Assembly: GCA_030695945.1 (NCBI GenBank)
Contig: JAUYOG010000057.1
Span: 62,001-126,000 of the forward strand
DNA from: Ramlibacter sp.
GTDB lineage: Bacteria; Pseudomonadota; Gammaproteobacteria; Burkholderiales; Burkholderiaceae_C
Length of the DNA: 64,000 bases
Reading direction: 5' to 3'
In this document: positions 1 to 64,000 of the stretch, piece after piece
Position numbering within the stretch: position 1 is the first letter of the stretch
How the letters are laid out: each line of letters starts with the position of its first letter
Position numbers and translations under genes: made by a program
The notes under the pieces: model-generated
What the model was told of the DNA's origin: nothing
The model's input: only the letters and a program-made list of their open reading frames with translations
The model's database searches: none

Positions 1-1379
<1,379 letters not shown>

Positions 1380-1459
1380 GGGGGGATGCAATGAGCTAAT
1401 AGATGCATCATAAATGAATCTTTAGCCGCAACCGGCATAGCCGCAACGGCGGCGCGGGT

Positions 1460-2377
1460 TTAATGCGCGGCCCGGCGCGCGACCGGGGGTGCGGGTTCGC
1501 TGGCGGCGGCCTGCCCGCGCACCCACTCGGCAAACCGCTCGGCGGCCGGATGCGCCGCCTGCGAACGCCGCTGGCACAGGTAGTAGCCGCGGCCCGTGGA
1601 CGCGGTGCCCGCAACGGGCATGCGCAGCCGGCCGGACGCGAGGTCCGCCTCTACCATGCATTTCTGGACGACCGCGACGCCCATGCCGGCGCGCGCGGCC
1701 TCCACCAGGTTCAGCACGAGGTCGAAGCCGGTGCTGCGCTGGCGCGCGGGCAACTCCGTGCCGACCGCCTGCGCCCACAGCGCCCAGTTGTCGCGGTAGT
1801 TCGAGTGGTACAGCAGGGGCAGGGACAACAGCTGCTGCGGTGTCTTCACGCCGCGCGCGAGCGAAGGCGCGCACACCGCGACGATCTCGCGTCCCACGAG
1901 GTAGCCGGCCGCCACCTGGCGCGGCCAGCGCTGCTTCAGCGCGATCCACAGGTCGATGTCGTCGCGCAGGAAGTCCTCGTCGTGGTGGTACTGGCGCAGC
2001 TCCAGCTCGACTTCGGGGTGCCGCGAACGGAAGTCCTCCAGCCGCGGCAGCAGCCAGAGGGTGCCGAGGCTGGGCACGACGGACAGGCGCAGCCGCAGCC
2101 GCTCGGCGCGGCGGCCGAGCGCAACCGCCGCTTCCTCGAGCGCGGCCACGTGCTTGCCCGTGCGCTTGCGCAGTTCAGTGCCGGCAGGTGTGAGCCGGAC
2201 CCCGGCGCCGGAACGCTCCAGCACGTCCACACCGAGCGTTTCCTCCAGGCGCTGCACCGCCCGGCTGACGGCCGCCTGGGTCAGGTGCAGTTCCTCCGCC
2301 GCCTTGCGGAAACTGCCGTTGCGCGCCACCGCCAGGAACGCGTGCAGTTCGACCAGGGATGGGCTGCGGATGGCCAT
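1460..2377 (-). CDS. LysR-family transcriptional regulator
   Basis: N-terminal HTH LVELHAFLAVARNGSFRKAAEELHLTQAAVSRAVQRLEETLGV plus LysR substrate-binding domain; divergent from Bug gene. Confidence 0.93.
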   Translation of the reverse strand: MAIRSPSLVELHAFLAVARNGSFRKAAEELHLTQAAVSRAVQRLEETLGVDVLERSGAGVRLTPAGTELRKRTGKHVAALEEAAVALGRRAERLRLRLSVVPSLGTLWLLPRLEDFRSRHPEVELELRQYHHDEDFLRDDIDLWIALKQRWPRQVAAGYLVGREIVAVCAPSLARGVKTPQQLLSLPLLYHSNYRDNWALWAQAVGTELPARQRSTGFDLVLNLVEAARAGMGVAVVQKCMVEADLASGRLRMPVAGTASTGRGYYLCQRRSQAAHPAAERFAEWVRGQAAASEPAPPVARRAAH

Positions 2378-2477
2378 GGCGGCGATTACATCATGGCATC
2401 ACGCGCGGCCCAAAAGTCGCTGGACCGGTCCAGGCGCCGCCCCTAACCTGCGTGCACCTGATATTGTCAAGGACCCC

Positions 2478-3458
2478 ATGTTCAAGCGCCATCTCCTGCA
2501 GGCCGCCGCCTGCACCGCCCTGCTCGCCCTCGCCGGCGCCGCCCACGCCCAGGCGGCCTGGCCCGACCGTCCCATCAAGCTGATCGTGCCGTTCGCGGCC
2601 GGGGGCTCGACAGACCTCGCCGCGCGCCTGGTGGCCGAATTCGGCAGCCGCGAGCTGGGCCAGCAGATCGTGGTGGAGAACAAGGCTGGCGCGGGCGGCT
2701 CGCTCGGCATGGAAATGGTCGCCAGGGCCAAGCCCGACGGCTACACGCTGGGCATGGCGACCGTGAGCACGCACGGCGCGAACCCGGCCGTCTACGGCGC
2801 CAAGCTGAAGTACGACCCGGTGAAGGACTTCGCGCCCGTCACCAACGTGGCGACGACCCCCAGCGTCTTCGCCGTCAACCCGAAGGTCACCGCGAAGACG
2901 ATGAAGGAGTTCATCGTGCAGGCGCAGGCCAGCCCGCGCAAGTTCAGCTTCGCCAGCCCCGGCACCGGCTCGCTCGGGCACGCCAACATCGAGCACTTCA
3001 TGCACCTGGCGAAGGTGGAACTGCTGCACGTGCCGTACAAGGGCGCGGGCCAGGCCATGAACGACGCGCTCGCGGGCCAGGTGGATGCCATCACCGACAA
3101 CCTGCCCTCGGCCCTGCCGCACATCAAGGCCGGCAAGCTGCGCGCCCTGGCCGTGCTGTCCGAGAAGCGCTCGCCCGCGCTGCCCGACGTGCCGACCTAC
3201 GGCGAGCTGGGGTTCCCGCAGATGGGCGGCGGCGGCTGGTTCGGCGTCGTCGCACCGGCCGGCACGCCGCCGGCGGTCGTGGCCAGGCTCAACGCCGCGA
3301 TCCACAAGGCGATGAAGCACCCCGACTTCGCGCGCAAGATGGACGAGTCCGGCGCCACGCTGATCCCCGGCACCCCGTCCGAATTCGGCAAGCAGATCCA
3401 GCAGGCGATGGAACGCTACGCGCGCGTCGCGCAGGTGGCGGACATCCGTGTGGACTGA
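2478..3458 (+). CDS. Bug-family tripartite tricarboxylate transporter substrate-binding protein
   Basis: Signal peptide then WPDRPIKLIVPFAAGGSTDLAARLVAEFGSRELGQQIVVENKAGAGGSLG, classic TTT/Bug family. Confidence 0.93.
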   Translation: MFKRHLLQAAACTALLALAGAAHAQAAWPDRPIKLIVPFAAGGSTDLAARLVAEFGSRELGQQIVVENKAGAGGSLGMEMVARAKPDGYTLGMATVSTHGANPAVYGAKLKYDPVKDFAPVTNVATTPSVFAVNPKVTAKTMKEFIVQAQASPRKFSFASPGTGSLGHANIEHFMHLAKVELLHVPYKGAGQAMNDALAGQVDAITDNLPSALPHIKAGKLRALAVLSEKRSPALPDVPTYGELGFPQMGGGGWFGVVAPAGTPPAVVARLNAAIHKAMKHPDFARKMDESGATLIPGTPSEFGKQIQQAMERYARVAQVADIRVD

Positions 3459-3464
3459 AGGCGC

Positions 3465-4337
3465 ATGATCGAGCCGATCCGCGCCTACGACCTGCACGAG
3501 CCGGCCGGCGAGCCCATTGCACTGGTGTGCGACTCGCCGCACAGCGGCACGGCCTATCCGGCGGACTTCGGTTACGCCGTGCCGCTCGCGCTGCTGCGGC
3601 GGGGCGAGGACACCGATGTCGATGCGCTGTGGTCCGCTGCGCCCGACGTGGGGGCGGCGCTGCTGGCCGCGCGCTTCCCGCGGACCTACATCGACGTCAA
3701 CCGCGAAGCCGACGACATCGATCCCGAGCTGCTGTCGGAGCCCTGGCACGCGCCGCTCGCGCCCGGCGAGAAGACGCGCCTGGGCTTCGGCCTGATCTGG
3801 CGCAACATCCGCGCCGGCCAGCCGATCTACGACCGGCTCCTGTCGCCGGCGCAGGTGCGGTTGCGCATCGACCGGTATTACCGTCCCTACCACCACGCGC
3901 TGGCACGCCTCGTCGAGGACAGGGCAGGGCGCTTCGGCGGGGTGTGGCACCTGAACCTGCACTCGATGCCGAACGATGCGTACGAGCGCCTGCAAATCCA
4001 AAGCGACCACCCGCTGGCCGACTTCGTGCTGGGCGACCGCGACGGCACCACCTGCGAGCCCGGCTTCGTGGATCTGGTCGAGCGTGAGCTGCGCGAGCGC
4101 GGCTACACGGTCGCGCGCAACGACCCGTACAAGGGCGTGCAGCTGATCGCGCGGATCGGCCAGCCGGCGCGCAACCGCCACAGCCTCCAGGTGGAGATTC
4201 GCCGGCCCCTGTACATGGACGAAGCCACGCGCGAGCGCAACGCCGGCTTCGAGGGCCTGCAGCGGGACATCGCCCGGCTGCTGCGGACGCTGGCGGACTA
4301 CGTGCGCCAGCAGGTGGCGCCTACTGCGCCAGGATGA
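3465..4337 (+). CDS. N-formylglutamate amidohydrolase family protein
   Basis: ALVCDSPHSGTAYPADFGYAVPLALLRRGEDTDVDALW...TYIDVNREADDIDPELL...HLNLHSMP; matches FGase family. Confidence 0.85.
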   Translation: MIEPIRAYDLHEPAGEPIALVCDSPHSGTAYPADFGYAVPLALLRRGEDTDVDALWSAAPDVGAALLAARFPRTYIDVNREADDIDPELLSEPWHAPLAPGEKTRLGFGLIWRNIRAGQPIYDRLLSPAQVRLRIDRYYRPYHHALARLVEDRAGRFGGVWHLNLHSMPNDAYERLQIQSDHPLADFVLGDRDGTTCEPGFVDLVERELRERGYTVARNDPYKGVQLIARIGQPARNRHSLQVEIRRPLYMDEATRERNAGFEGLQRDIARLLRTLADYVRQQVAPTAPG

Positions 4338-4647
4338 ACTGCACCAAGGTCTTGGCCGTGGCCGGATCCTTGAGGGACTTGTGCTCTTCCTCGGTCCCGT
4401 CGTCCATCTTGACCTTGGGGCCGGTGGCGAGGAAAGTCGCCAGCTTGGCTTCGGCGTCGGCCTTGCCCTTGTACTTGGCGGCGGTCTTCTGGTAGGACGG
4501 GCCCTTCTTGGTCTTGTCGACCGAGTGGCACTTGGTGCAGCCGTTGTCCTTCAGTGCCTTGGTGGCGGCTTCGGAATCGACGGCGGCGCCGGCAGTCATC
4601 GAGAAGGCGAACATCGCGGCGGCGGCGAGGAGGGAGAAGGTCTTCAT
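4321..4647 (-). CDS. class I cytochrome c
   Basis: MKTFSLLAAAAMFAFSMTAGA signal peptide, DNGCTKCHSVDKTKKGPSYQKTAAKY heme-binding CxxCH. Confidence 0.9.
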   Translation of the reverse strand: MKTFSLLAAAAMFAFSMTAGAAVDSEAATKALKDNGCTKCHSVDKTKKGPSYQKTAAKYKGKADAEAKLATFLATGPKVKMDDGTEEEHKSLKDPATAKTLVQFILAQ

Positions 4648-4757
4648 TGAGTACTCCTTGGGAACACGCAGGCAGTGTGCTCGTCCGTTCATGAACGGAT
4701 GCTGAACGGGAGTCGCGTCTTTGCCGCCAACAGCGCTCTGAAAGTCATACGCGCCTC

Positions 4758-5171
4758 TCACGCGAGCCCGTGATCCCGCCGAAGCTGGCCCTCCAGCTGC
4801 TTGAGGGACTTCGGCCCGCGGCTGACCAGGTCCGCGGCTTCGGGCCTGCGCGTCCTGGGATAGTGCTGCTGGGTCCAGGCGCTCATCGCCACCAGGACGG
4901 GGAGCAGGTCGATCCCCTTGTCGGTCAGGCTGTAAACGGCCTTCTGGGCGTGGGTGGGATCATCGCGACGAGTAACCAGCCCGCTCTCCAGCAACGAGTT
5001 GAGCCGGTCGGCCAGGATGTTGCTGGAGATCGCCTCTTCCGACTGGAGGAACTCCCGGAAGTGGCGCTTTCCCGCGAACATCAGGTCTCGAATGATGAGC
5101 AGCGTCCAGCGGTCGCCCACGAACTCGAGCGCGGTGCTGATGGGACATGTCGATCGGCGGTCCTGTCTCAT
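4758..5171 (-). CDS. HxlR-family winged-helix transcriptional regulator
   Basis: STCPISTALEFVGDRWTLLIIRDLMFAGKRHFREFLQSEEAISSNILADRLNSLLESGLVTR; canonical HxlR. Confidence 0.93.
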   Translation of the reverse strand: MRQDRRSTCPISTALEFVGDRWTLLIIRDLMFAGKRHFREFLQSEEAISSNILADRLNSLLESGLVTRRDDPTHAQKAVYSLTDKGIDLLPVLVAMSAWTQQHYPRTRRPEAADLVSRGPKSLKQLEGQLRRDHGLA

Positions 5172-5188
5172 GCCTGCAATTCTATACC

Positions 5189-5239
5189 GGTTGCATTTCA
5201 GGATCATTGATGGCACCATTGTGATCCTGAAATGCAACC
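5189..5239. promoter_or_regulatory. perfect 18-bp inverted repeat in HxlR/GFA divergent promoter
   Basis: ggttgcatttcaggatca (5189-5206) - 15 nt - tgatcctgaaatgcaacc (5222-5239), exact reverse complements. Confidence 0.85.
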
Positions 5240-5255
5240 AGTCGAGGACAACAGC

Positions 5256-5678
5256 ATGACTTATCGGCAATATCACGGCAGCTGCCATTGCGGGGCAGTG
5301 CGCTACGAGGCTGGCTTCGATCTCTCCGCGGGAACCAACCGCTGCAACTGCTCGATCTGCAGCAAGGCGCGTGCGTGGTTCCTCTTCGTGAAAGGCGGAG
5401 ACTTCAAGCTGGTGGCCGGCGAGGATGCGCTCGGCAGCTACGAGTGGGTGCCACCCGGCCGGGCGCAGGCCGGCCTGACCTATCGCTTCTGCACGCGCTG
5501 CGGCGTTCGCCTGTACGCCACGGGCGAGCTGGCCCAGCTCGGCGGGCGCTTCTACGCGCTGCACGTACCCACGGTGGACGATATCGATCGGGAAGAGCTG
5601 GCCGATGCGCCCTTGAACTTCATCGACAACGCGCACGACCGGCCCGACAGGGCGCCGGCGGATACGCGCTTGATGTAG
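5256..5678 (+). CDS. GFA (glutathione-dependent formaldehyde-activating)-type zinc protein
   Basis: YHGSCHCGAVRYEAGFDLSAGTNRCNCSICSKARAW...YRFCTRCGVRLY cysteine pattern. Confidence 0.88.
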   Translation: MTYRQYHGSCHCGAVRYEAGFDLSAGTNRCNCSICSKARAWFLFVKGGDFKLVAGEDALGSYEWVPPGRAQAGLTYRFCTRCGVRLYATGELAQLGGRFYALHVPTVDDIDREELADAPLNFIDNAHDRPDRAPADTRLM

Positions 5679-5913
5679 GCAGTGCGCTCTATGCGCGAGC
5701 TAGACGACCGCAGGAAGCAGCTTGAGGGCAAGTTTCAGTGTTTATGCGGCTTCCAGGACCGGACTTCGCGGAAATGGTCCTCGCAGTATTTGAGCGCAAG
5801 GGCTTGCTCCTGACTGCCAAAGGCGGCTTGTAGCGTGCGTGCAGCGGCCGCATCGCGCGACTGGTGCGAATCGGCTCGAACGCGCAAAGGCAATCTGGGC
5901 GCTGACACTTACG

Positions 5914-5940
5914 ACGTCTGCTTTCGGCCAAAAGCGGTCA
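5914..5940. repeat. short GCTTTCGGCCAAAAGC-type hairpin repeat, copy A
   Basis: acgtctgctttcggccaaaagcggtca; similar cores at 6589, 7367, 8171, 10132, 13043. Confidence 0.65.
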
Positions 5941-6090
5941 TTCGCGCAAGTTGCACATGCAAAAACGGCTTCCGTGTCGGAGTGTTCTGGCCGTTTGAAG
6001 GATTGACGAGAGCGCAATCGGGTCGACGTCTGCTGGAGCCCTTCATAATCAAGATCTGCCCCCGCTTGTTCGAGATGCCTGTCTTTCGTC

Positions 6091-6573
6091 ATGGATAAAT
6101 TCTTGCTTCAACAGCAGGTGCTGAAACGGCTCGCCGAAGACCTGCTGCAAGCCGAACAGGCAGTGCGGACGGCCCATGAAACGGCGACTCACGAGGAAAA
6201 CATCGCCGAAAACAAATACGACACGTTGGGACTCGAAGCCGCCTACCTGGCCACCGGTCAGGTTCGGCGCGCCGAAGCCATCCGCCAAGCGCTGGCCAAT
6301 TGGCGCCAATTCCGCCCGCGTCCCTACGACGCCAAAAAAGGTATACAGCTCGGCGCGCTGGTCTGCCTGGTCGATTCCGACGACAAGCAGCAACACCTCT
6401 TTCTCGGCCCGGATGGTGGCAGCATGAAGTTGGTCAGCGGCACTCAGCTCGTTCAGGTCATCAGCAGCGAAGCCCCTTTAGGTAGGGCCATGCTGGGCAA
6501 ATGCGAAGGTGATGAGGTGTCGATACAGGGCGCTCCCGTCCGACAGCGGTTCGAGGTGCTGCGGGTTCATTGA
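6091..6573 (+). CDS. GreA/GreB C-terminal-domain-like elongation factor family protein
   Basis: N-terminal helical segment then GALVCLVDSDDKQQHLFLGPDGGSMKLVSG..VQVISSEAPLGRAMLGKCEGDEVSIQGAPVRQRFEVLRV, GreA/B C-term pattern (PLGRALLGKxxGDEV). Confidence 0.82.
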   Translation: MDKFLLQQQVLKRLAEDLLQAEQAVRTAHETATHEENIAENKYDTLGLEAAYLATGQVRRAEAIRQALANWRQFRPRPYDAKKGIQLGALVCLVDSDDKQQHLFLGPDGGSMKLVSGTQLVQVISSEAPLGRAMLGKCEGDEVSIQGAPVRQRFEVLRVH

Positions 6574-6588
6574 GCCGTGAACGACTCG

Positions 6589-6608
6589 TGTGGGTCGGAA
6601 GCGGCCGT
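6589..6608. repeat. short hairpin repeat, degenerate copy E
   Basis: gtgggtcggaagcggccgta, resembles the gggtcgaaagcag half of copy D. Confidence 0.4.
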
Positions 6609-6729
6609 AGATCATGGTGAGGTCCTGTTCATGAGGAGCTCACCATGCGCAAAGAACGTTCTGCCCACCGTCGAAACGATGAACCGCGGCCCCCGCTTTG
6701 CCGGCTCCGCGAGAAGCCGCCTGCCGTCG

Positions 6730-7338
6730 TCAGGCCACCAGCCCGAGATACTCCTGTCGCGTCTGCGGCAACACGCCTCCTATAAGTTGCTCGTAGGACG
6801 TGCGATGGCTGGCCAGCATGCGGGCCGATGCCACGGACTTCGACCGGCAATACCAGTGGCAGGTGTGCTGCATCAGGAGCATCTCGGCCAGGATGGCGAA
6901 GGCGCGGTCCTTCGGGGAGGCGCCCTGTTCTTCGACGGCACGGCAGATGCCGCGGGAGTGCATGCGCAGCGCCTCGCGCATGTCGAAGGACCTGTCGAAC
7001 GCGGGCGAGCGGGGCAGCCAGATTGGGAACTTGCTCACGCGCGTGACCGTAGGCTCGACGCCCGCGAAGTCCTCCGCGAGCTTGCGCACCTGTCGGCACA
7101 GGACGTCCTCGGTCCCGCGCAGCACGCCCCAGACCTGCTCGCTGCGGGCGGGGTCCAATTCGCCCAGAGCGCGCGAATAGCCCTGCGAGAGCGTCTCGAT
7201 GTTCTTTTCGATGTCGTGGCCGGACAGGTAGCGGGCCAGGATGGCGATGCGCCGTTGCTGCTGCCGGGCCCTGGCGATCCACAAGGCAACCAGCGCAATG
7301 GGCAGGATAAGAAGGAAATCCACCGGCCGATGGTACAC
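6730..7338 (-). CDS. hypothetical protein with N-terminal membrane anchor
   Basis: MYHRPVDFLLILPIALVALWIARARQQQRR hydrophobic anchor; 202 aa uninterrupted, no recognised domain. Confidence 0.6.
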   Translation of the reverse strand: MYHRPVDFLLILPIALVALWIARARQQQRRIAILARYLSGHDIEKNIETLSQGYSRALGELDPARSEQVWGVLRGTEDVLCRQVRKLAEDFAGVEPTVTRVSKFPIWLPRSPAFDRSFDMREALRMHSRGICRAVEEQGASPKDRAFAILAEMLLMQHTCHWYCRSKSVASARMLASHRTSYEQLIGGVLPQTRQEYLGLVA

Positions 7339-7366
7339 AGGCCATCATGGGATGGGCCGGCCGCCC

Positions 7367-7386
7367 GGGGTCGAAAGCGGACAATC
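7367..7386. repeat. short hairpin repeat, degenerate copy F
   Basis: ggggtcgaaagcggacaatc near 7367-7386, resembles copy D half-site. Confidence 0.4.
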
Positions 7387-7395
7387 GTCGCACCG

Positions 7396-8070
7396 TCAGC
7401 TCCCGAAGTATCTCCACTTCCCCTCGGAAATCACCCGGACGGTTTGGCCAACCGCCTGAATCGCGGTCTGGTCATCGATGGCGTACGAGTGGTTTCCCAA
7501 CCCCGCGGCCCAGCGCTCCGCGTGGGTCATGGAGTTCTCCGGAAAATCTGGGAAGTCCAGGTGGGGGAAGATCGAGAAATCGACGATACCCAGCCCTTTG
7601 TCGTCGCCTGTGATGGACGGCTTCATTTCGACGAAAGCTTCCCCCACGCGCGGCGTCATGGCCATGCTTCCGGCGCTCAGCCCCATCCATACCTTGTCGC
7701 CGAGCGACGGGAGCAAAGCGGCCAACCCTGACTGCCGCATCCAGTGGCCAAGGAACACTGCGTCGCCACCATCGACCAGAAAGATGTCGGCCGCATCCAC
7801 CCAGCTCATCCATCTGTCGCGCGAGATGTAGGGCAGCGCCGTCAGTTCCAGCATGCCCACCGATTTCCATCCGAGTTCGACCATGGGGCACGGTGTTGCC
7901 CGACCGCTGACGAAGCGCCAAGCACCCCCCGGCGTTCCTTGCGGATGCCCGTAATGTGCCGTGGGGATGCAGAGTGCGTGGCTATCGGCGGTCGATTTGC
8001 CCAGCAGATCGACCAGCGCAGCGTGGATGCTGGCGTTCTTCACGCCCGCGGATGTCAGCAGCAGTTTCAC
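7396..8070 (-). CDS. peptidase S51 (PepE-like) family protein, GTG start
   Basis: VKLLLTSAGVKNASIHAALVDLLGK...DIFLVDGGDAVFLGHW...WMGLSAGSMAMTPRV: S51 nucleophile motif G-x-S-A-G. Confidence 0.88.
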   Translation of the reverse strand: MKLLLTSAGVKNASIHAALVDLLGKSTADSHALCIPTAHYGHPQGTPGGAWRFVSGRATPCPMVELGWKSVGMLELTALPYISRDRWMSWVDAADIFLVDGGDAVFLGHWMRQSGLAALLPSLGDKVWMGLSAGSMAMTPRVGEAFVEMKPSITGDDKGLGIVDFSIFPHLDFPDFPENSMTHAERWAAGLGNHSYAIDDQTAIQAVGQTVRVISEGKWRYFGS

Positions 8071-8170
8071 TGTCGTCCTTTCGAAGTGGAGCCCGGAATG
8101 GTTCCCATGACACGACGAATGAACACGGCAGTTCTCGACACGGCTGCAGAGACGTCTTGTCCTACTTTCT

Positions 8171-8195
8171 GGTCCGCTTACGGCCAGAAGCGGCC
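8171..8195. repeat. short hairpin repeat, copy B
   Basis: ggtccgcttacggccagaagcggcc. Confidence 0.6.
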
Positions 8196-8330
8196 TTCGT
8201 TCAAACGCCCTTGAACACCAGCAACAGTCGAGCCCATTTCGACTCGATGCCCAGCCCGCTAGTTCGAAAGACGACGTAGCCCAAGCTCGTGTCGTGCTGT
8301 GATGCCCGCCTGCCGCCTCGTGCGGCAAGC

Positions 8331-9602
8331 TCACTTCGCGAAGATGACGTCGCCGCCGCGCACGGTGCAGCGCACGTCGGCGAAGTGCCTCACCGAACCC
8401 GCGGGGTCGCCGTCCAGCACCACGAGGTCCGCGTCCATGCCCGGCGCGAGGCGGCCGCGCTGCTGCGCCTCGTGCCAGCGCTCGGCCGGCGCCGTCGTGA
8501 GCGAGGCGAGGATCTGCATGGCGCCCATGCCGGCGCGCGCCATCAGCTCGTATTCCTCGGTCGGGTCGGTGTCGGCCATGTAGTCGACGTCGGTGCCGAA
8601 CAGCACCTTGCCGCCGGCGGCGACGAACCTGCCGAATTCGTGCACGTTGTCTTCCACGATGCGCTCGGCCTGCGCGGCGGGCACCTGCTCCTTGGCGAGT
8701 TCGAACCTCAGCAGCTTGAGCGTGGGCACCATGTGCACGCCGGCCGCGCGCAACTGCGCCAACAGCTGCGCCGGCCACGGGCCGGGCGTTCCCAGCGGCG
8801 GGTGCGCGAGGATGTCGACCTGCGCGCGCAGCGCGGCGCGCAGCCCGTCGAGGTCGGTCGGGTGCGCGAACACCAGCTTGCCGCGCGCGTGGGTCTCGGC
8901 GGCCGCGGCGGCCGCGATGTCGGGCGGCATGTGCTTCAGGCCGCGGCCTCGCTGCGGGGTGACCAGGAACAGCTTGGTGGCGTCGGCGCCCGCATCGAGG
9001 TTCTGGCGCACCGTGGCGCGGGCCGATGCGGCCGTCTCGGGCTGCGGCAGCCTGGCCAGGAACGACGGGCTCAGGCCTTCGAGGTAGCTCGGAAGGCCCT
9101 GCGGCGGAAACAGCGGCAGGCCCGCGGTGAGGAGGCGAGGGCCCTTGACCTCGCCCCGGTTCACCCGCTCGCGCAGCGCCAGCGTGTTGTCGCGGTCCGA
9201 GGCGATGTCGAACGCGGTGGTGAACCCGTAGCGCGTGAGCAGGTTCACCAGCCCGTTCTGCAAGGCCGCGGCGGGGGCGGTTCTCGCATTGGCGAACGCA
9301 CTGCCGATCAGGTGGACGTGGCTGTTCTGGAACCCGGCCACGACCACACCGCCGTCGCACTGCGGCGCGAGCGCGGGCACGCGGTCGGAGCGCGCGTCGC
9401 GCGGGCCGGCCGCGACGATGCGCCCGCCGCGCAGCACCACGACGCCGTCGTCGATCGGCACCGCGTCGGGCGACGTATAGATCTTCACGCCGCGCATGGC
9501 GCGCACCGGCGGCTCCGGAGGCGTCGTGGGTCCGGGCGCCGAGCACGCGCACAGAGACAGCACGAAGCCGAAGACGCCGGCCGCGCGCACGGACACGATC
9601 AC
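8331..9602 (-). CDS. amidohydrolase family lipoprotein-like protein
   Basis: VFGFVLSLCACSAPG signal/lipobox, GGVVVAGFQNSHVHLIGS, KLVFAHPTDLDG, VLFGTDVDYMADTDP, GRLAPGMDADLVVLDGDP amidohydrolase motifs. ORF track extends to 10223, start assigned near 9602. Confidence 0.85.
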   Translation of the reverse strand: MIVSVRAAGVFGFVLSLCACSAPGPTTPPEPPVRAMRGVKIYTSPDAVPIDDGVVVLRGGRIVAAGPRDARSDRVPALAPQCDGGVVVAGFQNSHVHLIGSAFANARTAPAAALQNGLVNLLTRYGFTTAFDIASDRDNTLALRERVNRGEVKGPRLLTAGLPLFPPQGLPSYLEGLSPSFLARLPQPETAASARATVRQNLDAGADATKLFLVTPQRGRGLKHMPPDIAAAAAAETHARGKLVFAHPTDLDGLRAALRAQVDILAHPPLGTPGPWPAQLLAQLRAAGVHMVPTLKLLRFELAKEQVPAAQAERIVEDNVHEFGRFVAAGGKVLFGTDVDYMADTDPTEEYELMARAGMGAMQILASLTTAPAERWHEAQQRGRLAPGMDADLVVLDGDPAGSVRHFADVRCTVRGGDVIFAK

Positions 9603-10131
9603 GTCAGCCCCCGTTCCGTGAGGACGTCGGCCATTGAATAAGCTCCTGGTGACTCGCGCAACGTGCAGCGCCGCGCGCGAGATGTCGCTGTCCTCGAAGG
9701 CGACGCTGCCGGGCTTTGGGGGTTCAGAAACGATGGGATCGACATTGATTCTCTCGGTGGGTGTGTTCCGCCAACGCATGTATAGCAGTCCTGCGCGAGA
9801 CGAGGGAGGCCGCCCTTGAATGGCCCGGTCGGCTTCAGGGACGCGACCCGCCCGTGGTCTCGCGCTGGCATGCGCCGATGACCGTCTTCCACAATCCCCG
9901 CGGGCGACGGCCCATCTCCGCGGAGTACAGGCCTTCCTTGTGGAAGATGTTCGTATCAAGGACAACGTGAAGTCTGCCGCAATGCACCTCTCCGCGCGGT
10001 TCTTCCCATTTTGTGAATCAAGTTCAGCATGGCTCGTAAAGCCCCGGTGCCAAGCATCAGGCATCCTCTGGCCAGAACGACATGTCGACGTGATCCTCAA
10101 GATCCAGGGGTTACGGATCCACAGGGTTGAG

Positions 10132-10160
10132 ACGTCCGCTTCCGGCCAGAAGCAGCCGCT
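10132..10160. repeat. short hairpin repeat, copy C
   Basis: gacgtccgcttccggccagaagcagccgc. Confidence 0.55.
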
Positions 10161-10611
10161 ACTCTTTCGCAAATGTGACGCGTACCTGCCCCCGCCCCAG
10201 CACCTGCGGCAGCGCCGCCGCATCCTCGATGCGACCCAGGCGCGTGTACGAGTACGGCGAGTCGAACGTCAGGTAGAAGACGACCAGGGTGTCTGCGCCC
10301 CACAGCATCAGGTCGCCGTTGCGGATCGTTCCGGGCCGCGCGGCGCTGGCCAGGAGGGGCTTCGGCAGCTTCGCGTGCTTCTCGTTGCCGTTCAGGTCCG
10401 GCATGTCGAGGGTCAAGGGGAGCTGGGCGACGAAGGCGCGCGCGGCCTCGGTGTCGGCGAGGGTGACCGCGAAGCGTCGTTCACCGACCGCCATCCAAAT
10501 GCGTCGTTCTCCCTGCGTGTTCGCCTTCGCTGCGGCCGCCGTCGGCGGGACGACGAACGCCTGCAGAAGGACGAAACAAAGGGCCGATGCGGCCAGGGAT
10601 CGCACTTTCAT
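10159..10611 (-). CDS. secreted cyclophilin-like-fold protein
   Basis: Signal peptide; FAVTLADTEAARAFVAQLPLTLDMPDLNGNEKHAKLPKPL...GDLMLWGADTLVVFYLTF, pattern of cyclophilin_like family. Confidence 0.72.
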   Translation of the reverse strand: MKVRSLAASALCFVLLQAFVVPPTAAAAKANTQGERRIWMAVGERRFAVTLADTEAARAFVAQLPLTLDMPDLNGNEKHAKLPKPLLASAARPGTIRNGDLMLWGADTLVVFYLTFDSPYSYTRLGRIEDAAALPQVLGRGQVRVTFAKE

Positions 10612-10799
10612 GATCGTGACCCTTCGCGGGCTAGCAGCGTCCCAGGACGGCCCCGGCCAGCAGACTGGCCAGCAGGCCGAGGACCGAGACGGCCGCCCAG
10701 GCGGCGGCGAGGGAGCCTGGATCCAGCGCACTCAGCAGCGGCTGACAGGTAGTCGGCTGGATCAGGTTCATTGGACCAACTCGTGGACGGGGTTGGAAG

Positions 10800-11930
10800 C
10801 TACGCGAGGCGCTGCTTGAAGAAAGCCTCGAACCGGTCGAACGGGATCTTCTTCAGGTTGTCGTAAAGGTCCACGTGATCGGCATCCGGAACGATCACCA
10901 GTTCCTTCGGGCCGGACGCCGCCTTGTGCACGTCTTCCGAGTAGTAGCGCGAGTGTGCGTTCGCGCCGTGCACGAGCATGATCGGGCGGGGCGCGATCAT
11001 GTCGATGTTCACGGCCAGGGGGAACTGGAAGAACGACATCGGCGTCGTGGCGGTCCAGGCCGATGCGGAGTTGATGGACCGGGCATGGTAGCCGCGGGGC
11101 GTGCGGTAATAGTTGAAGAACCCGGCCAGCACCGGGTCCGCATCCGCCGGCAGCCGCTCCGGCAGCACGCGGGTGCCTCTCACGATCCGGCCGTTTGCGT
11201 CGAAGGGGACTTCGTGATAGCCCAGCGCGTAGCTTCCCTTCTCGGCATCCGCCCAGCGCTGCTGGCTCAGGTAGTCGACGACCTGGTGGCGTTGTTCGCG
11301 GGTATAGCTGTCCTTGTAGCTGCGGCTCATGCTGCGCGACATGTCGTACATCGATGCGGTGGCCACCGCCTTGATCCGCGAATCGCCACTGGCAGCCGTC
11401 AGCGCCATCCCGCTCAGGCCGCAGATGCCGATGGCGCCGATACGCTCACGGTCGACATTCGGCAGCAGGCCGACGCAGTCGACGGCGGCGCTGAAATCCT
11501 CGGTGAAGAACTCCGCCGAAGCCACGTTGCGCACCGCACCGCCGCTCTCGCCGGTGAACGACGGGTCGAAGGCGAGCGTGACGAAGCCGCGCTCCGCCAG
11601 CGTCTGGGCGTAGAGGCCGGCCACTTGCTCCTTGACCGCGCCGAACGGGCCGCTTAGCACCAGCGCCGGCAGCTTGCTGGCGGGGCCGTTCTTGGGCTGG
11701 TACAGGTCGGCGGCGATGGTGATGCCGAACCGGTTGCCGAACGTCACCTTCCGGTGCGCCACCCGGCTGCTCTGCGGGAAAGTCTTGTCCCAGCGCGTGG
11801 TCAAGGCCAGGTTGGCGTTGCCGCGATTCGTTGGCGCGGCCGCGGCCGCGGCCGTTGTGAGAAGAGGCACGCTGGCCAGGGTGAGGCCGGCTTGCAGCGT
11901 CGTGCGACGCGAGACAGTGGCGAGAGTCAT
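10800..11930 (-). CDS. alpha/beta hydrolase (DLH/BAAT-like) with export signal
   Basis: SRRTTLQAGLTLASVPLL signal; PALVLSGPFGAVKEQ...GFVTLAFDPSFTGESGG...IGAIGICGLSGMALTAASGD...PRPIMLVHGANAHSRYYSEDV. Confidence 0.87.
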   Translation of the reverse strand: MTLATVSRRTTLQAGLTLASVPLLTTAAAAAAPTNRGNANLALTTRWDKTFPQSSRVAHRKVTFGNRFGITIAADLYQPKNGPASKLPALVLSGPFGAVKEQVAGLYAQTLAERGFVTLAFDPSFTGESGGAVRNVASAEFFTEDFSAAVDCVGLLPNVDRERIGAIGICGLSGMALTAASGDSRIKAVATASMYDMSRSMSRSYKDSYTREQRHQVVDYLSQQRWADAEKGSYALGYHEVPFDANGRIVRGTRVLPERLPADADPVLAGFFNYYRTPRGYHARSINSASAWTATTPMSFFQFPLAVNIDMIAPRPIMLVHGANAHSRYYSEDVHKAASGPKELVIVPDADHVDLYDNLKKIPFDRFEAFFKQRLA

Positions 11931-12013
11931 GGGGTTCCTTTCCATCGATGAGCCGCAGCAGTGATGGCCGTCTGCGGCGATGAATGGAAGTTTGCCGGGC
12001 GCTGGCGCGCGCG

Positions 12014-12043
12014 ACTAGATAATGAATGCTGAATGCATCTAGT
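12014..12043. promoter_or_regulatory. inverted repeat in LysR / hydrolase divergent promoter
   Basis: actagat (12014-12020) N16 atctagt (12037-12043). Confidence 0.55.
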
Positions 12044-12075
12044 AGTGCGGCTAATCAATGTGAAGGAGATGGCCC

Positions 12076-12969
12076 ATGGCCAGGAAGAACCTCAACGACC
12101 TGCTGGGCTTCGTGACGGTGGCGCGGGAGGGCAGCTTTACGCGCGCGGCGGCGACGCTCGGGGTGACACAGTCGGCCCTGAGCCAGTCCATCCGCGGCCT
12201 GGAGGAGCGACTGCGGATCCGGTTGCTGACGCGTACGACGCGCAGCGTATCAACCACCGCCGCGGGCGAGCGCCTGGTGCGGGCCATCGGGCATCGCTTC
12301 GACGAGATTGAGTCCGAGCTCGATGCACTGACGGCGCTGCGCGACAAGCCCGCGGGGACGGTGCGTATCACCTGCGGTGACCACGCGCTGCACAGCATCC
12401 TGCTGCCGAGGCTCACGCCGGTGCTGCGCGAGTACCCGGAGATCGAACTGGAGTTTGACGTGAACTACGGCTTTCGAGACATCGTAGCGGACCGCTTCGA
12501 CGCCGGCGTGCGCATGGGCACCACCATCGACAAGGACATGATCGCCGTGCCCATCGGGCCGTCGCTGCGGATGGCGGTGGTCGCTTCGCCCGACTATTTT
12601 GCGGGTCGATCGCCCCCGAAGGTGCCGCAGGACCTCACGGCACACCGTTGCATCAACCAGCGCATGCTCACGTCGGGCGGGCTGTACGTCTGGGACTTCG
12701 AGCGGCGAGGCCGCAGAGTGAACGTGCGCGTGGACGGCCCCCTCATCTTCAACACGTCGCCGCCGCAGGTGGACGCCGCGCTGGCGGGCCTCGGGGTCGC
12801 CTTACTGCCGGAGGACGAGGTGATGGCGCACATAGAGGCCGGGCGCCTCATTCGAGTGCTGGAAGACTGGTGTCCGAAGTTCGCTGGCTACCATCTCTAC
12901 TATCCCAGCCGGCGACAGCCTGCCCCGGCCTTTTCGTTGGTGGTCGAGGCAGTGCGATTCAAGGCTTGA
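12076..12969 (+). CDS. LysR-family transcriptional regulator
   Basis: DLLGFVTVAREGSFTRAAATLGVTQSALSQSIRGLEERLRIRLLTRTTRSVSTTAAGERL. Confidence 0.94.
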   Translation: MARKNLNDLLGFVTVAREGSFTRAAATLGVTQSALSQSIRGLEERLRIRLLTRTTRSVSTTAAGERLVRAIGHRFDEIESELDALTALRDKPAGTVRITCGDHALHSILLPRLTPVLREYPEIELEFDVNYGFRDIVADRFDAGVRMGTTIDKDMIAVPIGPSLRMAVVASPDYFAGRSPPKVPQDLTAHRCINQRMLTSGGLYVWDFERRGRRVNVRVDGPLIFNTSPPQVDAALAGLGVALLPEDEVMAHIEAGRLIRVLEDWCPKFAGYHLYYPSRRQPAPAFSLVVEAVRFKA

Positions 12970-13042
12970 GCGCGAGCCGATCGACGGTCCACGCCTGCGC
13001 GGCTGCGAAAGGGCATCGGTTCGCCGAAGGCGGATTGGCAAC

Positions 13043-13066
13043 GGCTGCTTTGGGTCGAAAGCAGCC
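13043..13066. repeat. short hairpin repeat, copy D
   Basis: ggctgcttt gggtcg aaagcagcc: 9-bp perfect stem. Confidence 0.65.
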
Positions 13067-13068
13067 GC

Positions 13069-13728
13069 TCAGCATTGGCCGGTGAGCGTGGTCACGGTCA
13101 GCCATGGCCAGCGTGACTGGTAGGACCGGACCTTTTCTTCAAACAGGTCTCCATGGTCTGTCAGCACATTCGGGCCCAGCACTCCGTCATAGAGCAACTG
13201 CAGGCCATGGGGTGCATAGACTTGCCAGCCCGCTGCGTCGTTCGGGCGCAGGCCGACGCATGTGGCTGTCACGAGGAACCGGTCCATTCCATCGCCCGAA
13301 CTGCGCAGTGGAGGATAGGCGTAGCCGAAGTGATCCTGATACCAAAGGTGGACGCGAGCCTGGTTCTTGGCTTCCACGACGACGCCCAGGTCGCCGAAGA
13401 CATCGTCGACGGCGTGTTGAACCCGGCGCTCCCCCTCTTCCGACAGGTCGGCGCCGTCAAAATAGAAGATGTCGTAGTCCTTGATCCGGGCTTCCGCAGC
13501 CGCGCCGCTGCGCAGGTTCCAGATCGTCTGGAACAGGCAGCCGGCCACGAGCCAGCCATCCGGTAGCCGCAGGGACGCCCATCGGTCCAGGATGGCCTTG
13601 TTGTTGCGGTTCTTTAGCACGTCCCGCACGAAGCGCGCCTGAACGGGATCGGTTTCGTCGAGGGTTCGGAGATCGCTTTGCACAGGGGAAGCGTACCCGA
13701 ACGAGGGAGGCGTGGACAGTGCGCCCAT
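13069..13728 (-). CDS. nucleotidyltransferase family protein (NTP_transf_6-like)
   Basis: RFVRDVLKNRNNKAILDRWASLRLPDGWLVAGCLFQTIWNL...IKDYDIFYFDGADLSEEGE..RVHLWYQDHFGYAYPPL. Confidence 0.85.
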   Translation of the reverse strand: MGALSTPPSFGYASPVQSDLRTLDETDPVQARFVRDVLKNRNNKAILDRWASLRLPDGWLVAGCLFQTIWNLRSGAAAEARIKDYDIFYFDGADLSEEGERRVQHAVDDVFGDLGVVVEAKNQARVHLWYQDHFGYAYPPLRSSGDGMDRFLVTATCVGLRPNDAAGWQVYAPHGLQLLYDGVLGPNVLTDHGDLFEEKVRSYQSRWPWLTVTTLTGQC

Positions 13729-13781
13729 GCGTGCGCTTCATGGAAACTCGCCGTCGACGGTCCCATGCCGCCCGCCTCGCA

Positions 13782-14030
13782 TCACTTGCGTTGCGAGCCC
13801 ATCTTGCCCTGGAGTACCGCCACCAGGTGCGCCTTGGCTTCGGCGAGCTGGGCCTTGTCCGCGTCGTGGACCTTGCGAAAGAAAGCCGCGCATTCGGGGG
13901 AGTTCGCGGCTTCGGCATCCTTGATGTACTGGTCGTAAGCCATCAGGGCCTGCGCCTTGTTCTGCATGAGCGTGATCCAGTCATAGGCGAGATCGCCCAG
14001 CGGATGCGGATCGGAAGAGTCTTCTTGCAT
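13782..14030 (-). CDS. small hypothetical protein
   Basis: 82 aa helical ORF MQEDSSDPHPLGDLAYDWITLMQNKAQALMAYDQYIKDAEAANSPECAAFFRKVHDADKAQLAEAKAHLVAVLQGK. Confidence 0.65.
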   Translation of the reverse strand: MQEDSSDPHPLGDLAYDWITLMQNKAQALMAYDQYIKDAEAANSPECAAFFRKVHDADKAQLAEAKAHLVAVLQGKMGSQRK

Positions 14031-14096
14031 GGCTGCCTTCTGTGTGAGGTAACGCGGCCCGCGCCCGCCAGCCGGCAGGGCGCGGGCCGGTGTCGG

Positions 14097-14627
14097 TTAC
14101 TTGCCGTCGCGGTCCGAGTCGCCGGGCGTAGCCCGCTCGACGGTGTCGCTCAGGCGGTGCCAGGCGTCCCGCGTGGCGTGCTTGGCGTGCTCCCACTCGA
14201 GGCTGGAGCTGCCGCGGGCCGTCGGCCACTCGCGGGCCAGATCGGATTCCACGTCATCGAAAGCGCGCCCCGGGTAGCGCGAGTAGGTATCGGCTCCATA
14301 ACGATAAGCCGGCGCATAGTCGTCGTAGCTCGCGCCGCTCGTGATGTACGGACGGCTCGCGTAGTTGTCGCGCCAGTACAAGTCTTCGGCGGCCGGGTCG
14401 ACGGCCTTGGCGGCGCCCTTGCCGGCCATGGCACCCACCACCGCGCCGGCGACGGCACCCACGGCCGCGCCCACCGGGCCCGTCAGGCCGCCCGCGGCGG
14501 CTCCGGCGGCGGCCCCGCCTGCCACACCGCCGGCGACGCCGCCGAGCGCTGCGCCCACACCCTTGGCGACGGGTCGCGACTTGTCGTCAGTCCCTACCGG
14601 CTTGCCGGCTTCATCACGTTCTCTCAT
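14097..14627 (-). CDS. glycine-zipper-containing hypothetical protein
   Basis: GVGAALGGVAGGVAGGAAAGAAAGGLTGPVGAAVGAVAGAVVGAMAGKGAAKAVDPAAEDLYWRDNYASRPY. Confidence 0.78.
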   Translation of the reverse strand: MRERDEAGKPVGTDDKSRPVAKGVGAALGGVAGGVAGGAAAGAAAGGLTGPVGAAVGAVAGAVVGAMAGKGAAKAVDPAAEDLYWRDNYASRPYITSGASYDDYAPAYRYGADTYSRYPGRAFDDVESDLAREWPTARGSSSLEWEHAKHATRDAWHRLSDTVERATPGDSDRDGK

Positions 14628-14775
14628 GGGGTTTCCCTTTCAGTGGAGTTGCGCCACAGCCATTCGGTTCGGCCGTGGCAGGTTGACACATCCCCAGAGT
14701 AAGGTCGGTGCGGCGATCACAGGAGCCCCCGGGCCCCCCGTCGCGTTGTAGGTGGATTGCCCCTCGAGTTGTGGG

Positions 14776-15054
14776 TCAAGTCCGATGCGTCGCCACGAGC
14801 GACGCGCGACGCGCGATGGCATTCATCAGCGATTGGAACGCTTCATTGCACTGCACACGGGCCGCGGAAAGGCGGTCCACCGCCAAGTGCGGGGGCGCCG
14901 ACGGATCGCTCGAGATCACTTCGAGGGCCCGAACCAGCCGCCGCTCTTCCTCGTGAAGGATGGCGAGGTGAAGCTCCCACCGGGCCTGCGCAGCCTTGAG
15001 TTCGTCGCCGCCGTTGCCCAGGACGGGTTCTGCGTTCGCACATTGTCGTTCCAT
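14776..15054 (-). CDS. small hypothetical protein
   Basis: MERQCANAEPVLGNGGDELKAAQARWELHLAILHEEERRLVRALEVISSDPSAPPHLAVDRL. Confidence 0.5.
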   Translation of the reverse strand: MERQCANAEPVLGNGGDELKAAQARWELHLAILHEEERRLVRALEVISSDPSAPPHLAVDRLSAARVQCNEAFQSLMNAIARRASLVATHRT

Positions 15055-15149
15055 GATCTGCCCCTTTCCTGCTTTTCTATACCGTTGAGTGTACGGACGC
15101 ACGCGCTGGATTCAAGCTACCCTTGGTAACGCGCTATCTGTCCAAGGTA

Positions 15150-16238
15150 TTACAGAGGTGCGGACTCCGTGGCACGTGTAGTTCCTTTTTTCCACGCCTC
15201 CAGCACGGCTTTCTCCCGCTCGGCTGCAAGCCCGGCACGCAGCACCTGGCGCCGCTCGGCCGGAAGTGCGTCGAACCACGCCAGCGTGTCGCGCACCGTC
15301 TCGGCCAGCGGCCGGAAGGTGAGGCCGGCCTCCAGTGCCGGCCGGATGTCCGCGCGCATCATTCCGGCAGCTTCGCCGTCGCTGGGCACCCAGGCGGGCA
15401 TGTCAGACCATTCCGCCACCTGCTGCGCCGCGAGGAACGGCGCGGGCACCCAGGTGAACGTGGCCCGTGCATCCAGCGCGGTGCGGATCGTTTCGAGCAT
15501 CGTCCCGAAAGTCAGCGGCTCGGCCGGGCCGGTGGCGTTGAACACGCCGGTGGCCCGTTGCTCAGCCAGGTGGATGGTCCACCGCGCGAGATCCCTCGCG
15601 TCGATGACCTGCACGGGATCCCGCGGCGCCCCGGGGGCGAGCACTTCGCCGCCGCGGCGCACCCGCAGCGGCCAGTAGGTGAAGCGATCCGTCGCGTCAC
15701 CCGGGCCTACGATCAGCCCGGGCCGCACGATGGCGGCCGCCGACGGGAAACTCTGCTGCACGTCACGCTCGGACAGCGCCTTGAGCGGCCCGTACAGCTT
15801 GAAGCCCGAGGCGCGCAGGGTTTCCATCGATTCGGCGTAGGGGTCCGGGCCCTGGTAGGTGTGCAGCGGGCTGCTGTCGGTGGGCGGCTGGCGCAAGTCC
15901 GCGTACACCGAAATCGTGGAGACGAAGATGTAGCGGTCGACGTTGCCGGCCAGCAGTTGCGCCGAGTCACGCGCCCAGGCCGGCAGCGTGGTCGGGTTGT
16001 CGATGCAGACGTCCCAGGTGCGGCCCCGCAGTGCGCGCAGGTCGCCCGCCGCACGATCGCCCTGCAGCTGTTCGACACCGGCGAGATCCGCCGGCAACGC
16101 CGTGCGGCCGCGGTTGAAGAGGGTCACCGAGTGGCCGCGTGCCAGTGCGTAACGCACCTGGTGCGGCCCGGTGAGGCCGGCGCCGCCAAGGATCAGGATA
16201 CGCAAGGGGGAGGGGGTTGTCTGCGGATCGGCTTGCAT
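15150..16238 (-). CDS. NAD-dependent epimerase/dehydratase family protein
   Basis: LRILILGGAGLTGPHQVRYALARGHSVTLFNRG Rossmann motif; YIFVSTISVYAD. Confidence 0.9.
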   Translation of the reverse strand: MQADPQTTPSPLRILILGGAGLTGPHQVRYALARGHSVTLFNRGRTALPADLAGVEQLQGDRAAGDLRALRGRTWDVCIDNPTTLPAWARDSAQLLAGNVDRYIFVSTISVYADLRQPPTDSSPLHTYQGPDPYAESMETLRASGFKLYGPLKALSERDVQQSFPSAAAIVRPGLIVGPGDATDRFTYWPLRVRRGGEVLAPGAPRDPVQVIDARDLARWTIHLAEQRATGVFNATGPAEPLTFGTMLETIRTALDARATFTWVPAPFLAAQQVAEWSDMPAWVPSDGEAAGMMRADIRPALEAGLTFRPLAETVRDTLAWFDALPAERRQVLRAGLAAEREKAVLEAWKKGTTRATESAPL

Positions 16239-16247
16239 CCGCGAAGT

Positions 16248-17291
16248 CTATTGCTTCGCGCCGCGGGCCAGCGCCTGTGTCATCTCCGCCGCCGGCACCT
16301 CACTGCAGCCGTTCGTGTCCTGGCCGGCCCACAAGGGCGAGAAGTCGCTGCTGCCGAGGCTCTCGGCCTTGGCTCGCAACGCCGCCATTCGTGCCACGGC
16401 CAGCGGGAACGCCGGTGCGGCGGCACTGATCGGCCCCAGCTCGCGGATCGCGCGATTCACGATGCCACGGGCGGGCCGGCCCGTGAAGACGTTGGTCAGG
16501 GCCGTGACGCGCGCTGCTTCCGTCTGCAGCGCCTGGCGATGCAGGGCGCTTGTCGTGGCCTCGGGGCACAGCAGATACGCGGTGCCGACCTGCACGCCCA
16601 CCGCGCCCAGCGCCAGGGCGGCCGCCACGCCCTCGGCGTCGGCGATGCCACCCGCCGCGATCACCGGTGTCTTCACGGCCCGGACAACCTGCCGCACCAG
16701 CGCGAGGGTTCCCACCTGTGTGTTCAGGTCCTCCGACAGGAACATGCCGCGATGGCCCCCTGCCTCCACGCCTTGCGCGATGACCGCGTCGACGCCGCGC
16801 GATTCGAGCCAGCGGGCTTCGTCAACGGTGGTGGCCGAGGACAGCACCTTGGAGCCCCAGCCCCGCACGCGCTCCAGCAGCTCGGGCGACGGCAGGCCGA
16901 AGTGGAAGCTCACCACCGGCGGCCGCAGCTCGTCCAGCACGTCCGCGGCGGCGCTGTCGAAAGGCAGGCGGCCCGGGCCGGCCGCGACGCCGTCCGGGTC
17001 GAGCCCGAGCTCCGTGAAATACGGTGCGAGCGCGGCACGCCAGGCCGCCTCGCGCGACGCGCTGGCTTCCGGCGGGACATGGCAGAAGAAGTTCACGTTG
17101 AACGGGTTGCCGGTCTGGGCGCGGATGGCCGCGATCTCCTTGCGGATCGCGTCGGGGCCCAGCATCGCGCAGGGCAGCGAGCCGAGCCCGCCCGCATTGG
17201 AGACAGCCACCGCCAGCGCGCTGCCCTGCACGCCCGCCATGGGCGCCTGGATGACCGGAAGGCGAATCCCGAGCAGTTGTTGCAGGGTCAT
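16248..17291 (-). CDS. nitronate monooxygenase family protein
   Basis: LLGIRLPVIQAPMAGVQGSALAVAVSNAGGLGSLP...VDAVIAQGVEAGGHRG...PVIAAGGIADAEGVAAALALGAVGVQVGTAYLL. Confidence 0.93.
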   Translation of the reverse strand: MTLQQLLGIRLPVIQAPMAGVQGSALAVAVSNAGGLGSLPCAMLGPDAIRKEIAAIRAQTGNPFNVNFFCHVPPEASASREAAWRAALAPYFTELGLDPDGVAAGPGRLPFDSAAADVLDELRPPVVSFHFGLPSPELLERVRGWGSKVLSSATTVDEARWLESRGVDAVIAQGVEAGGHRGMFLSEDLNTQVGTLALVRQVVRAVKTPVIAAGGIADAEGVAAALALGAVGVQVGTAYLLCPEATTSALHRQALQTEAARVTALTNVFTGRPARGIVNRAIRELGPISAAAPAFPLAVARMAALRAKAESLGSSDFSPLWAGQDTNGCSEVPAAEMTQALARGAKQ

Positions 17292-18280
17292 GGCTCTATC
17301 GCGATCACCGCGCGCCCGCGGTTGCGGCCCGCGATCAGGTCGTCCACCACCACGGGCAGGCGCTCGAACGGTTCGATGTGCCGGATGCTGGCCAGGTGCT
17401 TCGGCCGCAGGTCGGTGGCCAGCCGCTGCCAGACGTGCTCGCGCACGGACGGCTCGTTGTCGGAGTTGACGCCGATCAGGCGCACGCCGCGCAGGATGAA
17501 GGGCATCACCGTGGTGGAAAGCGCGATGCCGGCGGCGTTGCCGATGCTGGCGATCACGCCGTCCTTGGCCGTCGTGCGGATCAGGCCGGCCAGCGGCTCG
17601 CCGCCCAGGGAATCGACGGCGGCGGCCCACTGTGCGCTTTCGAGCGGCCGGCTGCCGGTGTTCAGGTCGGCCGACGCGACGATGCTGGCGGCGCCGAGCT
17701 CGCGCAGGTACTGCGCTTCGGCCGGCTTGCCCGTCACAGCGACCACCTCGTAGCCGCGCTGCGCCAGGATGTCGATGGCGATGCTGCCCACGCCGCCGGT
17801 CGCGCCGTTCACCAGCACCTTGCCGCGCGCCGGGGCCGTGCCGTTGAGCTCCATCAGGTCCACGGCCAGCGCCGCCGTGTAACCCGCCACGCCGATGGTC
17901 ACGGCGTCCAGCGGCGTCAGGCCCTGGGGCACGGCGTTCACCCAGTCGGCGGGCACCCGGGCCCGCTGGGCATACCCGCCGTGGTGGGAGACGCCGAAAC
18001 CGTGGCTATGCACGATCACCGCGTCGCCGGGCTTGAACCGGGGGCTGTCCGAGGCCTCGACCACGCCCGCCGCGTCGATGCCGCCCACGCAGGGAAAGCG
18101 GCGGATGATCTTGCCGCGACCGGACGCGGCCAGCGCATCCTTGTAATTCACGCTGGCGTACTGCACGCGCACCGTGACGTCGCCGGCGTCCAACTGCTCG
18201 GCGCGCAATTGCGTGAAGCCGGCGCGCACGGTATCGCCGCTGGCTTCGATCAAATAGGCCTTGATGCTGTCCATGGTCAT
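17288..18280 (-). CDS. YhdH/AcuI-type zinc-independent quinone/acrylyl-CoA reductase (MDR superfamily)
   Basis: VQYASVNYKDALAASGRGKIIRRFPCVGGIDAAGVVE...VLVNGATGGVGSIAIDILAQRGYEVVAVTGK; 4-bp overlap with the downstream NMO gene. Confidence 0.9.
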   Translation of the reverse strand: MTMDSIKAYLIEASGDTVRAGFTQLRAEQLDAGDVTVRVQYASVNYKDALAASGRGKIIRRFPCVGGIDAAGVVEASDSPRFKPGDAVIVHSHGFGVSHHGGYAQRARVPADWVNAVPQGLTPLDAVTIGVAGYTAALAVDLMELNGTAPARGKVLVNGATGGVGSIAIDILAQRGYEVVAVTGKPAEAQYLRELGAASIVASADLNTGSRPLESAQWAAAVDSLGGEPLAGLIRTTAKDGVIASIGNAAGIALSTTVMPFILRGVRLIGVNSDNEPSVREHVWQRLATDLRPKHLASIRHIEPFERLPVVVDDLIAGRNRGRAVIAIEP

Positions 18281-18348
18281 TTCCTTGCTGTCTGCGCAGC
18301 ATCCAGTGTAGGACGGCAGCGAGCGAGGCGCGAAATCGGGCGCGAACG

Positions 18349-18699
18349 CTAGGTGACGACCCAGGCCGCCGCCTCGTCCCCATCGGAGAACAGGCGCAGG
18401 TCCAGGCCGTTGCGCCGGGCCTCTCCCTCCACCGCGCCGGTGATCTTGCTCGCCTCGATCACGAGCGCTACTTTGCCCAGCCGCGCAAGGTGCGTGGCCA
18501 TGAGCCGGCCGACCGCCGTCCGCTCGGGCAAGCCCAGCCATCCCACGAGGCCGGACAGGTCCACCAGCATGCGGTCGTGCTGGAGGGGGGCGATGGCATG
18601 CGCCAGCTCCTGCAGCACCTGGTCCCAGGCCTCCAGGGAGACCAGGCCGTCGATGTGCGCAAGGTAGTAGCGGTCGTGGGGATCGAGTCGAAGCTGCAA
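18349..18699 (-). CDS. SpoIIAA-like/STAS domain protein
   Basis: LRLDPHDRYYLAHIDGLVSLEAWDQVLQELAHAIAPLQHDRMLVDLSGLVGW; SpoIIAA-like pattern. Confidence 0.65.
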   Translation of the reverse strand: MQLRLDPHDRYYLAHIDGLVSLEAWDQVLQELAHAIAPLQHDRMLVDLSGLVGWLGLPERTAVGRLMATHLARLGKVALVIEASKITGAVEGEARRNGLDLRLFSDGDEAAAWVVT

Positions 18700-18722
18700 T
18701 GGAAGGTCCCGGAATGATCAGG

Positions 18723-19541
18723 TTATAGCGCGCCGAGCTCGAGCTCGTGCGCGTGGGTGCGTTCGAACCGGTCGTCGGCCACATCGTAGTCCCAACGTTC
18801 CACCCGGCATCCACGCGGCGCGCCGGGCGCAGGGGCTTCCCAGCGGATGAGGTTGACGGAGTTGGACGTGCCGTGGCGCACGCGACGGGACACCGCCGTG
18901 CCGGCCTGGATGCAGTACGTCGGGCGCGGCGCAGCGGGCGCGCGGGCGCACAAGTCGCTGATGTAGGGCAGGTGGATGTGGCCGCCGAGGACCAGGTCAG
19001 CCCCCGCGGCGGACCACGCCTGCAAGGCCGCCTCGCCGCCGTGCAGCCGGTCCTTCTCGTCCTCGGGCCGCAGCACGCAGGCCGGCTGGTGCGTCACCAC
19101 GACGCGCAGCTGCCCGGGCGCGGCCTGCCGCAGCAACCCCCCGACCCGCGCCACCTGCGCCGGCGAGACCTCGCCGTCCTTGTGGCGGCGCGCGCGCGTT
19201 GTGTTGACGCCGATCACCAGCATATCGTCCAGCGTGAGGACGGGTTCGAGATCGTCGCCGAACGCAGCCGCGTAGCCCGCATAGGGGAAGAACATGCGTG
19301 CGGCCAGGTTGTACAGCGGGATGTCGTGGTTGCCCGGCAGCGCCAGCATCCTGGGGATCGCCAGAGAATCGCAGAACGCCCGCGCCGCGGCGAACTGGGC
19401 GCGGCGCGCGCGCTGCGTGATGTCCCCGCTCAGCACGAGCAGCTGCGGGCGCTGCTCGCGCGCCAGCGCGCGCAGCGCCTGCGCCACCGGCGGCTCCTCC
19501 GTGCCGAAGTGCGTGTCCGAGATGTGCAGCAGCATGCTCAT
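18723..19541 (-). CDS. metallophosphoesterase
   Basis: LLHISDTHFG...LLVLSGDITQRAR...LALPGNHDI...VVVTHQPA...LVLGGHIHLPY, complete calcineurin-like motif set. Confidence 0.94.
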   Translation of the reverse strand: MSMLLHISDTHFGTEEPPVAQALRALAREQRPQLLVLSGDITQRARRAQFAAARAFCDSLAIPRMLALPGNHDIPLYNLAARMFFPYAGYAAAFGDDLEPVLTLDDMLVIGVNTTRARRHKDGEVSPAQVARVGGLLRQAAPGQLRVVVTHQPACVLRPEDEKDRLHGGEAALQAWSAAGADLVLGGHIHLPYISDLCARAPAAPRPTYCIQAGTAVSRRVRHGTSNSVNLIRWEAPAPGAPRGCRVERWDYDVADDRFERTHAHELELGAL

Positions 19542-20491
19542 TCGGCAGGCGCCCTGTGTTCGGGCGGCGGCAGCACCACCATCAGGGGCCGGGGCGACAC
19601 CGAAAAGCGCAGCGGCAGCGCCATCCATTGCACTTCGCCGTCGGTGGCCACCTTCATGCGGCGGGCGAACGGAACGCTCACATCGAGCGAGCGCACGCCG
19701 AACGAGTCGACCTCCGGCGCGTCGCCCAACCTTCGCGCGACCGCGCGCAGCAGCAGCTTGAGCTTGCCCCAGGCACCCACCCGGTGCGCCACCAGCGCCG
19801 CCATGCGGCCGCGCCCCACGGCCTCCACCAGGGTCTCGTCGATGCCGATGCGTCGCAGCTGCATCCGGTTGTTTCCCACGAACAGGCTGGGCGTGCGCAG
19901 CCGGGCGACGCGGCCGTCCACCTCCGCGTCGAAGGTCATCCGCAAGCGCCACCCGAACAGGGTGACCAGGCCCGCGGCCACCGCGACCCAGCGCGCGCGC
20001 CGGCCGACCTGCTTCTTGGCGGCTTCGCGGTCCTCCAGCAGTTTCGGGTACAGGCCCACCGAGGCGTTGACGAGGAACACGCGCGAATTGACCAGGCCCG
20101 CCTGCACCCCTTCCGGCCGGCCGCCCTGCAAGGCGCGCACGGCTTCGGCCGGCTCCAGCGGCAGGCCGTGCTCGCGCGCGAACAGGTTGAACGTGCCCAT
20201 CGGCACCACGCCGAGCGGGCAGCCGTGCCGCAGGGCCGCCTGGGCCGCGCAGTTGACGGTGCCGTCGCCGCCCGCGGCGACCAGCACGCCGCCCTGCGCG
20301 GCGGCCAGGCGCGCCGCGCTGTCGCATGCGGCGACGATCCCGCCTTCCCCCACATCGACGAATCGATGGGGCCGGCCCGAGGCGCGCAGGGCGGGTTCGA
20401 TCGCTTCACGCTTCTGCCGCGCCTGTTCCGCGTCCGCGCCGGCGCTCATCACGACGAACCATTCGGCGACGCGCATCGACGTGGGCGTCAC
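19538..20491 (-). CDS. diacylglycerol kinase catalytic-domain family protein
   Basis: GGVLVAAGGDGTVNCAAQAALRHGCPLGVVPMGTFNLFAREHGLP; overlaps neighbours by 4 bp both sides. Confidence 0.92.
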   Translation of the reverse strand: MTPTSMRVAEWFVVMSAGADAEQARQKREAIEPALRASGRPHRFVDVGEGGIVAACDSAARLAAAQGGVLVAAGGDGTVNCAAQAALRHGCPLGVVPMGTFNLFAREHGLPLEPAEAVRALQGGRPEGVQAGLVNSRVFLVNASVGLYPKLLEDREAAKKQVGRRARWVAVAAGLVTLFGWRLRMTFDAEVDGRVARLRTPSLFVGNNRMQLRRIGIDETLVEAVGRGRMAALVAHRVGAWGKLKLLLRAVARRLGDAPEVDSFGVRSLDVSVPFARRMKVATDGEVQWMALPLRFSVSPRPLMVVLPPPEHRAPAE

Positions 20492-21336
20492 CTGCCTTGC
20501 CCGGCGTCAGTCCCGGGGGGCGCCGGGATTGCCTCGGTCCACACCGCCACGTCGTCGGGCGTCATGGTGCTGGCGGGCGTGAGGCGGCCATCGACGTAGC
20601 CGAGCCGCTCGACGTCGTGCAGGTACTGCTCGCGCGAGAGCAGCGTGCCCGCGCACACGTGCGGGTCTACGGCCGGCGGCCGGCGCGTCTCGTCCGCGAG
20701 GCGGGCGAGGAGCTGGTCCATCACCCAGCGTGGCACGCGGTGGCGCTCGCCGGGGTAGATGTAGCCGAACAGCGTGAGGTGAGCAAGCAGCACGCGCCAG
20801 TGGCGGCCGAAGCGCTGCACGAGGCCGCTCCAGTCCAGCTGCTCGGCGTTGGCCTGCAACAGGTGGGCGATGTCGGCGCCGTCGTAGCGCTCGCGCTCCA
20901 TGATGAAGGCCTTGGACAGGAACCCGTCCTCCATGTTGGCCAGGCGCACCGGAACGCCGAGCACCTCGGCCTGCGCGTTGTTGCGGAACCAGAGCTCGTC
21001 CACCGGCGTCACGCCGTTGCCGGAGTTGAAGATGAGGTCGATGAAGTCCTCGCCCGCGTACACCTTGGCCAGCCAGTGGGGGTACGGGATATCCGAGCGC
21101 CAGCCTTCGGCCTGCGCGAGCGCGGCGACACGGTCGTAGTCCTCGCGGCGGATGAACAGGTCCAGGTCCTTCGTCGAGCGGCGGATGCCCGTGAAGCACG
21201 CGTGGGCGAAGGCGCCGCCGACCAGGAACGGCACATGCGCGTCGACGAGCACCCGCAGTGCGCGCCGGTAGAACGCCGCCGTGTGGGGCGCGACTTCGTC
21301 TTCGAGCGAGGGGGCGAGTGTGGCGGCAGAGGACAT
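20488..21336 (-). CDS. nucleotidyltransferase family protein
   Basis: VPFLVGGAFAHACFTGIRRSTKDLDLFIRREDYDRVAALAQAEGW: GG..A / DLDLF NTase motif. Confidence 0.87.
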   Translation of the reverse strand: MSSAATLAPSLEDEVAPHTAAFYRRALRVLVDAHVPFLVGGAFAHACFTGIRRSTKDLDLFIRREDYDRVAALAQAEGWRSDIPYPHWLAKVYAGEDFIDLIFNSGNGVTPVDELWFRNNAQAEVLGVPVRLANMEDGFLSKAFIMERERYDGADIAHLLQANAEQLDWSGLVQRFGRHWRVLLAHLTLFGYIYPGERHRVPRWVMDQLLARLADETRRPPAVDPHVCAGTLLSREQYLHDVERLGYVDGRLTPASTMTPDDVAVWTEAIPAPPGTDAGQGR

Positions 21337-21465
21337 GGTCCGACACTAGCCTCAACCGGCCGCCCTGTGCGGGGACGAGTGACCTCATGTAGCGTCGGCG
21401 TTGGCCTACACGCCAACCCGGCCCAGGGGCGATAAGGTCGGTCGTCACCGCCAAAAGAACGCCCA

Positions 21466-22230
21466 ATGGGAAAGTCCGCCAGCACCGTCCGCTTCGCCGC
21501 GGTCGGCGACCTCCACGTCACGAAGGATTCCGCAGGCACCCTGCGCGGCTTCTTCGCGCAAGCGTCCGAGGCCGCCGACGCGCTGCTGCTGTGCGGCGAC
21601 CTCACCGATTACGGCACGGCCGAGGAAGCGCGCATCCTTGCCGATGAGCTGGGCGCCGTCTCGGTGCCCATCGTCGCCGTGCTGGGCAACCACGACTACG
21701 AGTCCGGCACGCCCGAGGCCGTGACCGACATCCTCACCCGCGCCGGCGTGCGCGTGCTCGATGGCGAAGCGTGCGAGATCGAAGGCGTCGGCATCGCGGG
21801 GGCCAAGGGCTTCGCCGGCGGGTTCGGCCGCGGCTCGCTGGGCGCGTGGGGCGAGCCGGCGATCAAGCTGTTCGTGCAGGAGGCGCTGAACGAGGCCATG
21901 AAGCTGGAGTCGGCGCTGGCCAAGCTGCGCATGGCTCGGCGCATCGTCATGCTGCACTACTCGCCGATCGCGGGCACCCTCGACGGCGAACCGCTGGAGA
22001 TCTTCCCGTTCCTGGGCAGCAGCCGGCTGGAGGAGCCGCTGCTGCGCTACCCCGTCGACGCGGTGTTCCATGGCCACGCCCATCGCGGCACGCCGGAAAG
22101 CCGCACGCTCAATGGCGTGCCCGTGTACAACGTGGCCCGCCCGCTGCTGCTGCGCACGCGGCCGGACGTGCCGCCGTTCCGGCTGTTCGAGCTGCCGCGC
22201 GAGGCCGCGCAGCCGCAGCCGGGGCCTTGA
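21466..22230 (+). CDS. metallophosphoesterase
   Basis: FAAVGDLHVTKDS...LLLCGDLTDYGT...VAVLGNHDYESG...IVMLHYSPI...AVFHGHAHRGTPE. Confidence 0.94.
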   Translation: MGKSASTVRFAAVGDLHVTKDSAGTLRGFFAQASEAADALLLCGDLTDYGTAEEARILADELGAVSVPIVAVLGNHDYESGTPEAVTDILTRAGVRVLDGEACEIEGVGIAGAKGFAGGFGRGSLGAWGEPAIKLFVQEALNEAMKLESALAKLRMARRIVMLHYSPIAGTLDGEPLEIFPFLGSSRLEEPLLRYPVDAVFHGHAHRGTPESRTLNGVPVYNVARPLLLRTRPDVPPFRLFELPREAAQPQPGP

Positions 22231-22249
22231 TTCCGCGGGCAGGTCCGCG

Positions 22250-22720
22250 CTAGCGTCGCGTGGGCCACAGCCACCGCGGCGCCCGGCACGTGTACTGCTC
22301 CCACTGTGCGCCGTGCCGGCGGGCCAGCCAGGGCTCCTCACCCCACACGACGCGCAGGTGGAACGCCCCCGCAATGAGGGCCGCGTAGCCGTAGAACCCG
22401 GCGACGCCGAACGCGATCGCCCAGCCCAGGAGGATCAGTACGACGGCGACATACATCGGGTTGCGGGTGTACCGGTACAGGCCGACGACGACCAGGTGCT
22501 CGGGCGGCGACCAGGGTGCGAGCGTGCCGCGGCCCTGCACGTAGAAATCGCGCACGCACCACAGCAGCCCCAGCGTGCCGAGCGCCAGCGGCACCCACCC
22601 CAGCGGCTGCACGGCCTGGGTTCGGCCGGACGCGACCAGCCAGCCGACGGGAATGGCGAAGGCGACGACGCCGGGCATCGCCAGGAAGGCCAGCAGGGCG
22701 CGCAGGAACATGCCCGACAC
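22250..22720 (-). CDS. isoprenylcysteine carboxyl methyltransferase/PEMT-like membrane protein
   Basis: LVVVGLYRYTRNPMYVAVVLILLGWAI...VVWGEEPWLARRHGAQWEQYTCRAPRWL. Confidence 0.88.
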   Translation of the reverse strand: MSGMFLRALLAFLAMPGVVAFAIPVGWLVASGRTQAVQPLGWVPLALGTLGLLWCVRDFYVQGRGTLAPWSPPEHLVVVGLYRYTRNPMYVAVVLILLGWAIAFGVAGFYGYAALIAGAFHLRVVWGEEPWLARRHGAQWEQYTCRAPRWLWPTRR

Positions 22721-22772
22721 TATGGCGGTGTCCAGGCCAGCCCGCGCGGCGCGCGCTCGATGTCCCCTCGCG

Positions 22773-23327
22773 CTACTCAGGCGATGCGCCGTGTGCGACG
22801 TGTTCCCCGAGCACGCGATAGAAGTACGTCGTGTCGCAGAGCCCGCCCTGCGGCAGCAGCGCGTAATCGGGGATCACGCCGACGCGCTGCCAGCCGAGGC
22901 GCGCGTACAGCCGCTCCGCGTCCTCGCTCGCCGTGTCCAGCACCAGCAGCGTCCTGCCGCACTTGCGCGCCAAGTCCTCGGCCGCTCGCATCAGCGCCGC
23001 GCCCAGCCCTTGCCGCCGGGCGCGCCGGCGCACGAGCATCTTGGCGACGTCGGCGCGGTGCGGCTGGTTCTCCGGTTGCCCCAGGATGAGTTGCACGGTG
23101 CCGACGATGCCCTGCGCATCCTCGGTCACCAGCAGCGCCCGCTCGCCGCGGGCCACGCCCTCCGCGACGCCGTGCCAGAACGCCAGCGCCCGCTCCATCG
23201 TGAGCGGGTGCATGAAGCTCACGGACGCGCCGCCGTCGACGCAATCGACCAGCAGCTCGGCAAGTTGCCGCTGCTGCGCCTCGGTGACGGCGAGCAGGCG
23301 GCGGACGGTCGGTTTGGCGGCGGGCAT
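22773..23327 (-). CDS. GNAT-family N-acetyltransferase
   Basis: VAKMLVRRRARRQGLGAALMRAAEDLARKCGRTLLVLDTASEDAERLYARLGWQRVGVIPDYAL. Confidence 0.92.
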   Translation of the reverse strand: MPAAKPTVRRLLAVTEAQQRQLAELLVDCVDGGASVSFMHPLTMERALAFWHGVAEGVARGERALLVTEDAQGIVGTVQLILGQPENQPHRADVAKMLVRRRARRQGLGAALMRAAEDLARKCGRTLLVLDTASEDAERLYARLGWQRVGVIPDYALLPQGGLCDTTYFYRVLGEHVAHGASPE

Positions 23328-23328
23328 G

Positions 23329-23949
23329 TCATCTCCGGGAAGCGGCAGGGGCGGCGGGCGGGGCCGCGATCACCACGGCGTAGCGGGCGGTCTTGCGCGT
23401 GGGGTTGTGGTATGTCATCGGCCGGCCCAGCGTGTGCGCGAGGCAGTCGCCGGCGTTCAGGCGGTGGTGCTCGTCGCCGACGTCGACTTCGATCGTGCCG
23501 TCCAGCACCCAGACCTGCTGGTGGATGAGCGGCTCGCGCGCCCCCGTCTCGTAGGCCACGCGCGCCCTGGGGGGAAACAGCACCTCGACGATCTGGATCG
23601 GCGAGCCGACGCCGCTGGGCGAGACGTTCCTGCGCACATAACCGGAATGCGGATCGCGCCACGGCAGCTGGCCGGCGGCGCGCGCGACCGGGTCGGGCGC
23701 GGGCTGCGGGGCGTCGAACAGCGCGGCCAGCGGCACATGGAGGCCGGTGGCGAGTTTTTCCAGCAGCACGGCGGTGGGGCTGCTCTCGCCGCGCTCGATC
23801 AGCGAGATCATCGAACGGCTGACGCCGCAATGCGTGGCCAGCGCGTCCAGCGACAGGCCCCGGGCCGCGCGCAGGTCCCGTACGCGCCGGGCGATGCGGT
23901 CGTTCAGGCTTGGCAGCGGCGGCTCCCTCATGGTGGACAAAGTGTCCAT
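23329..23949 (-). CDS. XRE-family regulator with C-terminal cupin domain (start may be 23931)
   Basis: IARRVRDLRAARGLSLDALATHCGVSRSMISLIERGESSPTAVLLEKLATGL HTH + cupin (LIHQQVWVLDGTIEVDVGDEHHRLNAGDCL). Confidence 0.92.
   Translation of the reverse strand: MDTLSTMREPPLPSLNDRIARRVRDLRAARGLSLDALATHCGVSRSMISLIERGESSPTAVLLEKLATGLHVPLAALFDAPQPAPDPVARAAGQLPWRDPHSGYVRRNVSPSGVGSPIQIVEVLFPPRARVAYETGAREPLIHQQVWVLDGTIEVDVGDEHHRLNAGDCLAHTLGRPMTYHNPTRKTARYAVVIAAPPAAPAASRR
23934..23948. promoter_or_regulatory. palindromic operator candidate TGGACA-AAG-TGTCCA
   Basis: Perfect 6-3-6 palindrome in the XRE-cupin/GNAT divergent promoter. Confidence 0.65.
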
Positions 23950-23994
23950 GATATTGGATGCACGGTCAACCAGCACGCGCGATACTCCGGGCCC

Positions 23995-24846
23995 ATGAGT
24001 GATTTGAAGTTCGTGCCGGCCGACACGCTCGCGCCCGATACCCTGCACACGGCGTTCGCCAGCGCCTTTTCAGACTACCTGCTCGGCCCCTTCAACCTGC
24101 CGCTGGAACAGTGGCCGGTGTTCATCGGACGCCAGGCTGCGGATCTCTCCCTCAGTCGCGCCGCCCTGCGCGACGGCCATCTGCTCGCGTTCGCGCTGGT
24201 TGCCCCGCGGCCCGAGATCGGCCATTGGCGGCTGGCGACGATGGGCGCGGTGCCCGAAGCCCGCGGCAGCGGCGCCGCGCCGGCGTTGCTGGACGACTTC
24301 ATCGCGCGCGCCGCCGCGGCAGGCATGCGCGGCGTGGAGCTGGAATGCTTCGCGCAGAACGAGCGGGCGCAGCGGCTGTACCGCGCGCGCGGCTTCGAGC
24401 CCGTGCATCCGCTGTATGGTTATGTGCGCGCCGCAGGTGCGCCCTTGCCCACGGACGACTCGGCTGGAGTCGCCAGCAACATCGATGTGTCCACCGCATT
24501 CGCGTGGCTGGACCAGTGCAACATCGAATTCGGTGACCTGCCGCTGCAGGTGACGCCCCCGTCGCTGCGCGCGCAGCCGGTCGCGCTGCAGGCGTGGCAG
24601 CGCGGCTCGGCGCAACTGGTGTTCGCCGAGAGCGGGCCGGACACCGTGGTGATCCATAGCCTCGTCGACCGAGAGCGTGGGCAGGAAGATGCGCAGGCGC
24701 TCGTGGCGCAGCTGGTGCGGCAGCACCTCGCGTGTCGCATCGCCGTGCCCCAATTGCAGCGTCCCGACCTCGGCGGCGAGGCGCTGGAGCGGCTCGGCTT
24801 CGAGCGGCAACCGCTGCACCAGCTGCTGATGCGCCGGCCGGCCTAG
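23995..24846 (+). CDS. GNAT-family N-acetyltransferase
   Basis: LATMGAVPEARGSGAAPALLDDFIARAAAAGMRGVELECFAQNERAQRLYRARGFEPVHPLYGY. Confidence 0.9.
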   Translation: MSDLKFVPADTLAPDTLHTAFASAFSDYLLGPFNLPLEQWPVFIGRQAADLSLSRAALRDGHLLAFALVAPRPEIGHWRLATMGAVPEARGSGAAPALLDDFIARAAAAGMRGVELECFAQNERAQRLYRARGFEPVHPLYGYVRAAGAPLPTDDSAGVASNIDVSTAFAWLDQCNIEFGDLPLQVTPPSLRAQPVALQAWQRGSAQLVFAESGPDTVVIHSLVDRERGQEDAQALVAQLVRQHLACRIAVPQLQRPDLGGEALERLGFERQPLHQLLMRRPA

Positions 24847-25149
24847 GAGGCTGGGCGGCAGAAATTGGTGTGCCGGCATTGTTGGCGGGACCAGGCCGGT
24901 GGGGCACTCTGCTCCGCGAATGTCCCCCGTCGCCCTTGCGGGCTACCTCCGCCTTTATTTCGCTGCGCAGAGCGCCCCACCGTCCCGGCCTGTGGTCTCT
25001 GTGGTCTGTATGTGCGTTCGAGCGACGCACCCCGGGTCAAGGGCGTCGGGTGGCCGACGCAGCGAAATAAAGGCGGAGGAAGCGGGCGTGCCCGCGCCGG
25101 GGGACATTCGCGGAGTCGGCCGCCCGGCGTCCTTGACCAGCGCGGACCT
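24844..25149 (+). repeat. convergent-intergenic modular repeat, copy 1 (two hairpin modules)
   Basis: ctctgctccgcgaatgtcccccgtcgcccttgcgggctacctccgcctttatttcgctgcgcagag ... gtcaagggcgtcgggtggccgacgcagcgaaataaaggcggagg...gggggacattcgcggagtcggccgcccggcgtccttgac; shared with 53.1 and 59.0 kb. Confidence 0.9.
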
Positions 25150-27227
25150 TACGCAGCCCGCTGCAGCGCCAGCACCAGGCTGACCCCGCCGTCCTCGCTG
25201 CGCGCCTCGATCGCGCCGCCCATCTTCCTCATGTAGGTGCGGGCGACGAACAGGCCCTGGCCACGCTGCCCGGTGGCGGCCGATTCCGGCGAGGCGCCTG
25301 AAACGCCGTAGTCGAACACCCGCGCCAGCAGCGCATCGGCGATGGGCTCGCCCTGGTTGTGGATGACCACCTGCGCCAGCCCGGGCTCGCCGGCCCTCAA
25401 GGCCATCGTGATCGGCGTACCCGGCGTGCGATGCCGATCCGCGTTGCGCAGGATGTGCGTCACCACGTCCTCCAGAGAGAACTCGTCCGCGCGTACGATC
25501 ACGGGGGACGTGGCGCGCTGGTAGCGCACGCCCTCGATGCCCGCGAAATGCGCGTTGCTCGCGACATGGTGCAGGAACTGGTCGAGGTCGATGGTGCCCA
25601 CTTCGAGATTCGCGGCCTGCAGTGCCTCGCTGGGCGAGGCCTGCCCGTACAGCACCTTCACCGCCTGCTGCATGCGCTGCACGTAGCGGTGCCCCTCGTC
25701 GTCGGGCTTGGGGTGCAGCACCATCAAGGACTGCAGCGGCGACAGGATCTCGTGGCCCACCGCCTGCAGCATGTCGCGCTCCTGCTGCGCCCGACGCTCC
25801 TCTCGCTGCACGTCGTCCTTCACCCGCTGCAGCAGGTCTGCCAGTCCGCCGGCCAGGATGCCCAGCTCGTCGGAGCCGCGAAGGTCCGACACGTCGATTT
25901 GCCCGATGCGCTGGTCGGCCTTGGTGCCCTGCACGTTGGATGAGACGGCCGCGGCGCGCTTAGTGAGCACGGTGATGCGACGGATCAGCCCGATCTCGAT
26001 CACCAGCCAGGCCAGGGCGATCGCGGCCAGCATCGCGCCCACGTACCAGGAAACGCGGGTGGCGACGACGCTCAGCCGGCTTTCGATGCCACGGGCGTCG
26101 CCGCTCAAGGCCACCTCGTAGCGGCCCAGCGGCGTGGCGATGACGTCGCGCGTCGGCGATGGCGCGACGGCGCCCTGGGCCGGCAGCCGGCGAATGAGGC
26201 GCGCGATCAGCGGCGAATCGAGCTCGGCCTCTTCCTCGCCCTTGAGCACCAGCAGCGGCTGCTTGCCCGCGCCCAGCCGCTGGATGCGCAGCGTCTCGCC
26301 CGGCAGCAGCGTCTTGCGCAAGTCGTCCAGCGAGGGCGGAGGCACCGGACCGGGGGCGTTGCTGTCGAACAGCGGCTTGACGCCGCCGGGCGCCAGCATC
26401 TGCATGTGGACTCGGATGCTGCCCAGGTCCTCCGGGGGCCACACCGGCCGGATTCCCGAGAACAGTGCCTCGCGGAACGCTTCGACCGGCAGGCGGATCG
26501 AGAAGAAAGCGCGGCGGGCGCAACCGGGCGGCGTGGCGGCGGCTTCGACGCAGCGCCCGCTCTGCCACAGCCAGCCGCGGAAGTCGCGCAGTGGCCGCGC
26601 CCCGCTGGCCAGCGTCGGCTCGCCGGTGTCCTCGAAGCCGGTGAGCCGTCCGCGCACCAGCCCCGCGCCGGAATCCGACAGCGCCTCGAAAGGCGCCACC
26701 CACTTGAGCGTCTCGCCGCGAATCGACAGGCTGATCACCGCGCGATGCACGGCGTCCAGGTCCAGCTCGCCGCGCTCGCGCGCCACCAGCTCGCCGACCG
26801 CGAAGTGTCCCACCAGGTAGATGAAGCCGCCCGCGTAGGGGTTGTTGCCGATCGCCACGCAGATCGAGCTGTCGTCGGGATAGCGCACCGAGCAGCCCGT
26901 CATCTCCACTGCCTGCTGCGCCTTGTTCTGGTCGTCGAAGTCCAGCGCGCCGTAGGGCAGCATCAGCGGCCGCAGCGGCGTCACGTCTTCGCCATGGACG
27001 GTGGGATTGATCAGGGCGAGCAATCCCGCCGGGTGGCGCAGCCGGGCCAGCACCTCGGCCTGCGTGCGGCCGAAGCCCTGGCGGTAGTTCTGGTAGCTGC
27101 GTTCCTTCTCTTCCTTCAGCAGCACCAGCGCGAGCGCGATGGTGGCGATGGCCAGCAGCAGGAACACCCCGCGAAAGAGGATGCGGCGCCGGAACGACGC
27201 CAGGCCCAGCCGGGGCATCGGGCTCAT
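25149..27227 (-). CDS. sensor histidine kinase with large periplasmic N-terminal domain
   Basis: N-terminal TM, ~350-aa extracytoplasmic region, second TM, HAMP-like linker, QAVGHEILSPLQSLMVLHP (H-box), ILRNADRHRTPGTPI (N-box), GQRGQGLFVARTYMRKMGG (G-box). Confidence 0.88.
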   Translation of the reverse strand: MSPMPRLGLASFRRRILFRGVFLLLAIATIALALVLLKEEKERSYQNYRQGFGRTQAEVLARLRHPAGLLALINPTVHGEDVTPLRPLMLPYGALDFDDQNKAQQAVEMTGCSVRYPDDSSICVAIGNNPYAGGFIYLVGHFAVGELVARERGELDLDAVHRAVISLSIRGETLKWVAPFEALSDSGAGLVRGRLTGFEDTGEPTLASGARPLRDFRGWLWQSGRCVEAAATPPGCARRAFFSIRLPVEAFREALFSGIRPVWPPEDLGSIRVHMQMLAPGGVKPLFDSNAPGPVPPPSLDDLRKTLLPGETLRIQRLGAGKQPLLVLKGEEEAELDSPLIARLIRRLPAQGAVAPSPTRDVIATPLGRYEVALSGDARGIESRLSVVATRVSWYVGAMLAAIALAWLVIEIGLIRRITVLTKRAAAVSSNVQGTKADQRIGQIDVSDLRGSDELGILAGGLADLLQRVKDDVQREERRAQQERDMLQAVGHEILSPLQSLMVLHPKPDDEGHRYVQRMQQAVKVLYGQASPSEALQAANLEVGTIDLDQFLHHVASNAHFAGIEGVRYQRATSPVIVRADEFSLEDVVTHILRNADRHRTPGTPITMALRAGEPGLAQVVIHNQGEPIADALLARVFDYGVSGASPESAATGQRGQGLFVARTYMRKMGGAIEARSEDGGVSLVLALQRAA

Positions 27228-27238
27228 GACGGATGTTC

Positions 27239-27322
27239 TCCCTCCCCTTTCGGGGGAGGGCACGGGTGGGGGCACTCGCGGCTCGATGCCCCCACCCTTA
27301 CCCTCCCCCGAAGGGGGAGGGA
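27239..27322. repeat. 36-bp-arm inverted repeat between RR and HK genes
   Basis: tccctcccctttcgggggagggcacgggtgggggca (27239-27274) and tgcccccacccttaccctcccccgaagggggaggga (27287-27322), imperfect reverse complements. Confidence 0.85.
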
Positions 27323-27336
27323 ACAAGAGGCGACGC

Positions 27337-28032
27337 TCATCGCTTCACCCAGCGGAACCCGCGCATCGGCACGTTCTCGATGCCCCCGAAGCTGGGGTCG
27401 GCCTCGCGGAAGGCGTCGCGGATGGTGCTGACATGCTTGCGCACGTTGTCGCGGTTGCGGCCGCTCTTCACCACATCGAACAACTCCTCGTACGACACGA
27501 CCTCGCCCGCGCGCTGGTACAGCGTGGCCAGGATGCGCTGCGCGGTCAGTGGCAGGTTGATGCGCTCGCCGCGCCACATCGGCGTGCGCTGCCACAGCGG
27601 GTCCAGCGAGAGTTCTTCCGCGGGCGGGTGTTTCGGGTCGGCCGCCTTGCCGCTGCGCGCCACCCGCAGGATCTCCAGGAAGGTCTCGATGAAGTCGGAT
27701 TCCTCGAAGGTCGTCTTCTGCAGGTAATCCCAGGCGTCCAGCGCCTTCATGATGCTGCGGTAGATCGCCGCGGGCATGGCCGACACCACCAGCACGGGCG
27801 TGCCCTGGCGCTGCTTGTTGATCGCGTTGATGAGGGCCACGCCGGCATGGCGCTCGCGCCCGAGCTCGATGTCCAGCACCACCACGTCGTAAGTCTCGCG
27901 CGCCAGTGCGGCTTCGGCGTCATCGCGGTCGAACCACTGGTGGATCTCGATGCCTGGGCGGGCGGCCCGGATCCAGCCGGCCAGCTGGTTGCTGGTGGGC
28001 AGGTCGTCTTCGATCACGGCTACGAGGGTCAC
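27337..28032 (-). CDS. response regulator (receiver + winged helix)
   Basis: LVAVIEDDLPTSNQLAGWIRAA...YDVVVLDIELG...TPVLVVSAMP + C-terminal wHTH ending ENVPMRGFRWVKR. Confidence 0.87.
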   Translation of the reverse strand: MTLVAVIEDDLPTSNQLAGWIRAARPGIEIHQWFDRDDAEAALARETYDVVVLDIELGRERHAGVALINAINKQRQGTPVLVVSAMPAAIYRSIMKALDAWDYLQKTTFEESDFIETFLEILRVARSGKAADPKHPPAEELSLDPLWQRTPMWRGERINLPLTAQRILATLYQRAGEVVSYEELFDVVKSGRNRDNVRKHVSTIRDAFREADPSFGGIENVPMRGFRWVKR

Positions 28033-28178
28033 GCTTTCTCCCGATGGCTGGCTGGATTATCCCGGCGCGGGCGTGCTGGCGGTGTGAGTGTTTCTTCCGG
28101 GGCCGGAGCGAAGAGGCCCCGCGCCCGCGTTGTTAGTTCCGGGGTGGCTCACAAGAATGGGTTTCATCGCAACACACG

Positions 28179-28838
28179 ATGAAGGAGAAGGCGATGACCA
28201 CCCCGCAAACCCGCTGCGCACGTGCCCTGATCCAGCTGGCCCTGCTCTGGGCCGGCGCCCTGCTCGCCGCCTCGGCCTGGGCGGCAGGCCTGCACGAGGA
28301 GGGCTACCTGCTCGAAGCCGAGGTCTGGCGCAGCGAAGTGGCCGGCGCGCCCTCGGCGGACTGGCCGGTGGACGGCTGGTACCGCCTCTCGCTCGCGGAC
28401 AGGGCAGTGGAGGTGCGCAAGGCCCAGCCCAGCAACCCCGAGGACGCCGACCCGGACAACTCGTTCTACGTGCGGGTGCCCGGCGCCCGGCTGAAGGAAG
28501 GCCTGCGCCCGAAGTACCGCTACTCCCACCTGATCCTCCAGCCCGCGGTCGGCAAACAATACGAGCTGATGCTGGGCAAGACACCTTTCTCGCTCATTGT
28601 GGACAGCGACGAGCACGGCACCCAGTTGGGCATCGGCTACGGCGGCGAGACGTACCTGTATCCGCTCGGCCTGCCCGCGGCGGCCACGCTGATCCATGCC
28701 GTCGCCGACTTGGACGCCGACGCCATGCCCGACTTCCTGGTGGAAGTGGGCGACGAGCTGGTCCTGCTGCTGTCCACCCGCGCCACGCCGGGCACCAACA
28801 TGCCCAGTGCACGGCTGATGGCGATGGGCGGCTGCTGA
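28179..28838 (+). CDS. secreted hypothetical protein
   Basis: Signal peptide LIQLALLWAGALLAASAWAAG; 219 aa, first gene of a probable 3-gene operon with SPFH gene. Confidence 0.75.
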   Translation: MKEKAMTTPQTRCARALIQLALLWAGALLAASAWAAGLHEEGYLLEAEVWRSEVAGAPSADWPVDGWYRLSLADRAVEVRKAQPSNPEDADPDNSFYVRVPGARLKEGLRPKYRYSHLILQPAVGKQYELMLGKTPFSLIVDSDEHGTQLGIGYGGETYLYPLGLPAAATLIHAVADLDADAMPDFLVEVGDELVLLLSTRATPGTNMPSARLMAMGGC

Positions 28839-28865
28839 ACCCACCACCTACGCCAAGGAACCATC

Positions 28866-30113
28866 ATGCTGCATCGCCTCAAAGTCATGGCCCGCGCCGT
28901 TCGCCGGGCGCTGGCCCGCACCCTCCGCCCTGCCGGGGACGGCCCTTCGGCTGTCCCGTTCAGCGCCGAGGCTACGCTCTCGCGTTTCGCCCAGGCGCAG
29001 CGCATCCTGCTGTTCGTCGCCACCGCGGTGCTCGCGGGCTGGCTGCTCTACAAGCACTTCCCGGTCGAGACCGTGGCGCGCGGCGCTATCGGCGTGCGCA
29101 CCAACCAGCTCACGGGCGGCGTCACGCAGTGGCGCGATGGCAGCGTCTTCGTGCTGCCGGGCCTGCACGAGATGCGGGTCTATTCGCTGCGCGACCAGGT
29201 GTACCGGCCCGAGCAGGTGAGCCGCTCGAGCGGCCCGGCGCCGCTGCAATCCGTGGAAGGCCTGTCCGTGGGCGTGGACCTGGCCGTGCGCTATGCGCTC
29301 GACCCCGCGCGCATCGCCGCCGTCGCGAAGAGCCTGCCGGACAACTACGCCGGCGAGATCGTCGAGCCGGCGGTGCAGGGCGTCATCTACAAGGTGTTCG
29401 CTCGCTACACGGTGCGCGAGATCTTCTCCACCCGGCGCGCCGAGATTCAGCAGGTGATCGAGGGCGAGCTCAGGCCGCGCCTGGCGGCCGACGGCATCGT
29501 GCTGCGCGGCGTGCTGATGGGCAAGGTGGACCTGCCCGCCGACTACAAGCGCGGCATGGAGGGCCTGTTGGCCGAGGAATTGGAGACACAGAAAATGCGT
29601 TACACGCTGGAGCTCAAGGACAAGCGCGTGAAGGAGACCGAGCTCGAGGCTCAGGCCGACAAGGTTCGGCGCGAAGTGCGGGCCGAGGCTTCGGCGCGCG
29701 AACAGATCATCGCCGCCAAGGCGCAGGAGGAAGCGATGAAGCACGTGCTGCCCTTCAAGCAGCGCCAGATCGAGCAGCGCCAGCTGGAAGCCGAGGCCGA
29801 CAAGCAGTCGCGCATGAAGATCGCCGAGGGCAGCGCCCAGGCGCGCCGCATCGAGGCCGCCGGCGAGGCCGACGCGCGCCAGAAGCTCGCCGAAGTGGAG
29901 GCCTGGCGCATGGAGCGCATCGGCAAGGTGAACGCCGAACAGATGGCCCGCGAAGGCGCGCTCATCAGCCAGCATCCGCTGCTGATCCAGAAGACGCTGG
30001 CCGACAAGCTCTCGGACAAGATCCAGGTGATCATCGCGCCGCCGCCGGGCGATGGGGGCTTCGTCGGCGCCGGGCTGCTGGGCAACCAGCGCGTCGCGGC
30101 CCGCAAGGAGTGA
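28866..30113 (+). CDS. SPFH/Band 7 (prohibitin-like) protein
   Basis: TM anchor then SVGVDLAVRYALDPARIAAV...TVREIFSTRRAEIQQVIEGELRPRLAADGIVLRGVLMGKVDLP, Glu/Arg-rich coiled coil. Confidence 0.9.
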   Translation: MLHRLKVMARAVRRALARTLRPAGDGPSAVPFSAEATLSRFAQAQRILLFVATAVLAGWLLYKHFPVETVARGAIGVRTNQLTGGVTQWRDGSVFVLPGLHEMRVYSLRDQVYRPEQVSRSSGPAPLQSVEGLSVGVDLAVRYALDPARIAAVAKSLPDNYAGEIVEPAVQGVIYKVFARYTVREIFSTRRAEIQQVIEGELRPRLAADGIVLRGVLMGKVDLPADYKRGMEGLLAEELETQKMRYTLELKDKRVKETELEAQADKVRREVRAEASAREQIIAAKAQEEAMKHVLPFKQRQIEQRQLEAEADKQSRMKIAEGSAQARRIEAAGEADARQKLAEVEAWRMERIGKVNAEQMAREGALISQHPLLIQKTLADKLSDKIQVIIAPPPGDGGFVGAGLLGNQRVAARKE

Positions 30114-30116
30114 CGC

Positions 30117-31547
30117 ATGCTCGAAGCGCTGGCCCTTTCCTACGCGCTCGTCGTCGCCGACCAGGCGTCGCTGCGCGCCGCGCCGCGCGACTCGGCCCAG
30201 CAGCAGGCCCAGTTGTGGCAGGGCGAGCTGGTCGAGGTTCGCGGCGAGCGCATGGACTACCTGCAGGTGTACGACCACAAGCGCGAACGCGCGGGGTTCG
30301 TGCGCGCCAGCCAGGTGCGGCGCACCGCGCTCGCGCCGGCCGAGGCGCCCGAACTGCTCGCCGTGATCCGCTTCGTGCGTGAAACGTCGGGCTCCGAAGC
30401 ACTCGGCATCGGCTTCGCCATGGGCTACATCCAGGCCGCGCCGGCCGAGGCGCTGCGCGGCCCGCAGGGCATCGAGGTGTTCGACGCGCTGGGCACGATG
30501 GCCGACCGGCTCGCGCACCGCGCATCCTCCGGCGCGGCCCTGAGCAAGCCCGCGCAGACCGCGCTCGCTGCGCACCTGGAAGTCGCGACGCGTTACGGTG
30601 TCGGCTTCAAGAGTTACGAGCGCGAAGGCCGGATGCAGGTCTGCTACGACGGCGAAGCGTTTCGCCGGGTGCTGGCGATGGAGAGCACCCCGCCGCAGCG
30701 CGCCCGCGCGGCGCTGGCGCTGACGCGGCCCGAATGCGTGGACCCGCAATTGCGCCCGCTGGAGCGCAGCCCGTTCGACCACTGGCGCGCCGACGTGCTC
30801 GAGCGTGTGGACGCCGCGGCGCTGCCCGCCTACCTGAAGAACCGCGTGCAGATGCGGCGGGCGAGCGTCTTCAGCGCGCTCGCCTACCAGCGCGCGCGGC
30901 AAGGGCAACCCGCCGATGCTGCCGCGCAGCGCGCACTGGCCGAACTGGGCGGCGTCAGCAAGGGCGAGCTCACGGATGCCGACCAACCCGCGTACAACGA
31001 CGCCGCGATGCGCACCAACGCATCGCGCTGGGCGGCGTTGCCGGCGCCGGCGGTAAGCGCCTCGCGCCAGCCCGCCATCGTCACCCTGCCCGGGCAGCCC
31101 GGCGAAACCTGCGTGATGCTGGTCGACGCGAAACACGACACCGCCAACCCGCTCGCGAAGCGCTGCACGTATTCGCTCGTCTGGACGCAGTCGGCCACGC
31201 TCAACCGCGAAGGCAACGCGCTCGCGCTGGCGGTGCAGCCGATGGAGGCGTGGCGCGAACTGTGGCTGTTCCGCAAGGGGCCCGGCGGCTGGCGCATCGA
31301 CGTGCTGCCGCCGGCCACCACCGGCCCGGATGTCGGCTATGCCGAATTCGCGGGCTGGGTGCCCGGCGGCAAGCAGGTGCTGGTGGCGCGCGAGGCGCGT
31401 GGCGACGGCAAGTACAAGCGCAGCTTCGAGCTGGTGCGGCTGGACTCGCTCACGACCGAGCGCCAGTCGTCAGACCCCGCCGCGCTCGGTGCCTTCCAGC
31501 GCTGGCAGGACCCGGCGTGGAAGCGGACGACGGTGAGCCTGCGCTGA
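30117..31547 (+). CDS. hypothetical protein with N-terminal SH3-like region
   Basis: SLRAAPRDSAQQQAQLWQGELVEVRGERMDYLQVYDHKRERAGFVRASQVR SH3b-like; 476 aa; 3 bp after SPFH gene stop. Confidence 0.75.
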   Translation: MLEALALSYALVVADQASLRAAPRDSAQQQAQLWQGELVEVRGERMDYLQVYDHKRERAGFVRASQVRRTALAPAEAPELLAVIRFVRETSGSEALGIGFAMGYIQAAPAEALRGPQGIEVFDALGTMADRLAHRASSGAALSKPAQTALAAHLEVATRYGVGFKSYEREGRMQVCYDGEAFRRVLAMESTPPQRARAALALTRPECVDPQLRPLERSPFDHWRADVLERVDAAALPAYLKNRVQMRRASVFSALAYQRARQGQPADAAAQRALAELGGVSKGELTDADQPAYNDAAMRTNASRWAALPAPAVSASRQPAIVTLPGQPGETCVMLVDAKHDTANPLAKRCTYSLVWTQSATLNREGNALALAVQPMEAWRELWLFRKGPGGWRIDVLPPATTGPDVGYAEFAGWVPGGKQVLVAREARGDGKYKRSFELVRLDSLTTERQSSDPAALGAFQRWQDPAWKRTTVSLR

Positions 31548-31583
31548 GCGTCCCATGCAGTTGGGCAGGCGAAGGCGTGGCTG

Positions 31584-34580
31584 TCAGGCGAGCAACTGCA
31601 CGTTGCCGCCGGCCGCGGTCGTGTTGATCGTCAACGTCTGCTCGGCGCAGAAGCGGTAAAGGTAGTGCGGCCCGCCGGCTTTCGGGCCGGTGCCCGACAG
31701 GCCTTCGCCGCCGAAAGGCTGCACGCCGACGACGGCGCCGATCATGTTGCGGTTGACGTAGCAGTTGCCGACGTGCGCGCGCGCGGCCAGCGCCAGCGCG
31801 CGGCTGTCGATGCGCGTCTGGATGCCCAGCGTGAGGCCGTAGCCGAGCGCATTGACTTCGTCGATCACCGCCTGCGGGTCGCCGGCCCAGCGCACGATGT
31901 GCAGCACCGGGCCGAAGATCTCCTGCTTCACGTCGGCGATGCGGGCCACCTCGAAGGCCTGCGGCGGAATCAGGTAAAGGTTGTCATGCCGGGCTTGACC
32001 CGGCATCCATGGCTCGCGCGCCGGATCGAGTCCGGCATGACAGACATCCTTGGCGACGGTGCGAAGGCGTTCGACGTGCTTTCGGATCCCCTCGAAGGCC
32101 TCGCCATCGATCACAGGCCCGACATCCGTGGACAAGAGCGCGGGGTCGCCCGTCGCCAGCTCGCGCGCCGCGCCCTGGATCATCTCGATCACGCCGTCGG
32201 CGATGCCCTCGTGCACGCACAGCAGCCGCAGCGCCGAGCAGCGTTGCCCGGCGGAGCGGAAGGCGCTTTGCACCACTGCGTCGGCGACCTGCTCCGGCAG
32301 CGCGGTGGAATCCACCACCATCGCGTTGATGCCGCCCGTCTCCGCGATCAGCGGGACGATGGGGCCATCCTTGGCCGCGAGCGCGCGCTGGATGATCTTG
32401 GCCACCTGGGTCGAGCCGGTGAAGACCACGCCGGCGATGCGCGGCTCGGCGACGAGCGCCGCGCCCACTGTCTCGCCCGGACCATGCAATGACTGCAGCG
32501 CGTCAGGCGGGACGCCCGCGCCGTGCAGCAGCTTCACGGCTTCCAGCGCGATGGCGGGCGTCTGTTCGGCCGGCTTGGCCAGCACCGTGTTGCCGGCGGC
32601 GAGCGCCGCGGCGACTTGCCCGGTGAAGATCGCGAGCGGGAAGTTCCAGGGGCTGATGCACACCCACGGTCCGCGCGCGACAAGGCGCAGCTCGTTGCTT
32701 TCGCCCGTGGGACCGGGCAGGGCGAGCGGCTGCATGATCCGTTCCGCTTCATTGGCGTAGTAGCGCAGGAAATCCACGGCTTCGCGCACCTCGGCCACGC
32801 AGTCGCCCCAGGTCTTGAACGCCTCCTTCACGAGCAGCGCGCACAGGTTGGGCAGCTGCGCTTCCATCGCGTCGGCGGCGCGGCGCAGCATGCCGGCGCG
32901 TTCGGACACCGGCGTTGCGCGCCACGTGGGGAAGGCGGCCAAGGAGCGGCTCACGGCTTCGGCCGCGCGTGCCGCATCGAACACTTCGACCGTCGGCACC
33001 TGGACAGCTTGATACGCGGCCAGCAGCGGCGCGCGCATGCTTTCCACGGCCAGGTCGTAGCCCATGCTGTTCTTGCGCTGCGCGCCGTACAGGTCGGGCG
33101 GCAGCGGCAGCGACGGAGCGGCCTGAAGCCTCAGCGGCGAGAGCAGCAGCTGGTCCATGCCCACGGATTCGTCGGCAAGCTGGTGCACGAAGGAATTGTT
33201 GGCGCCGTTCTCCAGCAGCCTGCGCACCAGGTAGGCGAGCAGGTCACGGTGCTGGCCCACGGGGGCGTAGACGCGACAGGCGATCAGCGGGTTGCGCAGC
33301 ACCTCGCCGTACAGGCCTTCACCCATGCCGTGCAGGCGCTGCAGTTCGAACCTTGCTCCCGTGCGCGCGGCCATCTGGAGGATGGCCGCGATGGTGCCCG
33401 CGTTGTGCGTGGCGAACTGCGGGTAGATCACGTCCTGTGCGTCCAGCATGGCGCGGGCGCAGGCCAGGTAGGAGATGTCCGTGTGGTGTTTGTGCGTGAA
33501 CACGGGGTAATGGGGCATGCCCATTTCCTGGGCGCGCTTGATCTCGGCGTCCCAGTACGCGCCCTTGACGAGGCGGCACATCAGCCGAAGGCCATAGCGG
33601 CGCGCGAGCGCGGCGACATGGTCGACCAGCTCCAGTGCGCGTGTGTGGTACGACTGCAGCGCCAGCCCGAAGCCCTGCCACTGCGGGTGCTGGCGCGCGA
33701 CTTGCGCGGCCAGCGCCTCGAACACGTCGAGCGAGATTTCCAGCCGGTCCATCTCCTCGGCGTCGATGGCCAGGTTGATGTTGGCGCGCGCGGCGCGCTC
33801 GCACAGGCTCCAGACGCGCGGCACCAGCTCGGCCATCACGCGCTCGCGCTGCGCGTCCTCGTAGCGCGGGTGCAGGGCGCTCAGCTTGATCGAGATGCCG
33901 TCGTTCGCTTCCACCGCGTTGCCTGTCTGGGCACGCGCCGCGATCGTTTCGATCGCGTCCTGGTAGCTGGCCAGGTAGCGCAGCGCGTCGCGATCGGTGC
34001 GCGCGCCTTCGCCCAGCATGTCATAGGAGTAACGAAGGTTCTTCATGTTGCGCCGTGCCGAATCCGCCTCGCGCAGCGCCTCGCCCATCTCCTGGCCGAG
34101 CACGAACTGGCGCCCGAGCAACTGCACCGCCCGCAGCGTTGCCGCGACGACGGTGCGGGCGCCGAGCTTGCCGAACAGGCCACCCTCGTTCTGGCCATCG
34201 GGCAGGAATCTCTTCGACATCGCGATCGCCGTGCGTGAGAGGCGCGACAGCGCGCCGTCGGCGGCGCTCTCGAAATCGGCCCGGCCCAGCTGGTCGGCGG
34301 TGAGCGCGATGGCGGTCTCGGCGTCCGGCACTCGAAGCAGCGCTTCTGCGAGGCGCATCAGGGCGAGGCCCTCCGCAGTGGAGATGGGGTATTCCTTCAG
34401 GAGGCTTTCCATCGCCCAGAACGGGGGCGGGTGCTTGCGCACGGCCTCGACCCAGGGCCGCGCGACGCGAGCGGCAGCCGGCCAGTCCAGCGCTTCGTGC
34501 AGGGATTGCAGGCGTTGCGCAACGACGTCGGCTTCGCGGCGGTAGGGGAAGGGCAGGCGTTGGGCGGCAGTTGCGGGCAT
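31584..34580 (-). CDS. putA: bifunctional proline dehydrogenase / L-glutamate-gamma-semialdehyde dehydrogenase
   Basis: PRODH motifs (ISIKLSALHPRYEDAQRERV; RLMCRLVKGAYWDAEIKRAQEMG) and ALDH motifs (ISPWNFPLAIFTGQVAAALAAGNTVLAKPAEQTP; FTGSTQVAKIIQ; SAGQRCSALRLL). Contains an in-frame palindromic insertion. Confidence 0.96.
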   Translation of the reverse strand: MPATAAQRLPFPYRREADVVAQRLQSLHEALDWPAAARVARPWVEAVRKHPPPFWAMESLLKEYPISTAEGLALMRLAEALLRVPDAETAIALTADQLGRADFESAADGALSRLSRTAIAMSKRFLPDGQNEGGLFGKLGARTVVAATLRAVQLLGRQFVLGQEMGEALREADSARRNMKNLRYSYDMLGEGARTDRDALRYLASYQDAIETIAARAQTGNAVEANDGISIKLSALHPRYEDAQRERVMAELVPRVWSLCERAARANINLAIDAEEMDRLEISLDVFEALAAQVARQHPQWQGFGLALQSYHTRALELVDHVAALARRYGLRLMCRLVKGAYWDAEIKRAQEMGMPHYPVFTHKHHTDISYLACARAMLDAQDVIYPQFATHNAGTIAAILQMAARTGARFELQRLHGMGEGLYGEVLRNPLIACRVYAPVGQHRDLLAYLVRRLLENGANNSFVHQLADESVGMDQLLLSPLRLQAAPSLPLPPDLYGAQRKNSMGYDLAVESMRAPLLAAYQAVQVPTVEVFDAARAAEAVSRSLAAFPTWRATPVSERAGMLRRAADAMEAQLPNLCALLVKEAFKTWGDCVAEVREAVDFLRYYANEAERIMQPLALPGPTGESNELRLVARGPWVCISPWNFPLAIFTGQVAAALAAGNTVLAKPAEQTPAIALEAVKLLHGAGVPPDALQSLHGPGETVGAALVAEPRIAGVVFTGSTQVAKIIQRALAAKDGPIVPLIAETGGINAMVVDSTALPEQVADAVVQSAFRSAGQRCSALRLLCVHEGIADGVIEMIQGAARELATGDPALLSTDVGPVIDGEAFEGIRKHVERLRTVAKDVCHAGLDPAREPWMPGQARHDNLYLIPPQAFEVARIADVKQEIFGPVLHIVRWAGDPQAVIDEVNALGYGLTLGIQTRIDSRALALAARAHVGNCYVNRNMIGAVVGVQPFGGEGLSGTGPKAGGPHYLYRFCAEQTLTINTTAAGGNVQLLA
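31983..32041. repeat. GTCATGCCGG palindromic element P1, in frame inside putA
   Basis: gtcatgccgggcttgacccggcatccatggctcgcgcgccggatcgagtccggcatgac; translates in putA frame as CHAGLDPAREPWMPGQARHDN. Confidence 0.9.
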
Positions 34581-34673
34581 GGCGGCGTCTCGAAGAACAA
34601 TCCCGCTATGGTGGCTCGCTTTCTGGTGAGTTTCACGCTAAATTCCGAGAAATGGCCGCATGATTCACTATCA

Positions 34674-35153
34674 ATGACCGACGCACTAGCCGATATCGAC
34701 AGGATCGACCTCAAGATCCTGAATGTCCTGCAGCAGGACGGCCGCATCTCCAACACCAAGCTGGCCGATGCGGTGGCACTCTCGCCTACGGCCGTGCTGG
34801 CGCGCGTGCAGCGGCTCACACGAGACGGCTACATCCTCGGCTACGAAGCGCGGCTGAACCCGCTCAAGCTCGGCGCGGGGATGATGGTGTTCGTCGAGGT
34901 GCTGCTCGACCGGACCACGCCCAACGTGTTCGAGGCGTTCAAGGCGGCGGTGCAGGTGCACGACGAGATCGCGGAATGCCACATGGTCGCCGGCGGCTTC
35001 GACTACCTGCTCAAGACCCGGATGGCGGATATGCAGGCATATCGCAACTTCGCGGGCACGGTGCTGTGGCAGTTGCCGGGCGTGCGCGAAACACGAACCT
35101 ATGCGGTGATGGAGGAAGTGAAGAGCACGACGCGGCTGCCGCTGGGCGTCTGA
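34674..35153 (+). CDS. Lrp/AsnC-family regulator (divergent to putA)
   Basis: IDRIDLKILNVLQQDGRISNTKLADAVALSPTAVLARVQRLTRDGYILGYEARLNPLKLG. Confidence 0.95.
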   Translation: MTDALADIDRIDLKILNVLQQDGRISNTKLADAVALSPTAVLARVQRLTRDGYILGYEARLNPLKLGAGMMVFVEVLLDRTTPNVFEAFKAAVQVHDEIAECHMVAGGFDYLLKTRMADMQAYRNFAGTVLWQLPGVRETRTYAVMEEVKSTTRLPLGV

Positions 35154-35200
35154 CCCGGCCGTGGGAATCCGCGGGGCGCCGGCGAGTCGAAGTGATTGCC

Positions 35201-36517
35201 ATGTGGTCCCGTGCCATCTCATGCCTGCTCGGCTGCGCCGCGCTGGGCGCCGCTGTCACCGCCGATCCCGCCTCGCCGCTGGTGTGGGAGCCTGCCGTCG
35301 AGGTCGCGAGCGGCCGGGCCGAGCGCGGCCCATGGCGCCAAAGCGAATCGCGCTTCGACTACGTGGACGACCCGGCGGTGGCCGTCGATGCGCAGGGCGG
35401 CGTCGCCATCGCCTGGGTGGACCAGGCGCGCAAGGCCGTGCTGTTCCAGCACTTCGCGCCCGATGGCAAGGCGCGATTGGACCAGCCCGTGGACGTATCG
35501 CGCCGGCCGGAGACTTTTTCCTGGCTGCCGCGCATCTCGATTGCGCCGGACGGCCAGGTGGCCATCGCCTGGCAGGAGATCGTCTTTTCCGGCGGATCGC
35601 ACGGTGGCGAAATCCTGGTGGCGAGCTCGCGCGACGGCGGCCGGACGTTCTCCCATCCGGCCAACCTGTCCAACTCGAAGGCCGGCGACGGCAAGGGCCG
35701 CATCGACAGCGAACGCTGGCACAACGGCAGCCTCGACATCGCGGCCGGACCGGACGGGGCCGTGTACGTTGCGTGGACCGAGTACGAAGGCGCGCTCTGG
35801 ATCAGCCGCCGGGCCGGGGGCGGGGGAAGCTTTTCGCGGCCGGTGCGCATCGCGGGCAGCACTGCCGCACCGGCGCGCGGCCCTTCACTGGCGGTCGGGC
35901 CCGGCGGTGTGCTTCACGTCGCGTGGACGGTCGGGGAGGACGAAGGCGCCGACATCCACCTCGCCACATCGACCGATGGCGGCGCGAGCTTCGGCCGCGC
36001 GCAGCGCGTCGCGCCCAGCCGCACGTACTCGGACGCGCCCAAGCTGGCCGTCGATCCCGCCGGGATGCTGCACCTCGTGTATGCGGAGAGCGCCGGCGGC
36101 CCGTTCGACCGTTTCCACATCCGCCATACCCGCTCGAGCGACGCAGGGCAGAGTTTCGAGCCCTCGCGCGACATCTCGGCGCCCCTGCCCGCCGGGTCCG
36201 CGGGCGCCGGGTTTCCCGCGCTGGGCATCGACTCGCAGGGCCGCCTCTACGTCACCTGGGAGCTGTACGGGCAGGTGCGCCAGCCGCCGCGCGGGCTTGC
36301 GCTGTCGGTCTCCATGGATGGTGGCCGCCGGTTCACCACGCCGAGTGTCGTGCCCGGCAGCATCGACGCCGCAGGCGGCTTCAACGGCAGCGGCCAGGGC
36401 CTGCTGATGAAGAAACTCGCGGTCAACGGCGCCGGTGCCGTCGCCATCGCCAACAGCAGCTTCAGGCCGGGCTCGCACAGCCGCGTGTGGCTGATGCGCG
36501 GCCGGCTGCCGCCTTGA
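35201..36517 (+). CDS. secreted BNR/sialidase-like repeat protein
   Basis: Signal peptide; repeated SxDGGxTF motifs: SSRDGGRTFSHP, STDGGASFGRA, SSDAGQSFEPS, SMDGGRRFTTP (Asp-box). Confidence 0.85.
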   Translation: MWSRAISCLLGCAALGAAVTADPASPLVWEPAVEVASGRAERGPWRQSESRFDYVDDPAVAVDAQGGVAIAWVDQARKAVLFQHFAPDGKARLDQPVDVSRRPETFSWLPRISIAPDGQVAIAWQEIVFSGGSHGGEILVASSRDGGRTFSHPANLSNSKAGDGKGRIDSERWHNGSLDIAAGPDGAVYVAWTEYEGALWISRRAGGGGSFSRPVRIAGSTAAPARGPSLAVGPGGVLHVAWTVGEDEGADIHLATSTDGGASFGRAQRVAPSRTYSDAPKLAVDPAGMLHLVYAESAGGPFDRFHIRHTRSSDAGQSFEPSRDISAPLPAGSAGAGFPALGIDSQGRLYVTWELYGQVRQPPRGLALSVSMDGGRRFTTPSVVPGSIDAAGGFNGSGQGLLMKKLAVNGAGAVAIANSSFRPGSHSRVWLMRGRLPP

Positions 36518-36619
36518 ACCCGAGCCGGGGCCCATGGCGATCGGCGTCGGTTTCATCGTTTTCCCTCAAACTGCGCGGTGGCGCAGGAATTACCCTCGCC
36601 ACCCAACGAACCGATCCCA

Positions 36620-38113
36620 ATGACTTATCTCCTCGCACTCGACCAGGGCACCTCCAGCTCGCGCAGCATCGTCTTCGACGCGGGCGGCAAGATCGTGGCG
36701 CAGGCCCAGCGCGAACTGCCGCAGATCTTCCCGCAGCCGGGCTGGGTCGAGCACGACCCGATGGAAATCTGGCGCGGCCAGCTCGCCACGGCGCGCGATG
36801 CGCTCGCGAAAGCGGGGCTGAAGGCAGCCGACATCCGCGCCATCGGCATCACCAACCAGCGCGAAACCACGGTCATCTGGAACCGCAGGACGGGCGTGCC
36901 CATCCACCACGCGATCGTCTGGCAGGACCGGCGCGGCGAGCCGGTGTGCGCCCAGCTGCGCGAGCAGGGCCACGCGCAGTCGATCCAGGCGCGCACCGGG
37001 CTGCTGATCGACTCGTACTTCTCCGCCACCAAGATCAAGTGGCTGCTCGACCACGTGCCGCAGGCGCGCGAGCAGGCGCAGCGCGGCGAACTCGCGTTCG
37101 GCACCATCGACAGCTGGCTGTTGTGGCAACTGACCGAGGGCGCGCTGCACACGACCGATGTGACCAACGCCTCGCGCACCATGCTGTTCAACGTCCACAC
37201 GAACCAATGGGACGAGGACCTCCTGGCACTGCTGGACGTCCCCGCGGCGCTGATGCCCCAGGTGCTGCCCTCGAGCGCCCATTTCGGCGATACGGCGGCG
37301 TCGCTGCTGGGCGCGCCCGTGATGATCGGCGGCGTGGCCGGGGACCAGCAGAGCGCCCTCTTCGGGCAGGCCTGCTTCAGGGAAGGCATGGCCAAGAACA
37401 CCTATGGCACCGGCTGCTTCATGCTGATGCACACGGGGTCGAAGTTCCAGACGTCCGCCAACGGGTTGCTCACGACCAGCGCGGCGCAGGTGACCACGCG
37501 AACCGAATTCGCGACCGAAGGCAGCGTGTTCGTCGGCGGGGCCGTGGTGCAATGGCTGCGAGACGGACTGCATGCCATCAAGGCCAGCGGCGAGGTGCAG
37601 TCGCTTGCCGAAAGCGTGCCCGACTCCGGCGGCGTGATGATGGTGCCCGCGTTCACCGGCCTGGGCGCACCCTACTGGAAGCCCGACGCGCGCGGCACCA
37701 TCACCGGCCTCACGCGGGGCACGACCGTCGCCCACATCGCGCGGGCGGCGCTGGAGAGCATCGCCTATCAGAGTGCCGCGCTGCTGCTGGCCATGAGCCG
37801 CGACGCGGTGGCGGCCGGCGCCGCGCCGGTGAGCGAGCTGCGGGTGGACGGCGGCGCCTGCGTGAACGACCTGCTGATGCAGTTCCAGGCCGACCTGCTG
37901 GGCATCCCGGTCGTGCGTCCGGCGGTGACGGAAACCACCGCGCTGGGCGCTGCTTACCTCGCCGGACTGGCCAGTGGCGTCTACAAGAGTACCGCCGAGC
38001 TCTCGGCGCTGTGGAAGGCCGAGCGGCGCTTCATGCCCACGCTGGATGCGGGCCGCGCGGCCGAACTCATGGCGCGCTGGGAGCATGCGGTGCGCCAGGC
38101 GACGTTGGCCTGA
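36620..38113 (+). CDS. glpK: glycerol kinase
   Basis: [20 protein letters not shown]...[28 protein letters not shown]...[16 protein letters not shown]. Confidence 0.97.
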
Positions 38114-38187
38114 CCACGGGGAAAGCGCGGATTCTGCCGCTGCGCCCCCCGGCGCAGAATCGGGTTTTCCTTGCATCGGGGGAACCC

Positions 38188-38742
38188 ATGAAATTGCATC
38201 ACCTCCTGGCCGCCGCGCTGGCGGCTTTCGCGACCACCGCCGGGGCCCAGGCGCTCAAGCCGGGCCTGTGGGAAGTCACCCACAAGACGAACAGCGGCAA
38301 CAGCCAGATGGACCAGCAGATGGCACAGATGCAAAAGCAGATGGCCGCGATGCCGCCCGCCCAGCGCAAGCAGATGGAGGAGATGATGGCCAAGAATGGC
38401 ACACAGATGCCCGCCGCCGCGCCCGGAGGCGGCATGAGCATGAAGATGTGCATGACCCGCGAGATGGCCGAGCGCAGCGAGATCCCGGCGCAGCAGGGCG
38501 ACTGCAAGACGACCCACCAGTCGCGCAGCGGCAACACGATGAAGATGGCGTTCACGTGCACCAACCCGCCTTCCAGCGGCGAGGGCCAGTACACCTTCAC
38601 CAGCCCCGAGGCCTACAGCATGAAGATGGCCGTCAGCACCACGGTGCAGGGCAAGCCCCACAAGATGAACATGGAAGGCTCGGGCAAGTGGCTGGGCGCC
38701 GACTGCGGCAGCATCAAGCCCATCGCGCCGCCGAAGAAATAA
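38188..38742 (+). CDS. DUF3617-family secreted protein, Met-rich
   Basis: LKPGLWEVTHKTNSGNSQMDQQMAQMQKQMAAMPPAQRKQMEEMMAKNG...MCMTREMAE. Confidence 0.88.
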   Translation: MKLHHLLAAALAAFATTAGAQALKPGLWEVTHKTNSGNSQMDQQMAQMQKQMAAMPPAQRKQMEEMMAKNGTQMPAAAPGGGMSMKMCMTREMAERSEIPAQQGDCKTTHQSRSGNTMKMAFTCTNPPSSGEGQYTFTSPEAYSMKMAVSTTVQGKPHKMNMEGSGKWLGADCGSIKPIAPPKK

Positions 38743-38748
38743 GGGCTG

Positions 38749-38818
38749 TCATGCCGGAAATGATCCGGCATCCATGTCAGCGCGCGAAGAGGGATCCCGG
38801 GTCAAGCCCGGGATGACG
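38749..38818. repeat. GTCATGCCGG/CCCGGG palindromic element P2
   Basis: ctgtcatgccggaaatgatccggcatccatg...gggatcccgggtcaagcccgggatgacg, between convergent DUF3617 and yggS. Confidence 0.85.
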
Positions 38819-39512
38819 AATCCTCTTTTGCAGGCCTGCTCCCGAAAACCGCGGTGCCCACGCGAACCATCGTGCTTCCCGCCGCGATGGCGGCCTCGAG
38901 GTCTGCCGTCATGCCCATGGACAAGGTGTCGAGCGCGAGGCCGGACGCCCGCAGTTCGTCGAAAAGCGCCTTCGCCTTCATGTGAATGGCCTTCTGCGCC
39001 GCGAAATCGGCCGCCGGTTCGGGGATGGTCATGATGCCCCGCAGGGCCAAACGTGGCAGTTGCGCCACATCTCGCGCCAATGCCAGCGCGTCCTGGGACG
39101 CCACGCCGGACTTGGCCGGCCCGCCGTCGATGTTGACCTGGATGCACACTTGTAACGGCGGCATGCCCTCCGGCCGCTGCTCCGAGAGCCGCTGCGCCGT
39201 TTTCAGGCGGTCTACCGTGTGGGCCCAGTCGAAGTGCGCGGCCACGAGGCGCGTCTTGTTGCTCTGGATGGGGCCGATACAGTGCCATTGCAGCGGAAGA
39301 TCGCGCAGCAGCGCGATCTTCTCGACACCCTCCTGGATGTAGTTCTCGCCGAAGGCGCCCTGGCCCGCGGCGAACGCCTCGCGCACCGCCTCGGGCCCGA
39401 AGGTCTTGGACACCGCCAGCAACGTGACATCCTGCACGGGACGTTGCGCCCCCGCACACGCGGCGGCGATGCGCTGGTGAACTCTCTGGAGGTTGTCGGA
39501 AATCGTGGTCAT
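38802..39512 (-). CDS. yggS: YggS-type PLP homeostasis protein
   Basis: VTLLAVSKTFGPEAVREAFAAGQGAFGENYIQEGVEKI...QWHCIGPIQSNKTRLV...LSMGMTADLEAAIAAGSTMVRVGTAVFG. Confidence 0.95.
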   Translation of the reverse strand: MTTISDNLQRVHQRIAAACAGAQRPVQDVTLLAVSKTFGPEAVREAFAAGQGAFGENYIQEGVEKIALLRDLPLQWHCIGPIQSNKTRLVAAHFDWAHTVDRLKTAQRLSEQRPEGMPPLQVCIQVNIDGGPAKSGVASQDALALARDVAQLPRLALRGIMTIPEPAADFAAQKAIHMKAKALFDELRASGLALDTLSMGMTADLEAAIAAGSTMVRVGTAVFGSRPAKEDSSSRA

Positions 39513-39622
39513 AATTGGTCGGTCGAGCCGACGCGCCAGCGCGCGGCTCACCTATTGTCGCTGTTCGAGCCGACGCCGAAGGCGCGGCGCAACCGCGACA
39601 GACCTAGTCAAAGAGGGGCTCT

Positions 39623-40666
39623 GTGGACATTACCCAGCTGCTGGCGTTCAGCGTCAAGAACAAGGCATCGGACCTGCATCTCTCGGCGGGGCTGCCGCCC
39701 ATGATCCGTGTCCACGGCGACGTGCGGCGCATCAACGTGGACCCGCTGGACCACAAGCAGGTGCACGCCATGGTGTACGACATCATGAACGACACCCAGC
39801 GCAAGAACTACGAAGAGTTCCTGGAAGTCGATTTCTCGTTCGAGATCGACGGCCTGGCGCGCTTTCGGGTCAACGCGTTCAACCAGAACCGCGGCGCCGG
39901 CGCCGTGTTCCGGACGATTCCGTCCAAGATCCTGTCGCTCGAGCAGTTGAACGCGCCCAAGATCTTCGGCGAGCTGGCGCTCAAGCCGCGCGGCATGGTG
40001 CTGGTGACCGGCCCCACGGGTTCGGGCAAGTCCACCACGCTGGCTGCGATGGTCAATTACCTGAACGAGACCGAGTTCGGCCACATCCTCACGGTGGAAG
40101 ACCCGATCGAGTTCGTGCACGAATCCAAGAAGTGCCTGATCAACCAGCGCGAGGTCGGCCCGATGACGCTGTCGTTCGCCGCCGCGCTGAAGTCCGCCTT
40201 GCGGGAAGACCCGGACGCGATCCTGGTGGGCGAAATGCGCGACCTGGAAACCATCCGCCTCGCGATGACGGCCGCCGAAACCGGCCACCTGGTGTTCGGC
40301 ACGCTGCACACCTCGAGCGCCGCCAAGACCATCGACCGGATCATCGACGTGTTCCCGGCCGAAGAGAAGGAAATGATCCGCGCCATGCTCTCCGAATCGC
40401 TGCAGGCCGTGGTCTCGCAGACGCTGTGCAAGACCAAGGACGGCAACGGCCGCGTCGCGGCGCACGAGATCATGCTGGGCACCTCGGCGATCCGCAACCT
40501 CATCCGCGAGGCCAAGGTGGCCCAGATGTACTCGGCGATCCAGACCGGCAACGCCTTCGGCATGCAGACGCTGGACCAGAACCTGTCGGACCTGGTCAAG
40601 CGCAACGTCATCAGCCCGGCCGAAGCCCGCGGCAAGGCCAAGATCCCGGAAAACTTCCCAGGCTGA
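39623..40666 (+). CDS. pilT: type IV pilus twitching motility ATPase PilT
   Basis: MDITQLLAFSVKNKASDLHLSAGLPPMIRVHGDVRRI...GPTGSGKSTTLAAMVNYLNE...GEMRDLETIRLAMTAAETGHLVFGTLHTSSAAKTIDRIIDVFP. Confidence 0.96.
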   Translation: MDITQLLAFSVKNKASDLHLSAGLPPMIRVHGDVRRINVDPLDHKQVHAMVYDIMNDTQRKNYEEFLEVDFSFEIDGLARFRVNAFNQNRGAGAVFRTIPSKILSLEQLNAPKIFGELALKPRGMVLVTGPTGSGKSTTLAAMVNYLNETEFGHILTVEDPIEFVHESKKCLINQREVGPMTLSFAAALKSALREDPDAILVGEMRDLETIRLAMTAAETGHLVFGTLHTSSAAKTIDRIIDVFPAEEKEMIRAMLSESLQAVVSQTLCKTKDGNGRVAAHEIMLGTSAIRNLIREAKVAQMYSAIQTGNAFGMQTLDQNLSDLVKRNVISPAEARGKAKIPENFPG

Positions 40667-40772
40667 ATATGGTCCCCACGCTCGTCACTACGTATACGTC
40701 GCTGCCACCCGAGGGAGCGCAGCCGCCTTGGGGCGGCCCGGCGGCGACCGGGCGGAACGTTCGGGAGCAGGC

Positions 40773-41402
40773 ATGAAAGGCGTTCTGGATCTTCTGAGGC
40801 GGTCGACGGCGCGCGGTGCCGACGACAGGACCGACTCGGTCCTGTTCACCAGCGCCTTCGCCGACCAGGGGGTCGATCCGTCCATGCTGGTCCCGTGGGA
40901 GGCGCGTGCCAATGAGGTGGGTGCCAGGCGCGTGCCGGCCGCCCGCGGCCTGAAGCTCCTGCAGGCCCTGTGGGCCAAGGACCGGTACATGAGCCGCCTG
41001 GACGCCGGCGCCGTGCAGCGGCTGGAGAAATACTTCGACTTCGCCGTGGTCCCCGCCGACCGCGACGTCATCCGCCAGGACGAATACGGCAACTTCATGA
41101 TTGTGTTGTTGACGGGCACCATCGCCGTGGACCGCCTGCAGCCCTGGGGCGAACGCCTGCGGCTGACCGAGGCGCGCCCCGGCGACATCCTGGGCGAGAT
41201 GTCGCTGCTGGACAGCGGCCAGCGCTTTTCGGTGTGCACGACGCTGGCGGAATGCGAGGTCGCCGTGCTGGGCACCCAGGCGATGGACGAGATGATGGGC
41301 GGCGATCCGCAGCTTGCCGCCGGCCTGGTCGCGCTGCTCGCGCGCAAGCTGTCCATGCGGCTGCGCGTGGTGGGGGCGCGCCTGTCGGACCGGCAGAATT
41401 GA
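40773..41402 (+). CDS. cyclic nucleotide-binding domain protein
   Basis: LEKYFDFAVVPADRDVIRQDEYGNFMIVLLTGTIAVDRL...LTEARPGDILGEMSLLDSGQRFSVCTTLAECEVAVL cNMP-binding fold. Confidence 0.9.
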   Translation: MKGVLDLLRRSTARGADDRTDSVLFTSAFADQGVDPSMLVPWEARANEVGARRVPAARGLKLLQALWAKDRYMSRLDAGAVQRLEKYFDFAVVPADRDVIRQDEYGNFMIVLLTGTIAVDRLQPWGERLRLTEARPGDILGEMSLLDSGQRFSVCTTLAECEVAVLGTQAMDEMMGGDPQLAAGLVALLARKLSMRLRVVGARLSDRQN

Positions 41403-41438
41403 CAACCCACGGGCACAACCAGCATTCGAAGGACCGCC

Positions 41439-42575
41439 ATGGAACGCGACCAGGCCACTAAATTCATCAACGACCTGCTCAAGCTGATGGTCAGCCGCAA
41501 CGGCAGCGACCTGTTCATCACGGGCGACTTCCCGCCGGCGATCAAGGTGGACGGCAAGGTCACCAAGGTTTCGCCGCAGCCGCTGAACTCGGGCCATACG
41601 CTGGCGCTGGCGCGGTCCATCATGAACGACAAGCAGGCGGCCGAGTTCGAGCGCACGAAAGAATGCAACTTCGCGATCTCGCCGCCCGGCATCGGGCGCT
41701 TTCGCTGCAATGCCTTCGTGCAGCAGGGCAAGGTCGGCCTGGTGATGCGGGTGATCCCGCAGGTCCTGCCCACGATCGATGGCCTGGGCCTGCCGCAGGT
41801 GCTCAAGGACGTGGTGATGACCAAGCGCGGCCTCACCATCCTGGTGGGCTCCACGGGTTCGGGCAAGTCGACCAGCCTCGCCGCCATGGTCGATTGGCGC
41901 AACGAGAATTCGCAGGGCCACATCATCACGATCGAGGACCCGGTGGAGTTCGTCCACCCGCACAAGAACTGCGTGGTCACGCAGCGCGAGGTCGGCTTGG
42001 ACACCGACAGCTGGGAGGCGGCGCTGAAGAACACGCTGCGCCAGGCGCCGGACGTCATCCTGATGGGCGAAATCCGCGACCGCGAGACCATGGAGCACGC
42101 GATCGCCTTCGCCGAGACCGGCCACCTGTGCCTGGCCACCTTGCATGCCAACAGCGCCAACCAGGCGCTGGACCGAGTGATCAACTTCTTCCCGGAGGAG
42201 CGGCGCGCGCAGCTGCTGATGGACCTTTCGCTCAACCTCAAGGCCTTCGTCTCGCAGCGCCTGGTGCCCAAGCAGGACGGCAAGGGCCGGGGCGCCGCCG
42301 TGGAGATCATGCTCAACTCCCCGCTGGTGTCCGACATGATCTTCAAGGGCGAGGTTTCCGAGATCAAGGAGATCATGAAGAAGAGCCGCAACCTGGGCAT
42401 GCAGACCTTCGACCAGGCGCTCTACGACATGTACGAGAACAACGTCATCACCTACGAAGACGCCTTGCGCAACGCCGACTCGGTCAACGACCTGCGCCTG
42501 CAGATCAAGCTCAACAGCCAGCGCGCCAAATCGCAGGACCTCTCCGCCGGAACCGAACATCTGGCCATCGTTTAA
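41439..42575 (+). CDS. pilU: PilT-dependent twitching ATPase PilU
   Basis: LMVSRNGSDLFITGDFPPAIKVDGKVTKV...GSTGSGKSTSLAAMVDWRNENSQGHIITIEDPVEFVHPHKNCVVTQREVG. Confidence 0.95.
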   Translation: MERDQATKFINDLLKLMVSRNGSDLFITGDFPPAIKVDGKVTKVSPQPLNSGHTLALARSIMNDKQAAEFERTKECNFAISPPGIGRFRCNAFVQQGKVGLVMRVIPQVLPTIDGLGLPQVLKDVVMTKRGLTILVGSTGSGKSTSLAAMVDWRNENSQGHIITIEDPVEFVHPHKNCVVTQREVGLDTDSWEAALKNTLRQAPDVILMGEIRDRETMEHAIAFAETGHLCLATLHANSANQALDRVINFFPEERRAQLLMDLSLNLKAFVSQRLVPKQDGKGRGAAVEIMLNSPLVSDMIFKGEVSEIKEIMKKSRNLGMQTFDQALYDMYENNVITYEDALRNADSVNDLRLQIKLNSQRAKSQDLSAGTEHLAIV

Positions 42576-42602
42576 GTTGGAAAACGCTGCGCGTTTTCCA
42601 AC
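42576..42602 (+). terminator. hairpin immediately after pilU stop
   Basis: gttggaaaacgc tgc gcgttttccaac, 12-bp perfect stem, 3-nt loop. Confidence 0.8.
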
Positions 42603-42614
42603 TTGTTTGATCAG

Positions 42615-42649
42615 ATGAGAAAAGCCGGGGAAACCCCGGCTTTTCTCAT
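42615..42649 (+). terminator. second tandem hairpin downstream of pilU
   Basis: atgagaaaagccgggg aaa ccccggcttttctcat, 16-bp perfect stem. Confidence 0.85.
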
Positions 42650-42750
42650 GGTGCGCTCCTGCTGCGCGCTGCTTCGCAGGAACAGTGCCCTGCGGGGAGT
42701 CGAGCCCGCCAGTCCTAGAATCGGGAATCAACCCTTCGGAGAACCGCAGT

Positions 42751-43653
42751 ATGGCTTCCACCAATCCCAAGACCTACGAATCCACATCCCCGCGCAAGGT
42801 CGCGTTCCTCGGCCTCGGCGTGATGGGGTTCCCGATGGCGGGCCACCTGGCGCTGGCCGGGCACGACGTCGTGGTCTACAACCGCAGCCCGGCCAAGGGC
42901 CAGGCCTGGACCGGCGAGTTCAAGGGCAGCTCCGCGGCCACGCCGCGGCAGGCGGCCGCCGGGCGCGACCTGGTGTTCTGCTGCGTGGGCAACGACGACG
43001 ACCTGCGTTCGGTGACCCTGGGCGAGGACGGCGCCTTCGCCGGCATGAAGCCGGGCGCCGTGCTGATCGACCACACGACGGCCTCCGCGGACGTCGCGCG
43101 CGAGCTGTACGCCAAGGCGAAGGAGGCCAGCCTGCAGTTCGTGGACGCGCCGGTGTCGGGCGGCCAGGCCGGGGCGCAGAACGGCATGCTCACGGTGATG
43201 TGCGGTGGCGACGCGGCGGCGTTCGAGGCGGCCCGGCCGGTCGCCATGGCCTTCTCGCGCGCCTTCACGCTGCTGGGCGGCGCCGGCTCGGGGCAACTCG
43301 CGAAGATGGTGAACCAGATTTGCATCGCGGGCATGGTGCAGGGCCTGTCTGAGGCCATCGCCTTCGGGCAGAAGGCCGGGCTGGACATGAACCAGGTGCT
43401 GGAAGTCATCGGCAAGGGCGCGGCCCAGAGCTGGCAGATGGACAACCGCGGCAAGACCATGATCGAAGGCAAGTTCGATTACGGCTTCGCGGTGGACTGG
43501 ATGCGCAAGGACCTCGGCCTGTGCCTGGACGAGGCCCGGCGCAACGGCGCGCGCCTGCCCGTCACGGCCCTGGTGGACCAGTTCTACGCCGACGTCCAGG
43601 TGATGGGCGGGAAGCGCTGGGACACTTCGTCGCTGATCAAGCGGTTGAAGTAA
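42751..43653 (+). CDS. 3-hydroxyisobutyrate dehydrogenase/beta-hydroxyacid dehydrogenase family
   Basis: VAFLGLGVMGFPMAGHLALAGHDVVVYNRSP...FVDAPVSGGQAGAQNGMLTVMCGGD...GQLAKMVNQICIAGMVQGLSEAI. Confidence 0.93.
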   Translation: MASTNPKTYESTSPRKVAFLGLGVMGFPMAGHLALAGHDVVVYNRSPAKGQAWTGEFKGSSAATPRQAAAGRDLVFCCVGNDDDLRSVTLGEDGAFAGMKPGAVLIDHTTASADVARELYAKAKEASLQFVDAPVSGGQAGAQNGMLTVMCGGDAAAFEAARPVAMAFSRAFTLLGGAGSGQLAKMVNQICIAGMVQGLSEAIAFGQKAGLDMNQVLEVIGKGAAQSWQMDNRGKTMIEGKFDYGFAVDWMRKDLGLCLDEARRNGARLPVTALVDQFYADVQVMGGKRWDTSSLIKRLK

Positions 43654-43654
43654 G

Positions 43655-43727
43655 GACATCCCGGACTTGATCCGGGATCCATGGTGGCTGCCTGCATGGA
43701 TTGCGGGTCAAGCCCGAAATGGCGATC
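43655..43727. repeat. GTCATGCCGG-type palindromic element P3 (degenerate)
   Basis: ggacatcccggacttgatccgggatccatgg...catggattgcgggtcaagcccgaaatggcgat, between convergent genes. Confidence 0.75.
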
Positions 43728-45813
<2,086 letters not shown>

Positions 45814-45833
45814 TGCCGCCCCGGCGTGCGTGC

Positions 45834-46679
45834 TCAGTTGCGGTAGGGCTTGGCCGGGCGCGGCTCGGGCGCCATCACGGGTGCCGGTGCCGGGGGCGCG
45901 ACGTAGACAGGCGCGGGGGCCGGCGCCGGAGCGACGTACACCGGCGCGGGTGCCGGCGCCGGAGCGACGTACACCGGCGCGGGCGCCGCCTGGGCGGTGC
46001 GCACGGGCGCGGCGCCGAAGCGGTAGACCAGGCCGACGGACATCATGTCGACGTGATTCTTGTTGCGGAAGGCATCCTTGACGCGATAGCGTTCGGCTTC
46101 CACGCGCACGCCCAGCGACGGCGTGAAGTCATACATCAGGCCGACGCCCACTTTCGGGTTGGTCGTGCGTTCGCTGGGATTCGCGTTGCCGAACGGCACG
46201 CCGGCGGCGCCGGTCGCGCTGTAAGAGCCGGAAGCCTTGGTGGACGTGACGCCGACGCGCCCGATCGCGGAAAGCTTGTCCGTGAACGGCAGGATGCCGA
46301 CCAGGTCGAGGTTCATGCCCTTGTAGCGGACATCGCCGCTCTGGCTGCCCAGGGGCGCCGTCTGGGCGGTATAGCCGAAGCTGCCCAGGTCGAAGTAGCC
46401 GCCTTCGATGGCGAAATTGCGGTTCAACTGGTAGCCGCCGAACACCTTGTAGCCGCGGTCACGGTCGTCCGAGTTGATCGAGGTCGTCGCCAGTCCCTGG
46501 GCCGCCAGTCCATTGGTGATGGCGGCGTTGTCGGCGTCCTGGGTGGTGCGGCCGATGTTGCCGCCCATGTACCAGCCGCTGCTGATGGGCGCGGCGTTCT
46601 GGGCGAGGGCGGCCGGGGCGGCCAGGGCGGCCGCGAGTGTGGCCAGGCCGAGTGCGGCCGGGGTGCTGAGGTATTTCAT
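45834..46679 (-). CDS. outer-membrane beta-barrel protein with C-terminal VYVAPAPAPAP repeats
   Basis: SSGWYMGGNIGRTTQDADN...RGYKVFGGYQLNRNFAIEGGYFDLGSFGY... OmpA/Opa-like beta-barrel. Confidence 0.88.
   Translation of the reverse strand: MKYLSTPAALGLATLAAALAAPAALAQNAAPISSGWYMGGNIGRTTQDADNAAITNGLAAQGLATTSINSDDRDRGYKVFGGYQLNRNFAIEGGYFDLGSFGYTAQTAPLGSQSGDVRYKGMNLDLVGILPFTDKLSAIGRVGVTSTKASGSYSATGAAGVPFGNANPSERTTNPKVGVGLMYDFTPSLGVRVEAERYRVKDAFRNKNHVDMMSVGLVYRFGAAPVRTAQAAPAPVYVAPAPAPAPVYVAPAPAPAPVYVAPPAPAPVMAPEPRPAKPYRN
45898..45996. repeat. 33-bp tandem repeat (3 units)
   Basis: gcgacgta(g/c)ac(a/c)ggcgcggg(g/t/c)gcc... at 45898, 45931, 45964; encodes 11-aa VYVAPAPAPAP units. Confidence 0.8.
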
Positions 46680-46891
46680 GGGTCGTTTCTCTAGGGTGGT
46701 TGGTGTTCTGCGCTTCAGCTCAGCAGCTTCGCGGCATCGGCGCCATGGCTCTGTGCGGTGGCGCGCTTAGGCGGCCGAAAGCGACTTTTGCCTACACGAA
46801 TGAAATTTCCTGAATCCGGTTCGCCACCGCGCCGCGTATTGATCGGGCGTCACACCACGCGACATCCCCCAACCCGCAACAGGAGAGCGAC

Positions 46892-48508
46892 ATGCGAAAG
46901 ACGAGAATCCGCCACTTCCAGCTGGCCCTGCTGGCCGCCTGCGCCGCGAGTGCCGCCGGGCTCAGCCTGGCTTCCAGCCACCGCGAGGCGCCGTTCATCA
47001 CCACCAGCCCCAAGGTCGACGCGACGGATTTCTACATGTTCCGCAGCTACGAGGGCGTCGCGGCAGACGGCAGTGGCGGGCGCTCCGACTACGTGACGCT
47101 CATCGCCAACTACCAGCCCCTGCAAGGGCCGTACGGCGGGCCTAACTACTTCTCGATGGACCCCAACGCCCTGTACGAGATCCACATCGACAACAACGGC
47201 GACGCGCAGGAAGACATCACCTTCCAGCTGCGCTTCAACAACAAGCTGGCCAACGTGGCGCTGCCCATCGGCAGCGGCGCGGCGCAGAAATCGGTGGCGA
47301 TCCCGCTGATCCAGGCCGGCACGGTTTCCGGCCTCAACGACGCGAACCTCAACCTGAACGAGACCTACACGGTGAACGTGGTGCGCGGCGACCGGCGCAA
47401 GGGCGCGGTGTCGGCCGTGGCCAAGGCCGGCGGCGGCGCGACCTTCGAGAAGCCGGTGGACTACATCGGCGTGAAGACGCTGGGCAACAGCGCAGCCTAT
47501 GCCACCTATGCGGGCAAGCACATCCATGACGTTCGCATCCCGGGTTGCCCGTCGGGCAAGGACGCGGGCCGCGTCTTCGCGGGCCAGCGGCAGGAAGGCT
47601 TCGCCGTCAACCTCGGGCCGATCTTCGACCTGGTGAATGCGCCCCTGTCCGTCATCACCAACCCGGCCAACATCAACGCCGCGGCCGCGAATTCCATCCA
47701 GGACAGCAATGTGACGTCGATCGCGATCGAGGTGCACAAGGACTGCCTCACGGCCGGCAGCGAGCCGGTGATCGGCGGCTGGACCACCGCCAGCCTGCGC
47801 CAGGCGCGGCTGCTATCGGGCGCGCCGGCTTCCGGCCACCAGGCCAGCGAGAAGCCCGGCGGCGCGTGGACGCAGGTCTCGCGCCTGGGCCAGCCGCTGG
47901 TGAACGAGGTCGTGATCGGCCTGAAGGACAAGGACAAGTTCAACGCATCCAAGCCCACGGGCGATGGCCAGTTCCTCGACTACGTGACGCACCCGACGCT
48001 GCCCGCGCTGCTCGGCCTGGTGCTGGCCGGGGACGCCGCCGCGCTGGCGCCGACCAACGTGCCGCGCACCGACCTGGCGACAGTCTTCCTCACCGGCATC
48101 ACCGGCGTCAACAAGCCCGCCACCGTCACGCCCTCGGAGATGCTGCGGCTGAACACGGCGGTGCCCGCCGTTCCTTTCGCGGCGCAGAACCGCCTGGCGA
48201 TCGTGGGCAGCATCAAGACATCGGGCACGGACTTCGCGGGTTTCCCGAACGGGCGCCGCCCCAAGGACGACGTCGTGGACATCGCGCTGGTGGCGATGCT
48301 CGGCGGCCTGTGCATGGCGAACGGCGACGCCGACACATTCAAGCTCAACAGCATTCCGGGTGTGGCGGGCGTGACCTCCGCGTGCAAGCCTTCCAGCGTA
48401 CCGGCCGGCGCGGCGTCGCTCGACGTGCATGACGCGGTGGATCAGGCCGGCGTGCCGTTCCTGTCCGGCTTTCCTTACCTCAACACGCCGCTGCCGGGTT
48501 CGCAGTGA
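46892..48508 (+). CDS. DUF4331 family secreted protein
   Basis: SSHREAPFITTSPKVDATDFYMFRSYE...YVTLIANYQPLQGPYGGPNYFSMDPNALYEIHIDNNGDAQEDITFQLRF. Confidence 0.92.
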   Translation: MRKTRIRHFQLALLAACAASAAGLSLASSHREAPFITTSPKVDATDFYMFRSYEGVAADGSGGRSDYVTLIANYQPLQGPYGGPNYFSMDPNALYEIHIDNNGDAQEDITFQLRFNNKLANVALPIGSGAAQKSVAIPLIQAGTVSGLNDANLNLNETYTVNVVRGDRRKGAVSAVAKAGGGATFEKPVDYIGVKTLGNSAAYATYAGKHIHDVRIPGCPSGKDAGRVFAGQRQEGFAVNLGPIFDLVNAPLSVITNPANINAAAANSIQDSNVTSIAIEVHKDCLTAGSEPVIGGWTTASLRQARLLSGAPASGHQASEKPGGAWTQVSRLGQPLVNEVVIGLKDKDKFNASKPTGDGQFLDYVTHPTLPALLGLVLAGDAAALAPTNVPRTDLATVFLTGITGVNKPATVTPSEMLRLNTAVPAVPFAAQNRLAIVGSIKTSGTDFAGFPNGRRPKDDVVDIALVAMLGGLCMANGDADTFKLNSIPGVAGVTSACKPSSVPAGAASLDVHDAVDQAGVPFLSGFPYLNTPLPGSQ

Positions 48509-48531
48509 GCGGCAGCCGCAAGGAGCAAGCC

Positions 48532-48801
48532 ATGAAAGAAATCGCATCCCTTCGCGCCTGCCTCACGGTTGCCGCCGCCGTGCTGCTCGCCGCCTGCGGT
48601 GGCGGTGGCGGCACGCCCGTCGCCACCGAGCCTCCCGTCGCGGGCACCGACGTGCCGGCTTCGGCAACGAGCAGCTCGGCCGGCGCCGTCGCGTTCGTCA
48701 AGAGCGTGGCGGCGACCAGCGACAACACCGCGGCGCCGATCAGCGTGGGCGACGCGGTGCTCGCGACCAGCGACACCGACGAGCCCGAGCCGGGCATCTG
48801 A
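48532..48801 (+). CDS. small lipoprotein
   Basis: MKEIASLRACLTVAAAVLLAACGGGGG lipobox; operon position after DUF4331. Confidence 0.7.
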   Translation: MKEIASLRACLTVAAAVLLAACGGGGGTPVATEPPVAGTDVPASATSSSAGAVAFVKSVAATSDNTAAPISVGDAVLATSDTDEPEPGI

Positions 48802-48804
48802 CGC

Positions 48805-49602
48805 ATGGACGCGCGGCTCCTGCCCGTGCTGGCGCTCCTTCTCGGCATCGCGGCGGGGGCGGCGCGGGCCCATGACACCTGGTTCAGCCCCGGCCGCGAG
48901 GCCGCGCTGGAACTGGTGACGGGCAACCGCTACCCCGTGCAGGAGTTCGGGCCCACGGCGGCGAGCCTGGCGCGGGCGGGCTGCAGCGACGGCACCGCGC
49001 CGGAAGTCCCGCTGCGGCCCGTGCGCGAACTCCCGCAACGGCTGGAACTGGCGCCGGATCCGGGCGACGCGGTGCTGTCGCCGCTGTCGTGCTGGGCCGA
49101 GCTGCACGCCGCCGAGATCGAGATCGAGCCCCCGCTGGTGCAGGTCTATCTGCAGGAAATCCGCGCCCCGGCCACCACCCGCACCGCCTGGGCGCAACTG
49201 CAGCAGCGTGGCCTGCCCTGGCGGGAGCGCTATGCCAAGTTCGCGCGCATCGAGCTAGCGGGCGAGTCTCCCGCGGGCGCCGGGCGGCTGGCCGCCGCCC
49301 GGCGCCCGCTCGGCTTGCCGCTGGAAATCGTGATTCTGGGCGACCAGCCGGTCGCGACCGGGCGGCCAGTGTCGTTTCAGGTGCTGCGGGACGGTCGGCC
49401 GCTGGCCGGCTTTCCGGTGGAGCTGGTGAGCGAGCGCAACGCGCTCGGCGTGTGGCGCGAGACCGACGGGGACGGCATGCTGCGCCATCGCCTGCCGTTC
49501 GCCGGCCGCTGGCTGCTGCGCGGGACGGACCTGCGCACGTCGGTCGAACGCGTGGGCGAGTGGGAGAGCCGGTTCGTGACGCTGGCCCTGGAGGCCCGGT
49601 GA
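48805..49602 (+). CDS. DUF4198-like periplasmic protein
   Basis: ARAHDTWFSPGREAALELVTGNRYP...GRPVSFQVLRDGRPLAGFPVELVSERNALGVWRETDGDGMLRHRLPFAGRWLLRGTDLR. Confidence 0.78.
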   Translation: MDARLLPVLALLLGIAAGAARAHDTWFSPGREAALELVTGNRYPVQEFGPTAASLARAGCSDGTAPEVPLRPVRELPQRLELAPDPGDAVLSPLSCWAELHAAEIEIEPPLVQVYLQEIRAPATTRTAWAQLQQRGLPWRERYAKFARIELAGESPAGAGRLAAARRPLGLPLEIVILGDQPVATGRPVSFQVLRDGRPLAGFPVELVSERNALGVWRETDGDGMLRHRLPFAGRWLLRGTDLRTSVERVGEWESRFVTLALEAR

Positions 49603-49673
49603 AATTTCTTGCCGGTCTTGGATCCGGCGGGCGAGTTCGTGCGTACAGTGCGGGAACACCATCGCCCCGCACC

Positions 49674-50276
49674 ATGCCCAGCCCACTCCAGGACCCGCAT
49701 TTGATCGCACTCATCGATCGCATCGCCGCCCGTGACCCGCAGGGCGGCCGCCCGGCCGACGGCGAAGCGGCGCTGCGCGAGCTGTACGACCTCACGTCCT
49801 CGCGCTTGTACGGCGTGGCCCTGCGGGTCGTGGTCAACCGGGAGTGGGCCGAGGATGTGCTGCAGGAGACCTACCTCAACATCTGGCGCATCGCCGGCGA
49901 CTACCGCGCCTCGCTCAGCCCGCCGCTCGCGTGGATGGGCGTGATCGTGCGCAGCCGGGCCCTGGATTTCCTGCGCCGCCGCACCAGCGAGCGCGCCGAC
50001 AGCGCGCTGGAGCTCAATGGGGCCATCAGCGAAACCGTGGCGGGGGATTCGCCGGACCCGCTGGATACCAGCCAGGCCAGCGAACAGGCCTGGGCCCTGC
50101 ACGAATGCATGCGCAAGCTCGAGGCGCGCCAGCGGGAGGTGGTGAGCCTGGCCTACCTGCGCGACCTGAGCCACAGCGAGCTGGCCGAACAATTGAAGCT
50201 GCCCCTGGGCACGGTGAAGACATGGATCCGTCGCGGCATCGAGCAGTTGCGCGGCTGCATGGCGAGGTTTGCCTGA
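49674..50276 (+). CDS. ECF-type RNA polymerase sigma factor
   Basis: LYDLTSSRLYGVALRVVVNREWAEDVLQETYLNIWRIAGDY...LEARQREVVSLAYLRDLSHSELAEQLKLPLGTVKTWIRRGIEQL. Confidence 0.94.
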   Translation: MPSPLQDPHLIALIDRIAARDPQGGRPADGEAALRELYDLTSSRLYGVALRVVVNREWAEDVLQETYLNIWRIAGDYRASLSPPLAWMGVIVRSRALDFLRRRTSERADSALELNGAISETVAGDSPDPLDTSQASEQAWALHECMRKLEARQREVVSLAYLRDLSHSELAEQLKLPLGTVKTWIRRGIEQLRGCMARFA

Positions 50277-50277
50277 A

Positions 50278-51075
50278 ATGGACCTGACCCGCCACCCCGA
50301 CTTGCTGGACCGCCTGGCGGCGGCCTATGCCCTGGGCACCTTGCGCGGCGGCGCGCGCCGCCGGTTCGAGGCGCTCGCGCGGCAGAGCCCGACGGTGCGC
50401 GCCGCCGCGCTGCTGTGGCAGGAGCGCTTCGCGGCACTGACCGAACTGCAATGGGAGGAGGCGCCCAGCCCCAATGTGTGGAAGCGCATCGAAAATATCA
50501 TCGCCGCGCAGCGGCAGCCGGCGATGGGGCGCCGTCGGGCCGCCAACGGCGCGCTGCACTGGTGGCGCGGCGCCGCTTTCGCCGGCGCGATCGCGACCGT
50601 CGCCGCAGTCGCGTTCTCGCTCAACCTGCTGGGCGAAGTGGACCGGCGCGACGGGCAGCTCGCGCAACTGGGCAGCGCCCGCGCAACGCTGGCTGCCCGG
50701 AACGCGCAGCTGGCCGCGCAATTGCAGGCCAAGCCGGAGATCCAGTATGTGGCAGTGCTCGCCGACGACCGCTCCGCCGCGTCGATGCTGGTGACATTCG
50801 ATCCCGCGCACAGCACGCTGACGATCAAGCGCGTGGGCGGCTACCAGGAAGCGGCGGACAAGTCGCTGCAGCTCTGGGCCCTGCCGCCCAGCGGCGGGCC
50901 GCGTTCGCTCGGCGTGCTCGGCGAGAACCCGGTGGTCAAGCTTACCGCCGCGGAGAACCAGGTGCGCGAAGCACCTGCGCTGGCCATCAGCCTGGAGCCC
51001 AAGGGCGGTGTGCCCACCGAGCGCGGGCCGACCGGCCCGGTGCTGTTCAAGGGAGCGCTGCTGAAGACGTCGTGA
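50278..51075 (+). CDS. anti-sigma factor (RskA-like)
   Basis: LAAAYALGTLRGGARRRFEALARQSPTVRAAALLWQERFAALTEL; single TM; RskA-type C-terminal domain; 1 bp after sigma stop. Confidence 0.9.
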   Translation: MDLTRHPDLLDRLAAAYALGTLRGGARRRFEALARQSPTVRAAALLWQERFAALTELQWEEAPSPNVWKRIENIIAAQRQPAMGRRRAANGALHWWRGAAFAGAIATVAAVAFSLNLLGEVDRRDGQLAQLGSARATLAARNAQLAAQLQAKPEIQYVAVLADDRSAASMLVTFDPAHSTLTIKRVGGYQEAADKSLQLWALPPSGGPRSLGVLGENPVVKLTAAENQVREAPALAISLEPKGGVPTERGPTGPVLFKGALLKTS

Positions 51076-51121
51076 CCACCTTGGTGCATAATGTGTACGA
51101 TTCGACTGGACAATACACATC

Positions 51122-51370
51122 ATGCGCACGAACATCGTGATCGACGACGCCTTGCTCGATGCGGCCATGAAGGCCGGGCCGTTCAGCACCAAGAAGGATG
51201 CGGTCGAGGCGGGCTTGCGTTTGCTCGCGCGCCAGGCGGCGTACAGGGAGATCCTCGCGCTGCGCGGGAAACTCCGCTGGGAGGATGCGCCAAGGGCCGC
51301 CGCGCCGGTCGTCGCCGAGCCGCGCAAGGGCTACACCGCTGCCCGAACGACGCCGGGCCGCAAGAAGTGA
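51122..51370 (+). CDS. vapB: type II antitoxin, VapB family
   Basis: MRTNIVIDDALLDAAMKAGPFSTKKDAVEAGLRLLARQAAYREILALRGKLRWE. Confidence 0.9.
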   Translation: MRTNIVIDDALLDAAMKAGPFSTKKDAVEAGLRLLARQAAYREILALRGKLRWEDAPRAAAPVVAEPRKGYTAARTTPGRKK

Positions 51371-51768
51371 TCCTGGTCGACTCCTCGGTCTGGATCGATT
51401 TCTTCAACGGGCGAGACAGCCCGGCGGTCGATCGCCTGGCGGATCTCCTGCAGGACGGCAGTGCCCCACTGGCCATGCCCGACCTCGTGCTGTTCGAGGT
51501 GCTCCGGGGTTTCCGGCACGAGCAGGACTTCCAGGCGGCACGGCGCGTCCTGGGCGCGTTGCCGGTGGTGGAGATCGGGGGGAAGGATGGCGCGTTGCGG
51601 GCGGCGCATCACTACCGCGCGCTACGCTCCGCAGGCGTCACCGTGGCCAGCCCGGTGGACGTGCTGCTGGCGAGCTACTGCATCGAGCACGACCACGCCT
51701 TGCTGCACGCCGATCGCGACTTCGACGCGATCGAATCGGTCCGCGGCCTGAAGGTCTGGCGCCATTGA
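51367..51768 (+). CDS. vapC: PIN-domain toxin, VapC family (GTG start)
   Basis: ILVDSSVWIDFFNGRDSPAVDRLADLL...DLVLFEVLRGFRHEQDF...HALLHADRDFDAI: PIN acidic residues; GTGA overlap with vapB. Confidence 0.92.
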   Translation: MILVDSSVWIDFFNGRDSPAVDRLADLLQDGSAPLAMPDLVLFEVLRGFRHEQDFQAARRVLGALPVVEIGGKDGALRAAHHYRALRSAGVTVASPVDVLLASYCIEHDHALLHADRDFDAIESVRGLKVWRH

Positions 51769-51774
51769 CCGCGG

Positions 51775-52164
51775 TCACGCCGCGTCGAACGCCGCCTTCA
51801 GCCACTCGATCTCGCCGGCCTCGACGCTCACCACATCGAAGCGGCAGGGCGGCTGCTGCGCAAGGCGCATGAGGTAGTGGCGGGCCGCGAAGACGATGCG
51901 GCGCTGCTTGAAGTGGCTGACGCTCGCGGCGGCGCCGCCGAAGGAGCGGCTGGCGCGCTGGCGCACCTCCACGAACACCAGCGTGCCGCCGGGCTCGCGC
52001 ATCACCAGGTCGATTTCCCCGCCGCCGCGCCCGGGCGTCCGATAATTGCGCGCAAGCAGTTTCAGGCCGCCAGCCAGCAGGTGGGCCAGTGCCCGGTCCT
52101 CGGCGGCGTCGCCGGCCTGCTTGGTGGTGGCTGTGACAGTGTCTTTCCTGCGGGGGATTTCCAT
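51775..52164 (-). CDS. yraN: YraN family (UPF0102) endonuclease-like protein
   Basis: GDAAEDRALAHLLAGGLKLLARNYRTPGRGGGEIDLVMREPGGTLVFVEVRQRASRSFG. Confidence 0.93.
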   Translation of the reverse strand: MEIPRRKDTVTATTKQAGDAAEDRALAHLLAGGLKLLARNYRTPGRGGGEIDLVMREPGGTLVFVEVRQRASRSFGGAAASVSHFKQRRIVFAARHYLMRLAQQPPCRFDVVSVEAGEIEWLKAAFDAA

Positions 52165-53070
52165 TTGAGCGCTTCTTTTGCGTTGGCCCTGAACGCCGCC
52201 CGTGAAGCGGCGGGGTCGCAGCATTATCCGCAAGGTGCGCTGTACGTCGTCGCGACGCCGATCGGCAACCTCGCCGACATCTCCCTGCGCGCCCTGCACG
52301 TGCTGCAGCTCGCCGACACCATCGCCTGCGAGGACACGCGCCATACCCAGGCGCTGCTGCGCGCCTATGGCATCGACAAGGCCTCCGCGCAACTGCTCGC
52401 GGTGCACCAGCACAACGAATCCGAAGCGGCGCAGGCGGTGGCCGAGCGTTTGCGCTCCGGGCAGCGCGTGGCCTATGCGAGCGACGCCGGCACGCCGGCG
52501 GTGAGCGACCCGGGCGCGCGCCTGGCCGCCGCCGTGCGCGAGGCCGGCTTGCGCGTGGTGCCGATGCCGGGCGCAAGCAGCGTGACGGCGGTGCTGAGCG
52601 TGGCGGGTGCGGCGGGTGACGACGGCGCCTTCGTGTTTGCGGGCTTCCTGCCCAGCAAGGCCGGCGAGCGCGACACGGCGGTGGCGAGCCTCGCCGCCGA
52701 GGTCCGGCCGGTCGTTCTGCTCGAAGCGCCGCATCGCGTCGAGGCGCTGGCCAAGTCGCTGGCCGCGCTGGGCGATCGCCGCGTGACGGTCGGGCGCGAG
52801 CTGACCAAGCAATTCGAGGAGGTGGCGACGCTGGCGTGCAGGGACTTGCCCGGGTGGCTGGCCTCGGATGCGCAGCGCACGCGCGGCGAGTTCGCCCTCG
52901 TGCTGCACGGCGCGCCGGGCGCGCCCCAAGCGGATGACGGCCTGCGGGTGCTCGAACTGCTGCTGAAGGAACTGCCGGTGAAAACCGCCGTGAAGCTCGC
53001 GGCCGAGATCACGGGCGGGTCTCGCAATGAGCTGTATGAGGCAGCGCTGCGGATCAGGGGTGCGGCCTAG
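52165..53070 (+). CDS. rsmI: 16S rRNA (cytidine1402-2'-O)-methyltransferase (TTG start likely)
   Basis: GALYVVATPIGNLADISLRALHVLQLADTIACEDTRHTQALLRAYGI...YASDAGTPAVSDPGARL..VPMPGASSVTAVLSVAG. Confidence 0.95.
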   Translation: MSASFALALNAAREAAGSQHYPQGALYVVATPIGNLADISLRALHVLQLADTIACEDTRHTQALLRAYGIDKASAQLLAVHQHNESEAAQAVAERLRSGQRVAYASDAGTPAVSDPGARLAAAVREAGLRVVPMPGASSVTAVLSVAGAAGDDGAFVFAGFLPSKAGERDTAVASLAAEVRPVVLLEAPHRVEALAKSLAALGDRRVTVGRELTKQFEEVATLACRDLPGWLASDAQRTRGEFALVLHGAPGAPQADDGLRVLELLLKELPVKTAVKLAAEITGGSRNELYEAALRIRGAA

Positions 53071-53305
53071 GAGCCTGGGCGGCAGGAGGAGAGTGTGCGC
53101 TGGTCAAGGACGCCGGGCGGCCAACTCCGCGAATGTCCCCCGGCGCGGGCACGCCCGCTTCCTCCTCCTTTATTTCGCTGCGTCGGCCACCCGACGCCCT
53201 TGACCCGGAGTGAGCCGCTCGAACGCCCCGAGAGACCGCACGCCGGCGTGGTCCCGCCAAGGCTGCTGGCACACCCGCTTCTGCCGCCCAGCCTTCCAGC
53301 GGTCA
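53068..53305 (-). repeat. convergent-intergenic modular repeat, copy 2 (one hairpin module)
   Basis: Minus-strand copy of the 24.8/59.0 kb element lacking the CTCTGC...GCAGAG module; ends share ggctgggcggcag inverted termini. Confidence 0.9.
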
Positions 53306-55363
53306 GATCACGAGCGGATCCACGTCTACGGCCCAGCGGATCAGGCCCTTTTCGCGCGACGCCTGCAGCACCGGCTGCCAGGCCGCCAGGAACCGCTGCA
53401 GCGCATTGCGCGAGGTGCTCTCCACCAGCATCTGCGCGCGCTCGACATTGGCCACGCGCTGCACGCTCATGGGCACGGCGGAATAGAGGGTCACCCGGTC
53501 CGCGCCATCGAGTTCCTGCGCCGCCGCGCTCGCGGCCTTGAGGAAGGCCTGCGCCGCTTCCTGGGTGCGCGCCTCGGCCCGCAGCAGCGCCTGGAAGCCG
53601 AAGGGCGGCATGCCGGCCTGTTCGCGCTCCTTGAGTTGCTGCGCCGCGAAGGCGGGGTAATCGTGCCGGCGCAAGTTGGTGAACAGCGGGTGCTTCGGGT
53701 GCCAGGTCTGCACCCACATCTCGCTGGCGCCGGCCTGCGCGGCGTCGCGGCCGGCGCGGCCCGCCGCCTGCATCAACAGGCCGAAGAGCCGCTCTGGCGC
53801 GCGGAAGTCGCTGGAGAACAGCGCCGAGTCGGGGTTGAGCGCTGCAACCAAGGTGATGCGCCGGAAATCGTGGCCCTTGGTCACCATCTGCGTGCCCACC
53901 AGCACGTCGACGTCGCCCGCATGCATGCGCGCGAGCTGCTGTTCCAGCGCGCCCTTCAAGCGCGTGCTGTCGGCATCCATGCGTGCGATGCGCACCGGCT
54001 CGCCGTTCGCCTGCTTCACCTCCGCCAGCAGGTCGCCGAGGTGCTCCTCCAGCCGTTCGGTGCCGCGGCCGACCGGCGCGATGTCCACGTTGCCGCACTC
54101 CGGGCAGGCGCGGGGCACGCGCTCGGTGTAGCCGCAATGGTGGCAGCGCAGCGTGCGGTCGATCTTGTGGAACACGCGGTAGGCGCTGCAGTTCGGGCAC
54201 TCGCTCTTCCAGTCGCAGGCCGTGCACGCCAGCACCGGCGCATAGCCGCGGCGGTTCAGGAAGACGAGCGATTGCTCGCCGCGCGCGATGCGCTGCCCGA
54301 TGGCGTCGAGCAGCTGGGGTGAGAAGACGGTGTTCTTCGGCTGCAGATTCATGTCTACCAGCCGCACGGCGGGGAAGCTGCCTTCTGCGCTCGCGGCGCT
54401 GCCCACGCGAGAGGCCATCAGCAGCCGCCGGTAGCGACCCTTCTCGGCGGACTGCCAGCTCTCGAGCGACGGCGTCGCCGAGCCGAGCAGCACCTTGGCG
54501 CCTTCGAGCTTGCCGCGGTAAACGGCGAGGTCCCGGGCCGAGTAGCGCGCGCCCTCCTGCTGCTTGTAGCTGGGGTCGTGCTCCTCGTCGACGACGATCA
54601 GCTGCAGGTGCGGGATGGACGCGAACACCGCCATGCGCGTGCCCAGCACGATGCGAGCGGCGCCGCTGTGCGCGGCCAACCAGCTTTTCAGGCGCTGCGG
54701 CGGTGTCATGCCGCTGTTCATCGCGACGACGTTGCCCGCGCCGAAGCGGGCGACGAAGCGCTCCTGCAGCTGCGGGGTGAGGTTGATTTCCGGCACCATC
54801 ACCAGCGCCTGCGCCTGCGGGTCGCGTTGCAGCATGCGTAGCACGGCCTGCAGGTAGACCTCGGTCTTGCCGCTGCCGGTGGCGCCGAACAACAGGAAGG
54901 GTCCGGGCTCGGCTTCGAAGGCGGCAAGGACTTCGCCCTGCTCGGGGGTCAGCGGCAGGGGTGCGGCCGTGGGCTCGTCGCCCGCCGCGCCGGCGCCGCG
55001 TTTCAGCCGCCGCGCGAGCTGGCTCGAGTCCAGGTCGCGCAGTTGCGGCGGCAGGCCCGAGAGCGCCACTTCACCGAGGCTTCGCTGGTAATAGTTCGCT
55101 GAAAACGTAACAAGTTGTCGCCATTGTTGAGCAAGCGGAGCGATGCCGGAAAGGCTCCCGGTGATGGCGCGGGTTTCGACTGCGGGGCGGTCCGGCGGTG
55201 CGGCCGAATCGTCGTCCCAGACCACGCCCAGCACTTCCCGCCGCCCCAGGGGCACTCGCACCAGCGTGCCCGGCAAGAGTGGAAGCTCACTTAAATAGCT
55301 CAGCGGTCCGCCGATCGAGCTGTGCGCGGGGGTGGGGACGACAACGGCGATCCGGTGGGGCAT
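53303..55363 (-). CDS. priA: primosomal protein N' (replication restart helicase PriA)
   Basis: FLLFGATGSGKTEVYLQAV, VDEEHDPSYKQQEGARYSARDLAV, zinc cysteines LACTACDWKSECPNCSAYRVFHKIDRTLRCHHCGYTERVPRACPECGN. Confidence 0.97.
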   Translation of the reverse strand: MPHRIAVVVPTPAHSSIGGPLSYLSELPLLPGTLVRVPLGRREVLGVVWDDDSAAPPDRPAVETRAITGSLSGIAPLAQQWRQLVTFSANYYQRSLGEVALSGLPPQLRDLDSSQLARRLKRGAGAAGDEPTAAPLPLTPEQGEVLAAFEAEPGPFLLFGATGSGKTEVYLQAVLRMLQRDPQAQALVMVPEINLTPQLQERFVARFGAGNVVAMNSGMTPPQRLKSWLAAHSGAARIVLGTRMAVFASIPHLQLIVVDEEHDPSYKQQEGARYSARDLAVYRGKLEGAKVLLGSATPSLESWQSAEKGRYRRLLMASRVGSAASAEGSFPAVRLVDMNLQPKNTVFSPQLLDAIGQRIARGEQSLVFLNRRGYAPVLACTACDWKSECPNCSAYRVFHKIDRTLRCHHCGYTERVPRACPECGNVDIAPVGRGTERLEEHLGDLLAEVKQANGEPVRIARMDADSTRLKGALEQQLARMHAGDVDVLVGTQMVTKGHDFRRITLVAALNPDSALFSSDFRAPERLFGLLMQAAGRAGRDAAQAGASEMWVQTWHPKHPLFTNLRRHDYPAFAAQQLKEREQAGMPPFGFQALLRAEARTQEAAQAFLKAASAAAQELDGADRVTLYSAVPMSVQRVANVERAQMLVESTSRNALQRFLAAWQPVLQASREKGLIRWAVDVDPLVI

Positions 55364-55458
55364 GGAAGAGGTCGGTTAGCGAATTCTCTTAAGGTCGGTT
55401 TCCGAAGTGGCCTTTAAGTCTTTGATTTAAAAGCTCTTTGCCAAGGATTCAGAATTTG

Positions 55459-55467
55459 TGTGGATAA
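55459..55467. promoter_or_regulatory. DnaA-box-like sequence TGTGGATAA
   Basis: Exact reverse complement of TTATCCACA, in AT-rich priA-hemE intergenic. Confidence 0.6.
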
Positions 55468-55636
55468 CTTTGTTGATAGGTGTCCTCCGGACGCCGCCGG
55501 GCCCAGAAAAATCAAGGGCTTGGCTGGATTGCCCGGAAAAAGGGCATCCCAAGAATACCTTTCAAATCAACGACTTAGCCGCGCTATGGGTTTTGTAGCA
55601 AATGCTTGTCGCGCCTGCGGGGTGGGCGCCAACTTT

Positions 55637-55645
55637 TGTGCATAA
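55637..55645. promoter_or_regulatory. DnaA-box-like sequence TGTGCATAA
   Basis: Reverse complement TTATGCACA fits TTATNCACA. Confidence 0.5.
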
Positions 55646-55713
55646 GTCAAGCCTCTGGCAAAGATTTTGCAGAGTCCGTCGCCTAGGGAACACCCTGATG
55701 ACGAACTTTACAT

Positions 55714-56814
55714 TCAGGCGCTTGGCAGCTCCCGCATGCGCTTCGAGTGCCGATGCACCGTATCCACGAGCACCTGCACATGCTCAGGCGGCGTGTGCTG
55801 GCTGATCCCGTGGCCGAGGTTGAAGATGTGGGACGGGCCGGTACCAGTACCGGTATGGGGCGCGCCGAAACTGTTCAGTACCTTGATCGCCTCGGCTTCG
55901 ATGCGTGCGGGGGGCGCGAACAAAATGTTGGGATCCAGGTTACCTTGTAACGCCTTGGTGCCGCCGATCAGGGCTCGCGCGCGGCCCAGGTTGGCCGTCC
56001 AGTCCAGCCCCAACACGTCGCAATCCAGGCCGCCCATCTCGTCGAGCCACAGCGCGCCGCCCTTGGTGAATACGATGCGTGCGATGGGCTCGCCTTCGTG
56101 TTCGCGCTTGAGCTGCGCGAGCACGCGCGCTGTGTAGGCCAGGCTGAACTCCTGGAACGCGCCGTCCGCGAGCACGCCGCCCCAGCTGTCGAAGATCATC
56201 ACGGCCTGCGCGCCGGCCTCGATCTGCGCATTGAGGTACGCGGCCACCGCGTCGGCGTTGATCTCGAGGATGCGATGCATCAGGTCGGGGCGGCTGTACA
56301 GCATGGTCTTGACCAGGCGGTAGTCGTCCGAACCCGCGCCTTCGACCATGTAGCAGGCGAGCGTCCAGGGGCTGCCCGAGAACCCGATCAGGGGCACGCG
56401 CCCGTTCAGCGCGGTGCGGATCGACGTGACGGCGTCGAACACGTAGCGCAGCTTCTCCATGTCGGGCACAGCCAGCGCCATCACGGCGGCCTCGTCGCGC
56501 ACCGGTTTCGCGAAGCGCGGGCCCTCGCCCAGCGCGAAGCTCAGGCCCAGGCCCATCGCGTCCGGCACGGTGAGGATGTCCGAGAACAGGATGGCCGCGT
56601 CCAGCGCGTAGCGGTCCAGCGGCTGCAACGTGACTTCGGTCGCGAAGTCCTTGTTGGTCGCCAGGCCCATGAAGCTGCCGGCGCGGGCGCGGGTGTCGCG
56701 GTACTCCGGCAGGTAGCGGCCGGCCTGGCGCATCAGCCAGACGGGCGTGTGGGGTGTCGAGAGGCGGCGGCAGGCGCGCAGGAAGGTGTCGTTCTGCAAG
56801 GGTGCGAAGCTCAT
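55714..56814 (-). CDS. hemE: uroporphyrinogen decarboxylase
   Basis: [84 protein letters not shown]. Confidence 0.97.
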
Positions 56815-56873
56815 AAGCCGATTGTCGCAGGCCGCGGGCCTATGATCTCGCCAACCAAATTGCGGCGGCGGGC

Positions 56874-57968
56874 ATGAGCGGCACTTTCGAACAAGCCAGG
56901 GATTTCTTCACGCAGGGGCTGGCCCACTACGAGGCCGGGCGCTACGCGCAGGCGGAGCGCAGCTTCGCGGCGTCGGCGGCGCTGCTGCCCGGGCGCGTTT
57001 CCACGCTCACCAACCTCGGCGCCGCACGGCTCAAGCTCGGCCAGCCGCAGGAGGCCGCCGACGTGCTGGAGGAGGTGCTGGCCCAGGAGCCGGACAACGT
57101 CGAGGCGCTCGGCCACCGCGCGACGGCGCTGGCCGAGCTGGGCCACCTGCCGCAGGCGCTGGCGTGCGTGGAGCGCGTGCTGGCGCTCGCGCCGGCGCTG
57201 GGCCACGCGTGGAGCCTGCGCGGGCGGCTGCTCAGGGACATGGGCCGCACGGACGAGGCGGTGGCCGCTTTCGACGAGGCGATCGCGCGCGGAGCGGACC
57301 CTGAGCTCAATCGCTACCACCGCGCGGCGCTGACGGGCCGCGATGTTCCCGCCACGGCGCCCCGCCACTATGTGCAGTCGCTGTTCGACACCTACGCCGA
57401 AGGCTTCGACGAGCACCTGGTCCGCGTGCTCCACTACCAGGCGCCGCAGGTGCTGGCGCAGGGGTTGCGCCGAATGGGCCGCGGCTTCGCGACTGCGCTG
57501 GACCTCGGCTGCGGCACCGGCCTGTGCGGGCCGCTGGTGCGCCCCCTCGCGGCGACACTGCACGGCGTCGACCTTTCCGCCGCGATGGTCGAACGGTCCA
57601 CCGCCGCGGGTGCCTACGACGAGGTGGTGCAGTCCGACATCGCCAGCTACCTCCAGGACACCGCGCAGCGGTACGACCTGGTTCTGGCCGCCGACGTGTT
57701 CATCTATGTCGGGGCGCTCGAGGCGGTGTTCGCGGGCGTGGCGCGCGTGATGGAGCCGGGCGGGGTGTTCTGTTTCTCCGTGGAGTGGGCGGCGCAAGGC
57801 GAGGCGCCCGTCCTGCGCGACAGCCTGCGCTACGCGCACTCTCGCGCTTATATCGAGAATCTCGCGGCGCAGGCCGGCTTCGAGGTCGACGCGGTGGCCG
57901 AGCACGCGATCCGCGAGAACCAGCGCGTGCCGATCCCCGGGCTCTACTTCTGGCTCACGCGCCGCTAG
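56874..57968 (+). CDS. TPR-repeat class I SAM-dependent methyltransferase
   Basis: N-terminal TPRs; [61 protein letters not shown]. Confidence 0.92.
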
Positions 57969-58061
57969 CCGCTCACACGGCGCGGCACCTCCCCGCGCTG
58001 TTCATCCGGCGCGGCAGGCGTTAAAGTCCGTTCACGCAATCCCTGCGCAAGGAACCCGATC

Positions 58062-59003
58062 ATGCCGCGCGTCGCCCTTATCCAGAGTCCGCCGGTGTTC
58101 CTTGATCGCGCTGCCACGCTCGACCGCGCGGTGGCGGCCGTCGACGAGGCGGCTCGCGGCGGGGCCCAGCTCATCGTCTTCCCGGAAGCCTACGTCCCGG
58201 GCTATCCGGCATGGATCTGGCGGCTGCGCCCCGGTGGAGACATGGCGCTCACCGAGCAGCTGTGTGCGCTGCTTCGCGCCAATGCCGTCGACCTGGACGC
58301 CGACGATCTGCAACCGCTGCGCGAGGCCGCCAAACGCAATTCAGTCACGATCGTATGCGGCATTAACGAGCGCGACGGCGGATTCAGCCGCAGCACGATC
58401 TACAACACGGTGGTGACCATCGGACCCGACGGAGCGCTGCTCAACCGCCATCGCAAGGTCATGCCCACCAACCCGGAGCGCATGGTCTGGGGCTTTGGCG
58501 ACGCCAGCGGGCTGAAGCCTGTCGACACGCCCGCGGGTCGCATTGGCGCGCTGATCTGCTGGGAGAATTACATGCCGCTCGCGCGCTGCGCCATGTATGC
58601 GCAAGGCGTCGACATCTACGTGGCGCCCACCTACGACAGCGGCGAGCGCTGGCTCGCGTCGATGCAGCACGTCGCGCGCGAAGGCGGATGCTGGGTGCTC
58701 GGCAGCTGCAGTGCCTTCCAGGCGCGCGACTTGCCCGACACCCTGCCCGGCAAGGCGGCGCTGTATCCCTCGCCCGATGAGTGGGTCAATGGTGGCGACT
58801 CGGTGGTCGTGGCGCCGGGCGGCAAGATCTTGGCCGGTCCGCTGCACGAGGCCCATGGCACCGTGGTGGCGGACATCGACCTCGCCGCGTCCGGCGCCGC
58901 GCGGCGCACCCTCGACGTGGTCGGCCACTATGCGCGGCCGGACCTGTTCCAGTTGCACGTCAACACCCGGCCTTCGCAGCCGGTCGTCTTCAGCCAGGAG
59001 TGA
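58062..59003 (+). CDS. nitrilase-superfamily carbon-nitrogen hydrolase
   Basis: LIVFPEAYVPGYPAWIW; NRHRKVMPTNPERMVWGFGD; GALICWENYMPLARCAMYAQGVDIYVAPTYD: Glu-Lys-Cys triad motifs of aliphatic/aryl nitrilases. Confidence 0.93.
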   Translation: MPRVALIQSPPVFLDRAATLDRAVAAVDEAARGGAQLIVFPEAYVPGYPAWIWRLRPGGDMALTEQLCALLRANAVDLDADDLQPLREAAKRNSVTIVCGINERDGGFSRSTIYNTVVTIGPDGALLNRHRKVMPTNPERMVWGFGDASGLKPVDTPAGRIGALICWENYMPLARCAMYAQGVDIYVAPTYDSGERWLASMQHVAREGGCWVLGSCSAFQARDLPDTLPGKAALYPSPDEWVNGGDSVVVAPGGKILAGPLHEAHGTVVADIDLAASGAARRTLDVVGHYARPDLFQLHVNTRPSQPVVFSQE

Positions 59004-59029
59004 GCCGCGCAAGTGCGGCGCGTGGGAGC

Positions 59030-59302
59030 AGCCTTGGCGGGACCAGGCCGGCGGGGCACTCTGCTCCGCGAATGTCCCCCGTCGCCCTTGCGGGCTACCT
59101 CCTCCTTTATTTCGCTGCGCAGAGCGCCCCACCGTCCTGGTCCTGCGGCGTCCATGGCGTTCGAGCGTCGCACCCCGGTCAAGGGCGTCGGGTGGCCGAC
59201 GCAGCGAAATAAAGGAGGAGGAAGCGGGCGTGCCCGCGCCGGGGGACATTCGCGGAGTTGGCCGCCCGGCGTCCTTGACCAGCGCACTTTCCTTCTGCCG
59301 CT
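59030..59302 (+). repeat. convergent-intergenic modular repeat, copy 3 (two hairpin modules)
   Basis: Near-identical to copy 1 over both modules; between nitrilase (+) and metY (-). Confidence 0.9.
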
Positions 59303-60623
59303 AGCGAACCGCCTGCCGCAGCGCCTGGTCGATATCCCACAGGATGTCGTCCGCCTCCTCGATGCCCACTGACAGCCGGATCATGTCCGGCCGCACCCCG
59401 GCGCGCGCGAGTTCTTCCTCGTTCAGCTGGCGGTGCGTGGTGGACGCGGGGTGGATCACGAGCGTCTTGGCGTCACCGATGTTGGCAAGGTGGCTGAGGA
59501 ACTCGCAGGCGTCGATGAAGCGCTCGCCGGCCTTCGCCGGGTCCGCGGCCTTGATGCCGAAGGTGAGGATGCCCGAGGCGCCGGGCCGGCCGTCGATGCT
59601 GCGGAACTGCTTCTTCGCGAGCTCATGGTGCGGCGAGTTTGCCAGCCCCGGGTAATTGACCCAGCTGACCAGCGGGTGCTCGTTGAGGAACTCCGCCGCG
59701 CGCAACGCGTTGCGGCAATGCGCCTGCATGCGCAGGTGCAGCGTCTCGATGCCCTGCAGGATCAACCACGCATTGAGCGGCGAGAGCGATGCGCCGAAGG
59801 TGCGGTTCACCTCCATCCGCGCCTTCATGGTGTAGCCGAAGTCGCCGAAGGTTTCGTAGAACTTCACGCCGTGGTACGCGCGGCTGGGCTCCAGCATCTC
59901 GGGGAACTTCTGCGCGGCCAGGCCCGAGCCCCAGTCGAACTTGCCCGACTCGACGATCACGCCAGCCATGGTCGTGCCATGGCCGCCGAGGTACTTGGTG
60001 GCGCTGTGCACCACGATGTCGGCGCCGAAGGCGAACGGGTTGCACAGGTAGGGGCTGGGCACCGTATTGTCGATGATGAGCGGCAGGCCATGCTCGTGCG
60101 CGATCTTCGCCACCGGCTCGATGTCGAACACGTTCACCAGAGGGTTGCCCAGCGTCTCGCCGTACACCGCGCGGGTCGTGGGCCTGATCGCGCGGCGGAA
60201 ATTCTCCGGGTCTTCCGGGTCGACGAAGGTGGTTTCGATGCCCAGCCGCGCGAAGCCGACGCCGAGCTGGCCGACGCTGCCGCCATACAACGTGGAGGCG
60301 GCGACGATGTGGTCGCCGGTCTTGAGGATCGCGAGCAGCGCGGTCATCTGCGCCGCCATGCCGGTCGCGCACGCGAGCGCCGCGCGGCCGCCTTCGAGCG
60401 AGGCCACGCGTTCCTCCAGCACCGCCACCGTGGGGTTGCTGATGCGGCTGTACACGTTGCCGAAGGTCTGCAGGTTGAACAGGCTGGCGGCGTGCTCGGC
60501 GGAATCGAACACGAAGCTCGTGGTCTGGTGGATCGGCGTCGCTCGCGCGCCGGTCACCGGGTCGGGCACGGCACCGGCGTGAATGGCACGGGTGCCAAAA
60601 CCGTAGTCGCGGTCCTTGGTCAT
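59301..60623 (-). CDS. metY: O-acetylhomoserine aminocarboxypropyltransferase/cysteine synthase
   Basis: FGTRAIHAGAVPDPVTGARATPIHQTTSFVFDSAEHAASLFNLQTFGNVYSRISNPTVAVLEERVASLEGG...HSATKYLGGHGTTMAGVIVESGKFDW. Confidence 0.95.
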   Translation of the reverse strand: MTKDRDYGFGTRAIHAGAVPDPVTGARATPIHQTTSFVFDSAEHAASLFNLQTFGNVYSRISNPTVAVLEERVASLEGGRAALACATGMAAQMTALLAILKTGDHIVAASTLYGGSVGQLGVGFARLGIETTFVDPEDPENFRRAIRPTTRAVYGETLGNPLVNVFDIEPVAKIAHEHGLPLIIDNTVPSPYLCNPFAFGADIVVHSATKYLGGHGTTMAGVIVESGKFDWGSGLAAQKFPEMLEPSRAYHGVKFYETFGDFGYTMKARMEVNRTFGASLSPLNAWLILQGIETLHLRMQAHCRNALRAAEFLNEHPLVSWVNYPGLANSPHHELAKKQFRSIDGRPGASGILTFGIKAADPAKAGERFIDACEFLSHLANIGDAKTLVIHPASTTHRQLNEEELARAGVRPDMIRLSVGIEEADDILWDIDQALRQAVR

Positions 60624-60637
60624 GGGGAAACTCGTTT

Positions 60638-61129
60638 TCAGTAAGGCAGGTGCTGCGGCCGGCGCGAGGAGATCACGCGGGTGTTGACGCCGGCCCAGTT
60701 CAACCCGCCGAAGAGGCGCGCATGCTCGATCTTCACGCAGCGGTCCATCACGACATCGAGGCCGGCGGCACGCGCCTTGGCCGCGGCCGCTTCGTTGGTC
60801 ACACCGATTTGCATCCACAGGCACTTCGCGCCGATCGCGACCGCCTCATCGGCGATGGGCGGGATGTCCTCGCTCTTGCGGAAGCAATCGACCATGTCGA
60901 TCTTCACGCCCTGGGCGGCCAGTGCCTCGGCGGCCGCAGTCACGCTCGCGTAGCAACGCTGGCCGAGGATCTCGGTGGCCGTGGGATTGACCGGCACGAC
61001 GCGGTAGCCGTGCCCCTGCATGTATTTGGCGGCAAAGAAGCTGGGCCTGTGCCATTGCGGCGAGAGGCCCACGACGGCAATGGTCTTGCAGGTGCCGAGG
61101 ATGCGGCGCAGGGTGGCGATATCACTCAT
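60638..61129 (-). CDS. CoA-binding domain protein (YccU-like)
   Basis: TIAVVGLSPQWHRPSFFAAKYMQGHGYRVVPVNPTATEILGQRCYASV...GAKCLWMQIGVTNEAAAAKARAAGLDVVMDRCVKIEH. Confidence 0.93.
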   Translation of the reverse strand: MSDIATLRRILGTCKTIAVVGLSPQWHRPSFFAAKYMQGHGYRVVPVNPTATEILGQRCYASVTAAAEALAAQGVKIDMVDCFRKSEDIPPIADEAVAIGAKCLWMQIGVTNEAAAAKARAAGLDVVMDRCVKIEHARLFGGLNWAGVNTRVISSRRPQHLPY

Positions 61130-61153
61130 GCCCGCAGTGTACGCAACGCAGGC

Positions 61154-61236
61154 TGTCATGCCGGACTTGATCCGGCATCCATGCATAGCGTGTGGACTGA
61201 AACCCCGGACTGATCCGGGGCCGCAATGACAGTCTG
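61154..61236. repeat. GTCATGCCGG palindromic element P4
   Basis: gctgtcatgccggacttgatccggcatccatgcatagcg...ccccggactgatccggggccgcaatgacagtc. Confidence 0.8.
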
Positions 61237-61842
61237 TCAGGCCTTGTACTTCACCGAGCAGCCGTACGGCCGCGTCACGGCCTGGGAGATCGGCTTGCCG
61301 GCCAGCGCCTCGTTCAGGCCCTGGCGCACGTAGTTGACGGCCTTCTTGATGTCGTCGGGGTCGCTGGACGGGATGCTGTCGATGCCGCCGGCGTACACGA
61401 GCTTGCCCTGCGGGTCGACGATGTACATGTGCGGCGTGGTACGCGCGCCATAGGCCCTGCCGGCCGCGCCGTCCTCGTCCGCCAACAGCGCGGTGGGTTG
61501 CGCCTTGCGCGCCTGCTGCCAGGCCACGACCTTGGCCGGCTCCATGTACTCGTAGGACGCCCGCTCGGTGGAATTGATGGCCAGCCACACCACGCCCTTG
61601 CCTACGGCTTCCTGCTGGGTGGCGGGCATGTTGCCGCTGTCGTAGTGCTTGCGCACGTAGGGGCAGCCGGGATTGGTCCACTCCAGCACGACGTGCTTGC
61701 CGCGGTAGTCGCTCAGCTTCACGGTCTTGCCGCTCGCGTCCTTCAGCATGAAGTCCGGAGCGGCCTGGCCGACGCTTGGCGCTGCTTGCGCGGAGAAGGC
61801 AAGGGCGAGTGCGGACAGGGCGAAGGTTCTACGCAACATCAT
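61237..61842 (-). CDS. thioredoxin-like (AhpC/TSA, TlpA-type) secreted protein
   Basis: Signal peptide; PSVGQAAPDFMLKDASGKTVKLSDYRGKHVVLEWTNPGCPYVRKHY; RTTPHMYIVDPQGKLVYAGGIDS. Confidence 0.92.
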   Translation of the reverse strand: MMLRRTFALSALALAFSAQAAPSVGQAAPDFMLKDASGKTVKLSDYRGKHVVLEWTNPGCPYVRKHYDSGNMPATQQEAVGKGVVWLAINSTERASYEYMEPAKVVAWQQARKAQPTALLADEDGAAGRAYGARTTPHMYIVDPQGKLVYAGGIDSIPSSDPDDIKKAVNYVRQGLNEALAGKPISQAVTRPYGCSVKYKA

Positions 61843-61854
61843 GTCGAACGTCTC

Positions 61855-64000
61855 CTAGAGCTTGGCGATGACCGAACGGACTTCGTCCACCCCCAGTATC
61901 TCGGACAGCACCACAGGCGCGCGTCCCTGCTTGTAAAAGACATAAACCGGCACGCCGTTGCGCCCGAGTTGCGCCAGCGCGGCGGTGATGGCAGGGTCGC
62001 GGCGCGTCCAGTCGGCGCGCAGCAGCGCCACCTTCTTGGCCGACAGGTCGGCCAGCACGTCGGCGTTCGCAAGCGTCGTCTTCTTGTTGTACTGGCAGGT
62101 CACGCACCACGCGGCGGTGAAATCCACGAACACCGGCTGGCCGGACGCGAGGAGCTGGTCCACGCGGTCCGGCTCCCAGGCTTGCCAGCCGCCTTCGCCG
62201 CGCACGGACTGTTGCTGGGCCTGCGCCTTGGTGATGTTGGCGCCGGCGGCCCACGCCAGCAGGCCGAAACTCACGATGGAGATGGCGGCGATCACCGTGC
62301 GTGCCCGCCCTTGCAGCGTCAGCGCCCAGATCACCATGCTCATGGCCACCAGCAACACCAGCAGCGCGCCGGCACCGTCGATGCCGCTTTGCTGGCCCAG
62401 CACCCACACCAGCCACGCCACGGTGGCAAACATCGGGAAGGCCATCAGCTTGCGGAAGGTTTCCATCCATGCGCCCGGCCGCGGCAAAAGCCGCGCGACG
62501 GCAGGCACCCAGCTGGCCGCGAGATAGGGCACGGCCATGCCGACGCCGATCACGGCGAACACGAGCAGCGCCTCGGCCGCGGGCAATCCGATCGCGAAGC
62601 CCAGCGATGCACCCATGAAGGGCGCGGTGCAAGGCGAGGCCACCGCCACCGCGAGCACGCCGGAGAGAAAGGCGTTGACGACCGGGTGCCGCGCTTCCAG
62701 CGCCGCGACGCTGGACGGCAGGAACGAGCCGAACTGGAACAGGCCCGCGAGGTTCAGGCCGATCAGCGTGAACAGGGCGGCGAGCAGGGCGACCACGGCG
62801 GGAGACTGCAGCTGGAAGCCCCAGCCGAGTTGCTCGCCGGCCGCGCGCAAGGCCAGCATCAACGCGCCCAGCGCGGCGAACGACGCGATCACGCCCGCCG
62901 AGTAGGCGAGGCCGGCGATGCGATGCGAGCGCCGGTCATCGGCGTGTTTCGTGAAGCCCACCACCTTGATGGCGAGGATGGGGAAAACACAGGGCATGAG
63001 GTTGAGGATCAGCCCGCCGAGCAACGCGCCCAGCAGGGCCGCCGCCAGCGTCAGCGAGGCGGTCGGCGGCAGCGCCGCCGCGGCGGCGCCGCCGCCGCCC
63101 TGGTTCGCGCGCAAGGCGGCTTCGAGGGCCGGGGACATGCCCGTCACGGCGGCCACGGCCGGCCACTCGCCCTGCACCTTCGCCTCGGTGCGCCAGCCCT
63201 GCCCGCCGAGGGCCAGCACCATCGGCAGCACGCCGGGACTGTTGGCGCGTTGCGGGGACAGGGGAACGCGGGCGGTCCAGTCATCGCCCTGCCAGGCCTG
63301 CGTCCACTGGGCGGCGGTCTCGATCACTTCGCCGGTTTCGGGGAAGAACTCCAGCGTCTTGCCGCGAACCGCCGCCGGCAGGCCGCTCACCGTCAGCTTG
63401 ATCGCATTGCCGTCGATGGCCGCCTCGCTCTTGCCCTTGAGCGCCTGCGGCTGCGCGTCGAACGCGGCCTTGAACGCGGCGGCATTCAGCGCCGTGGTGC
63501 TGCGGGCCGGGACCTTGAGGGTGAAGTCGCCCTCTTCGGGAATGCATTCCTGCTTGCAGACCAGCCAGCTGGCCTTGAGCTTCACATCGATGTCGCCGCC
63601 CAGCAGCGAGGGCTTGAAGTCGGGCGCGATCGTGAGCGGCACCGGCAGCAGCACCGTGCCTTCGTAGCCATAGTTGGCGAGGTTGCCGATCGGGATTTTC
63701 CTGGGCACCGGCCACGCGATGTCCCCGGCGGTAATGCCCGCGGGCAGCGTCCACTGCAGCAGCGTGGGCAGGCCGGAGTCGCCGGAGTTCTTCCAGTAGG
63801 TGTGCCACTCGGGCTGGTGCGCCACCTGCAGGCCGACCCACACGGACTTGCCGGGGGCGACGCCGTCGGGCGCGTGCGCCATCAACTCGGCGCGCACGCG
63901 CTCGGTCGTGACGACGCTCTTGGGCCCGCCCTGGGCCAGGGCGGCGGCGGGCAGGGCCAGGAAAGCCGCCAAGGCGGCGGCGGGAAGGATTCGAAGCGGA
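61855..64000 (-). CDS. protein-disulfide reductase DsbD/ScsB family (5' end beyond right edge)
   Basis: N-terminal DsbD-like domain (WHTYWKNSGDSGLPTLLQWTLP, SWLVCKQECIPEEG), multi-TM DsbD core (GLILNLMPCVFPILAIKVVGF), C-terminal thioredoxin PVFVDFTAAWCVTCQYNKKT. Reading frame is open to the right edge. Confidence 0.93.
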   Translation of the reverse strand, partial: PLRILPAAALAAFLALPAAALAQGGPKSVVTTERVRAELMAHAPDGVAPGKSVWVGLQVAHQPEWHTYWKNSGDSGLPTLLQWTLPAGITAGDIAWPVPRKIPIGNLANYGYEGTVLLPVPLTIAPDFKPSLLGGDIDVKLKASWLVCKQECIPEEGDFTLKVPARSTTALNAAAFKAAFDAQPQALKGKSEAAIDGNAIKLTVSGLPAAVRGKTLEFFPETGEVIETAAQWTQAWQGDDWTARVPLSPQRANSPGVLPMVLALGGQGWRTEAKVQGEWPAVAAVTGMSPALEAALRANQGGGGAAAAALPPTASLTLAAALLGALLGGLILNLMPCVFPILAIKVVGFTKHADDRRSHRIAGLAYSAGVIASFAALGALMLALRAAGEQLGWGFQLQSPAVVALLAALFTLIGLNLAGLFQFGSFLPSSVAALEARHPVVNAFLSGVLAVAVASPCTAPFMGASLGFAIGLPAAEALLVFAVIGVGMAVPYLAASWVPAVARLLPRPGAWMETFRKLMAFPMFATVAWLVWVLGQQSGIDGAGALLVLLVAMSMVIWALTLQGRARTVIAAISIVSFGLLAWAAGANITKAQAQQQSVRGEGGWQAWEPDRVDQLLASGQPVFVDFTAAWCVTCQYNKKTTLANADVLADLSAKKVALLRADWTRRDPAITAALAQLGRNGVPVYVFYKQGRAPVVLSEILGVDEVRSVIAKL

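Follow-up and report, generated by a model that had tools for sequence, protein, structure and literature searches.

What kind of DNA fills the gaps between convergent genes in this region, and how did it get there? The question arises from a 64,000-nt window of a Ramlibacter genome (positions 62001-126000 of contig C43; assembly of 3.75 Mb in 73 contigs, 79% complete), for which a sequence-only reading had described three related elements of 230-305 bp, each filling the gap between two convergent genes, and had offered a bidirectional terminator, a 3'-end-targeting MITE or a 3'UTR-derived RNA as explanations. For the window itself the description is accurate. Sequence comparison places related elements at 24847-25148, 53071-53302 and 59004-59300, in gaps of 302, 232 and 297 bp, and all six flanking genes, which are convergent in each case, are backed by Pfam.

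A covariance model trained on 61 units from other genomes only identifies five hairpins at the three places, and the strand given here for each is the purine strand. Copy 1 (24847-25148) occupies the whole gap between a GNAT gene (+, stop at 24846) and a histidine-kinase gene with a HATPase_c domain (-, 3' end at 25149). It is a full doublet, with hairpin units at 24888-24991 (-; 76.6 bits; fold of -66.8 kcal/mol versus -55.1 for the other strand) and 25034-25139 (+; 87.1 bits; -73.7 versus -59.7 kcal/mol). An outer inverted-repeat arm, AGGAGGCTGGGCGGCAGAA, can be read from the sequence at 24845-24863 (+), where it shares bases with the GNAT stop codon (TAG). Copy 2 (53071-53302) lies between rsmI (+, stop at 53070) and priA (-, 3' end at 53303) and holds a single intact hairpin at 53101-53206 (-; 90.7 bits; -69.8 versus -51.5 kcal/mol), the second being mostly lost with remnants of its outer part left. 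Copy 3 (59004-59300), again a full doublet, separates a nitrilase gene (CN_hydrolase; +, stop at 59003) from metY (Cys_Met_Meta_PP; -, 3' end at 59301), and its units are found at 59040-59143 (-; 83.2 bits; -68.5 versus -59.7 kcal/mol) and 59176-59281 (+; 90.8 bits; -69.9 versus -52.2 kcal/mol). The 306-nt fold of the element has a z of -5.8.

The repeat unit is a hairpin of about 105 nt, composed of a variable outer stem, an invariant asymmetric inner loop and a variable apical stem. Along the purine-rich strand the order is outer stem (about 24 pairs), GCGAARYMAAGGAGGAG, apical stem-loop, CGGGGGACATKMGC and the return of the outer stem, so that GCGAARYMAAGGAGGAG / CGGGGGACATKMGC make up the purine strand of the inner loop. 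In unit alignments the loop positions are near-invariant while both stems vary, and both stems covary strongly. Double changes that preserve pairing occur at 29 of 31 predicted pairs. Across 108 distinct units, Watson-Crick pairs make up 0.82 of the outer stem, compared with 0.41 when partners are shuffled (at most 0.43 in 500 shuffles), and 22 of its 23 positions show all four pair types.

Units are combined in a fixed order. Outside the source genome, 43 of 44 pairs show one inverted arrangement, with the pyrimidine strand leading in either reading direction, and a further 21 units are solitary. Within the source genome the stems of corresponding hairpins of different doublets are 79% identical, versus 54% for left and right hairpins, indicating that the two hairpins of a doublet are propagated together. 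Conservation is concentrated inside the element and is lowest at its outer ends; the outer inverted repeat AGGAGGCTGGGCGGCAGAA / TTCTGCCGCCCAGGCTCCT is found only in a subset of the source-genome copies and is missing from many. Neither a target-site duplication nor sharp common ends were recognised when the copy alignments were inspected by eye. In one other genome (G020), about half of the copies share a left extension outside the hairpin, TGTCATTGCGGGCTTGACCC...CACAGCGACCGTGTGCG, which may be the true end of that subfamily, and several contigs of the same assembly terminate exactly at an element. An expanded variant in another genome (G023) has an apical part lengthened from about 20 to about 40 nt, while its loop strands are unchanged.

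The two strands of the hairpin are not equivalent. In the outer stem, 206 pairs are G-T/G-U when read on the purine strand and A-C on its complement, against 44 of the reverse kind (p about 3e-26, a value that serves only as a guide given the shared ancestry of the units). Counted per unit, 80 favour the purine strand and 7 the other. For the five window hairpins the purine strand is 9 to 18 kcal/mol more stable than its complement. Since both orientations are present in each doublet, biases of replication or transcription should average out, and the pattern suggests that the purine strand has been selected to fold. Within the loop, an A/G position covaries with TC/GA opposite (47 plus 49 of the 108 distinct units, with 12 others), a coupling that fits a putative replacement of Watson-Crick pairs by tandem G-A pairs. 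The same pattern of strand bias and coupling would be left by RNA and by single-stranded DNA. Conceivably the loop strands could also form a two-layer G-quadruplex or an intrastrand triplex, or act as an anti-Shine-Dalgarno mimic.

When copy 3 was used as BLAST query against the 3.75-Mb assembly, 74 matching pieces at about 34 places were obtained, with E down to 1e-144, a recurrence far above chance. The matches fall into two main sequence groups, about 92% and about 77% identical, and the covariance model returns 54 hairpin matches at the same places. The modular repeat family proposed by the sequence-only reading is thus real, and consists mostly of doublets of hairpin units.

The sequence-only reading had further proposed that the family is restricted to convergent 3' ends, and had suggested tabulating the flanks of all BLASTN hits against random intergenic placement. 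With contexts assigned by a simple home-made codon-usage gene caller, and by Pfam for the six window genes, the 33 placed copies of the source genome comprise 20 convergent, 13 tandem, 0 divergent and 0 intragenic sites. In other named genomes the corresponding numbers are 23, 38, 3 and 0. Element-free intergenic bases in 498 kb, taken as background, are 11% convergent, 52% tandem and 37% divergent. The enrichment over random placement was therefore confirmed (20/33 against 11%, p about 1e-11), as was the absence from genes, but tandem sites are common and the restriction to convergent ends fails. The rule is rather that a copy adjoins the 3' end of a gene, with an excess at convergent pairs. 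In the source genome this excess persists against an expectation of 30% for 3' ends only (p about 2e-4) and goes beyond what a simple avoidance of promoters and genes would produce, whereas in the other named genomes it reaches p about 0.06 against the same null, and promoter avoidance accounts for most of it. The shares of targeting to 3' ends and of selection against insertions into promoters and coding regions cannot be separated here. Solitary units in tandem gaps are sense to the upstream gene in 5 cases and antisense in 7, and thus show no preference of orientation.

The family extends well beyond Ramlibacter. An exact-pattern scan of public genomes gave at least 116 stretches, and the matches listed include the Betaproteobacteria Variovorax, Ramlibacter, Rhodoferax, Hydrogenophaga, Rubrivivax, Acidovorax, Pseudorhodoferax, Xylophilus, Sulfurisoma and others, as well as Luteimonas, Lysobacter, Thermomonas, Pseudoxanthomonas, [Pseudomonas] hibiscicola and Xanthomonas records. 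Of 399 genomes drawn evenly across the order, 15, from several families, contain the exact pattern, and the reversed pattern gave 0 matches everywhere. Judged by these pattern matches, the family appears to have reached several groups within the beta- and gammaproteobacteria. One contig with the label Bacillus subtilis SK7B5 also bears a full doublet and is probably a contaminant or mislabelled. A phage or plasmid origin was considered and rejected: phage records gave no match to the element pattern, and plasmid matches are limited to three Variovorax replicons, each larger than 1 Mb. Two IMG/VR contigs match, both of which appear by inspection only to be mostly host DNA.

Comparison of orthologous junctions bears directly on how the copies arose. 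G003, the nearest relative, likewise has convergent nitrilase and metY genes, whose proteins are nearly identical to those of the source genome, but only 3 bp, versus 297 bp, lie between the stop codons. Likewise, most relatives that have kept the convergent rsmI-priA pair have a gap of 0-83 bp, and the element is absent at this junction in all of them. Such element-free orthologous sites, at both junctions, are what is expected of a MITE. The number of model matches in the 19 genomes of the genus searched ranges from 0 to 67 per genome and is 0 in ten of them; some genomes carry many near-identical copies, and the model reveals sets of copies with equal scores in G020 as well as the expanded variant in G023. 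Near-identical copies could also arise by gene conversion, absence from orthologous junctions could partly reflect loss, and no event of transposition was observed. Our main reading, to which we assign a probability of roughly 0.6, is that the family is a mobile, non-autonomous, REPIN-like repeat. Unrelated palindromes are found at the rsmI-priA junctions of three relatives and the metY junctions of two, of the types CCCTCTCCC...GGGAGAGGG, TTCCCGCCTTCGCGGGAA and GTAGG, one metY junction holding a nested palindrome of about 270 bp; it is as if convergent junctions of this sort generally receive or tolerate hairpin repeats. At the rsmI-priA junction of one relative there is also what we take to be a TM-like motif.

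A repeat of this kind needs a mover, and RAYT transposases are the known movers of REPIN-type doublets (PMC2817692, PMC3116915). A Y1_Tnp gene was found in all 12 carrier genomes first tested, usually as one gene, but none of the 14 Y1_Tnp loci in these genomes has an element core within 1.5 kb. Two carriers, G207 and G223 (100% and 99% complete), hold 13 exact cores each and gave no Y1_Tnp match, and a Y1_Tnp gene is present in ten element-free genomes. From these two groups it follows that the resident Y1_Tnp is not the general mobiliser; a recent loss of RAYT in G207 and G223 is possible. The family also departs from the REP/REPIN definition in other ways. Inverted palindromic doublets do spread together, as the 43 of 44 pairs and the in-register match indicate, but the unit alignments contain no GT(A/G)G or CGTC head beside a palindrome of 20-40 nt, and no cognate RAYT flanked by the same repeat was seen. 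Membership of the RAYT/REP system as defined was accordingly rejected. Across the genus, every tested genome has a RAYT-like Y1_Tnp gene, usually single, and that of the source genome (contig C52, 56443-56772) is bordered by AATTGGGGTCAGATTCCAATT-type palindromes, without the element. No mobiliser was found. An autonomous form, with a gene between two hairpins, was also considered, and the sole candidate holds, as judged by eye, a small membrane-protein-like gene, not a transposase.

Several features would also be accounted for if the element worked as RNA at gene 3' ends, being read through from either side and kept because its purine-loop hairpin helps the flanking mRNAs, whether by blocking 3'-to-5' decay, by binding a conserved protein or by Shine-Dalgarno mimicry through AAAGGAGG. 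In the source genome the copies always adjoin a 3' end, the doublet presents one purine hairpin to each convergent transcript, the wobble pairs are strand-specific, and covarying stems round an invariant loop with coupled non-Watson-Crick changes are typical of RNA motifs. On the other hand, solitary units in tandem gaps show no orientation preference (5 sense and 7 antisense), and relatives do without the element at the orthologous junctions. A catalogued RNA family was rejected, as Rfam 15 at gathering score has no match in the whole window, and the same 3'-end bias has been reported for REPs in general (PMC3733652). We regard the 3'UTR-derived RNA of the sequence-only reading as rather improbable.

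Of the explanations offered by that reading the 3'-end-targeting MITE comes closest, in that the element is MITE-like and stands beside 3' ends, even though targeting and selection are inseparable. In its classical form, with a DDE transposase recognising terminal inverted repeats in double-stranded DNA and insertion targeted to 3' ends, it would agree with the size of 230-305 bp, with the outer inverted repeat of some copies and with the convergent excess of the source genome above the 3'-end-only null. We nevertheless consider it quite unlikely, because the outer ends are the least conserved part, the outer repeat is absent from many copies and no target-site duplication was recognised, and also because the conservation is internal and the wobble bias, which needs a folded single strand, is not predicted by a double-strand mechanism. 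A bidirectional terminator evolved for convergent genes is very unlikely indeed. Strong hairpins readable from both sides and the convergent enrichment would suit it, and the pyrimidine-rich loop strand could attract Rho, which is an idea only. However, a scan for intrinsic terminators (on each strand, a G/C-rich hairpin with a T run behind it) finds none in copies 2 and 3 and one weak match inside the loop of copy 1, so that this proposal is unsupported for the window copies. Moreover, 39% of the source-genome copies, and the majority of those elsewhere, lie outside convergent gaps, and element-free convergent gaps have a median length of 18 bp, showing that most convergent pairs do without the element.

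The mobile REPIN-like reading leads to the following proposal. The moving unit would be the inverted doublet of two hairpins of about 105 nt, with the invariant purine-rich inner loop held between variable, self-complementary stems. An enzyme acting in trans may recognise the inner loop once the purine-rich strand, as single-stranded DNA or as an RNA copy, has folded, and could copy the doublet to new places. Copies would then survive mostly just downstream of genes, and between convergent genes in particular, presumably because those that land in a gene or promoter are eliminated; a degree of targeting to 3' ends may contribute. More tentatively, the family may represent an undescribed class of mobile palindromes in beta- and gammaproteobacteria, for which the signal is a non-Watson-Crick purine loop in a strand-specific hairpin and the mover a dedicated single-strand- or RNA-dependent enzyme, neither a RAYT nor a catalogued transposase.

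Among bacterial hairpin repeats, REPINs are the most familiar, and they are linked to RAYT transposases. The present family resembles them, yet it has carriers without RAYT, a loop as its constant part and apparent selection for folding of one strand, which makes the mover of RAYT-less palindromic repeats a testable question. The loop is a ready bait for pull-downs, and carrier and non-carrier genomes provide a ready comparison for co-occurring genes. The covariance model is also of use to annotators; the family spans many genera of Betaproteobacteria and Xanthomonadaceae.

The sequence-only reading had recognised no named family, and this was borne out in Rfam and in the literature. The element core was not found in the text of the literature searched, and the papers on BRE, the triplex motif, spaced motifs and a survey of REPs gave no match, BRE being compared by description only. 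The family is apparently an unnamed variant of palindromic mobile repeat. The TM intrastrand-triplex motif is palindromic, G/C-rich and widespread in bacteria, and lies upstream of ORFs more often than downstream in E. coli (PMC4666352); the element differs from it in sequence and is longer. BRE, a betaproteobacterial repeat element of 75-91 bp with direct tandem arrays of up to 8 and some intragenic copies (PMC3110155), shares with the element its occurrence in Betaproteobacteria including Comamonadaceae, its mostly intergenic location and its high G+C content. The element is longer, forms inverted doublets and is never intragenic, and is set apart by the description of BRE, although the two may be identical. 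Like MITEs, it is small, non-coding, palindromic and dispersed, with element-free orthologous junctions, but it has no terminal inverted repeat conserved in all copies, no recognised target-site duplication and no parent IS found. The closest likeness is to the REP/REPIN elements moved by RAYT transposases (PMC3116915, PMC2817692, PMC3733652). Both spread as inverted palindromic doublets with compensatory changes and leave singlets behind, and both are present in many intergenic copies per genome, in convergent and unidirectional rather than divergent contexts. In contrast to REPINs, the unit described here measures about 105 nt instead of 20-40, does not flank a Y1_Tnp gene, occurs in carriers without any Y1_Tnp, and has its constant part in an internal loop, not in a GT(A/G)G or CGTC head.
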